A stretch of 49,812 nt of DNA. Origin: an uncultured Legionellales bacterium. Lineage in GTDB: Bacteria > Pseudomonadota > Gammaproteobacteria > Eutrophobiales > Eutrophobiaceae. This document shows, one piece after another, positions 1-49,812 of the stretch. Position 1 is the first letter of the stretch, and every line of letters starts with the position of its first letter. The position numbers and the translations under genes were made by a program. The notes beneath the pieces are model-generated. The model did not search any database. It worked only from the letters and a program-made list of their open reading frames with translations, and was not told the origin of the DNA. The stretch spans positions 2,501-52,312 of the forward strand of contig CAJWRJ010000009.1 of assembly GCA_913046215.1 (NCBI GenBank). The letters are read 5' to 3'.

Positions 1-794
1 AAACTTAACAATTCGTAATATCGCCACATTAAAACATCGGAAATTGACATAATCTTTCCAAACATTTCTGTAGCTGGCTCATCAATTCCAATGTAGTTAC
101 CGAGAGATTTAGACATTTTTTGAGTGCCATCTAGACCCTCTAATATTGGCATAGTTATAACAACCTGTGGTGACTGACCATGCAATGTTTGAAATTGACG
201 TCCTACAAGTAAATTAAATTTTTGATCTGTACCGCCCAATTCAACATCGGCATCTAGTGCCACTGAATCATAGCCCTGTATAATAGGATAAAGAAATTCA
301 TGAATCGAAATAGATTGATTTGATTTGTAACGTTTATCAAAATCATCACGTTCGAGCATCCTCGCAACTGTATGGTTTGATGCTAGACCAATCAATTCTG
401 CAGCATTCATTTTTTTCATCCATCTAGAATTGAATTCGACCTTAGTTAAATCAGGATCTAAAATTTTAAAAATTTGTTGCTCATAGCTTTTTGCATTTTC
501 ACTTACTTCCTCAACACTTAATCGAGGTCGAGTTGCGCTTTTTCCCGACGGATCGCCAATCATGGCAGTAAAATCACCAATTAAGAAAACTACTTGATGT
601 CCTAATTCCTGAAACTGGCGTAATTTATTTATTAGAACTGTATGACCAATATGTAAGTCTGGAGCTGTTGGATCGAATCCTGCTTTGATATTAAGTTTCT
701 TGCCTGACGTGAGCTTATCTTTCAGTTCATCTTCGATTAAAACTTCATCGGTGCCTCTTAAGATTAACTCCGTTGCCTTTTTTGTAGATACCAT
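1..794 (-). CDS. tyrS: Tyrosine--tRNA ligase (partial, C-terminus off the window)
   Basis: Class I aminoacyl-tRNA synthetase that charges tRNA-Tyr with tyrosine in the cytoplasm. I translated the minus strand from the ATG at 792-794; 264 codons are present and the stop lies beyond base 1. The HIGH signature is intact at residues 48-51 within [13 protein letters not shown], and the KMSKS loop is at residues 226-230. The sequence [13 protein letters not shown] and the late KMSKS resemble the TyrZ-type enzyme of Pseudomonas. AGGA lies just upstream of the start. It is divergent from the M23 peptidase gene; in Pseudomonas tyrZ is likewise next to the M23-anmK-erpA-argC cluster. The identification is secure, but the missing tRNA-binding end cannot be judged. 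Confidence 0.95.
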
Positions 795-871
795 ATTATT
801 CCTATTAATAAATAAATTAAACGTAGCTTATCATAGCCCAAAAAACGATATGCTTTTAAGCAATTCATTTA

Positions 872-900
872 TTGACGACAATAAGTTCTAGGGTTATTGT
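872..900 (+). promoter_or_regulatory. Sigma-70-type promoter for the M23 peptidase gene
   Basis: TTGACG (872-877) is followed after 17 bases by TATTGT (895-900), a good match to the -35 and -10 consensus. The expected start of transcription is near 907. An AGGA ribosome site at 915-918 and the GTG start at 925 follow directly. Promoter by pattern only. Confidence 0.5.
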
Positions 901-924
901 AGCAAATTTTATATAGGATAAACC

Positions 925-2364
925 GTGACTTACAAGATTTTCTTAAAGAATAATTGCAAAGCAGAAATAAGATCAAGTTATCCTAGATCTATTTTTTCTC
1001 TATTTATTATGACTTTGTGTCTTAGCTCGCTAGGAGTATTTTGTGGCTATATAATCCTTGCGCAAAATCAGTTCGGTACGAAAGAACGCTCAATAGATAA
1101 ATCAGTTGCACTTGAAGTAGAAACCATTAATACGCCTATACCCAATAAAAAAATAAAAGATATAGAAACTAGTAAATTAAGTCCTAGTAAGACAAAAAAA
1201 GAAATAGAGAATACTGCTAATATTTCATGGAAATCTATAATTATCAAACCCGGTGATAGTCTTGCGCTTATTTTTTCAAAACTTGGCCTGAGCGCTAAAT
1301 CACTTCATGAGATAATGTTGATTGGTAAAAAAACATCAATATTAAAAAAACTAAGTCCTGGGAAAAAAATAAATTTTCATATTATTGATAATGAATTGAT
1401 AGCACTTAATTATGAAATAAATTTAGTTAAAATCTTAGAAGTTTCAAAATATGATAATAAATATATAGCAAAAGAAATAGATATAAAATTAGACAGCACC
1501 GTTAAAAACGCAAATGGAGTGATAAAAGAATCATTATTTTTATCAGGGGAGAAGGCGGGGCTATCTGATAATTTGATCATGCAATTGGTTGCCATCTTTG
1601 GCTGGGATATAGATTTTGCATTAGATATACGAGAGGGTGATTCATTCGCTGTACTATATGAAGAACAATATAAAGAAGGAGTTATGGTTGCAGAAGGGCC
1701 AATTATTGCAGCTGAGTTTATAAATAGGGGTAAAATAATAAAAGCTGTTCGCTACTTAGACAGTACTGGACAAAACAATTATTACAATTCCAATGGTGAA
1801 GCAATGAAAAAGGCGTTTCTAAGAACGCCGATCGATTTCTTTTCTCGTATAAGTTCAAAATTTAGTTTAAAAAGAAAACATCCTGTTCTGAATAAAATTA
1901 GAGCTCACAAAGGAGTTGATTACGCTGCTCCAATAGGTACGCCTATAAAAGCGACAGGTGATGGTGTTGTGAATTACGTCGGTAAAAATGGAGGTTATGG
2001 GAATACAATAAAATTGAAACATGGGGGTGCATATACTACGCTTTATGCTCACCTTCAACGATTCGCAAAAAATATGCGCCGTGGGGAAAAAGTAAAACAA
2101 GGACAAATTATTGGCTACGTTGGAACAACTGGATTATCAACAGGCCCACACCTACATTATGAATTTCAAATTCATGGTGTCCACAGAAACCCTCTGACGG
2201 TCCAATTACCAAAAGTAAGAGTTATTGATAGAAAAAACATTGCTGAGTTTAAGAAAACTATCGCGCCAATACTTGCGGAGCTTGATCTTATAAAAGGAAA
2301 AAATGTTTTATCCGCAAAATATACAAAAACCATTACTAAAGAAATTAAACTCGATGATGGATAA
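925..2364 (+). CDS. Membrane-anchored M23 family peptidoglycan DD-endopeptidase (MepM-like)
   Basis: Zinc metallopeptidase that cuts peptide cross-links in peptidoglycan, acting in the periplasm. The protein has 479 residues. A membrane anchor lies at about residues 24-46, an OapA/LysM-like segment with PGDSLALIFSKLG follows at roughly 105-150, and the C-terminal M23 domain covers about 320-430. The zinc ligands are visible: H328 and D332 in HKGVD, and H409 and H411 in HLHY. The start is GTG, chosen because AGGATAAACC precedes it with correct spacing. The last 50 residues form a basic tail. anmK follows 32 bases downstream, so wall cutting and recycling of the released anhydro-sugar are encoded together, as in Pseudomonas PA0667-PA0666. 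Confidence 0.92.
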   Translation: MTYKIFLKNNCKAEIRSSYPRSIFSLFIMTLCLSSLGVFCGYIILAQNQFGTKERSIDKSVALEVETINTPIPNKKIKDIETSKLSPSKTKKEIENTANISWKSIIIKPGDSLALIFSKLGLSAKSLHEIMLIGKKTSILKKLSPGKKINFHIIDNELIALNYEINLVKILEVSKYDNKYIAKEIDIKLDSTVKNANGVIKESLFLSGEKAGLSDNLIMQLVAIFGWDIDFALDIREGDSFAVLYEEQYKEGVMVAEGPIIAAEFINRGKIIKAVRYLDSTGQNNYYNSNGEAMKKAFLRTPIDFFSRISSKFSLKRKHPVLNKIRAHKGVDYAAPIGTPIKATGDGVVNYVGKNGGYGNTIKLKHGGAYTTLYAHLQRFAKNMRRGEKVKQGQIIGYVGTTGLSTGPHLHYEFQIHGVHRNPLTVQLPKVRVIDRKNIAEFKKTIAPILAELDLIKGKNVLSAKYTKTITKEIKLDDG

Positions 2365-2396
2365 AAGTCTTACCCAAATAAAAAAGTGATATCAAC

Positions 2397-3500
2397 ATGT
2401 ACTATATAGGACTAATGTCGGGCTCAAGTGCAGATGCTATAGATACCGCGATTGTAGAATTTAATAAAAAAGCAACTCTAAAATTCTATCGTGAATACCC
2501 CATAGATAATAAGCTAAAAAATCAAATACAACTTATTAATCAGAAGAGTCTTGCAGATTTTGCTGCATTAGATAATCAATTAGGTCATAAGTTTGCAGAT
2601 GCAGTAAATGAAATTCTAAAAGAGGCAAATATAGATCCAAATCAAATTATTGCTATTGGAACCCATGGGCAAACGGTTCTTCATTCGCCAGATGCTAAAA
2701 ATGGAACATCAATACAAATCTCTGACCCAAATGTTATATGTGCAAAAACTGGTATAACGACTGTAAGTGATTTTAGACGTATGGATATGGCTTTTGGTGG
2801 GCAAGGCGCCCCACTTGCTAGTGCATTTCATGAATACCAATTTAAAAATGATGATAAATCTATTGTTATATTAAATATTGGTGGATTTGCAAATCTCACC
2901 TTATTGCCATCTAATAAAAACGAGATAATAGGATTTGATACAGGGCCTGGAAACACGATGCTTGATGCATGGATTAAAAAAAATAAAAATTATGAGTATG
3001 ATAAAGACGGTCTTTGGGCAGCTTCTGGTAAAACCAATAGTGAATTACTCAAGCAGCTACTCACAGATAGTTATTTTTCATCTAAAATACCAAAAAGTAC
3101 TGGTAGAGAGTACTTTAACTTAAGCTGGTTAGATGCCAATCTAAAAAAATTAAATAAAAAAATTTCAAATGAAGATATACAAGCGACTCTGATGGAGCTA
3201 TCTGCCACAACAATAGCTGATGCTGTTATGAAATATGCAAGTAAATTTAGTGAAGTAATTATTTGCGGTGGTGGAGTTAAAAACGCTTCACTAATAAAAA
3301 CAATCGAAAAACTACTGAAAGATTTCAAAATCACCACTACATCTGATTATGGATTATCTCCAGATTGTATTGAAGCAGTAACTTTTGCATGGCTTGCAAA
3401 AACACGCATGGAGAACCAACCATCAAATATTCCCACAGTTACTGGCGCGACTCAGAAAGCGGTACTTGGTGGAATTTACTCGCCAATAAAAACGAATTAA
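2397..3500 (+). CDS. anmK: Anhydro-N-acetylmuramic acid kinase
   Basis: Cytoplasmic kinase that opens and phosphorylates 1,6-anhydro-MurNAc to MurNAc-6-phosphate in cell-wall recycling. It has 367 residues, the usual family length. The phosphate-binding motif GLMSGSSADAID begins at residue 5; most relatives read MSGTSLDGID, so this is a mild variant. GTHGQTV, GGQGAPLAS and FDTGPGN follow in the expected order, with D181 of DTGPGN as the catalytic base by analogy with the E. coli enzyme. IICGGGVKN near residue 286 belongs to the second nucleotide-binding half. It is likely co-transcribed with the upstream endopeptidase. The gene converges on erpA with only 9 bases between stops. Confidence 0.95.
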   Translation: MYYIGLMSGSSADAIDTAIVEFNKKATLKFYREYPIDNKLKNQIQLINQKSLADFAALDNQLGHKFADAVNEILKEANIDPNQIIAIGTHGQTVLHSPDAKNGTSIQISDPNVICAKTGITTVSDFRRMDMAFGGQGAPLASAFHEYQFKNDDKSIVILNIGGFANLTLLPSNKNEIIGFDTGPGNTMLDAWIKKNKNYEYDKDGLWAASGKTNSELLKQLLTDSYFSSKIPKSTGREYFNLSWLDANLKKLNKKISNEDIQATLMELSATTIADAVMKYASKFSEVIICGGGVKNASLIKTIEKLLKDFKITTTSDYGLSPDCIEAVTFAWLAKTRMENQPSNIPTVTGATQKAVLGGIYSPIKTN

Positions 3501-3509
3501 CAATATTAT

Positions 3510-3866
3510 TTAAACAGAAAATGAAGAACCACAACCACAGGTCGTTGATGCATTAGGATTTCTTATCACAAATTGTGCGCCTTCCATTCCTTCCGTGTAG
3601 TCAATTTCAGCACCAGACAAATATTGAAAACTCATTGGGTCTACAAGTAATTTCACTCCCTCATTTTCTACGACTGTATCACCCTCTCCTACTTCCTCAT
3701 CAAAGGTAAACCCATATTGAAATCCTGAACAACCGCCTCCTGAAATAAAAACACGTAACATGAGCGCATCGTTATCCTCACCATTAATGAGTTCTTTAAC
3801 CTTTTCAGCAGCCGCTGTACTAAAAATTAATGGTGATGTGATTTCTTTTTCTTGTGTCGAATTCAT
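3510..3866 (-). CDS. erpA: Iron-sulfur cluster insertion protein ErpA
   Basis: A-type Fe-S carrier that delivers clusters to apoproteins, including isoprenoid-synthesis enzymes in E. coli. From the ATG at 3864-3866 the protein has 118 residues. The three cluster ligands are conserved: C46 in [11 protein letters not shown] and the CGC pair C110/C112 near the end. [15 protein letters not shown] is typical of ErpA rather than IscA. A TTG two codons upstream could also start translation, but no ribosome site favours it. A TATAAT sequence only a few bases before the ATG (3875-3880) hints that a very short leader is possible. It lies at the end of argC-DUF6776-bactofilin-erpA, an order shared with Pseudomonas. 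Confidence 0.94.
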
Positions 3867-3891
3867 ATACAATTATATTAAAGCTTAAGCC

Positions 3892-4317
3892 TTAATCACC
3901 TACTTCATTATAGTTAAAATCCATGCCCACTTCTTTTTCAGGCTCAATTACAGTATGAACTAATTTACCATTGACTTCTGCTCCAATCGAAAGTTCAACT
4001 AAGTTGTAATATACATTACCTTTAATCTTTGCATTAGATAATAATTCAATATGTCTGCTTGCATGAACATCGCCGTTAACTACCCCATTAATTACAATAT
4101 ACGGTGAACTTACCTCTCCTTCAATCTCTCCATGTTCGCTTTGTGACAACAGCGAGCTCCCATCATCTGCTCCAATGACTTTTCCTTTTACTTTGCCATC
4201 TATATGAACCCCTCCAGAAAATCTAATCTCGCCTTCAATTTCTGTATTCTGACCAATTAAACTATCTATACGCGTAGCTTTTTTGTTTTTATATTTTTTT
4301 ATGAAATTTTCAAACAT
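3892..4317 (-). CDS. Bactofilin (polymer-forming cytoskeletal protein)
   Basis: Bactofilins form non-nucleotide-dependent filaments from a right-handed beta-helix and often position wall-modifying enzymes. The protein has 141 residues from the ATG at 4315-4317. A basic N-terminal tail (FENFIKKYKNKKATR) is followed by about 95 residues of repeating short strands, such as GEIRFSGGVHIDGKVKGKV, which is the bactofilin core. A longer reading from TTG at 4323 is possible, but AGAG is spaced properly only for the ATG. It lies 9 bases after the DUF6776 gene. Closeness to an M23 endopeptidase gene is suggestive, since bactofilins elsewhere work with M23 enzymes, but a link here is inference. Confidence 0.9.
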   Translation of the reverse strand: MFENFIKKYKNKKATRIDSLIGQNTEIEGEIRFSGGVHIDGKVKGKVIGADDGSSLLSQSEHGEIEGEVSSPYIVINGVVNGDVHASRHIELLSNAKIKGNVYYNLVELSIGAEVNGKLVHTVIEPEKEVGMDFNYNEVGD

Positions 4318-4326
4318 AATCAATCT

Positions 4327-5040
4327 CTAATTTACTATTGTTCTCCATTCAAAAACTCTATGAATACTTGATTTGCTTCTATCATGTTGCTGTAAATCAA
4401 CTAAAACTCTCAACGGGTCGAACCCATCAGGAATATTAAAGCTACCCTCTATGCGTTCAAAGTTCCTGATCTTTATTCTGCGATTAACCTTTTGTCCGAA
4501 ATTCATCTTATCTGATGAAATTATACGTGGACCAGATTCATCGCTCCCCTCTAATGACATGTCTACAGTCACCTCAGTAATACTATCACTTTTACCAATA
4601 TTGGTTAATACTAATTTGTATATGAAAGATTTTTCATCATGAGTAGATTCAATATGTAATCCCTGTATATTCAAACCCCTAGCATATGAGCTAGCCGTTA
4701 TAATTCCCTTATAAAATGTTAATTCTTTTCTTAAATTAAAAACCTCTACTTGAAGAGACTTAATCTCATTTTGAAGACTAATTGATGTCTTTGTATCGAC
4801 ACTTGCAATGCGTTTTAATTTTAAGAGTTCTCTATCTAATTCCTTATTTTTTTCATTCAACTCATCATTCAATATTAGTAATTCTCTAATATCATTAGTT
4901 TGTAATATTTGTTTTTTTAAGAATCCGAAACTAGGACTATCATATAAATATAAACCAATAATAAATAACAAAACTATAAAAAAAAATATGTAATGTGATG
5001 ATTCAAAATGTTTGTGTTTTTTTACAATGTGTTTTGGCAT
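4327..5040 (-). CDS. DUF6776-type single-pass membrane protein with coiled coil
   Basis: Function unknown. The protein has 237 residues. One membrane helix is visible at about residues 17-34 (IFFFIVLLFIIGLYLY), followed by a charged coiled coil at roughly 50-110 with many Leu, Glu and Lys residues. A C-terminal domain of about 120 residues (GLNIQGLHIE to VFEWRTIVN) looks beta-rich and is presumably periplasmic. The size, layout and position between argC and a bactofilin gene match the proteobacterial family PA0663/DUF6776. The downstream bactofilin suggests that it could be the membrane partner of the filament, but nothing in the sequence proves this. Confidence 0.75.
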   Translation of the reverse strand: MPKHIVKKHKHFESSHYIFFFIVLLFIIGLYLYDSPSFGFLKKQILQTNDIRELLILNDELNEKNKELDRELLKLKRIASVDTKTSISLQNEIKSLQVEVFNLRKELTFYKGIITASSYARGLNIQGLHIESTHDEKSFIYKLVLTNIGKSDSITEVTVDMSLEGSDESGPRIISSDKMNFGQKVNRRIKIRNFERIEGSFNIPDGFDPLRVLVDLQQHDRSKSSIHRVFEWRTIVN

Positions 5041-5057
5041 ATTTATACAAACATTTT

Positions 5058-6086
5058 TTAAATATTAGAGTCTGGAAGTAAAAGTCCTGCCTCTTCTTCT
5101 AAGCCGAACATAATATTCATATTCTGTATTGCTTGACCTGCAGCACCTTTTACTAAGTTATCAATAACAGATAATATTATAAGGCGTTTTGGATTATCAT
5201 TATTAAAATGAAGTGCAATATTACACATATTCGTCATTTTGACTGTGCTTGTCTCCGGACAGAACCCGTCTTTTAAAACATCAACAAATTTTTCATTTGA
5301 ATAAAAATTAATATAATGATCTTTTATTTTTTTGAAACTAGTCGTTGTATTAACATACAAAGTCGTATGAATACCTCGATGCATAGGAGCTAAATGCGGA
5401 GTAAAAACAAGATTAATCTCCTTTGCATAATCTTCTAAAACTTGTTCTATCTCTGGTAAATGTCTGTGACTAAAGGGCGAATATGCTTTAAATGATTCGG
5501 TAAAATTAGAATACGCTTCAGATAAAACAGCTTTTCTTCCGGCACCACTTTTTCCAGATACTGCGTTTGCAATTATACTGTTCGTCTCAATCAACCCATA
5601 TTTTACTGCAGGTAATAGGCCAAGTATTACAGAGGTTGGATAGCAGCCAGGATTAGCAATTAAACTTGCTTTGCTGATAGATTCGCGATTAATTTCAGGT
5701 AGTCCATATACCGCTTTATCTAAAAGATTTGGACAAGAATGTTTCCTTTTATACCACTGCTGCCACGTATTTGAGTTTCGTAATCTAAAATCAGCTGATA
5801 GATCAATAATCCGACAGCCTTGTTCGAGCAGTATAGGAACATAATTCATAGCCACCGCATTGGGTGTTGCAAAAAATACAAGGTCGCATGTATACAACGA
5901 TTCGCTATCATGCGGGACAAAATTTAGACTATAATCTGTTAATGTTGGAAATATATCAGTTAATGCTTCGCCTTTTTTTGAATTTGATGTAATAGCAACA
6001 ACTTCAACTTCTTCATGAAATGTTAGTAATCGAAGCAATTCGGCGCCTGTATAGCCAGTAGCACCAACAATACCTATACGAATCAT
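5058..6086 (-). CDS. argC: N-acetyl-gamma-glutamyl-phosphate reductase
   Basis: NADPH-dependent enzyme of arginine synthesis that reduces N-acetyl-glutamyl-phosphate to the semialdehyde. It has 342 residues. The Rossmann motif GIVGATGYTGAELLRLL is at residues 4-20. The catalytic cysteine is C148 in NPGCYPTS. SGKSGAGRKA and the FSHRHLPEIEQ region, both typical of ArgC, are present. VKGAAGQAIQNMNIMFGL closes the protein as expected. It is probably first in the operon with DUF6776, bactofilin and erpA. A strong terminator lies about 70 bases upstream on the same strand, so argC must have its own promoter between 6087 and 6156. Confidence 0.96.
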   Translation of the reverse strand: MIRIGIVGATGYTGAELLRLLTFHEEVEVVAITSNSKKGEALTDIFPTLTDYSLNFVPHDSESLYTCDLVFFATPNAVAMNYVPILLEQGCRIIDLSADFRLRNSNTWQQWYKRKHSCPNLLDKAVYGLPEINRESISKASLIANPGCYPTSVILGLLPAVKYGLIETNSIIANAVSGKSGAGRKAVLSEAYSNFTESFKAYSPFSHRHLPEIEQVLEDYAKEINLVFTPHLAPMHRGIHTTLYVNTTTSFKKIKDHYINFYSNEKFVDVLKDGFCPETSTVKMTNMCNIALHFNNDNPKRLIILSVIDNLVKGAAGQAIQNMNIMFGLEEEAGLLLPDSNI

Positions 6087-6156
6087 TTTTTATTTATCCA
6101 ATAATGTGTAAGCTAAAATTTCTAACGTTATAAGTTAATAATACTTAGCAATATGC

Positions 6157-6183
6157 AAATAAAAAAGCGGCCGAAGCCGCTTT
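6157..6183 (-). terminator. Intrinsic terminator, 8-bp stem with UUCG loop and T-run
   Basis: Reading the minus strand, AAAGCGGC, the loop TTCG and GCCGCTTT form a perfect stem (6164-6183), followed by TTTTTTATTT (down to 6157). UUCG is an unusually stable tetraloop. The orientation is what matters: on this strand no gene lies between the hairpin and the rubredoxin gene far upstream, so it ends an unannotated transcript. The plus-strand reading has only three T residues after the stem and is weaker. Confidence 0.85.
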
Positions 6184-6247
6184 GAATTCAAGATTTTATA
6201 ATTATTATTTTTAAGAATTCACTGTATAAACAATGGATTCGATATAA

Positions 6248-6276
6248 AGGTTAATGCTAGATGAGATGAGTGTCAA
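6248..6276 (-). promoter_or_regulatory. Sigma-70-type promoter of a possible short RNA
   Basis: On the minus strand, a perfect TTGACA (6271-6276) is followed after 17 bases by TAACCT (6248-6253). The expected start is near 6241, about 60 bases before the terminator hairpin. The -35 is consensus and the spacing ideal; the -10 matches at three of six positions. Direction and position pair it with the terminator rather than with argC. Confidence 0.45.
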
Positions 6277-6445
6277 GAAATCAATATATGATTCTAAAAT
6301 AAAAAATTTTCATATGTCATTGATATAATTGAAAAATTTTATCTTAAGTGTGGCGCCTTCTCACTTATGCAAGGGAAAACTAAATATTCTTACTAGATTT
6401 AGTAAAAAATAGATAATATGTATCAAATATTGAATTAATTATTTT

Positions 6446-6931
6446 ATGAAGAAAATAGTAAAAATTTTTATATGTATAGGGTTCGTGTCTATTCTGGTAT
6501 TTCATTTATTACCGATTAAAGCCCCCAATATCTATTTAAATTCTATCGATGGTCAAAAACTTCAAATTGATTCGTTCAAAGGGAGCCCGCTGTTAGTAAC
6601 ATTTTGGGCGACAACATGCCACATATGTGTAGAGGAGATACCCAACCTTGTAAAATTACATGAAGAATTAAATCAATATGGATTTGAAATTATAGCAATT
6701 GCTATGTCTTACGATCCTCCTAATAGAGTGGTTGAGTTGTCAAAAAATAAAAAAATACCATATCTAATTGCAATAGATATTAAGGCTGATGCTGAATTAG
6801 CATTTGGTAAAATAAGTGCAACCCCAACAAATTTTTTGATTGACTCAAATGGAAAAATTATTAAAAAATATGTTGGCGCAATGGATTTTAATAAATTACG
6901 TTCAAAAATAAAAAAATTACTTAGTACATAG
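6446..6931 (+). CDS. TlpA-like membrane-anchored thioredoxin-fold protein
   Basis: Periplasm-facing thiol-disulfide oxidoreductase of the TlpA/ResA/AhpC-TSA family; substrate unknown. It has 161 residues. An N-terminal signal anchor covers about residues 4-23, and a thioredoxin fold follows. The redox pair is C58 and C61 in WATTCHICVEE. The cis-proline loop is seen in SATPTNFLID near residue 130. An insertion after the first strand, ending in AIAMSYDPPNRV, is characteristic of TlpA-type proteins. hemJ follows after 17 bases, so the two are probably co-transcribed; a role in supplying reductant for cytochrome or membrane protein maturation is inference. Confidence 0.88.
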   Translation: MKKIVKIFICIGFVSILVFHLLPIKAPNIYLNSIDGQKLQIDSFKGSPLLVTFWATTCHICVEEIPNLVKLHEELNQYGFEIIAIAMSYDPPNRVVELSKNKKIPYLIAIDIKADAELAFGKISATPTNFLIDSNGKIIKKYVGAMDFNKLRSKIKKLLST

Positions 6932-6948
6932 ATAATGAAAATATAAAA

Positions 6949-7377
6949 ATGCTCTGGTACAAAGCTCTACATCTAATATTCATGGTTACCTGGTTTGCTG
7001 GGTTATTTTATTTGCCGCGTTTGTTTGTTTATCACGCAATGTGTAGTGATAAGATAAGTATAGATAGATTTAAAATCATGGAAAAAAAACTTTTTTATGG
7101 AATAGCAACTCCAGGAGGTTTGCTTACAATTATTTTTGGTTCTTTTTTATTATTAAATAATGGTATTAGTATCTATAGTGATCAATTATGGTTTTTATTA
7201 AAAATAGTCTTAATAATTATTTTGGTTGTGTATCATATTTACTGTTTTTTTCTGCTACAAGATTTTAAATATGATAGAAATAAACATTCTCATGTTTGGT
7301 ATCGATGGTTCAATGAAATACCTGTCTTGATTTTAGTAGGAGTTATATTACTCGCTGTTGTTAGACCATTTCAATGA
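6949..7377 (+). CDS. hemJ: Protoporphyrinogen IX oxidase HemJ
   Basis: Membrane enzyme that oxidises protoporphyrinogen IX to protoporphyrin IX, the oxygen-independent alternative to HemY found in many proteobacteria. It has 142 residues, the HemJ length, with four hydrophobic helices. The opening YKALHLIFMVTWFAGLFYLP and RLFVYH are the family signature, and WFLLKIVLI plus the ending VVRPF also fit. H8 sits in the first helix as in known family members. It follows the TlpA gene closely. Together with hemL and hemB in this window it shows a full-length heme pathway. Convergent with rubredoxin, with only 14 bases between stops. Confidence 0.9.
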   Translation: MLWYKALHLIFMVTWFAGLFYLPRLFVYHAMCSDKISIDRFKIMEKKLFYGIATPGGLLTIIFGSFLLLNNGISIYSDQLWFLLKIVLIIILVVYHIYCFFLLQDFKYDRNKHSHVWYRWFNEIPVLILVGVILLAVVRPFQ

Positions 7378-7391
7378 AATAACACTCATAC

Positions 7392-7556
7392 TTAAATTTC
7401 GATCATTTCAAAATCTTCTTTCGTTGCTGCGCACTCAGGACAGATCCAATCGTCTGGTAACTGCTCCCATTTTGTCTTTGGTGGTATCCCTTCTTCTGGA
7501 AGACCTTTTTCCTCATCGTAAATAAAACCACAAATAACACACATATATCTTTTCAT
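7392..7556 (-). CDS. Rubredoxin
   Basis: Small one-iron electron carrier of 54 residues, found by reading the minus strand. The four iron ligands are two CxxC pairs: C6/C9 in [11 protein letters not shown] and C39/C42 in [10 protein letters not shown]. The typical aromatic residues Y4, Y13, W30, W37 and F49 are in place. GAGG sits at the right distance before the ATG at 7554-7556. It is divergent from thiD; a rubredoxin next to thiD-thiE-hemL is a common arrangement in gammaproteobacteria. The partner protein is not known from the sequence. Confidence 0.94.
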
Positions 7557-7619
7557 TTTATGATACCTCATATTTTAATTTATTAGATCTCAATGACTAT
7601 GTAAAATACCTTTCTTATA

Positions 7620-8408
7620 ATGAAGGATAAAAATAAAAAACCAGTTGTACTGGTCATAGCAGGCCATGACCCATCGGGCGGAGCAGGTATTCAAGCAGAT
7701 ATAGAAAGTATTGCTGATACTGGCTGCCATGCAGCAACAATTATTACATCACTAACAGCACAGGATACTAATACAATCACTGGTGTCTCTCCACAGGATT
7801 CTCTTTTCTTTAAAGAACAAATAAAACTTATTTTAAATGACATGGATGTACTTGCATGTAAAATTGGTATGATTGGTAGCGATGACTTAGTTGAAATTAT
7901 ACATGCTGAACTCTCAAAAAGAACAATTCCAATTGTTCTAGACCCTATTATAAATTCAGAGACTGGAATAAATCTCTCGTCTGAAACAACTTATAAAAAA
8001 ATAATAAACTTATTGCTTCCATTGGTCACAATAATTACTCCAAACACAGTAGAAGCAAGAACACTAACAGGATGTAATGATCTGCAATTAGCTGCTGAAA
8101 AATTACAAAATTATGGCACAAAAAATGTGCTCATAACTGGGACGCATGACAAAACTACCGAAGTAATAAACAGATTTTACCAAAAAGATAGCCCAACAAC
8201 CTGCTATAAGTGGGAAAGGCTGTCTGGTACATACCATGGCTCGGGTTGTACGTTATCATCAAGAATTGCTGCTAATTTAGCTAATGGGAATAAAATGGAA
8301 AAAGCTGTTGAAGATGCACAAAATTATACGTGGCAAACGCTAATTAATGGAATGAAACTTGGTAAGGGGCAAACACTGCCTAATCGTTTCTTTAAAAATA
8401 ACAAATGA
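7620..8408 (+). CDS. thiD: Hydroxymethylpyrimidine/phosphomethylpyrimidine kinase
   Basis: Ribokinase-fold enzyme of thiamine synthesis that phosphorylates HMP and HMP-phosphate. It has 262 residues. VIAGHDPSGGAGIQAD, the substrate-binding signature, begins near residue 12. ITPNTVEA is the conserved mid-protein motif. The anion-hole/catalytic loop is GTYHGSGCTLS with H206 and C210. The ATG is unusual in that TATAAT overlaps it (7616-7621) and no ribosome site is visible upstream, but no other in-frame start exists before the conserved region. thiE begins 3 bases after the stop, so the two are translationally linked. Confidence 0.95.
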   Translation: MKDKNKKPVVLVIAGHDPSGGAGIQADIESIADTGCHAATIITSLTAQDTNTITGVSPQDSLFFKEQIKLILNDMDVLACKIGMIGSDDLVEIIHAELSKRTIPIVLDPIINSETGINLSSETTYKKIINLLLPLVTIITPNTVEARTLTGCNDLQLAAEKLQNYGTKNVLITGTHDKTTEVINRFYQKDSPTTCYKWERLSGTYHGSGCTLSSRIAANLANGNKMEKAVEDAQNYTWQTLINGMKLGKGQTLPNRFFKNNK

Positions 8409-8411
8409 ATC

Positions 8412-9032
8412 ATGAATATACCTGAATCCTGTGGCATTTATATCATTAGTGATTGTAAAAATTATACAATCGAAAATTTACTAAAAAAAACTGAAAAAAT
8501 ACTAAAAACAGGAATATCAATATTTCAATTTCGTGATAAAAATAATAATTATGATCTTAAAAAAATAGTTGCTTTGAAACTACAAGCCCTTTGCAAAAGG
8601 TATAATACGCCGTTCATCATTAATGATGATGTGATACTAGCAAAGACAATTTCAGCGGATGGAGTACATTTAGGTATGCATGATATGCCAATCACTCAAG
8701 CTAAAGAAATCCTTGGAGATAAAATAATTGGAGTGTCATGTTATAACAATCTAGATTGCGCTATAAATGCAGAGTTAAATGGTGCAGATTATGTTGCTTT
8801 AGGTTCTTTTTTTGATTCACCAACAAAACCTGATGCTAAAAAAATTAAGCCTGAATTGCTGTCCATAGCTAAAGCTAAATTAAACATACCAGTGGTTGCT
8901 ATTGGAGGGATTACCCCTGAAAATGGAAAAGATCTTGTTCAGAGAAAAGCTGATTTCTTAGCAGTTATTAGCGGAGTTTACGACTCACCTGATATTGTTA
9001 AAACTATAAATGCCTATAATACGCTATTTTAA
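8412..9032 (+). CDS. thiE: Thiamine-phosphate synthase
   Basis: Joins HMP-pyrophosphate and the thiazole phosphate to give thiamine monophosphate. It has 206 residues in a TIM barrel. Recognisable steps are ISIFQFRDKNN (pyrophosphate-binding Gln, Arg, Lys), PFIINDD followed by ADGVHLGMHDMP, the loop ALGSFFDSPTKPDAK, and PVVAIGGITPENG near the end. VISGVYDS closes the phosphate-binding site. The thiazole branch genes (thiG, thiS, thiO) are not in this window. It lies 3 bases after thiD and 15 bases before hemL, as in Pseudomonas PA3975-PA3977. Confidence 0.95.
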   Translation: MNIPESCGIYIISDCKNYTIENLLKKTEKILKTGISIFQFRDKNNNYDLKKIVALKLQALCKRYNTPFIINDDVILAKTISADGVHLGMHDMPITQAKEILGDKIIGVSCYNNLDCAINAELNGADYVALGSFFDSPTKPDAKKIKPELLSIAKAKLNIPVVAIGGITPENGKDLVQRKADFLAVISGVYDSPDIVKTINAYNTLF

Positions 9033-9047
9033 ATTATTATTAGGATT

Positions 9048-10331
9048 ATGAAAAAACTATTTGAAGAAGCAAAACAACGTTTGCCTGGAGGCGTAAATTC
9101 ACCCGTACGTGCTTTCAAAGCGGTATCGGGGACGCCAGTTTTCATAAAGAAAGCGTCGGGAGCCTACTTATATGATAGTGAAGGAAAGAAGTATATCGAT
9201 TATGTTGGTTCTTGGGGCCCAATGATATTAGGACATGCTCATCCCAAAATAATTAAAGCTATTAGTGAAACAGCAAAATGTGGCCTAAGCTTTGGTGCAC
9301 CAACTGAAATTGAAACAAAAATGGCAAACAAAATTTGTGATCTAATGCCATCAATTAAAAAAATTCGAATGGTTAATTCTGGTACGGAAGCTGCGATGAG
9401 TGCAATTAGATTAGCTAGAGGCTATACAAAACGTGACACAATAGTAAAGTTTGAAGGATGTTATCATGGTCACGCAGATTCATTGCTCGTTAAAGCCGGA
9501 TCAGGAGCATTGACGCTTGGCATACCAACCTCGCCAGGCGTGCCCAAGGACTTTGCAAAACATACAGTAACACTTACCTATAATGATATTGCTCAACTCG
9601 AAGAAACATTTAAAAATATCGGCAATAAAATAGCCGCAGTTATTATTGAGCCAATGGCTGGTAACATGAGTCTTGTTCCAGGAGGAAAAAAATTTTTAAA
9701 AGTACTAAAAAATCTCTGTGACAAAAATGATTCCATTCTAATATTCGATGAAGTAATGACTGGATTTCGTGTTGCACTAGGAGGCGCACAATCTATATTT
9801 GATATTACTCCGGATTTAACGATTTTAGGTAAAATTATAGGTGGCGGTATGCCGGTAGGCGCTTTTGGCGGAAAAGAAGATATAATGAATTACATTGCTC
9901 CGGACGGACCAGTATACCAAGCAGGTACACTATCAGGTAATCCTGTCGCAATGTGTGCGGGACTTGAAACACTTAATTTAATTTCAACTGATAATTTTTT
10001 TGAATCTCTAGAATTTAAAACAAAAAAGTTAGTTGAGGGAATAGTCGAAAAAGCAAATAAAATTGGTGTCCCATTAACAACAAATCATGCTGGTGGCATG
10101 TTTGGGTTATTTTTTACAACTGAAAAAAATATTGATTCTTTTGAAAAAGTCATGGGCTGCAATAAAACACACTATAATATTTTCTTCCATTGTATGCTAG
10201 AAAAAGGAATTTATTTAGCACCATCTTCATTCGAAGCTGGTTTTATTTCTGCCTCACATAGTCAACTTGATATAGAGTCAACAATCGCAGCGGCTAAGGA
10301 CGCCTTCAAGAAGATAAAAAATGGTAGTTAA
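9048..10331 (+). CDS. hemL: Glutamate-1-semialdehyde 2,1-aminomutase
   Basis: PLP enzyme that makes 5-aminolevulinate from glutamate-1-semialdehyde, the first dedicated product of the C5 heme route. It has 427 residues, the normal length. Conserved stretches include [13 protein letters not shown] at the N-terminus, [31 protein letters not shown], and [11 protein letters not shown]. The PLP lysine is K262 in [26 protein letters not shown] also matches. It is third in thiD-thiE-hemL and converges on rraA with 8 bases between stops. Confidence 0.96.
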
Positions 10332-10339
10332 TCTTTTGC

Positions 10340-10825
10340 CTAACTAATATCTAGCTTCTTTTTTGAAACAACAACACCATCAGTATCTGCATAGACATAT
10401 TCACCAACATTAAATTCTATTCCCGCAATATTTACAGCCAAGTCTCTATCACCCGCGCCCTTTTTCAAACTTTTCCTCGGATTAGTATTCAATGCTTTAA
10501 CACCGAAATTAATTTTAGAAATTACATCGACATCACGAATACAGCCTGAAATTATTACTCCAGACCATCCATTCTCTAAGCCTAATTTAGCAAGCATATC
10601 TCCAAGCAAAGCACAGCGAAGAGACTGATCTCCATCAACAACTAAAACACGACCTTCTCCCGATTCCTCTAAAGCCTTTCTTACTAAACTGTTATCTTCG
10701 TATGCTTTAACTGTTGCTATTGAGCCAAAGAATGCTTTTTTTCCACCATAATCATTGAATATTGGCAATGCTACTTTAAGTTCATCACCATGCAAATCAC
10801 ACAAATCAGCTGTTTTAAAAATCAT
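10340..10825 (-). CDS. rraA: RraA family protein (RNase E activity regulator-like)
   Basis: RraA binds and inhibits RNase E in E. coli; close relatives are class II aldolases or decarboxylases, so the exact role is not certain. It has 161 residues, the usual size. TADLCDLHGDEL at the N-terminus, LLGDMLAKLGLENGWSGVII and GCIRDVDVI match the family core. The G-x-x-RD motif, which binds metal and substrate in the aldolases, is retained, so enzymatic activity cannot be excluded. AAGGAT lies before the ATG. It is the last gene of the atp-glmU block, 15 bases after a nitrilase-family gene. Confidence 0.85.
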   Translation of the reverse strand: MIFKTADLCDLHGDELKVALPIFNDYGGKKAFFGSIATVKAYEDNSLVRKALEESGEGRVLVVDGDQSLRCALLGDMLAKLGLENGWSGVIISGCIRDVDVISKINFGVKALNTNPRKSLKKGAGDRDLAVNIAGIEFNVGEYVYADTDGVVVSKKKLDIS

Positions 10826-10840
10826 TCCATATCCTTTTAT

Positions 10841-11629
10841 CTAGCACTTATAATATTCAGGTCTTCTGTCTAAAAATAAGTCATTATGTTTAGTAATAAA
10901 TTTATCATGGCTTTCAGTAGGATCAATATCATCATAATGGCAAGCCTCTCTTTGTGATAAAGCTCGAAAAATTAATTCGCCTTTTGGAGAAACAATTTGA
11001 CTTTTACCAGTGAAACGCAATGAACCATGTGGTCTTTTATCTAGACCAAAACGATTTGCTGTAATTGCATAAACTCTATTTTCCAAACATCGAGATAACA
11101 TGGTTTGTTGACAAAAATTAAGAACTAAATTAGAAGGATGGCAAATAATTTCTGCTCCATTCATAGCTAGTGTACGAACTACTTCTGGAAATGCCCAATC
11201 AAAACAAACCATCATGCCAACTTTAATTCCATTTATCTCGTTCACCTTCAAAGGTATATCGCCAGGGCTCATACATAATTTTTCTTCATTGAAAAGATGT
11301 AGCTTTCTGTAAATATGAATAATCCCTTTTGGACCAATTAATGCAGAACTATTGAAGCACTTATCTTTAGATTTTTCTAAAAATCCAATAACAATATAAT
11401 TATTATTTTTTTTACATAAATTTTTTATACTATCAATATTCGCTGATTGATTTGGATCTTCGGCTAATAAAAGAGCTTCTTTTGCATCTCTAAAGTAATA
11501 CCCAGACAAAGCTAATTCTGGCAATACAATCAGTTCAGCTTCAACTTTTTCAAGAGCCTTGATTATTTTTTTCGTATTTGCAGCGTTTTTTCCAAACTGA
11601 GGCTTAAATTGATAAAATCCTGCTTTCAT
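10841..11629 (-). CDS. Nitrilase-superfamily carbon-nitrogen hydrolase
   Basis: Hydrolase of amides or nitriles; substrate unknown. The protein has 262 residues. The catalytic triad is complete: E38 in VLPELALSGYYF, K109 in YRKLHLFN, and C142 in VGMMVCFDWAFPEV. Family length and fold signals such as AEIICHPSNLV are normal, and no extra domain such as a glutaminase or GNAT is fused. It sits between glmU and rraA with gaps of 13 and 15 bases, so it should be co-transcribed with them. Omega-amidase, beta-ureidopropionase or N-carbamoylputrescine amidase activity are all possible; I see no residues that decide between them. Confidence 0.85.
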   Translation of the reverse strand: MKAGFYQFKPQFGKNAANTKKIIKALEKVEAELIVLPELALSGYYFRDAKEALLLAEDPNQSANIDSIKNLCKKNNNYIVIGFLEKSKDKCFNSSALIGPKGIIHIYRKLHLFNEEKLCMSPGDIPLKVNEINGIKVGMMVCFDWAFPEVVRTLAMNGAEIICHPSNLVLNFCQQTMLSRCLENRVYAITANRFGLDKRPHGSLRFTGKSQIVSPKGELIFRALSQREACHYDDIDPTESHDKFITKHNDLFLDRRPEYYKC

Positions 11630-11642
11630 ATAGATCTAAATA

Positions 11643-13007
11643 TTACTTTTTCCTTGGCCTGTCCCATGAGGGTATTGTTTTTTGCTCAATCCTGCTAATT
11701 GCTAAACTATCGCTGGCAACATCTTTTGTTATTGTAGCGCCTGCTGCAATTGTTGAGCCATCTTGAATTGTTATTGGTGCAATTAGCTGTGCATCTGAAC
11801 CCACAAAAACATCGTTACCAATTACTGTTTTATGTTTATCGGCACCATCATAATTACAAGTTATTACTCCCGCTCCGATGTTTGTATCAATGCCAACTTC
11901 AGCATCACCAATATAGCTCAGGTGATTAGCTTTTGTACGATTTCCAAGCGAGCTCTTCTTTACCTCAACAAAATTTCCCACATGCACATGCTCACCTAAA
12001 ACAGAATCAGGGCGAATTCTTGCAAATGGACCAATTACGCAATCCCTGCCAATAATTGAATTTTCAATTATGGAGTTTGCTAAAACTTGTACATTATTTC
12101 CAATTACACTATTTTTAATAATGCAATTTGGTGCAATATACACGTTGTCGCCCATCTTTATTTTGCCTTCCATTACTACATTAACATCAATTTCAATATC
12201 AGAACCTGCTTGTAGGTTTCCACGCAAGTCAAATCTAGACGGATCAGATATTCCAACACCTTTATCCATTAAATTATGTGCTTGCAATACCTGATAATAA
12301 CGTTCTGCCTCAGATAACTGAGCTCGCGTATTAATTCCTTGCACCTCAATTGTCGACTCAGCTAAAACAGTCGAGACTTTAGTTTTTTTATTAACAGCCA
12401 ACGCGACAATATCAGTCAAATAATACTCCTCTTGTTTGTTTTTATTGTTCAAAGAATTTACACATTCATTTAATAATTCCGCCTTAACAACCATAAATCC
12501 AGCATTAACCTCAGATATCTCTTTTTGTTTTTCTGATGCATCCTTCTCTTCTATAATTGAAATAATATTATCATTATCGTTACGAATTATACGCCCATAC
12601 CCATATGGTTCATCAAAGTAAGCTGTAAGGAGAGAAAAGTCTGAATCAGTTGCAGCATTTACTAATTTCATTAATGATGCTTCACTAATTAAAGGTACAT
12701 CGCCATACAAAACTAAGACATGATCATCATTAGGAATATCCGGGAGAACTTGTTTAACTGCATGACCGGTCCCTAACTGCTCTTTTTGCTCAACCCAAGA
12801 AATTTTTGAATCTTCATCAAGTGCACGGAGAACCTGATCTGCTCCATGACCATAGACTATATAGATTTTTCTATAATCTATTTTGGTTGCTGTTTCGTAA
12901 ACATGCCTAATCAATGGTTTGCCTGCCAATAAATTCAAAACCTTTGGTTTATCAGAGTGCATTCGTTTACCCTGACCTGCGGCTAAAATAATGATACTAA
13001 GGCTCAA
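11643..13007 (-). CDS. glmU: Bifunctional UDP-N-acetylglucosamine pyrophosphorylase/glucosamine-1-phosphate acetyltransferase
   Basis: Makes UDP-GlcNAc for peptidoglycan and LPS. It has 454 residues. The N-terminal uridyltransferase shows ILAAGQGKRMHSDKPKVL at residues 7-24 and LYGDVPLI. The C-terminal half is a left-handed beta-helix of hexapeptide repeats with IGPFARIRPDS, VEVKKSSLGNRTKANHLSYIGDAE and ITCNYDGADKHKT, the acetyltransferase site. The start is TTG; no in-frame ATG precedes the conserved motif, and GGGGA lies about 12 bases upstream. Position after atpC is standard. glmS, often next, is replaced here by a nitrilase-family gene. Confidence 0.96.
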   Translation of the reverse strand: MSLSIIILAAGQGKRMHSDKPKVLNLLAGKPLIRHVYETATKIDYRKIYIVYGHGADQVLRALDEDSKISWVEQKEQLGTGHAVKQVLPDIPNDDHVLVLYGDVPLISEASLMKLVNAATDSDFSLLTAYFDEPYGYGRIIRNDNDNIISIIEEKDASEKQKEISEVNAGFMVVKAELLNECVNSLNNKNKQEEYYLTDIVALAVNKKTKVSTVLAESTIEVQGINTRAQLSEAERYYQVLQAHNLMDKGVGISDPSRFDLRGNLQAGSDIEIDVNVVMEGKIKMGDNVYIAPNCIIKNSVIGNNVQVLANSIIENSIIGRDCVIGPFARIRPDSVLGEHVHVGNFVEVKKSSLGNRTKANHLSYIGDAEVGIDTNIGAGVITCNYDGADKHKTVIGNDVFVGSDAQLIAPITIQDGSTIAAGATITKDVASDSLAISRIEQKTIPSWDRPRKK

Positions 13008-13115
13008 TTTAAAATTTTCCCCATAAATAATTTAAAGTTTAAATAGATTATATCTCCGCTTTTGACTGAGATATACGATTGATTTTATACAAGAGAGATG
13101 TAGAAATTGAAGCTA

Positions 13116-13541
13116 TTAACGTCCAGAACGTTTTCTTAAGCGTTGCAAGGTCTGTAGCTGTGCTGCTGCCTCTGCTAGAGCTGTTTGAGCTTTTGCATAA
13201 TCAATTTTAGAGTCTTTTTCATGCAAAGCTTTTTCGGCGTCCTCCTTGGCTTTTAGTATGGCAGCTTCATCTAAATCTTCAGCACGCTCAGCAGTATCGG
13301 ATAGTACAGTTATTATTTTAGGCTGAACCTCTAAAAGTCCGCCAGATACATAAAAGGTAGATTCGTTACCATCCACGTCTTTAACTCTAACCTCACCCGG
13401 TGCCATCTTTGTAACTAGCGGAGCATGCCCGGGAGAGATTCCGACTTCGCCCATTAATGCTGGTGCAAATACCATTTGTGCTTCCCCAGAGAATATTTCT
13501 TTCTCAGCACTTACAATATCGACTTGTACTGTATTAGTCAT
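13116..13541 (-). CDS. atpC: ATP synthase F1 epsilon subunit
   Basis: Epsilon subunit of the central stalk of F1, which links the rotor to the catalytic head and restrains ATP hydrolysis. It has 141 residues. The beta-sandwich domain shows VDIVSAEKEIFSGEA and GEVGISPGHAPLVT; the helical C-terminus is Ala/Glu/Lys rich and ends in QTLQRLRKRSGR. Last gene of the atp operon, 9 bases after atpD. The 108-base gap to glmU contains an 8-bp stem (13049-13056 with 13068-13075) but no clear T-run, so read-through into glmU is likely. Confidence 0.96.
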   Translation of the reverse strand: MTNTVQVDIVSAEKEIFSGEAQMVFAPALMGEVGISPGHAPLVTKMAPGEVRVKDVDGNESTFYVSGGLLEVQPKIITVLSDTAERAEDLDEAAILKAKEDAEKALHEKDSKIDYAKAQTALAEAAAQLQTLQRLRKRSGR

Positions 13542-13550
13542 TTTTGTGAA

Positions 13551-14972
<1,422 letters not shown>

Positions 14973-15002
14973 TTATTATCTAGTTAAAAATATATTCGCT
15001 AA

Positions 15003-15866
15003 TTATACAGCGGCAGCACCTGCAACAATCTCTGATAACTCTTGAGTAATTGCTGCTTGCCTCGCCTTGTTATAGATAAGTTGCAACTCATCTATAAGCG
15101 CGCCCGCGTTTTCAGTAGCGCTTTTCATGGCGACCATTCTAGCTGCCATTTCACATGAAATATTTTCTATCACACCAGCGTAGACTTGTGACTCGATATA
15201 ACGTGATAAAAATCCATCTAGAACTTCCTCAGCATCCGGCTCATAAATATAGTCCCAATGACTTGCATACTTTTCTTTCTCGTCGGGTTTACCAGGAATA
15301 AGTTGTTCCATGGTAGGTGTCTGCACCATTGAATTTACGAATTGATTTGATACCAAATACAATTCGTCTATTTTTTCTTCCTTATAAGCATTTAACATTA
15401 TCATTATAGTGCCAAGTAATTCTTCTAAGCTTGGTTCATCGCCTATGTGAGTTACTTGACCTACAATATTTGCACCAATTGACCCAAAAAAACCAGCTGC
15501 CTTAGTTCCAATAACACAAAGATCAACCTCTTTACCTTCTTGCTCCCATGATTGTATGTTTTTTAATAACATACGAAACATATTCGCATTCAACCCTCCA
15601 CATAGTCCCCGATCAGTTGAAACTATTATTAATCCTATACGTTTAATCTCATCTCGCTTATTAAGATAAGGATGTTTGTATTCGGAATTTGCGTGTGCAA
15701 GATGTGATATAACATTTCGAATCTTTTCAGCATAAGGACGCGCGGCTAACATACGATCCTGAGCTTTTCGCATTTTGCTTGCAGCCACCATCTCCATCGC
15801 CTTCGTGATCTTCTGCGTGTTCTTAACACTCGCAATTTTTGTTCTTATTTCCTTTCCACCGGCCAT
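15003..15866 (-). CDS. atpG: ATP synthase F1 gamma subunit
   Basis: Forms the rotating shaft inside the alpha-beta ring. It has 287 residues. The N-terminal helix carries [20 protein letters not shown] and [13 protein letters not shown], and the C-terminal helix carries [20 protein letters not shown] and [16 protein letters not shown], both highly conserved. The middle Rossmann-like segment contains [11 protein letters not shown]. It lies between atpA and atpD with gaps of 22 and 48 bases. Confidence 0.97.
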
Positions 15867-15888
15867 ATATTTACCAATCTATTTTTTA

Positions 15889-17430
15889 TTACCAAGTATT
15901 ATTTTTTTTGAAATTATCAATTGCACTTTTTAATTCTGTTTCAATCCCATCATCATAATTACCCTCTGGACCAATCTTATCTAAGAGAGTCGACTGCTCG
16001 CTTTTCATATAATCATGAAGAGCTGCCTCAAAAGCACCTATTTTTTCTAGCTCAATATCGTCAATGTAACCATTTTCAACAGCAAATAAACTAACACCCA
16101 TCTCAGCAACATTAAGCGGAGAATATTGTTTCTGTTTCATTAATTCCATAACACGCTGACCGCGCTCTAACTGTTTTCTAGTTGCTTCATCAAGATCCGA
16201 TGCAAATTGAGCAAAAGCTGCTAATTCACGATATTGCGCCATAGCTAAACGCACACCACCACCCAATTTTTTAATAATCTTTGTTTGTGCTGCTCCACCA
16301 ACTCGCGATACTGATAAACCAGCATTGATAGCTGGTCGAAAACCAGAATTAAAAAGATCAGACTCTAAAAATATCTGTCCATCAGTTATTGAAATAACAT
16401 TTGTTGGAACAAAAGCAGATACGTCTCCTGCTTGTGTTTCAATAATTGGTAGTGCTGTTAATGAACCTGTCTTCCCTTTTACTTTTCCATTTGTAATTTT
16501 TTCTACATAATCTTCATTAATTCGGGAAGCGCGTTCCAATAAACGTGAATGCAAATAAAAAACATCTCCAGGGTATGCTTCGCGACCAGGTGGTCGTTTT
16601 AATAGCAATGAAACCTGTCGATATGCCCATGCTTGTTTTGTTAAATCATCATAAATAATTAATGCATCTTCTCCAAGATCACGAAAATATTCTCCCATTG
16701 CGCAGCCGCCATAAGGAGCAATATATTGCATTGCGGCTGACTCTGATGCTGTAGCAGCAACAACAATTGTGTGTTCCATGGCTCCATGTTCTTCGAGTTT
16801 TCTAATTACAACATTTATTGAAGAAGCTTTTTGACCAATCGCGACATATATACATTTAACACCAGTACCTTTTTGATTAATTATTGCATCAATTGCAACT
16901 GCTGTTTTACCTGTCTGTCGATCTCCTATTATTAATTCTCGTTGTCCACGCCCAATTGGTACCATGGAGTCAATAGATTTTAAACCTGTCTGCACAGGCT
17001 GGCTGACTGATTTTCTCGCAATAACTCCTGGTGCAATTTTTTCAATTGGCGATGATTCTTTTATATCAATTTCTCCTTTTCCATCAATTGGATTACCTAA
17101 CGCATCAACTACACGCCCCAACAATGCCTCTCCCACTGGCACTTCAAGAATACGTTTGGTGCATTTAACAACATCTCCCTCTGATATATGTTCATAACTA
17201 CCCATGATGACTGCACCAACAGAATCTCTTTCTAAGTTAAGTGCCAAACCATAAGTATTGCCAGGGAACTCGATCATTTCTCCCTGCATTACATCACCCA
17301 AACCGTGTATTCTAGCAACACCATCAGCTAGACCAACGACGGTTCCTTCGGTTCGTTCTTCGGTATCTAAATCCAGTTCTTTGATCTTCTTTTTGATCAG
17401 ATCACTAATTTCGGTTGCACTGATAGACAT
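15889..17430 (-). CDS. atpA: ATP synthase F1 alpha subunit
   Basis: Non-catalytic nucleotide-binding subunit of F1. It has 513 residues, the same as E. coli. Walker [10 protein letters not shown] carries K175, exactly the E. coli position. Other marks are [44 protein letters not shown] and the arginine-finger segment [24 protein letters not shown] precedes the ATG. No odd features. Confidence 0.98.
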
Positions 17431-17451
17431 GCTTATTTCCTCACTTAATAA

Positions 17452-17988
17452 CTATTGGGCAATTACATTATTCAATTCTTTTAAACGACCTCTTAGAGAT
17501 GCATCAATTACTGAATCTCCAGCTCGTATTATGACACCACCTATTAAATCTTTATCCTCATCAACATTAATATCAATTTTGTTACCAGTACGTTTACTAA
17601 ATAAATCATTGATAACTTTTATTTGATTTTCATTTAGTGGATATGCTGTCGTAACATTAATTTTAGTGACGCTTTCCTCTGCTAACCGCTTTTCTTCGAA
17701 AATAGCCGAAATTTCAGAAGCTAGCTCAATACGCTTTGCGTCAATCAAGATCTTTATAAAATTTTTACTAGTTTTGCTGAGATTTTCTTCATATATATCT
17801 AGAATTAAATCATATAGCTTGTTGGCACTTAATTTTGGGTTATTAATTAACTTACGCATATCCTGATTAGAAATAATAACTGCCAACAAACTTAGCATTT
17901 CAGACCACTCAGCAAGTTTGTTTTCCTCTAATGCTTGTGCAAATGCTGCTTCAGCATATGGTCTTGTGATTGTCGCTTTTTCTAACAT
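17452..17988 (-). CDS. atpH: ATP synthase F1 delta subunit
   Basis: Connects F1 to the peripheral stalk. It has 178 residues, starting with TITRPYAEAAFAQA as usual. The C-terminal signature IGGVIIRAGDSVIDASLRGRL is complete. AGAGGAAG lies before the ATG at 17986-17988. The gap to atpA is 21 bases. Confidence 0.96.
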   Translation of the reverse strand: MLEKATITRPYAEAAFAQALEENKLAEWSEMLSLLAVIISNQDMRKLINNPKLSANKLYDLILDIYEENLSKTSKNFIKILIDAKRIELASEISAIFEEKRLAEESVTKINVTTAYPLNENQIKVINDLFSKRTGNKIDINVDEDKDLIGGVIIRAGDSVIDASLRGRLKELNNVIAQ

Positions 17989-18017
17989 CTAATTGCTTCC
18001 TCTCTTAATATACACGA

Positions 18018-18488
18018 CTACAGTTCTTTAGAAATTTTAGTCAAAACTTCATTGTGAGCATTTTGATCTACTTCACGCATTAAAATTTGTTCAGCTCCAG
18101 TAATAGCTAAAGTTGCAACTTGATTTCTCAAATCTTGTCTAGCTTTTTCCTTTTCTTGCTCAATTTCACTTACTGCACTCTCTTTTATTCTCTCACTTTC
18201 TTTTTTTGCGAGATCTCTTGCCTCTTCAACTATTTCATCTCCACGTTTTTGTGCTTGGGAAATAATTGTGGCAGCTTGTTCCTTGCCTTTATTTATCTCA
18301 ATAGTCGATTTTTCCTGTGCATCAGCAAAATCTTTTTGACCTTGTTCTGCAGCTGCTAAACCATCGGCGATACGAGCTTGGCGTTCTTCCATGCCTTTTA
18401 ACAAAAGAGGCCATACAAATTTCATTGTGAACCAAATAAACATAATGAAAGCAATGCTCTGACCAATCAGGGTTGCATTAATATTCAT
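18018..18488 (-). CDS. atpF: ATP synthase Fo b subunit
   Basis: Peripheral-stalk subunit with 156 residues, as in E. coli. It begins [20 protein letters not shown] with one membrane helix at about residues 6-26, followed by KFVWPLL. The rest is a long charged helix ([21 protein letters not shown] onward) that dimerises. No second b or b-prime gene is present in the operon, so a homodimer is expected. Confidence 0.96.
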
Positions 18489-18525
18489 AATTTAAATACC
18501 TTTTGTTAATCCTAATCTACAAAAA

Positions 18526-18780
<255 letters not shown>

Positions 18781-18783
18781 TTA

Positions 18784-19683
<900 letters not shown>

Positions 19684-19694
19684 CTATAATTTCT

Positions 19695-20153
19695 TTATTT
19701 ATTATTAATAAAAATTGATAACCCAACCAAATTAGCAAATAAAACCAATCCGTATACAATAATCATTATTACTATGTTTAATTTCTCAACTAATAAAAAA
19801 GATAGAGCAAAAAAAACAATTGTAAAAATAATTTTAACTGCCTCACCGATATAGAACCAAATTAAGACATTGTCTGAACTTGCTTCTAAATCCCTAAATG
19901 AGAGCATCATAAAAATTGTATTTGGCAAAATATATGCAAAGCCACCTAAAACTAGCGAGTATGCATATTGAAAACTGTTAAATAAAAATAATATAAAACC
20001 AACTAACGCTACAACGAAGGTTTCAAATAACAACAGCTTGCTTGCAATAGCGCGATTTCTTATTATTTCATCCGTCCTCATATTGCGCGCTGCCTCAAAA
20101 GCATTATCTTCTGGTATAGGCGTACCAGTCAAATACAAGCTACCTTTCAACAC
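19695..20153 (-). CDS. atpI: ATP synthase assembly protein I
   Basis: Small membrane protein that assists Fo ring assembly and possibly magnesium uptake. The open frame gives 152 residues from a GTG/TTG pair at 20153; AtpI proteins are usually about 126-130 long. Starting at the internal ATG at 20081 would give 128 residues (MRTDEIIRNRAI), and GAGG lies about 11 bases before it. The predicted atp promoter starts only some ten bases before the GTG, which also favours the shorter form, though the extra N-terminus looks protein-like. Four membrane helices follow, with GGFAYILPNTIFMML and FYIGEAVKI as in the family. Confidence 0.85.
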   Translation of the reverse strand: MLKGSLYLTGTPIPEDNAFEAARNMRTDEIIRNRAIASKLLLFETFVVALVGFILFLFNSFQYAYSLVLGGFAYILPNTIFMMLSFRDLEASSDNVLIWFYIGEAVKIIFTIVFFALSFLLVEKLNIVIMIIVYGLVLFANLVGLSIFINNK

Positions 20154-20170
20154 TCTTTATAGGGGGAGAA

Positions 20171-20199
20171 AGTATAAATATCTAACATACAATGATCAA
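20171..20199 (-). promoter_or_regulatory. Sigma-70-type promoter of the atp operon
   Basis: On the minus strand, TTGATC (20194-20199) is separated by 17 bases from TATACT (20171-20176). It sits in the 65-base gap between parB and atpI. The -35 lies inside a TGATCATTGATCA palindrome. The predicted transcript would begin near 20164, which bears on the choice of the atpI start. Confidence 0.5.
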
Positions 20200-20218
20200 T
20201 GATCCTTGAGAAAATTAT

Positions 20219-21088
20219 CTACTCTATTCGTTTTAAGATCCCTTCAAGTTCATCCAGAGAATTGTAATTAATCTGTAATTTACCTCGACCCGATGATTGA
20301 TGTGTTATTAAAACTTTTGCTGCTAGTCGTTGGGACAGGTCATTTTCTAGAGTAGTGATATTTGGATCCTTGAGAGCATTCTTGCCATTTTTGCTATTTT
20401 TACCAGCCAAATTTTGTTTAACTAAATTCTCGGTTTCTCTTACTGATAACCGCTGCTTGACTACTTTTCCGGCAATTTCCACCTGCTGAGTTGAGGTAAG
20501 GGAAAGTAATGCTCTTGCATGACCCATATCAAGCTCTTGACTCTCAATCATTTTTTTCACGCTCGGGTCTAGCTCTAATAATCTTAATAAGTTGCTAATC
20601 GTAGATCTTGAACGCCCAATGGACTCTGCTACCATTTCATGTGTCATTTCAAATTCTTTTATCAATCGCTCAAGGGCGGCGGCCTCTTCCAAAGGATTTA
20701 AATCCTGACGCTGAATATTCTCGATTAGAGCTAAGCACATTGCCTCATCATCGGAGACATCCTTAATAATCACTGGAATTTCCTGCATACCAGCTAGCTG
20801 AGCAGCACGCCAACGACGTTCGCCTGCAACAATCTCATACGAGTTTTCACTACCCGATGGACGAACTAAAATGGGCTGGACAAGGCCTTGAGTTTTTATT
20901 GACTCAGCAAGGCTATTTAAAGCATCTTTGTTAAAATTCTGTCTTGGCTGGAACTTGCTTCTTTCTATTAGATCTATTGCTAAAATTCTCAGCATATTAC
21001 TTTGATTTGAGGATATAGAACTAGTATCGCTACCAGCCCCCAATAAGGCATCGAGTCCTTTACCTAATCCACGTTTCTTTGCAGTCAT
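20219..21088 (-). CDS. parB: Chromosome-partitioning protein ParB
   Basis: CTP-dependent DNA clamp that loads at parS sites near the origin and works with ParA in chromosome segregation. It has 289 residues. The N-terminus KKRGLGKGLDALLG is diagnostic. The CTP-binding GERRWRAAQLAGM lies near residue 90, followed by ALIENIQRQDLNPLEEA and a helix-turn-helix with SIGRSRSTISNLLRLLEL. The C-terminal dimer domain ends with NYNSLDELEGILKRI. I did not spot a parS-like 16-base palindrome by eye. It lies 33 bases after parA. Confidence 0.96.
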   Translation of the reverse strand: MTAKKRGLGKGLDALLGAGSDTSSISSNQSNMLRILAIDLIERSKFQPRQNFNKDALNSLAESIKTQGLVQPILVRPSGSENSYEIVAGERRWRAAQLAGMQEIPVIIKDVSDDEAMCLALIENIQRQDLNPLEEAAALERLIKEFEMTHEMVAESIGRSRSTISNLLRLLELDPSVKKMIESQELDMGHARALLSLTSTQQVEIAGKVVKQRLSVRETENLVKQNLAGKNSKNGKNALKDPNITTLENDLSQRLAAKVLITHQSSGRGKLQINYNSLDELEGILKRIE

Positions 21089-21121
21089 ATTATTTATGTT
21101 AACTTCAAAATTACGATAATT

Positions 21122-21895
21122 CTATGCAGCTAAGCCTTCTCTTCTCAGAATCTCTCCAGCCAGAGCTAAATACGCAACGGCACCACTAGAAGTCTTGTCA
21201 TACTTTAAAGCATTTAATCCATGACTTGGCGCCTCTGCCAACCTAACGTTACGTGGTATTATAGTTCGATAAACTTTTTCCCCAAAATGATCGATTAATT
21301 GGGCTGACACTTGAGTTGCAAGATTATTCCTTGGGTCATACATGGTTCTTAACAAGCCCTCGATTTTTAAATTCGAGTTCAGATGCTTACGTATTTTTTC
21401 AATCGTTTCTAATAAGCCTGTCAAACCCTCTAAAGCATAATACTCACACTGCATAGGAATCATCACAGAATTCGCGGCGACTAACGCATTCACGGTCAAC
21501 ATATTTAGGGATGGTGGACAGTCAATAAGGATAAAATCATAAACATCTCTTACTGTATCTAGGGTATTTCTCAATCTTATTTCTCTTGCTATTTCATCTA
21601 AAAGTCCAACTTCGGCGCCAGTTAGATCGGAATTACTTGGAACTAAATCATACTTACCATCCGTTGAGTCAATAATAACCTCATCAATAGAACTATCATT
21701 CATCAATAAATCATAACTTGAGACTTCGAGTTGCTGTTTTTCAACACCACTACCCATTGTTGCATTGCCTTGTGGATCAAGGTCTACAAGGAGGACTTTT
21801 CGCCCAGTTGCAGCTAGTGATGCAGCTAAATTAACACTGGTTGTTGTTTTTCCAACACCGCCCTTTTGATTGGCAACTGCAATAATCTTACCCAT
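21122..21895 (-). CDS. parA: Chromosome-partitioning ATPase ParA (Soj)
   Basis: MinD/ParA-type ATPase that drives movement of ParB-parS complexes over the nucleoid. It has 257 residues. The deviant Walker A KGGVGKTT is at residues 11-18, with the signature Lys K11 and the catalytic K16. LLVDLDPQGNATMGSG and FILIDCPPSLNMLTVNAL are the A' and B motifs. No N-terminal DNA-binding extension is present, so this is the chromosomal type. It is co-directional with rsmG upstream and parB downstream. Confidence 0.97.
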   Translation of the reverse strand: MGKIIAVANQKGGVGKTTTSVNLAASLAATGRKVLLVDLDPQGNATMGSGVEKQQLEVSSYDLLMNDSSIDEVIIDSTDGKYDLVPSNSDLTGAEVGLLDEIAREIRLRNTLDTVRDVYDFILIDCPPSLNMLTVNALVAANSVMIPMQCEYYALEGLTGLLETIEKIRKHLNSNLKIEGLLRTMYDPRNNLATQVSAQLIDHFGEKVYRTIIPRNVRLAEAPSHGLNALKYDKTSSGAVAYLALAGEILRREGLAA

Positions 21896-21973
21896 TTAAC
21901 CACCATAAAAATGTGTTTTTGAATTATATGCACTCTAACATATTGAACCTAATCTAACATATTATGATGCATT

Positions 21974-22594
21974 TCAATTCAAGCTTTTAATTCTTACAAG
22001 TTTTGGCTGTGACGCTAAGTCAGGATGCGATAAGTCAATAATCTGAGTTTGGAAATTATGTGATTGTAATAGTTTAATTTCGCGATCGATTGACTCGCCT
22101 TTCATAGCTAACAATTGATTTGAATTATTAATTAAATGCTCTGTTTCAATAATCATTCTATCTAATGGCGCAAATGCGCGACAAATTAGAGTATCAAAAG
22201 GCAACGTGGGCTTATATTCAATAACTTGAGATCTAACTATCTCAATATTCTCTATATGAAGTTTATATTTTAAGTGTTTTAAAAATCTTACCTTTTTTTG
22301 AGAACTATCCAATAATACCCATTTTTTCTCTGGTTGTGCTAATGCTAGAATTAGCCCCGGAATGCCGGCACCCGTTCCAATATCGAGACAATTTTTTCCT
22401 TCGATGTATGGCAAGACTAAAAGTGAATCAATAATGTGTCTGGAGAGTATTTCGTTTGGCTCTTTTACTGCTGTCAGATTGTATGCCTGATTCCATTCAT
22501 GCAATATTTCAATATAGGTAAAATATTTGTCGCACGGGTATTGTTGTGAACTTAAACCTAATTTATCAAATTCATCTTCTATAAAATTCGACAT
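21974..22594 (-). CDS. rsmG: 16S rRNA (guanine(527)-N(7))-methyltransferase
   Basis: SAM-dependent enzyme that methylates G527 of 16S rRNA; loss gives low-level streptomycin resistance in several bacteria. It has 206 residues from the ATG at 22592-22594; a TTG one codon upstream is less likely. AYNLTAVKEPNEILSRHIIDS and the SAM loop CLDIGTGAGIPGLILA are conserved, as is ICRAFAPLDRM. It starts 18 bases after mnmG, the usual gidA-gidB pair. Confidence 0.95.
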   Translation of the reverse strand: MSNFIEDEFDKLGLSSQQYPCDKYFTYIEILHEWNQAYNLTAVKEPNEILSRHIIDSLLVLPYIEGKNCLDIGTGAGIPGLILALAQPEKKWVLLDSSQKKVRFLKHLKYKLHIENIEIVRSQVIEYKPTLPFDTLICRAFAPLDRMIIETEHLINNSNQLLAMKGESIDREIKLLQSHNFQTQIIDLSHPDLASQPKLVRIKSLN

Positions 22595-22612
22595 CAATAC
22601 TTAAATAATTGA

Positions 22613-24508
22613 TCAGGCACTTCTTTTAAGTGAAAGCGACTGTCTCTTCAAATAAATACGCAAGAGTGATATTGCTGCTGGTGTTATTCCTTGAATTCGA
22701 GATGCTTGACCCAGACTCACTGGGTGAAATTCGGATAGCTTCTCTACTACTTCTTTTGATAAACCTCTAACCTTATCGTAATCCATATCTTTTGGTATGA
22801 CAGTTTCCTCATGTTGACGATTGCGTTCGACTTCCTCTTTCTGTCTTTTTATATACCCAGAATATTTTGCTTGAACCTCAACTTGTTCTGCTACTTTTGG
22901 CTCAATCTTTTCAAAATCAAAATTTGGTAATTTTTGAATATCCTTATAATTAAAATCTGGTCGTTTTAACAACTCAAAAAGACTGATATCTTTTTTTAAT
23001 GCTTTTCCAAAAAAATTCTCCGCTTCGTCTAATGGAAGTAGATTGGAGCCGATTTTTATTTCTTTTAATTGTTCAGATTCTTTTTCAATAGCGTCACGTT
23101 TTTGATTGAATAAGCTCCATCTTTCTTCGCTAATTAAACCGAACTTATAAGCAATCTCCGTCAAACGAAGATCTGCATTATCCTCGCGCAGCATCAAACG
23201 ATACTCTGCGCGACTTGTAAACATCCTGTATGGTTCATTTGCCCCCATAGTAATCAAATCATCTACCAATACACCGAGATAAGCCTCTTCACGTCTGGGA
23301 TACCAAGGGTCTCTACACTGAAAACGAAGGCCCGCATTTAAGCCAGCAAGTAAACCTTGCGAAGCTGCTTCTTCATAACCAGTTGTTCCGTTTATTTGCC
23401 CGGCAAAGAATAACCCTTCAATAAATTTTGTTTCAAGCCATGGATACAAATCACGGGGGTCAAAAAAATCATACTCAATTGCATAACCAGGGCGTGTTAC
23501 ATGAGAATTTTCGAAACCTTTAATTGAATGTATCATCTCAAGTTGAACTTCATAGGGTAATGATGTTGAGATGCCATTTGGATACACCTCTTTTGTATTT
23601 AAGCCCTCAGGCTCTACAAAAATTTGATGTGACTCCTTGTCTGCAAAGCGTAATACTTTATCTTCTATTGAAGGACAATAGCGCGGACCTTTACTTTCAA
23701 TGGACCCATTGTAAACAGGAGATTTCTCTATGGAATCACGAATGATCTGATGAGTTAAAGTATTTGTGTATGTTATATGGCAAGGTATCTGCTCGGGATG
23801 GTCACTAATATTTCCATTAAAAGAAAATACAGGTGTTGGATCGTCACCGTATTGAATACCACATTTTTTATAATCTATTGAGTTGCCATCAATACGTGGA
23901 GGAGTGCCGGTTTTTAATCTATCTACTTTAAATGGTAATTCTCTCAAACGTTTTGCTAATGTTGTTGAGGGTTTTTCTCCTGCTCTTCCACCTTGCTGCT
24001 GATCATTTCCAATAAAAATCTTACCGCCTAAAAATGTACCAACAGTCAAAATTATAGATGGAGCAAAGAACTTTAACCCAATCTTTGTAACAACTCCTCT
24101 AACTTTTTCTCCCTCAATCAATAAATCGTCAACAGATTGCTGAAAAATAAATAAGTTTTCTTGTTGTTCCAGAAAAGGTCGAATGACTCCCTTATATAGT
24201 GAGCGATCAATTTGTGCTCTGGTAGCTCGAACAGCGGGCCCCTTACTGGAATTTAGAATCCGAAAGTGTATGCCGCTCAAATCTGCTGCGTGAGCCATTA
24301 AACCACCCATTGCATCTATTTCTTTGACTAAGTGCCCTTTCCCAATCCCGCCAATAGCTGGGTTACATGACATTTGGCCTAAGGTATCAATACTATGAGT
24401 CAAAAGGAGTGTTCTAGCGCCCATTCTCGAGGATGCGAGCGCAGCTTCCGTGCCTGCATGACCGCCGCCTACAACAATTACATCAAATGTTTTTGTTTGT
24501 TCTTTCAT
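22613..24508 (-). CDS. mnmG: tRNA uridine-5-carboxymethylaminomethyl modification enzyme MnmG (GidA)
   Basis: FAD enzyme that, with MnmE, modifies the wobble uridine of several tRNAs. It has 631 residues, full length. The dinucleotide fold is [20 protein letters not shown] at residues 12-31. [22 protein letters not shown] and [12 protein letters not shown] follow, as do [12 protein letters not shown] and [20 protein letters not shown]. The C-terminal helical domain ending in [16 protein letters not shown] binds MnmE and tRNA. It heads the long minus-strand block and is divergent from the M20 peptidase gene. Confidence 0.97.
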
Positions 24509-24541
24509 AACGCGGCATATTCTAGCTATTAAGTACTAAAA

Positions 24542-24600
24542 TGTAAGTTAAAATAATAAAAAAATTGATATTACTCACTAATTAGACTAAGTAACTTACA
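24542..24600. repeat. 9-bp perfect inverted repeat in the mnmG / M20 intergenic region
   Basis: TGTAAGTTA (24542-24550) and TAACTTACA (24592-24600) are exact inverted copies, 41 bases apart, within the 122-base divergent gap. The arms could be half-sites of a regulator acting on both genes or could pair as a hairpin. No T-run follows, so a terminator is unlikely. Function unknown. Confidence 0.5.
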
Positions 24601-24630
24601 AATAGTATGGTTAATCAATAAAATTTACCT

Positions 24631-26052
24631 ATGGACAAAGATTCAGCAATAAAGTTAACCAATGAAGAATGGGAAAGCTCCATTGTCCCAGAACTGATTG
24701 AATACATAAAAATACCAAATAAATCTCCTGCATTCGATCCCAACTGGAATAAGAATGGGTATATGGAAAAAGTTGTTGAGCAATTTGCTGCTTGGTGTCG
24801 AAATCAAGATATAAAAGGAATGAGGCTAGATGTAATTCGACTACCAGAACGTACGCCTCTTATCTACATAGACATTCCAGGTGATATTGAAAATACAGTT
24901 TTATTGTACGGTCATTTAGATAAACAACCAGAAATGAGTGGATGGGCAAAAGGTTTCGGTCCGTGGAAGCCTGTTTTAAAAAACAATAAACTCTATGGTC
25001 GTGGTGGCGCAGATGATGGATATGCAATATTTACTTCTCTCTTAGCTATTAAAATTCTAGAAGCGCAAAATATACCAAGAGCACGCTGTGTAGTAATCAT
25101 AGAAGCATGTGAAGAAAGCGGTAGTTACGATCTACCTTTTTATATTGATCATCTAAAAGATAAACTTGGAAAACCTGAATTAGTTATTTGTTTGGACTCA
25201 GGTTGTGGTAATTACGACCAATTGTGGTCAACTACATCGCTTAGAGGATTAGTTGGTGGAGAATTAAAAATCGAGGTGCTAGATGAGGGTATCCACTCGG
25301 GTGATGCTAGCGGAATTGTCCCTTCCAGCTTTCGTTTACTAAGACAAATACTAGACCGAATAGAAGATCCAGTTTCAGGACAAATTCTTGTAAAGGATTG
25401 TTACGTAGAAATTCCAAAAAAACGTATCGAACAGGCGAAATTCGCTGCTGGTGTCTTAGGGAATGATATTTTTAATCGCTTTCCTTTGAAAGAAAACTCA
25501 AAACCAGTTAGTGAAGACCCTGTTGAATTAATATTGAATCGAAGTTGGAGGCCTGCTCTATCTTATTTAGGGGTCGGTGGCCTACCAGAAATTAGCGATG
25601 CTGGTAATGTGCTTAGGCCATTCACTTCCATTAAATTATCTATGCGATTACCGCCAACATCTAGTGCAAAAAAAGTAAGTAAAAAAATTAATGAAATATT
25701 AACCAAAAATCCACCTAATGGAGCAAAAGTTTCTTTTAAAACTGATTGGTCTGTTGACGGTTGGATGGCACCGGAAATTTCACCTTGGCTAGAAAAAGCA
25801 CTAAATAACGCATCTGAAAATTATTTTAAAAAACCAGCGGTATTAATGGGTGAAGGTTGGTCGATTCCGTTTATGGGAATGTTAGGTGAGAAATTTCCAG
25901 ATGCGCAATTTTTAATCACTGGTGTATTGGGGCCAGGTTCTAATGCGCATGGTCCCAACGAATTTCTTCACATCCCTGCTGCAAAAAAAATAACATGTTG
26001 TGTTGCTGAAATTATCTCTGAACATTATAAAATAAACAAAAAAATATCATGA
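24631..26052 (+). CDS. M20 family metallopeptidase (dipeptidase-like)
   Basis: Zinc-dependent exopeptidase or amidohydrolase of 473 residues; substrate unknown. Metal ligands and catalytic residues can be placed: H95 with D97 in YGHLDKQPEM, D128 in GRGGADDGYA, the general base E161 and ligand E162 in EACEESGS, D189 in VICLDSGCG, and H440 in GSNAHGPNEFLH. A dimerisation (lid) domain sits in the middle, from about 205 to 375. The size and SGWAKGFGPWKP pattern resemble the CNDP/dipeptidase branch rather than ArgE or DapE. No signal peptide is seen, so it is cytoplasmic. No good ribosome site precedes the ATG. Confidence 0.88.
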   Translation: MDKDSAIKLTNEEWESSIVPELIEYIKIPNKSPAFDPNWNKNGYMEKVVEQFAAWCRNQDIKGMRLDVIRLPERTPLIYIDIPGDIENTVLLYGHLDKQPEMSGWAKGFGPWKPVLKNNKLYGRGGADDGYAIFTSLLAIKILEAQNIPRARCVVIIEACEESGSYDLPFYIDHLKDKLGKPELVICLDSGCGNYDQLWSTTSLRGLVGGELKIEVLDEGIHSGDASGIVPSSFRLLRQILDRIEDPVSGQILVKDCYVEIPKKRIEQAKFAAGVLGNDIFNRFPLKENSKPVSEDPVELILNRSWRPALSYLGVGGLPEISDAGNVLRPFTSIKLSMRLPPTSSAKKVSKKINEILTKNPPNGAKVSFKTDWSVDGWMAPEISPWLEKALNNASENYFKKPAVLMGEGWSIPFMGMLGEKFPDAQFLITGVLGPGSNAHGPNEFLHIPAAKKITCCVAEIISEHYKINKKIS

Positions 26053-26080
26053 ATATAATAGAAAATATTTGAGGTAAAAA

Positions 26081-26950
26081 ATGGAAACTGGTTTTATAGG
26101 ATTGGGAGCAATGGGTAAATATATGGCTATAAATCTATCGAAAGCCGGATACCTAAAAACTGTTTTTAATAGAACTACAAAGAAAACAGAAATATTTAAA
26201 AAAGAATATAAATGCTTGGTGTCTAACTCGCCATCTGAATTAGCTACAAGATGTCGACTTATCATTATTAGTGTATCACGCGATCAAGATGTCCTTGATA
26301 TAGTGAAACAGCTAATAACTAAAATAAGCTCAAATAGTATTATCGTAGATACATCAACAACAAGTTCTAAAACAGCAAAGAAAGCAACAGACCTATTAAA
26401 AAAAGTAAACTCATATTTTCTTGATGCCCCAGTCTCAGGAGGTGTAGAGGGCGCTAAAAATGGGACGCTGGCGATGATGGTTGGTGGAGAAAAACAAGTT
26501 TTAAAAGAAGCTCGGCCTGTGTTGAATGTCATCGCTAAAAACATAGTGCATATTGGTCCAACCGGGTCAGGACAAGCAACAAAAGCAGTCAATCAAATCA
26601 TGGCTGCGGGCATGAACCAAGCAGTAACTGAGGCTTTAGCATTTGGAGAGGCTATGAATCTACCAATGGAAAAAGTTATAAAAATTGTTTCGACCGGTGC
26701 TGCTGGTAATTGGTTTCTTGATCATCGTGGAGAAACAATGCTATCGGGCAAATTTGAGCCAGGTTTCAAACTTAGTTTACACCAAAAAGACCTATCAATT
26801 TGCCAATCGATGGTGGGCTCCATTAGTGAAAATGCATTACCAATTATAGAAATGACCCTGATTCACTACAAAAAACTAATAGACGATGGTTATGGCGACG
26901 AGGATATATCTGCATTATTCCGTCTCAAACAAGCAAACTTAAAAAATTAA
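26081..26950 (+). CDS. Beta-hydroxyacid dehydrogenase, NAD(P)-dependent (3-hydroxyisobutyrate dehydrogenase family)
   Basis: Oxidoreductase of the HIBADH/GarR/GlxR family with 289 residues, the normal length. The nucleotide fold is GFIGLGAMGKYMAINLSKAG at residues 4-23. DAPVSGGVEGAKNGTLAMMV is the substrate-binding segment, and the catalytic lysine is K168 in GSGQATKAVNQI. The acidic or basic residues after the second strand (FNRTTKK) leave cofactor choice open, though Arg after Asn leans to NADP. Tartronate semialdehyde, 3-hydroxyisobutyrate or succinic semialdehyde are all possible. GAGGTAAAAA before the ATG is a strong ribosome site. The M20 gene precedes it by 28 bases, suggesting co-transcription. 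Confidence 0.9.
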   Translation: METGFIGLGAMGKYMAINLSKAGYLKTVFNRTTKKTEIFKKEYKCLVSNSPSELATRCRLIIISVSRDQDVLDIVKQLITKISSNSIIVDTSTTSSKTAKKATDLLKKVNSYFLDAPVSGGVEGAKNGTLAMMVGGEKQVLKEARPVLNVIAKNIVHIGPTGSGQATKAVNQIMAAGMNQAVTEALAFGEAMNLPMEKVIKIVSTGAAGNWFLDHRGETMLSGKFEPGFKLSLHQKDLSICQSMVGSISENALPIIEMTLIHYKKLIDDGYGDEDISALFRLKQANLKN

Positions 26951-26981
26951 ATTATTATTGATATTGTGGAACTCGGAAAAA

Positions 26982-27022
26982 AAAATAACGTCTATTTATA
27001 GGATTGACGATGCCGTTATTTT
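26982..27022 (+). terminator. Possible weak terminator or hairpin after the dehydrogenase gene
   Basis: AAAATAACG (26982-26990) and CGTTATTTT (27014-27022) form an exact 9-bp stem around a 23-base loop, 31 bases after the dehydrogenase stop. The stem is A/T rich and has no long T-run after it, so it would be weak. TTGACG inside the loop (27004-27009) could instead be a -35 for the ABC operon. Confidence 0.35.
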
Positions 27023-27142
27023 GTGCAAAATAGTGCGGTCGTAATTCGATGAGAATTTAGTGATTTAGAGCTAAATAATGATGAAAAATAATAATATAAA
27101 ATTATGTACATATAATGGATATCATGAACTTATAATAGAAAA

Positions 27143-27880
27143 ATGTCGCAAGCAATCAAAATAAAATCCCTATCAAAATCTTTTGGTCCAATTCACGCTG
27201 TACGTGATGTGTCATTCGACGTTGGCCATGGTGAAGTTTTAGGTTTCCTTGGACCAAATGGTGCAGGAAAATCAACAACTATGAAAATGATCACTGGCTT
27301 TCTGGAGCCAACAAGTGGGACAGTTGAAGTAGACGGTCATGATGTTTTAGAAGATGCCTTATCAGTCAAACGTTCAATAGGTTACCTGCCAGAGGGAGCT
27401 CCGGCATATGGAGAGATGACCGTTAGAAATTTCTTAAATTTTATAGCTGATATTAGAGAATTAAGAGGCTCGACACGCAATCAACGACTAAATGAAGTTA
27501 TAGAAACAATAAATATAGAAAATGTAATTGATCAAACAATAGAAACATTATCAAAGGGCTATAAACGCCGAGTAGGTTTAGCTCAAGCAATTTTACATGA
27601 TCCAAATATTTTGGTGCTTGATGAACCAACTGATGGGCTTGATCCAAACCAAAAGCATGAAGTTAGGAATTTAATTAAGAAAATGGCAAAAGAGAAAGCA
27701 ATAATCATTTCTACTCATATCCTAGAAGAAGTAGATGCTGTATGTACACGTGCAATTATTATTTCATCTGGCGAATTACTTTTTGACGGAACACCCGAGC
27801 AACTTATTGCAAAATCTGAACAAGGTGATATCGACCATGCTTTTCGCAACATAACCATGTCAAAAACTATAAAATCATGA
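27143..27880 (+). CDS. ABC transporter ATP-binding protein (GldA-like)
   Basis: ATPase of an ABC-2 type exporter, 245 residues. Walker A is GPNGAGKST near residue 38, the signature is LSKGYKRRVGLAQAI, Walker B is ILVLDEPTDGLDPNQ, and the switch histidine is in ISTHILEEV. It belongs with the GldA/NosF/multidrug-type ATPases. The permease gene overlaps it by four bases (ATGA), showing a tight operon. The cargo is unknown: Gld proteins act in gliding in Bacteroidota, but similar operons occur in many non-gliding proteobacteria. Confidence 0.9.
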   Translation: MSQAIKIKSLSKSFGPIHAVRDVSFDVGHGEVLGFLGPNGAGKSTTMKMITGFLEPTSGTVEVDGHDVLEDALSVKRSIGYLPEGAPAYGEMTVRNFLNFIADIRELRGSTRNQRLNEVIETINIENVIDQTIETLSKGYKRRVGLAQAILHDPNILVLDEPTDGLDPNQKHEVRNLIKKMAKEKAIIISTHILEEVDAVCTRAIIISSGELLFDGTPEQLIAKSEQGDIDHAFRNITMSKTIKS

Positions 27881-28611
27881 ACGGATTAATATCTATTTAT
27901 AAACGTGAATTAACCAGTTATTTTGTAACTCCTGTTGCTTATGTTTTTATCGTAATTTTTTTATTTATGACAGGCGTATTCACTTTTTATCTTGGTGCCT
28001 TTTACGAGAGTAATCAGGCTGATCTAGAACCCTTCTTTCGTTTTCATCCATGGCTTTATTTATTTTTAATACCAGCAATATCAATGCGACTATGGTCTGA
28101 TGAAAGAAAAAGCGGGAGTATTGAATTATTAATGACACTACCGGTATCAATTACCGATGCAGTTGTTGCTAAATATTTAGCTGCTTGGACTTTTACTGCA
28201 ATTGCCTTAATCCTAACTTTTCCTATGTGGATTACGGTTAACTATTTAGGAGAACCGGACAATGCAGTCATCTTGGCGAGTTACATAGGAAGCCTAATCA
28301 TGGCGGGCGGTTTTTTAGCAATTGGCTCTTGTATATCAGCCTTAACCAAAAGTCAGGTTATCTCTTTTGTTATAAGTGTAGTTATTTGCTTTATGTTTAT
28401 ACTGAGTGGATTTCCTATGGTTTTAGATCTTTTTGAAAGTTGGGCGCCACAAGCAGTTATCGATGCGATAGCATCTTTCAGTTTTCTCACGCATTTTACA
28501 TCCATAAAAAAAGGAGTAATAGATATGCGTGATGTTATCTATTTTAGTGCGCTTATAACCTTCTGGTTATATGTCAATGTAGTGATAGTTGAAAATAAGA
28601 AGGCAGATTAA
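27877..28611 (+). CDS. ABC-2 type permease (GldF-like)
   Basis: Membrane component of 244 residues with six predicted helices. It opens with YKRELTSYFVTPVAYVFIVIF, the typical start of this family, and has SMRLWSDERKSGSIELLMTLPV, the conserved cytoplasmic coupling helix region of ABC-2 permeases. The last helix ends in YVNVVIVENKKAD. It starts inside the stop of the ATPase gene, so translation is coupled, and the auxiliary protein follows after 3 bases. Confidence 0.9.
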   Translation: MNGLISIYKRELTSYFVTPVAYVFIVIFLFMTGVFTFYLGAFYESNQADLEPFFRFHPWLYLFLIPAISMRLWSDERKSGSIELLMTLPVSITDAVVAKYLAAWTFTAIALILTFPMWITVNYLGEPDNAVILASYIGSLIMAGGFLAIGSCISALTKSQVISFVISVVICFMFILSGFPMVLDLFESWAPQAVIDAIASFSFLTHFTSIKKGVIDMRDVIYFSALITFWLYVNVVIVENKKAD

Positions 28612-28614
28612 ATA

Positions 28615-30480
28615 ATGAAACACTCAATAAAGAATAGTGTAATTTCGGGAACAGGTCTACTGCTTGCTATCTCCTTATTCATTGCCACAATCATTCTTGC
28701 GAATACTGCCTTCACTACGTGGAGAATTGACTTAACTGAAAATAAATTATTCACATTATCAAAAGGAACAAAAAATATTCTGAATAATCTTGATGAGCCT
28801 GTGCAATTGGATTTTTATTTCTCGCAAAAGGCAATGAATGATTTTCCATTACTTGCAAATTATGGAGTTCGGGTCAGAGATATGTTGGAAGAATTCACCG
28901 CACATGCAAATGGTAAATTGATATTAAATATTATCGAACCAGAAACTTTTTCTGAAGCTGAAGATCAAGCTGTTGCCAGTGGACTGAGAACTGTATCCGT
29001 AAATGCAACAAGTGATAGAGTTTACTTCGGATTAGTAGGTGCAAATTCAACTGATGATGAAAAAGTCATTCCCTTCTTTCAATCGAATCGTGAATCTGCA
29101 CTTGAGTATGACCTGACTAAACTAGTCTATAATCTTGCATACCCTGATAAACGTGTTGTTGGTATTTATTCGCAACTTCCTATGATTAGTTCAAGAGGTG
29201 ATAAAACGACTGAAACCTGGACAATAATAAATGCGCTTAAAGAATTTTTTGAAGTAGTTAATCTCAATGAAAATATAGAAGCGCTAAATGAAAAAATCGA
29301 TGTTTTGATGTTGGTTCACCCAAAAAAAATAAAAAGAGAAAATCTATACATAATTGATCAATACCTTCTAAAAGGTGGTAAGGCTATTATTTTCCTCGAC
29401 CCTCTTGCTGAACAAGATAGAACGCAGCCAGATGCTACTACTCCAGATGTCATGCCCATCCTTTATTCATACTTAGATGAATTGTTAGAGAAATGGGGAA
29501 TTGAGATTGCAAAGGAAAAAATTGTCGCAGATATAAATGCTGCGATGCGTGTTCAAGCTAGTAGCCCTAGAGGGCCACAGGAAATTGACTATCTACCGTG
29601 GTTGAGGCTCACAGAAAAAAATTTCAATGTTGATGACTTTTCTACCAGCGAATTAAATCTAATACACATGGGAACAGTTGGGTCAATTGAAATTATCGAA
29701 GAAGAGAAACTGGAAATAACACCATTAATTGAAAGTTCAAAACAATCAACAAAATTAGAACGGGATCTAATTTTATTTCAACGCGATCCAACTGTAATTT
29801 TAAGTAACTTTAAATCAGATGATAAAAAACTACTTATAGCAGCACGTTTAAAAGGTCGTGCAGAAAGTGTTTTTTTAGAAGATCAGAAAAATAACGATGA
29901 GATAATTAAAGATGATAGTTTTGTTGATGAAGGTGATCTTAATGTTATCTTGGTCTCAGATACAGATATTCTTGCAGACCACTTTTGGATTCGTAAACAA
30001 GATATGCTTGGAGTGTCTGTACCACAACCGGTATCTAATAATGGAGATTTTGTAATAAATAGTATCGAAAATCTCTCGGGTAATACTGATTTAATTAGTC
30101 TTCGAGGTCGTGGAAAATATTCCCGTCCGTTCCTGAAAGTTGAAACTATTCGAAAGCAGGCTGAATCAAAATTTCGGGAAAGAGAAAAAGAATTACAAGT
30201 AGCTCTACAAGAAACTGAAAAAAAGATACAACAACTACAACAAGAGCAAGGTAACGAAAAATCTTATTTATTAAATAATAAACTAACTGCTGAAATTGAT
30301 AAATTTAGAAATGAGCGTCTAGCAACCAGAAAAGAATTACGAAGCGTTCAGCATGACCTAAGAAAGAATATAGAAAAACTGGGGTCACAACTTCGATTCA
30401 TTAACATAGGATTAATTCCTTTATTAATAACCGTACTTGCCCTTCTGATTGGAATTTACAGAGCTAACAGAAGAATATAA
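28615..30480 (+). CDS. GldG-like ABC auxiliary protein with DUF4350/ABC_transp_aux fold
   Basis: Protein of 621 residues of unknown exact function. A membrane helix lies at about residues 13-34, a large periplasmic region follows, and a second helix lies near 595-615. TWRIDLTENKLFTLSKGTKNIL near the first helix is the standard opening of GldG-type proteins. The region before the last helix (about 520-590) is a highly charged coiled coil. VGIYSQLPMIS and GGKAIIFLDPLAEQD fit the ABC_transp_aux domain. It sits between the permease and the DUF4340 gene and probably forms the extracytoplasmic part of the complex. Confidence 0.85.
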   Translation: MKHSIKNSVISGTGLLLAISLFIATIILANTAFTTWRIDLTENKLFTLSKGTKNILNNLDEPVQLDFYFSQKAMNDFPLLANYGVRVRDMLEEFTAHANGKLILNIIEPETFSEAEDQAVASGLRTVSVNATSDRVYFGLVGANSTDDEKVIPFFQSNRESALEYDLTKLVYNLAYPDKRVVGIYSQLPMISSRGDKTTETWTIINALKEFFEVVNLNENIEALNEKIDVLMLVHPKKIKRENLYIIDQYLLKGGKAIIFLDPLAEQDRTQPDATTPDVMPILYSYLDELLEKWGIEIAKEKIVADINAAMRVQASSPRGPQEIDYLPWLRLTEKNFNVDDFSTSELNLIHMGTVGSIEIIEEEKLEITPLIESSKQSTKLERDLILFQRDPTVILSNFKSDDKKLLIAARLKGRAESVFLEDQKNNDEIIKDDSFVDEGDLNVILVSDTDILADHFWIRKQDMLGVSVPQPVSNNGDFVINSIENLSGNTDLISLRGRGKYSRPFLKVETIRKQAESKFREREKELQVALQETEKKIQQLQQEQGNEKSYLLNNKLTAEIDKFRNERLATRKELRSVQHDLRKNIEKLGSQLRFINIGLIPLLITVLALLIGIYRANRRI

Positions 30481-30488
30481 AACTACTC

Positions 30489-31613
30489 ATGATTAAAAAT
30501 AAATTAATAGTGCTGTCTTTTATAACAATTATAGTAATTGTTACCGCGTCAATTTTTGCAAATCTACGTGCTCCTCAATCTGAAAAAGAAAAATTGCCCT
30601 TTTTTCCTGATTTAGCAGAAAAAATTGAATCTGTTAATTATATTTCTATTAAAGGAAATACCGACTCAATAAACTTGAGTCGCAAAAATGATATTTGGGG
30701 AATTGATGAATTTGATTCTTACCCTGCTCTACCAGATAAAGTAAAAAGTTCCGTACTTGGTGCTGCTGATCTTAAAATTAATGCTCCAAAAACAGCGTTA
30801 CCTAGACTTTATCATCGTCTTGGTGTTGAAGGTCCAGAAGTAATTGACACAAGCTCACTACTGCTTACTTTAAGTGACTCTAATAAAAATAAAATAATTG
30901 AAGTCATTGTCGGAAAGCCAAGACTTAGCAGCTCCGCAAAAAATGCATCTGGCCTTTATGTGCGTAGACCAAGCGAAGAAACTTCATATTTAGTAGATGG
31001 CACACTAAATATATCCGCAATAAAAACCGATTGGATAAATCGTAATCTTTTTGACATACCTGCTGAAGCAGTTAAATCAGTAAGTGTCGTTCATGCCGAT
31101 GGAGATTCTTTTGAATTATTTAAGAATGAAATTGGACAAGAAAAATTTGATATGAAAAATATACCAATAGATAAAGAGCTTACGTCGGAATTAATTATTA
31201 ATAGATTTGGCACTATTCTTCAGGACCTGCAAATTAATGGCGCAAAATCACAGGCGATGTTTCTTGCACCAAATTCGGAGATCCCTGTAAGCGAAATAAA
31301 TGGTAACACCAAAATTCAAATGAATACATTTCAAGGTATTATTGCAAACATTACTTCATTTGAATACGACGATCGATATTATGCATCTTTTAAATTTTCC
31401 TATAATGAAGAAATTACAAAAAATTATAATCAACAAAATGATGAGGATATTCAGGTTAGTGATATTGAAATATATACCAATAAATTAAATTCAGATACTA
31501 CTGGCTGGTGGTTTGAAATTCCTGAATTCAAATATGACATCATAAAGAGACGTTCAAATACAATTACCCGAGATATTCAAAACAGTTTGTTGCCCAAAGA
31601 AAAAACGGAATAA
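30489..31613 (+). CDS. DUF4340 domain-containing protein
   Basis: Function unknown. It has 374 residues with one N-terminal membrane helix at about residues 5-24, so most of it should face the periplasm. DUF4340 features are visible: an early segment with NDIWGIDEF, then VIVGKPRLSSSAKNASGLYVRRP and the SYLVDG strand, followed by WINRNLFDIPAEAVKSVSV. It begins 8 bases after the GldG-like gene. GldA-F-G plus DUF4340 is a recurrent set in proteobacteria; the substrate of the set has not been established to my knowledge. Confidence 0.85.
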   Translation: MIKNKLIVLSFITIIVIVTASIFANLRAPQSEKEKLPFFPDLAEKIESVNYISIKGNTDSINLSRKNDIWGIDEFDSYPALPDKVKSSVLGAADLKINAPKTALPRLYHRLGVEGPEVIDTSSLLLTLSDSNKNKIIEVIVGKPRLSSSAKNASGLYVRRPSEETSYLVDGTLNISAIKTDWINRNLFDIPAEAVKSVSVVHADGDSFELFKNEIGQEKFDMKNIPIDKELTSELIINRFGTILQDLQINGAKSQAMFLAPNSEIPVSEINGNTKIQMNTFQGIIANITSFEYDDRYYASFKFSYNEEITKNYNQQNDEDIQVSDIEIYTNKLNSDTTGWWFEIPEFKYDIIKRRSNTITRDIQNSLLPKEKTE

Positions 31614-31719
31614 TTTAATAATACTAAGCTTATCTAATAACTTTGTTAAATTTTATTAGATTCAGATATTTTTTCTATTTTAACCCCTTCAAGTTCGATA
31701 TTATTTGCTCGCAATACGG

Positions 31720-31725
31720 TATAAT
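31720..31725 (+). promoter_or_regulatory. Possible -10 element of the glyQ promoter
   Basis: A perfect TATAAT lies 26 bases before the glyQ ATG. No convincing -35 was seen at the correct distance, so this is a low-grade call that rests mainly on position in the 138-base gap before glyQ. Confidence 0.35.
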
Positions 31726-31751
31726 TTTGATAATAAGAAGCGGCTACAACA

Positions 31752-32675
31752 ATGGCAAAGAGTAAAAAACAAAATTCGACATCTAGCTCTGGACTAAGCT
31801 TTCAGGAACTAATTTTCGAATTACAAAAATATTGGGCAAATCAAGAATGTGTGGTAGTTCAGCCTTATGACATTGAAATGGGTGCCGGTACTTTTCATCC
31901 TGCTACCTTTCTCCGTGCAATCGGTCCAGAGCCATGGCGTACGGCTTACGTGCAAGCATCTCGAAGACCAACAGATGGACGATTTGGAGATAACCCAAAT
32001 AGATTACAGCATTATTATCAATTTCAAGTTATTCTGAAACCGTCACCTGATAATATTCAAGATCTTTATCTAACCTCGCTCGAAAGTATAGGAATCGATA
32101 CTAAAACCCATGATATTCGTTTTGTTGAAGACAACTGGGAGTCGCCCACACTTGGTGCGTGGGGTCTTGGCTGGGAAGTTTGGCTGGACGGAATGGAAAT
32201 TAGTCAATTTACATATTTTCAACAAATTGGAGGGCTTGACTGCAAACCTATCACAGGTGAATTAACATATGGTCTAGAACGAATTGCTATGTGTTTGCAA
32301 AACTGTAGTAATTTATTTGATCTAACATGGGCAATAACAAAGGATAATAAAGTAAGTTATGGCGATATCTATCATCAAAATGAGGTAGAAATGTCCAGAT
32401 ATAATTTTGATTTAGCTGATACTGATTCATTATTTAGTTGGTTTGATATTTGTGAAAAAGAATCAGTCAAACTAATCCAAGAAAATTTACCAATACCAGC
32501 CTACGAAATGACAATGAAAGCATCTCATACATTCAATTTACTTGATGCACGCGGTGCTATCTCAGTAACAGAACGTCAAAATTATATACTAAGAATAAGG
32601 ACTCTAGCTCGCTCAGTTGCAAAATGTTATTTCGAGAGTCGTAAAGAGCTTGGTTTTCCGCTAGTAAAAAATTGA
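31752..32675 (+). CDS. glyQ: Glycine--tRNA ligase alpha subunit
   Basis: Catalytic subunit of the bacterial alpha2-beta2 glycyl-tRNA synthetase. It has 307 residues. After a short Ser/Lys-rich leader, [20 protein letters not shown] and [20 protein letters not shown] match the family exactly. [18 protein letters not shown] is class II motif 2 in this subunit, and [20 protein letters not shown] follows. glyS begins 12 bases downstream. Confidence 0.97.
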
Positions 32676-32687
32676 ATTGTTTAAAGT

Positions 32688-34760
32688 ATGGGCCAAAAAA
32701 AAGATTTATTAATTGAGATTGGAACCGAGGAACTACCTCCAAAATCTCTAAAAAATCTTGCAGTTTCATTCTGTCAGGAAATGTCAAAAGCTCTGAAAAA
32801 AAATGAGCTTAATTTCAAAAATATAAATTGGTACGCGACACCACGGAGACTGTCGCTATTAATATCAGATCTTGATACAGCTCAAAAGGATAAAGAAAAC
32901 CAACGTCGCGGTCCTTCAATATCTTCAGCATACGATAATAATAAAAACCCAACACAAGCAACAATAGGTTTTGCAAAATCTTGTGGAACAGAAATAAGTA
33001 AACTGGAAGTGCTTGAAACCGAAAATGGTTCTTGGTTAATTTTTGACACAATATTGAAGGGTAAAAAAACAGATGCAATCATCCCTATTTTAATTGAAGA
33101 ATGCTTAATACGCTTACCAATATCAAAACGTATGCGTTGGGGTAATAACGATATTGAATTCGTAAGACCAATAAAATGGATATTTATTCTTTTTGACAAA
33201 AAAATAATAGAGTGCAAAATTTTAGGAATTAAATCATGTTCAAGTAGTTTTGGACATCGCTTTCATCATCCAGAGTCAATTAAAATAAATTCACCCAAAG
33301 ATTATTCAAGGATTCTGAAAGAAAAAGGAAAAGTTGTTGTTAGCTATGATGAGCGTCTTTCAATAATATCATCTCAAGTCTCCTCTATAGCAAAAGAGAA
33401 TAATGGAGAGGCTATAATTGACTCAGAGCTACTTAATGAAGTTACATCATTGGTCGAGTGGCCAGTTAGTTTTATTGGTAATTTTGATTCAGAATTTCTT
33501 AAATTACCAAAAGAAGTCCTAATCGCTGTTATGCAAGATAATCAAAAATATTTTCCAGTAATTGATCATAAAAAAAACTTAATGCCTTTATTTGTATGTG
33601 TCGCAAATATTGAGAGCAATAGTCCTGAATTAATAAAAAAAGGAAATGAGAGAGTTATAATGCCGAGATTAAGTGATGCATTTTTTTTCTTTGAGTGGGA
33701 CTCAAAATATGAATTAAAAAAATTTCGTAATTCTTTAAAAAAAGTAATCTACCAGAAAGAATTGGGAACTTTATATGATAAATCTCAACGATTAGTGAAA
33801 ACTATTTCATATATGACAAAAAAATTACATATAGAGCCCAAGCTAGCAAAATCTGCGGCTGAACTCTGTCTTTGTGACTTACTTACAAAAATGGTTTTCG
33901 AATTTCCGAAATTACAAGGAATAATGGGTCGTTACTATGCAGAATTATGTGGTGAAAAAAATGATGTAGCTGTTGCTATTGGAGAATTTTATCAACCTCG
34001 ATATGCGGGAGATGAATTACCTAAAACTGACCTTGGAAAGTCTCTAGCTATTAGTGAAAAAATTGATAACTTAGTCTGTATATTTTCCATCGGGAAGATA
34101 CCTACTGGTGATAAAGACCCATTCGGATTGAGGCGTTCTGCAATCGGTGTGCTAAGAATTCTTATCGAATGCAATATTGATATTGATTTAAAAGATTTAT
34201 TAGCTGTCGCTGCATCAAAACTTAGCGCAAATAAATCGCTAAATTACTTAGATGATGTATATTTTTTTCTAATGGAGCGATTACGTAATTACTACTATGA
34301 CGAAGGTTTTAGTGCAGATGAATTTGAATCCGTACTTGCTATTAATACAACTGTACCGCTTGACTTCCATAAACGCTTAATTGCAGTTACAAAGTTCAAA
34401 AAATTTAATGAAGCAAAAAACTTGTCTGCTGCAAATAAACGCATAGTAAATATTTTGAAAAAATCAGATAAAATAGACACTATGAAAATAAATGATAAGT
34501 TACTTATTGAAGAATCAGAAATTAAATTAGCAAATACGATAGAAGATTATAAAAAAATAATAATGCCGATGATAGATAATCGCGATTACACTCTAGCACT
34601 GAAAGAACTAGCCGGTCTAAGTGAGACTGTTGATCATTTTTTTGATGAAGTCATGATAATGAGTGAAAAACCTGAAACACGTAAAAATAGACTAGTACTT
34701 CTAAATAATCTAAATGCATTATTCCTTACAATTGCTGATATATCTAAATTACAGGATTAG
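32688..34760 (+). CDS. glyS: Glycine--tRNA ligase beta subunit
   Basis: tRNA-binding partner of GlyQ. It has 690 residues, the normal length. The opening DLLIEIGTEELPPKSL, the block FVRPIKWIF, and FGHRFHHPESIKI are conserved. DKDPFGLRRSAIGVLRI is the HD-like central motif, and an anticodon-binding domain forms the C-terminus (FFDEVMIMSEKPETRKNRL). gmhB follows after 3 bases. Confidence 0.97.
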   Translation: MGQKKDLLIEIGTEELPPKSLKNLAVSFCQEMSKALKKNELNFKNINWYATPRRLSLLISDLDTAQKDKENQRRGPSISSAYDNNKNPTQATIGFAKSCGTEISKLEVLETENGSWLIFDTILKGKKTDAIIPILIEECLIRLPISKRMRWGNNDIEFVRPIKWIFILFDKKIIECKILGIKSCSSSFGHRFHHPESIKINSPKDYSRILKEKGKVVVSYDERLSIISSQVSSIAKENNGEAIIDSELLNEVTSLVEWPVSFIGNFDSEFLKLPKEVLIAVMQDNQKYFPVIDHKKNLMPLFVCVANIESNSPELIKKGNERVIMPRLSDAFFFFEWDSKYELKKFRNSLKKVIYQKELGTLYDKSQRLVKTISYMTKKLHIEPKLAKSAAELCLCDLLTKMVFEFPKLQGIMGRYYAELCGEKNDVAVAIGEFYQPRYAGDELPKTDLGKSLAISEKIDNLVCIFSIGKIPTGDKDPFGLRRSAIGVLRILIECNIDIDLKDLLAVAASKLSANKSLNYLDDVYFFLMERLRNYYYDEGFSADEFESVLAINTTVPLDFHKRLIAVTKFKKFNEAKNLSAANKRIVNILKKSDKIDTMKINDKLLIEESEIKLANTIEDYKKIIMPMIDNRDYTLALKELAGLSETVDHFFDEVMIMSEKPETRKNRLVLLNNLNALFLTIADISKLQD

Positions 34761-34763
34761 CTC

Positions 34764-35302
34764 ATGAAGCTTGTTATTTTAGACAGAGACGGAGTTATTA
34801 ATGAAGACTCTGAAAATTATATAAAGTCTCCAGAAGAATGGATACCAATTCATGGAAGCTTGGAATCAATTGGAAAGCTCTGTCAAAATGATTTCAGAGT
34901 GGTGATTATCACTAATCAGTCTGGTATAGGAAGAAAGCTTTTTTCTATAGAATCATTAAACTCGATACATAAAAAAATGAATCTTTATCTAGCACGTTAT
35001 GGCGCTATTATTGATGCAATATTCTTTTGTCCCTGCAAGCCTGAAAAAAATTGTTCTCATAGAAAGCCGAAATCGGGATTATTTAATCAGGTTTCGGAAA
35101 GATTTGGAATATCATTAAATAATACTTTCTATGTTGGCGATAAAATTACTGATATCGAGGCAGCGATAGCTGCTGAAGCAATACCAGTTCTCGTTAAAAC
35201 GGGGAGAGGAAAGGACGAAATCGATAGAGGTGTAATTCCAAAAAATATTGCTGTGTATGATGATCTCGCAGATTTTGTAAGTCACATAATAACTCAAAAA
35301 TA

Positions 35303-35303
<1 letters not shown>
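34764..35303 (+). CDS. gmhB: D-glycero-beta-D-manno-heptose-1,7-bisphosphate 7-phosphatase
   Basis: HAD phosphatase of LPS inner-core heptose synthesis. It has 179 residues. The nucleophile and acid are D7 and D9 in LDRDGVIN; ITNQSGIGR is motif II and VGDKITDIEAA is motif IV. The zinc loop reads C89-P-C91 ... C97-S-H99. In E. coli it is CPH ... CDC, so the histidine and one cysteine appear to have exchanged places while the C3H composition is kept. Context glyS-gmhB-plsC equals PA0008-PA0006-PA0005. Other heptose genes are not in the window, so a related histidinol-phosphate-like activity cannot be formally ruled out. Confidence 0.9.
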
Positions 35304-37031
<1,728 letters not shown>

Positions 37032-37035
37032 AAAA

Positions 37036-38442
37036 TTATAAATCTAAATTTAATTCTTTTATTTTTCTAGCTAAAGTATTTCTACCCCAACCGAGAAGTT
37101 TTGCTGCATGATGTCGACGTCCAGATGTTTTCTTAAGCGCTTCTTCAATTAAAATTTTTTCAAATAGAGGCATAGTATTTTTTAGTAACTCTATGTCGCC
37201 ATTTACTAATCTGGACTTTACCCATTTTCTAAAAATATTTTCCCAAGATTCATTATCGGTTGTTATTGTAAAATCTTTTTCTTCTTTAAGTTCAGGAGGA
37301 AGATCATCAATACATATATCCGAACCCGGTGCCATAACAGTTATCCAGCGACAAAAATTTTCAAGTTGCCTAACATTTCCAGGCCAAGATAAGGTTTCTA
37401 AATAATTTTGGGTCTCTGGTTTCAATAGCTTTCTCTCCTCTGATAATTCTTTAGCAGCCTTATCAAGAAAATGGCTAGAGAGTTCGGCTATATCACTTTT
37501 TCTATCTCTTAGTGATGGGACATTAATTCTAATAACATTCAATCTGTGCAATAAGTCATCCCGAAATTTACCTTCCTTTACCAAGTCTTCTAGATTTTGA
37601 TGTGTAGCTGCTATGACACGAACATCCACCTTTATTGGAACATGACCTCCGACTCGATAAAACTCACCTTCACCAAGGATGCGAAGGAGTCGAGTTTGTA
37701 ATTCTGCTGGCATATCACCAATTTCATCTAAAAAAAGTGTTCCTCCATCTGCTTGCTCAAAACGACCTTTTCTTTGAGCATTCGCACCTGTAAATGCTCC
37801 TTTTTCATGACCAAATAATTCTGATTCAAGTAAATCTTTCGGAATAGCAGCCGTATTTATAGCTATAAATTCACTACTACTTCTTGGACTATTCGCGTGA
37901 AGCGCAGCTGCTACTAACTCTTTACCTGTTCCAGATTCACCCGTTATTAGAACTGTATAATTAGAACTTGATAATCTACCTATCGCTCTGAATATATCTT
38001 GCATTGCCGGTGCGGAACCAACTATTGAATTACTTTTATCAGATGAACTGTAGGTTGATGGCTCCTTATTAGTTTGCTTATAAGCAACGGCACGTTTGAC
38101 TAAACTTATAACTTCATCAACATCAAATGGTTTAGATAAATATTCAAATGCCCCGCTTTGAAAAGCTGAAACAGCTCTATCAAGATCGGAATATGCCGTC
38201 ATTATAATAACTGGGGTATTTGGTGATTGTTTTTTAATGCGATCTAGTAATGAAATGCCATCCATACCTGGCATTCTAATATCAGTAATTACAACATCAG
38301 GTTCTTCATCATTTATTCTTTTCAAAACAGCATCTGGCTGCGAGAATGTCTGGATATCAATATCATTTGATTGTAAGGCTTTTTCTAAAACCCAGCGTAT
38401 CGATTTATCATCATCAACAATCCATATTTTTTTATTATTCAT
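37036..38442 (-). CDS. ntrC: Nitrogen regulation response regulator NtrC
   Basis: Sigma-54-dependent activator of nitrogen-limitation genes. It has 468 residues. The receiver domain holds the phosphorylation site D54 in VVITDIRMPGMDG. The AAA+ domain has GESGTGKEL (Walker A), ESELFGHEKGAFTGA with the sigma-54 contact loop, and GGTLFLDEIGDMP (Walker B). The C-terminal Fis-type helix-turn-helix ends in HHAAKLLGWGRNTLARKI. The ntrB stop overlaps its start by 8 bases. Likely targets are visible in front of glnA and ntrB. Confidence 0.96.
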   Translation of the reverse strand: MNNKKIWIVDDDKSIRWVLEKALQSNDIDIQTFSQPDAVLKRINDEEPDVVITDIRMPGMDGISLLDRIKKQSPNTPVIIMTAYSDLDRAVSAFQSGAFEYLSKPFDVDEVISLVKRAVAYKQTNKEPSTYSSSDKSNSIVGSAPAMQDIFRAIGRLSSSNYTVLITGESGTGKELVAAALHANSPRSSSEFIAINTAAIPKDLLESELFGHEKGAFTGANAQRKGRFEQADGGTLFLDEIGDMPAELQTRLLRILGEGEFYRVGGHVPIKVDVRVIAATHQNLEDLVKEGKFRDDLLHRLNVIRINVPSLRDRKSDIAELSSHFLDKAAKELSEERKLLKPETQNYLETLSWPGNVRQLENFCRWITVMAPGSDICIDDLPPELKEEKDFTITTDNESWENIFRKWVKSRLVNGDIELLKNTMPLFEKILIEEALKKTSGRRHHAAKLLGWGRNTLARKIKELNLDL

Positions 38443-39544
38443 TCGATTCCTCTATTGGTAGAAAAACTGAAAAGTAAGTATTATTATTTTTTCTTTCATA
38501 CGTAATTGTTCCGCTTTGTGACTGCACCAATTGCTGTGCAATAGATAGACCTAATCCAGTACCTTCCGCATTACCAGTAACCATTGGGAAAAAAGCTCCT
38601 GATTCAATTTCAGATGGTATGCCTGGACCATCATCAATAATATCCAATCTAATTGCTAAATTATTAAGTTTATTTTGAATAGTTACCTTACGTTCGACTC
38701 GAGTTTTGATTGTAATTTGTTGTTTTTCATTTGTGGCTTGAACTGCATTACGTAATAAATTTAATACAGACTGAATGATTTGTTCCCTATCAATATAAGT
38801 ATTTGGAATACTCGGATCATAGTCTTTTAAAACATTTAAATTTCTAGAATTCTCAGCATTGACAATTGAAATTACATACTCGGTGACTTCATGAATGTTT
38901 GTATCAGCTTTTCCAGAATGTGTATTTGCCGATAGCATACGATCAACAAATTTTCTAAGGCGATCAGATTCTTTAATAATTATTGTTGTAAACTCTTTCA
39001 AATCTTGATCATCCATTTTCTTTTCCATTAGTTGTGCTGCGCCGCGTATGCCACCAAGAGGATTTTTAATTTCATGCGCGATACCTTGTAATGAATCTTT
39101 TGCGGCCTTCTGTAAAGTATGCTGATTGAATTCTTGCAAGACACGAGTGAAGGAATTAGCGTTAAGTAATTCAACGAGAACTTGTTTTGATTCGTTATTA
39201 TTAGAAATTGGCGTTACAATATAATCCACCTCTGTTTTTTTATTATTTGGCAGATTCATCTCGGCACCCCTTTGAATATGGACAGTGTCAATTTCATAAC
39301 TTTTATTTATAGCCTCAACAAAAAAAGAATTATTTGGCCAAATTTGTTCGGGTGTCATACCAACAACTTTATTTCTACTAACCAGCAATAAAACTTCGCC
39401 AGAACTATTGATTGATGTAAGACATCTATTTTCATCAAACAGCATCAAAGCCGTCGTCAGATTGTCAATAATTGGATGATAATCCGCTCTTTGTTCTTTC
39501 ATATGATAATTAATACTGCACCAATTTAGTGCGTTTTTCACCAC
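38435..39544 (-). CDS. ntrB: Nitrogen regulation sensor histidine kinase NtrB
   Basis: Cytoplasmic sensor kinase/phosphatase of NtrC, controlled by PII. The frame gives 369 residues from GTG at 39544; GGGGAGAG is well placed before it. Family alignment would rather favour the ATG at 39502 (355 residues, ahead of IIDNLTTALMLFDE), which has no ribosome site, so the start is open. A PAS domain comes first. The phosphorylated histidine is in GIAHEIKNPLGGIRGAAQL (H157 from the GTG). IDDGPGIP and GTGLGLSIAQQLV are the ATP-binding motifs. No membrane helix, as expected for NtrB. Confidence 0.93.
   Translation of the reverse strand: MVKNALNWCSINYHMKEQRADYHPIIDNLTTALMLFDENRCLTSINSSGEVLLLVSRNKVVGMTPEQIWPNNSFFVEAINKSYEIDTVHIQRGAEMNLPNNKKTEVDYIVTPISNNNESKQVLVELLNANSFTRVLQEFNQHTLQKAAKDSLQGIAHEIKNPLGGIRGAAQLMEKKMDDQDLKEFTTIIIKESDRLRKFVDRMLSANTHSGKADTNIHEVTEYVISIVNAENSRNLNVLKDYDPSIPNTYIDREQIIQSVLNLLRNAVQATNEKQQITIKTRVERKVTIQNKLNNLAIRLDIIDDGPGIPSEIESGAFFPMVTGNAEGTGLGLSIAQQLVQSQSGTITYERKNNNTYFSVFLPIEESNE
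39517..39533. promoter_or_regulatory. NtrC-type binding site near the ntrB start
   Basis: TGCACC-N5-AGTGCG, a 17-base dyad that matches the NtrC consensus TGCACY-N5-RGTGCA at all but the last base. It lies inside the first codons if ntrB starts at the GTG, or just upstream if it starts at the ATG. In enteric bacteria NtrC binds at glnL to limit its own operon; the same could hold here. Seen by pattern, binding is inferred. Confidence 0.55.
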
Positions 39545-39634
39545 TTTATCTCTCCCCGCAGCCTATTAATACTAATTTAAACAACATATACAGTAGCTTA
39601 TGATAAAAAAAATAAATTAGCCCTTATGATATAA

Positions 39635-39651
39635 ATGCAAGAAACAGGCCA
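39635..39651 (-). promoter_or_regulatory. Sigma-54-like promoter upstream of ntrB
   Basis: The minus strand reads TGGCCT-N5-TTGCAT with GG and GC at the exact -24/-12 spacing. Two bases of the -24 box differ from TGGCAC. Transcription would start near 39624, about 80 bases before the ntrB GTG. A half-matching NtrC box (TGCAC at the left arm, 39654-39670) lies directly upstream. Weaker than the glnA promoter. Confidence 0.45.
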
Positions 39652-39695
39652 TTTGTCTCAAAAATGTGCAGAAAATTAATAAATTATTTGGATTT

Positions 39696-40196
39696 TTATT
39701 GAGAAGCGCGAAGAATAGAAAAAGAACTAGATATTGAAATTATCGGTTTTGAGGAGCTATCGATGATACTAGCTACCGTTGTATGAGTTCCTCTATCTAA
39801 ATTATCAACTGAGGCGCTCATTGAAGTGCCCTTAGATAATTCAACTCCATCTAATGTTATTAAAACACGGTGTCCCGAACGTAATGCGGGATCAATTGAT
39901 ACAGAAATCCTTACGTTACCACTATTACTTCTAACAGCAGAGCCATCAATAGGACTGGTTATCGATATTTTTTTATAATTAGAATCTTCGTCTTTTTCAC
40001 TTTGGCTTTTTCTGTTTGACGTTGTATCTGATGGCCTAACTGTTTCTGTAGTTTTTAATTCTTTGAGTTTAATTTGTTCCGAATCTACTGTAGGTCTATC
40101 TGTAAATATTATGTTTCCATCTTCATCAATTGTTTTATAAACCTCGGCATTAACGAGAGAAAAAGATAGATATACGAATAAAAAAATTAATCTCAT
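39696..40196 (-). CDS. DUF4124 domain-containing secreted protein
   Basis: Function unknown. The protein has 166 residues with a signal peptide of about 17 residues ending SLVNA. The DUF4124 motif follows at once: EVYKTIDEDGNIIFTDRP. A charged linker comes next, and a C-terminal half with ISITSPIDGSAVRSNSGNVR looks like an immunoglobulin-type beta domain. A DUF4124 gene between glnA and ntrBC is common in gammaproteobacteria, but a role in nitrogen control has not been shown to my knowledge. A strong terminator separates it from glnA. Confidence 0.85.
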   Translation of the reverse strand: MRLIFLFVYLSFSLVNAEVYKTIDEDGNIIFTDRPTVDSEQIKLKELKTTETVRPSDTTSNRKSQSEKDEDSNYKKISITSPIDGSAVRSNSGNVRISVSIDPALRSGHRVLITLDGVELSKGTSMSASVDNLDRGTHTTVASIIDSSSKPIISISSSFSILRASQ

Positions 40197-40256
40197 AAGT
40201 AATTGGCAATTGGCAATAAATATAATGATTTGATTATTATCATCACTATTTAGTTC

Positions 40257-40288
40257 AAAAAAAACCCCTCCCTAAATAAGGGTGGGGT
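40257..40288 (-). terminator. Intrinsic terminator after glnA
   Basis: On the minus strand a 10-bp stem with one internal T-T mismatch (arms 40279-40288 and 40264-40273, GC rich: ACCCCACCCT with AGGGAGGGGT) and a 5-base loop is followed by eight T residues (40257-40264). It lies about 30 bases after the glnA stop, so most glnA transcripts should end here, before the DUF4124-ntrBC genes. Confidence 0.9.
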
Positions 40289-40319
40289 CTATGGTACTCT
40301 TTAGCAAATAAAAGTGAAG

Positions 40320-41729
40320 TTATAGGCTATAATACATATCAAACTCAATTGGATGAGTAGTCATTCGGAAACGATTTACCTCTTCCATTTTTAGTTCAAT
40401 ATAGCCATTAATCATATCATCAGTAAAAACGCCTCCTGCAGTTAAAAAACTACGATCATTATCAAGCGCTTCTAGTGACATATCTAAAGATGATGAGACA
40501 GTCGCTATCCCTTTTTCTTCTTCCGAACTAATGTCATATAAATCTTTTTCCATTGGTTCGCCTGGATCTAACTTATTCTGTACGCCATCAAGACCCGCCA
40601 TCATTAATGCGGCAAAAGTAAAATATGGGTTTCCACATGAGTCAGGAAAACGTACTTCAATTCGTCTTGCTTTCTCGTTTGAAACCCATGGAATACGACA
40701 TGAAGCGGAACGATTTCTTGCCGAATATGCTAAAAGTGTTGGTGCTTCAAACCCAGGAACTAAGCGTTTATAGCTATTAGTACTGGCATTTGAAAAAGCA
40801 TTTATAGCACGCGCATGTTTAAAAATACCAGCAATATAATGCAATGCTATATCCGAAAGATTGCCATACTTGTCGCCAGCAAAAAGATTCTTATCTCCTT
40901 TTACTAATGATTGGTGGACGTGCATACCATTACCATTGTCACCAACTAAAGGTTTTGGCATAAAAGTCGCAGTTTTACCAAAACTATGAGCAACATTCTG
41001 AATCACATACTTTAAAATTAAAAGCTCATCTGCTTTTCTAGTAAGTGTCTTACAAGTAGTTCCAATCTCAGCTTGACCAGCCGTTGCAACTTCGTGGTGA
41101 TGAACCTCGACTGTAACTCCCATTTCCTCCAAAACTGAACACATTGCAGAACGAATATTCTGACAAGAATCGACAGGAGGGACTGGAAAATATCCGCCTT
41201 TGACACCTGGTCTATGTCCAATATTTTTATCTTCATCTATGCGATCGCTATTCCAACATCCTTCTTCGGAATCTACTTCGTAAAACCCTGAATGTAATTC
41301 GTCTCCCCAACGGACTTCATCAAAGATAAAAAATTCCGGTTCAGGCCCGAAAAATGCCGTATCAGCAATCCCAGTTGATTTGAGATAATCTTCAGCGCGT
41401 TTAGCAATTGAGCGCGGATCACGCTCATAGCCTGCCATGGTTGATGGCTCTAATACATCGCAACGTATATTTAATGTTTCATCATCAAAAAAGGGATCTA
41501 CGACTGCACTCTCTGTATCAGGCATTAAAATCATGTCTGACTCATTGATGCTCTTCCAGCCTGCTATGGACGAACCATCGAACATTTTTCCATCTTTTAG
41601 CATCTCTTTGTCAACCACAGTCGCGGGCACCGTTACATGCTGTTCTTTTCCTATTGTGTCGCAGAAACGGAGATCGACGAATTTTATATCGTTCTCCTTA
41701 ATTAGTTTCAATACGTTTTCGCATGACAT
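40320..41729 (-). CDS. glnA: Glutamine synthetase type I
   Basis: Makes glutamine from glutamate, ammonia and ATP. It has 469 residues, equal to the GSI-beta class. The start region [17 protein letters not shown] and [11 protein letters not shown], then [34 protein letters not shown] and [18 protein letters not shown] are conserved. The adenylylation tyrosine is Y398 in [11 protein letters not shown], so control by GlnE is expected. GAGGAGAG lies 7 bases before the ATG. It has a sigma-54 promoter and NtrC box upstream and its own terminator. Confidence 0.98.
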
Positions 41730-41799
41730 CTTTAACTCTCCTCTGTCAGTTTTTTTTATTAAAAAATTACTAGTAACTCTTTATTTATTCACATATTGT

Positions 41800-41816
41800 A
41801 TGCAATTAATATGCCA
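41800..41816 (-). promoter_or_regulatory. Sigma-54 promoter of glnA
   Basis: The minus strand reads TGGCAT-N5-TTGCAT. The -24 GG and -12 GC elements are perfectly spaced, and only the sixth base of TGGCAC is changed, to the permitted pyrimidine. The start of transcription would be about 41791, roughly 60 bases before the ATG. The NtrC box about 115 bases further upstream completes a classic enhancer-promoter layout. Confidence 0.85.
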
Positions 41817-41869
41817 TTAAGTATACAGTTAATAATCAATAACTTATCCGCTGGTGGTAAAATAAAAAG

Positions 41870-41916
41870 ATCCCCATAATGGTGCGTATGAGTATTTTTT
41901 GCACAATAATGGTGCA
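41870..41916. promoter_or_regulatory. NtrC enhancer sites upstream of glnA
   Basis: The strong site is TGCACA-N5-GGTGCA at 41900-41916, with an exact GGTGCA right arm and one off-consensus base (the inner A) in the left. A second, weak copy whose right arm is GGTGCG with the same ATAAT centre lies at 41870-41886, so the two centres are 30 bases apart, near three helical turns. In E. coli the two strong glnA sites are similarly spaced. They sit about 85 and 115 bases upstream of the predicted start. Confidence 0.75.
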
Positions 41917-41918
41917 AA

Positions 41919-42578
41919 TTAACGATTATAAATAATCATGTGTCTGTCTGATACCGCCTTTACACAAAGATCCTCAAGTCCAACACTAGTGAGTTGCAAA
42001 TCAACTTCCTCGATTGTGAAGGCTGCTTTCAAGGAATTTTTGAAGTCTCTTTTTAATATATCAGGTTCATTCGCAGTATATTGCTTTGTCATCTTCTCAA
42101 CCTGTTTTGGAGTTTTCGGTCGTATCAAATCCATAATAAAAATCAATGGATTCCCTTTTACATGTTTTAAAAGTTTCCATAAAACTAATGGATCTTGTAG
42201 GTGATGTAATAAACTGTTACTGAATATAACTGCATATTCTTTTTTTGCTAATGATATTTTCTGGATTGGTGAATTTATGAGATTGATTTTATTTTTCAAA
42301 CCATTTTTAGCAATGGCCTTTTCAGCTTCGAAAAGCATTTCGTTTGAACCATCCACAGCATCTACTTCAAATAAAGGAAACTCTAATGCGAATCTTATGG
42401 CGATATCAGCTGCACCTGTTCCTAGATCAATTGCTAAAGCTGACTCTCCAAAATTATCCCTCATCGATAATTTCAACAAATCTATAAAATTACTGTGTGG
42501 AGCTTCAAAATCTGCTCTTGCATATGCGTTGGCCTGCCTTTTATCACACATAAGCTCGGGTTCTGGAATTCGTTTCAT
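41919..42578 (-). CDS. Class I SAM-dependent methyltransferase
   Basis: Substrate unknown. I start at the ATG 42576-42578 (219 residues, MKRIPEPELM); a TTG six codons upstream is possible. The SAM-binding loop is AIDLGTGAADIAIRF, the second strand acid is in EVDAVDGSNEML, and NSLLHHLQDP resembles motif IV of small-molecule methyltransferases. The RIPEPELMCDKRQANAYARA opening is found in a widespread but uncharacterised group. It follows lysA after about 24 bases; in many gammaproteobacteria dapF occupies this position. The stop lies beside the NtrC box of glnA. Confidence 0.85.
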   Translation of the reverse strand: MKRIPEPELMCDKRQANAYARADFEAPHSNFIDLLKLSMRDNFGESALAIDLGTGAADIAIRFALEFPLFEVDAVDGSNEMLFEAEKAIAKNGLKNKINLINSPIQKISLAKKEYAVIFSNSLLHHLQDPLVLWKLLKHVKGNPLIFIMDLIRPKTPKQVEKMTKQYTANEPDILKRDFKNSLKAAFTIEEVDLQLTSVGLEDLCVKAVSDRHMIIYNR

Positions 42579-42602
42579 ATTCACTACTATATTCAAACAA
42601 AC

Positions 42603-43847
42603 TTATACTAGACGCTCACCATTAATTAAATCGTCTAGACTTTCTCTTTTACGTATTTCTTGAATCTGATCGTTATCAACTAATATTTCACTAGGGCGAG
42701 GTCTAGAATTATAGTTGGACGCCATACTAAAACCATAAGCGCCAACTGAAAAAACAGCGAGCAGATCTCCTTCGCTTAGACATAAAGAACGTTTTTTGCC
42801 AATAAAGTCAGCGGTTTCGCAAACAGGTCCGACTATATCATATTCTACTTTTTTAGCTTTTGACCCTTTTTCAATATTTTTTATATCATGCCAGCTATTG
42901 TAGAGAGAAGGTCTTATTAAATCATTCATTGCAGCATCTACAATGGCAAAATTTCGAAAAGGGGTTTCATTAAGGTATTCAACCTTCGTCAATAAAACAC
43001 CAGCATTACCAACAATAGATCTGCCTGGCTCCATTATAATTTCCAAATTATATTGCTTTACTGTATTTGTAATTGCATGAACATACTCCGTAGCTGTCGG
43101 TGGCGTTTCATCTTTATATGTAATGCCCAAACCACCACCTATATCTATATGTTTTAAATCTATGCCGGCTTTTTTTAAATCATCAATGAGATCAAGTAAT
43201 AATTTTAATGCGTCTTGAAAAGGCCGTAGATCTGAAATTTGAGATCCAATGTGACAATCAATTCCTACCAAATTAATATTTTTCATTTGTGCAGCCTCTT
43301 GGTAGAGTGATTTTGCAACCTCATAAGCTATTCCAAATTTATTTTCCTTTAGGCCAGTTGAAATATATGGATGTGTCTTTGCATCAACATCAGGATTTAC
43401 ACGTAAAGATACTGGAGCTGACTTTCCTATATTTTTAGCAGTTTCATTTAATTTATATAATTCACTCTGAGATTCAACATTGAAACACTTAATATCATTA
43501 TTCAATGCAAATTCCATTTCTTCTACACGCTTCCCTACGCCTGAAAAAACAGTTTTTCTCGGATCGCCGCCAGCCTTTATAACACGATGCAACTCTCCCC
43601 CTGATACAATATCAAAACCTGAACCTAATCTTGCCAAAATTTTCAAAATAGAAATATTGGAATTAGCTTTAACAGCATAGCAAAGCAGGTGTTTCTCTGA
43701 ACCAAAAGCTGAGGCAAACTCTTCATATTTCGAACTAATAGCATTTTTTGAATAAACATAACATGGTGTTTTATATCGTTTTGCTATTTCAAAAAATGTA
43801 ACATTTTCGGCACAAAGCTTGCCGTCCTTATATGCAAAGTAAGTCAT
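42603..43847 (-). CDS. lysA: Diaminopimelate decarboxylase
   Basis: PLP enzyme that converts meso-diaminopimelate to lysine. It has 414 residues. The PLP lysine is K60 in LLCYAVKANSN. SGGELHRVIKAGGDP, VGIDCHIGSQI and HIDIGGGLGI form the barrel phosphate-binding region, EPGRSIVGNAG follows, and VCETADFIGKKR carries the catalytic cysteine from the partner subunit. It starts 6 bases after lptM, the usual lptM-lysA pair. Confidence 0.97.
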   Translation of the reverse strand: MTYFAYKDGKLCAENVTFFEIAKRYKTPCYVYSKNAISSKYEEFASAFGSEKHLLCYAVKANSNISILKILARLGSGFDIVSGGELHRVIKAGGDPRKTVFSGVGKRVEEMEFALNNDIKCFNVESQSELYKLNETAKNIGKSAPVSLRVNPDVDAKTHPYISTGLKENKFGIAYEVAKSLYQEAAQMKNINLVGIDCHIGSQISDLRPFQDALKLLLDLIDDLKKAGIDLKHIDIGGGLGITYKDETPPTATEYVHAITNTVKQYNLEIIMEPGRSIVGNAGVLLTKVEYLNETPFRNFAIVDAAMNDLIRPSLYNSWHDIKNIEKGSKAKKVEYDIVGPVCETADFIGKKRSLCLSEGDLLAVFSVGAYGFSMASNYNSRPRPSEILVDNDQIQEIRKRESLDDLINGERLV

Positions 43848-43853
43848 GAGCTA

Positions 43854-44000
43854 CTAGGCAAAAATTTGATAATCCAGAAAGTAGGTGCTGTTTTCATCAG
43901 GATGGTATAAAGGCCCTTTTTGCCCGCAGCTGGAGGCATTGAATAAGATCAGAATTATAATTCCGATTTTGAAAAATTCATTTATATCATATTTTTTCAT
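43854..44000 (-). CDS. lptM: LPS translocon maturation lipoprotein LptM (YifL-type)
   Basis: Tiny lipoprotein of 48 residues, found by reading the minus strand. A signal peptide with hydrophobic core IGIIILILFN ends at the lipobox ASS-C25. Immediately after the cysteine comes GQKGPLY, the signature of the LptM/YifL family (CGLKGPLY in E. coli). LptM helps the LptD-LptE outer-membrane LPS translocon mature. The lipobox has Ala instead of Leu at -3, which is tolerated in some lipoproteins. Location directly upstream of lysA is the family hallmark, which makes the call firm despite the length. Confidence 0.88.
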   Translation of the reverse strand: MKKYDINEFFKIGIIILILFNASSCGQKGPLYHPDENSTYFLDYQIFA

Positions 44001-44050
44001 TCTTTTTCCTAATAATTACATTTGTATTAATTAATCATACTATATTATCT

Positions 44051-45301
44051 TTAATTGTTTGAGGGAATCCTATTTCTTTTTTTAAACTGTTTTTTATTTT
44101 TAATAGGATTTGAAAACTTTTCATATTTTCTTATTTTTACCGGCGGTTCTACTACATCTAGCATCTTTTCTTCTACAGCATCTCTCTTAATTTGGTAACC
44201 AATATACGATTCAATCTCGGTCAATGAATACACATAATCCTCGCAAGCAAAACTAACGGCATCTCCGCTTGCTCCTGCTCGAGCTGTTCTTCCAATTCTA
44301 TGAACATAATCTTCAGCATTTTGTGGCAAATCATAATTAAAAACATGGCTAATATCTGGTATATGTAAACCACGTGCTGCGAGGTCGGTAGCAACCAATA
44401 CTTTAAGCTTACCAGTGGAAAATTCGTTAAATAAACGCTGTCTTTTCTTTTGAGGGACATCTCCTGATAATACGGCGGCATGTATTTTATTGCCTTCGAG
44501 ATACGACCAGACTTTTTCAGCTACACGCTTAGTATTTACAAAAACTATTATTCTTTTTCTGTTTATACGTTTTAATAAACCGAGTAATAATGGAATTTTT
44601 TCATCATTAGCAACATGATATAAAATTTGTTTAACATTATCAGCTGTAACTTTTTCAGGGTTTATTTTGACCAGTTTAGGATTATTCATATGCTCATATG
44701 CTAGCTCCATAACACGATATGATAATGTAGCTGAAAATAATAGATTTAGTCGTCTATCAGGTTTGGGCATACGTCTTAAAATATAACGAATATCATTAAT
44801 AAATCCTAAGTCAAACATTCGATCTGCCTCGTCAAGAACTACTACCTCGATGTATTTAAAATTGAATAGGCGTTGTTTATAATAATCAATTAAGCGACCA
44901 GGTGTTGCAACTAATAAATCAACACCTTCTAATAAACTTGAACGTTGCTCTTCATAATCAATTCCGCCATAAACTAAACAAAGATTGAGACCACAGTAAC
45001 GATTAAATATTTCGGCATCTTTATATATTTGAATTGCGAGCTCTCTAGTTGGAGCAATAATAATTGCGCGTAAGTTTGTACAATTCTTCTTTGACTTAGA
45101 AAGTAAGGTATGAAATGTTGCTAATAAAAAAGCAGCAGTCTTTCCGGTGCCGGTTTGTGCCTGACCAGCTATATCATGCCCCTCTAGTATTAATGGCAGG
45201 CACTTGGCTTGTATAGGAGTGCAGTTCTTAAACTCAATATCGTCTATGACACGAAGCAAACGATCATCGAGTTTGAATTTTTTAAATTCAGTTACTTTCA
45301 T
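44051..45301 (-). CDS. rhlB: ATP-dependent RNA helicase RhlB
   Basis: DEAD-box helicase of the RNA degradosome. It has 416 residues. Walker A is AQTGTGKT with K54, motif II is VVLDEADRMFDLGF, motif III is LLFSATLSYRVMELAYEHMNN, and motif VI is HRIGRTARAG. The stretches LSYRVMELAYE and ARGLHIPDISHVFNYDLP are close to E. coli RhlB and distinguish it from RhlE and CsdA. The C-terminal tail is Lys/Arg rich (KNKKQFKKRNR), a likely RNA contact. It is divergent from trxA, the same rhlB/trxA/rho arrangement as in E. coli. Confidence 0.94.
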   Translation of the reverse strand: MKVTEFKKFKLDDRLLRVIDDIEFKNCTPIQAKCLPLILEGHDIAGQAQTGTGKTAAFLLATFHTLLSKSKKNCTNLRAIIIAPTRELAIQIYKDAEIFNRYCGLNLCLVYGGIDYEEQRSSLLEGVDLLVATPGRLIDYYKQRLFNFKYIEVVVLDEADRMFDLGFINDIRYILRRMPKPDRRLNLLFSATLSYRVMELAYEHMNNPKLVKINPEKVTADNVKQILYHVANDEKIPLLLGLLKRINRKRIIVFVNTKRVAEKVWSYLEGNKIHAAVLSGDVPQKKRQRLFNEFSTGKLKVLVATDLAARGLHIPDISHVFNYDLPQNAEDYVHRIGRTARAGASGDAVSFACEDYVYSLTEIESYIGYQIKRDAVEEKMLDVVEPPVKIRKYEKFSNPIKNKKQFKKRNRIPSNN

Positions 45302-45405
45302 AAAAATTTTAGATTTATATAAATTTTCAAATATCAGACTTGCAATTGATCTGTAATTTGGGTCAAATTACATCCTCACATATCTAGGAAAGGAACTCAA
45401 AATAA

Positions 45406-45732
45406 ATGAGTAATAATATATTAAACATCACAGACACGAATTTCGAAGATGAGGTTTTAAAATCTGAGCTGCCAGTTGTGCTAGATTTTTGGGCAGAATG
45501 GTGCGGGCCCTGTAAAGCGATTGCACCAGTGCTTGACGAATTAGCAGACCAGTATAAAGATAAAATGACTATCGCTAAAATTAATATCGATGAAAATCAA
45601 AAAACTCCTGCATCTTATGGGGTTAGAGGAATCCCTACACTCATTATGTTTAAGGATGGCGAGGTAATTGCGACAAATGTGGGATCTGCCACAAAATCTC
45701 AATTGGAGACCTTTTTTGACAATAATATTTAA
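45406..45732 (+). CDS. trxA: Thioredoxin 1
   Basis: Main cytoplasmic dithiol reductant. It has 108 residues. The redox pair is C33/C36 in FWAEWCGPCKA, and GIPTLIMFKDGE has the cis-proline. D27 in VLDFWAEW is the buried acid. AGGAAAGGAA precedes the ATG. A run of eight T residues follows the stop but without a clear stem. rho lies 186 bases downstream on the same strand. Confidence 0.97.
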   Translation: MSNNILNITDTNFEDEVLKSELPVVLDFWAEWCGPCKAIAPVLDELADQYKDKMTIAKINIDENQKTPASYGVRGIPTLIMFKDGEVIATNVGSATKSQLETFFDNNI

Positions 45733-45810
45733 TCTTTTTTTTAAAATATAACTGGACGTATAGCAAAACGCATGCTAACTTGGCCACCATAAGATTCAGT
45801 AATATTTTTT

Positions 45811-45872
45811 TACCTAACAAAATCCCCGACAAAAAAACAAGTAAAAAAACCATTTCAATAATAAAGCAAACT
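45811..45872 (+). promoter_or_regulatory. C/A-rich, G-poor leader segment before rho (possible rut site)
   Basis: In these 62 bases I count 14 C and only 3 G, the rest mostly A. Such unstructured C-over-G RNA is what Rho binds. In E. coli rho is autoregulated by Rho-dependent attenuation in its leader. Composition only, in an AT-rich genome, so the call is weak. Confidence 0.35.
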
Positions 45873-45918
45873 ATGTTTGTAAACATTTAAATATTTATAT
45901 CATGAAACATTAACGCCT

Positions 45919-47175
45919 ATGAATTTAACAGAACTAAAACAAAAACCTGCTTCAGAACTCGTATCACTCTCATCAGACCTAGGTCTTGATAATCTAGCCC
46001 GCTCCCGCAAACAAGATGTTATCTTTGAAATATTAAAAGCGCATGCAAAAAAAGGTGAGGATATACATGGTGATGGAGTATTAGAAATTTTACAGGACGG
46101 TTTTGGTTTTTTACGGTCAGCGGGAAGCTCATATCTAGCAGGACCTGATGATATATATGTTTCACCAAGCCAAATAAGACGCTTTAATCTAAGAACGGGA
46201 GATAATATTTCTGGAAAGATAAGACCACCAAAAGATGGTGAGCGTTATTTTGCACTACTTAAAATTAATGAAATTAATTTTGAAACACCAGATAAAGCAA
46301 AAGGAAAAATTTTATTTGAAAATCTAACTCCTCTCTTTGCTGAAGATCGGTTAACACTAGAACAAGGTAATGGTAGTACAGAGGATTTAACACCACGAAT
46401 TATTGATCTAGCAGCACCTATAGGAAAAGGACAACGTGGTTTAATTGTATCGCCACCAAAAGCTGGTAAAACAATGATTCTTCAGAGTATTGCACAATCA
46501 ATTACTCATAATCATCCTGAAGTTCACCTAATTGTTTTATTAATTGATGAACGCCCAGAAGAAGTAACTGAAATGGAAAGATCTGTTGGCGGTGAAGTAA
46601 TTTCTAGCACATTTGATGAACCTGCAAGTCGCCATGTCCAAGTTGCTGAAATGGTCATTGAAAGAGCTAAACGTTTAACTGAACATAAAAAAGATGTTGT
46701 TATATTACTCGATTCTATAACGCGTCTGGCTCGTGCCTACAATACTGTTATTCCGGCTTCGGGTAAGGTTTTAACTGGAGGAGTAGATGCCAATGCATTG
46801 CAAAGACCAAAACGTTTCTTTGGTGCAGCTCGCAACATAGAAGAAGGAGGGAGTCTAACTATTATAGCAACTGCATTAGTCGATACAGGCTCAAGAATGG
46901 ATGATGTTATATACGAGGAATTTAAAGGTACCGGTAATATGGAACTGCATCTCGATAGAGTTATTGCCGAAAAAAGAATATATCCTGCAATAAATATAAA
47001 TCGTTCTGGTACGCGTCGCGAAGAAAAATTAACTAACGAAAAAGATTTACAAAAAGTATGGATTTTACGTAAATTACTTCACCCAATGGAAGAACTTGCT
47101 GCAATGGAATTTTTGTTAGAACGATTAAAAGCAACCAAAAATAATGCTGAATTCTTTGATGCGATGAAAAGATAA
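45919..47175 (+). CDS. rho: Transcription termination factor Rho
   Basis: Hexameric RNA helicase that ends transcription. It has 418 residues, one fewer than E. coli. The N-terminal domain begins [20 protein letters not shown], and the cold-shock-like RNA-binding fold includes [22 protein letters not shown]. Walker A is PPKAGKT with K184, the same number as E. coli. [17 protein letters not shown] and the Q/R-loop region [11 protein letters not shown] and [20 protein letters not shown] are intact. It is followed by a strong two-way terminator. Confidence 0.98.
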
Positions 47176-47180
47176 TCTAA

Positions 47181-47208
47181 AAAAAACCCGTCATAAGACG
47201 GGTTTTTT
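47181..47208. terminator. Bidirectional intrinsic terminator between rho and groL
   Basis: AAAAAACCCGTC (47181-47192) and GACGGGTTTTTT (47197-47208) form a perfect 12-bp stem around ATAA. T-runs exist on both strands, so it serves both convergent genes. It lies 5 bases after the rho stop and 18 before the groL stop. Confidence 0.95.
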
Positions 47209-47226
47209 ATGAGCTTCATTAAAAAA

Positions 47227-48906
<1,680 letters not shown>

Positions 48907-48933
48907 CTAAATTTAATATTAATTAAAATCATG

Positions 48934-49221
48934 TTATTCAACGACACCCATTATGTCGTCTTCACGCATTACAAGATATTCGTCACCGCCAACTTTAACT
49001 TCTGTTCCTGAATACTTACCAAATAAGACTCTATCGCCTTTTTTAAGATCAAGTTTACGAAGCTCGCCGCTATCAAGTAATTTGCCGTTACCCACGGCAA
49101 CAACCTCACCTTGTATTGGTTTTTCCGTTGCTGAATCAGGGATAACGATTCCACCTGGAGAAGTTTTTTCCTCTTCCACGCGTTTCACGATCACACGATC
49201 GTGTAATGGCCGGATGTTCAT
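48934..49221 (-). CDS. groS: 10 kDa co-chaperonin GroES
   Basis: Lid of the GroEL chamber, 95 residues. [14 protein letters not shown] at the start, the mobile loop with [13 protein letters not shown], and the closing [15 protein letters not shown] are standard. AAGGAGGA lies before the ATG with good spacing. First gene of the groESL operon, under the CIRCE-overlapped promoter. Confidence 0.98.
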
Positions 49222-49277
49222 TAAAGTAGTCCTCCTTAATTCCTAACCTATTGATTTATATTGAACTAATAATAGTA

Positions 49278-49304
49278 TTAGCACTCTTTATTAGTGAGTG
49301 CTAA
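49278..49304 (-). promoter_or_regulatory. CIRCE operator (HrcA binding site)
   Basis: TTAGCACTC-N9-GAGTGCTAA, an exact copy of the CIRCE consensus. It lies directly at the expected transcription start of groESL, touching the -10 box. HrcA bound here would block transcription until heat or misfolded protein draws off GroEL. hrcA itself is not in this window. Confidence 0.95.
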
Positions 49305-49331
49305 ATATAATCGAAAAAATATTCTTGTCAA
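49304..49331 (-). promoter_or_regulatory. Sigma-70 promoter of groESL
   Basis: The minus strand reads TTGACA (49326-49331), a 16-base spacer and TATATT (49304-49309). Both boxes are near consensus. The CIRCE repeat begins at the last bases of the -10. No sigma-32-type promoter was seen at this place. Confidence 0.8.
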
Positions 49332-49378
49332 CACCTAAGAGTGAAAATAACTGTATTTATTTATGAAAATGAAAAAAA

Positions 49379-49812
49379 TTATGAGTTTTTATTTTGCTGA
49401 TAATAAGACATGAGTATTTTTGCAACTTCTGGTCTCGCAAATTCAACTGGTAAATCTTTACCAGCAGCCAACATCTCTCTAACCTTTGTTCCTGATAACA
49501 TCACAAAATCATCTTTGGTGTGATCAGATGCGTCACGTAACATTACAACTTTATTCAATTTTTTTGAGTACGCTGTATGATCAGCCTTGAAAATATCAAT
49601 CTCTAAAGCACTTTCGATCATTTCGTTATCAAAAATAGTTTGCGCTTCAAAAGGACCGTAATAATCACCTACACCTGCATGATCTCGACCAACTATTAAA
49701 TGTGTGCAGCCAGCATTTTGTCTAAAAATAGCATGTAACAGGGCTTCTCTCGGTCCGGCATAAAGCATGTCAAAACCATAGCCTGTTACCATTACTGTGT
49801 TTTTAGGAAAAT
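49379..49812 (-). CDS. sat: Sulfate adenylyltransferase, dissimilatory type (partial, N-terminus off the window)
   Basis: Enzyme that interconverts sulfate plus ATP with APS plus pyrophosphate. Only the last 143 codons are present and the frame runs off the right edge; the Met at 49792 is internal. AGPREALLHAIFRQNAGCTH and VGRDHAGVGDYYGPFEAQ are the conserved ATP/substrate-binding motifs, and SGTKVREML with the final FARPEVAKILMSYY fits the C-terminus. No APS-kinase domain is fused. The DYYGPFEAQ version resembles Sat of sulfur oxidisers, where it makes ATP from APS. aprAB and other sulfur genes are not visible, so direction of the reaction is inferred. Confidence 0.92.
   Translation of the reverse strand, partial: FPKNTVMVTGYGFDMLYAGPREALLHAIFRQNAGCTHLIVGRDHAGVGDYYGPFEAQTIFDNEMIESALEIDIFKADHTAYSKKLNKVVMLRDASDHTKDDFVMLSGTKVREMLAAGKDLPVEFARPEVAKILMSYYQQNKNS

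Follow-up and report, generated by a model that had tools for sequence, protein, structure and literature searches.

Between two divergent genes of the window, by which we mean the whole stretch of 49,812 nucleotides that was analysed, lies a compact unit on the minus strand, composed of a putative promoter, a 5' hairpin, a single-stranded linker and an intrinsic terminator (Table 1). The flanking genes were checked by their Pfam domains, and UPF0093 (hemJ), DUF6776, bactofilin and Fe-S_biosyn (erpA) domains were obtained for neighbouring genes; the short names argC, tlpA, hemJ and erpA are those that we presume to fit. An earlier note on this DNA had described a TTGACA box, a TAACCT box 17 bases away and an 8-bp UUCG hairpin with a T-run. 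Direct reading of the minus strand reproduced these coordinates and the stem exactly, with a 17-base spacer, about 57 transcribed bases ahead of the hairpin, a perfect 8-bp stem closed by a UUCG loop, and T's from 6166 to 6161. No gene was found between promoter and terminator, as that note had said, and the start of tlpA at 6446 on the opposite strand agrees with its statement that no upstream feature of the minus strand calls for a terminator. The ends of the predicted RNA were placed 7 bases past the -10 box and within the T-run. At 6340-6400, between tlpA and the promoter of the small RNA, there is a GC-rich patch containing an inverted repeat, AAGTG...CACTT; by eye, the patch is absent from sister species.

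Table 1. Features of the unit and its flanking genes, with positions in the window
Feature	Position	Strand	Basis
-35 box TTGACA	6271..6276	minus	read from sequence; TTGAC invariant in 21/21 aligned sequences, picked by a pattern requiring it
-10 box TAACCT (consensus TAnnCT)	6248..6253	minus	T, A and final T invariant in 21/21
Predicted small RNA, ~83 nt	6159..6241	minus	model R1 match, 123.4 bits, E 9.8e-18, the window sequence itself being in the R1 training set
5' hairpin, 11 positions, one mismatch, loop UUAU	6215..6240	minus	fold and covariation
A/U-rich single-stranded linker: (ARN)4 run AAAAAUAAUAAU, then UUGAAUUC	6184..6214	minus	unpaired in fold
Intrinsic terminator hairpin, DNA AAAGCGGC-TTCG-GCCGCTTT, RNA AAAGCGGC-UUCG-GCCGCUUU	6164..6183	minus	terminator scan
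Terminator T-tract TTTTTTATTT	6157..6166	minus	read from sequence
GTATTAT, probable -10 of argC's own promoter	6138..6144	minus	downstream of small RNA terminator
argC	5058..6086	minus	Pfam semialdehyde dehydrogenase domains; downstream neighbour
tlpA-like thioredoxin-fold gene	6446..6931	plus	Pfam Redoxin; divergent neighbour

A terminator scan of the region returned 6 sites where 2.1 (sd 1.6) were expected, the hairpin at 6183-6164 being the strongest. Promoter-like sites were not enriched in the region (22 found, 27.9 expected), and the -10 box TAACCT, which matches the consensus at 3 of 6 positions, is weak and was not reported by the promoter scan; by itself, the small RNA promoter is no better than chance. 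The RNA of the window folds into two independent hairpins, the 5' hairpin and the terminator, with a z-score of -3.63 (none of 200 shuffles as good). Because of the weak -10 box, one sequence could not decide the matter, and it is the comparison with relatives that does.

Conservation and spread of the unit

The unit was detected upstream of argC in each of the other five genus members and in many genomes of the family, where -35 box, -10 box, hairpin, linker and terminator all recur in 29 of 53 genomes. Twenty-one sequences could be aligned across promoter and RNA. They had been chosen by a pattern naming the -35 box (TTGAC required) and the terminator arm, so that the invariance among them, with TTGAC and TAnnnT kept at the correct spacing in all 21, is partly chosen. 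Of the 11 pairs that form the 5' hairpin, 9 had changed in both partners. For the structure as a whole, covariation was 0.267, compared to 0.115 (sd 0.013) after shuffling, with none of 500 shuffles as high, and was lost when the pairing partner was slid by 1-3 columns. For 40 sequences, in an alignment that was fitted to the structure model and on which the same selection pattern bears, covariation reached 0.315 against 0.119 in shuffled alignments and all 11 hairpin pairs were changed on both sides. Judged by these alignments, the RNA is under structural selection, and almost certainly a real, conserved RNA gene is present at this locus. The earlier note had named a stand-alone small RNA as one of its readings and an alignment of relatives as a way to look for compensatory changes. 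Such changes were found in the 5' hairpin and, together with the recurrence in the family, lend good support to that reading, which also stood up to the possible objection that relatives have neither -35 box nor hairpin, though 24 of the 53 family genomes are without the unit.

A covariance model (R1) trained on these 21 sequences, 20 of which come from the family and one (L062) from outside, matched the 29 family genomes at E <= 0.001, at one place each and with E-values down to 1e-18; a search at the level of the order covered the same 53 genomes. When the 24 family genomes without the unit were searched more sensitively, matches were obtained in 4, with E-values of 0.3-0.9 only. argC follows directly downstream on the same strand in 27 of the 29 family matches. 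L058 stops at a contig edge next to tlpA, and L022, the contig of this genome that carries argC, opens with the T-tract; L059 is followed by DUF6776, bactofilin and erpA, and its genome has its best argC match on a different contig.

Searches were extended to 369 genomes spread across the class, in which nine candidates per genome were scored and all counts are lower bounds. R1 matched at least 18 of these genomes, and at least 15 places were outside the family, of which at least 11 lie upstream of argC, including the training member L062. A second model (R2), built from 40 matches chosen partly for argC synteny and omitting L065, L070, L071 and L073, which have no such synteny, matched at least 29 of the 369 genomes at E <= 0.01. 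Its new places (L158-L168, at least 11) comprise six upstream of argC and one upstream of a DUF6776-like frame, bactofilin and erpA; the remaining ones are two beside hemJ, one beside a ClC gene and one beside lipB, where lipB and the ClC gene of L166 are what we take their translations to represent. Among 80 named argC loci, only L075 (CAJWQR010000046.1, uncultured Legionellales bacterium) matched strongly, with 127 bits, and is the closest named record. A diverged copy at L082 is plausible by eye and not significant, and L103 (Lamprocystis purpurea) has little in common beyond the terminator.

One genome (G146) carries two copies, L071 and L074, one before argC and the other away from it; their linkers and terminators are near-identical and their 5' hairpins differ. 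An architecture and a terminator type like those of the unit were also seen beside a ClC-type channel gene, not argC, at L065, L070, L073 (from 1501 onwards) and L166 (287-405). At L065 a gene with argA-type domains also adjoins the element, and L070 looks similar by eye. These ClC-side elements are perhaps a second type of locus or a sister RNA.

Linker, terminator arm and predicted function

The longest A-R-N run in the linker had a mean length of 4.2, compared to 2.22 in composition-preserving shuffles, and none of 1000 shuffles was as high, which is not to be read as a probability as the sequences are related. Four or more ARN triplets are present in 31 of 40 RNAs, and two or fewer in L059, L058 and L067. 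ARN repeats are described as being recognised by the distal face of Hfq, while U-tails go to the proximal face (PMC6239178). Of 58 relatives, 51 encode Hfq; a whole Hfq was not found in the genome of the window, where the contig carrying hflX ends inside what reads as the tail of Hfq. On these motifs, binding of the small RNA to Hfq is likely.

The terminator arm was analysed by a pattern count in the 53 family genomes, which is a fairer test of its conservation than the 21-sequence alignment. AAGCGGC-N4-GCCGCTTTT was present in 17 of the 53, once each and solely at this locus, and the reversed control gave no match, so the arm is kept by letter whereas the 5' stem is kept by pairing alone. 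A fixed arm would be accounted for if a pairing seed extended into it or if a protein bound there. In the six genus genomes, near-complements of the presumed seed were found at 88 places compared to 42 for the reversed control, with a query that takes in its own locus and a palindrome. No other near-complement site was common to all six genus genomes, and no target was found. In some species only, near-complements precede genes that we take to be fimV-like, engB-like and metZ-like. A near-complement of the junction of linker and terminator was observed in two sister species (L191 and L193), and in L191 it sits 53 nt before an engB-like GTPase frame.

The following mechanism is proposed. A sigma-70-type promoter upstream of argC would start an RNA of about 83 nt on the minus strand, and the 5' hairpin would seal and stabilise its 5' end. 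The AAN/ARN triplets of the open linker would fit the distal face of Hfq and the U-tail its proximal face, and the RNA would function in trans in the way of ChiX or MgrR, as one of the Class II Hfq small RNAs, possibly pairing with mRNAs via a stretch, UUGAAUUCAAAGCGGC, that begins just ahead of the sequence-fixed terminator arm and runs into it. We regard a stand-alone, Hfq-dependent, trans-acting small RNA that is built like E. coli ChiX, without claiming a relation to ChiX, as the best explanation and a reasonably probable one; that it regulates in trans by base-pairing is favoured somewhat more cautiously.

A different function could be read from the same features. The free letters of the hairpin, a linker kept merely as ARN triplets and the fixed terminator arm suggest an old and widespread gammaproteobacterial RNA that mainly occupies Hfq as a sponge, setting free Hfq, and does not pair through a seed. 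Lasting adjacency to the argC-DUF6776-bactofilin-erpA cluster across many families would be part of this reading, which we consider unlikely; in a variant of it, the fixed arm AAGCGGC may itself be the pairing seed.

Relation to argC

An RNA acting in trans has to be weighed against an attenuator or 5' leader of the argC-DUF6776-bactofilin-erpA operon, in which the promoter would serve argC and the hairpin would stop or admit the polymerase on a signal. The position of the unit directly upstream of the operon on the same strand, in 27 of 29 family matches, is what such a leader predicts, and at L059 and L164 (genomes G022 and G041) the element still precedes DUF6776-bactofilin-erpA without an intervening argC, an arrangement that a cis function for this operon would equally explain. 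However, the distance between the end of the match and argC ranges from 43 to 352 nt across loci, and in several genomes it is taken up by unrelated repeats. A 5-nt upstream complement of the terminator arm was detected in only 2 of 40 RNAs and an ATG-initiated frame of 8 or more codons in only 1, so that neither a conserved anti-terminator nor a leader peptide was found among the 40. Furthermore, the fold consists of two independent hairpins, and the second copy in G146 is not at argC. Short repeats of the CAGGATGTA / TACATCCTG type were observed to fill the stretch upstream of argC at L007, L008, L011, L017, L025 and L029.

argC also has a -10-like box of its own after the terminator. GTATNAT is located between terminator and argC in all six genus genomes, and was found upstream of argC at 17 of 48 loci, compared to 3.63 expected by shuffling, with three wrongly anchored loci (L061, L063 and L064, where the alignment began inside argC) kept among the 48. 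It is likewise present at L017, L018, L020, L022 and L024, where no RNA was recognised before argC. The variable gap, argC's own -10-like box and the failure to find an anti-terminator or leader peptide make attenuation of argC, which the earlier note had put forward, quite unlikely, and the small RNA gene is very probably independent of argC. As the unit nearly always precedes the argC operon, even without argC in between (L059, L164), it may make a small contribution to the operon in cis.

Comparison with known RNA families

At the gathering threshold, no Rfam 15 family was found for the window or, in a search that recovered the control, E. coli ChiX, with 82.1 bits, for 18 loci of relatives. 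Permissive matches of the window to STnc130, Atu_C9, AaHKsRNA82 and the L20 leader were rejected, being far below threshold and two of them on the wrong strand, as were matches in relatives to PhrS, CsrC and CrcZ, which are below threshold. No match to the window was obtained in a phage collection. A literature search returned no paper describing the RNA in its title or the start of its abstract, which is no proof that the RNA is unpublished. To our knowledge, few small RNAs can be traced across families of the Gammaproteobacteria. Here, an RNA absent from Rfam 15 has kept its genomic address in a lineage with small genomes (1.4 Mb). A covariance model is supplied ready for use, and the RNA offers a cheap test of which features are indispensable to an Hfq small RNA; it may also link genes of arginine synthesis or Fe-S assembly to Hfq regulation.

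We consider it improbable that the RNA is a diverged ortholog of an enterobacterial or pseudomonad small RNA, either ChiX/sroB or PhrS. The order of parts is identical in ChiX, R2, applied to 801 bases of the chiX locus, gives its best match in register with the gene (13.4 bits, E 0.058), and weak PhrS matches coincide with the RNA at L048 (27.4 bits), L061 (23.3 bits) and L064 (18.3 bits). Yet RF00368, which finds ChiX, found none of the 18 other loci in the same search, chiX sits between ybaK and ybaP and not at argC, and the PhrS matches, which score below the threshold of 37, are mostly due to the terminator.

Very improbable is a role of the two dyads as operators that bind proteins at the level of DNA, with the RNA as a by-product. 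Both hairpins are also dyads in the DNA, and that of the terminator is fixed in sequence, but the 5' dyad swaps letters on both sides and keeps its pairing, unlike a protein-binding site, and the T-run, the ARN linker and the upstream promoter spacing are conserved together with this dyad. A remnant of a lost tRNA or rRNA unit, the third suggestion of the earlier note, to which the strong -35 box and the terminator lend some resemblance as in stable-RNA genes, can practically be dismissed, as no tRNA and no Rfam match were found and the structure is under selection.

Among known systems, the predicted RNA most invites comparison with ChiX of E. coli (MicM, SroB; RF00368), which is about 84 nt long and likewise consists of a 5' hairpin, a single-stranded linker of the AUAAUAAUAA type and a terminator. 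The two differ in chromosomal site (ybaK/ybaP vs argC), their alignment by R2 is in register but its score of 13.4 bits is not significant, and the gathering score of RF00368 was reached neither by the window nor by the 18 loci of relatives. The seed of ChiX, UUCCUC, is absent from the RNA of the window. Weak local matches are also given by the GCGAC/GUCGC UUCG terminator of Pseudomonas PhrS (RF01673) and by the A-rich repeats of Pseudomonas CrcZ (RF01675); the RNA of the window is far shorter than either and the scores are below the gathering thresholds, the best for PhrS being 27.4 bits in a relative where 37 is required.

The Class II small RNAs ChiX, MgrR, CyaR and McaS are grouped in PMC6239178 by their behaviour in Hfq mutants, the class being defined there by changes of stability in mutants of the Hfq rim and distal face. 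For MgrR, the same source describes an (ARN)5-like motif with two mismatches in an open centre, and pairing via an adjoining single-stranded stretch (PMC6239178). A central single-stranded, A-rich ARN stretch and a U-tail are common to these RNAs and the one described here, with the difference that the class is set by behaviour in Hfq mutants and the likeness here by sequence features, with no match in sequence. Without claiming membership of the ChiX family, we suggest that the RNA probably represents a new family of a known kind, that of the Hfq-dependent trans-acting small RNAs.
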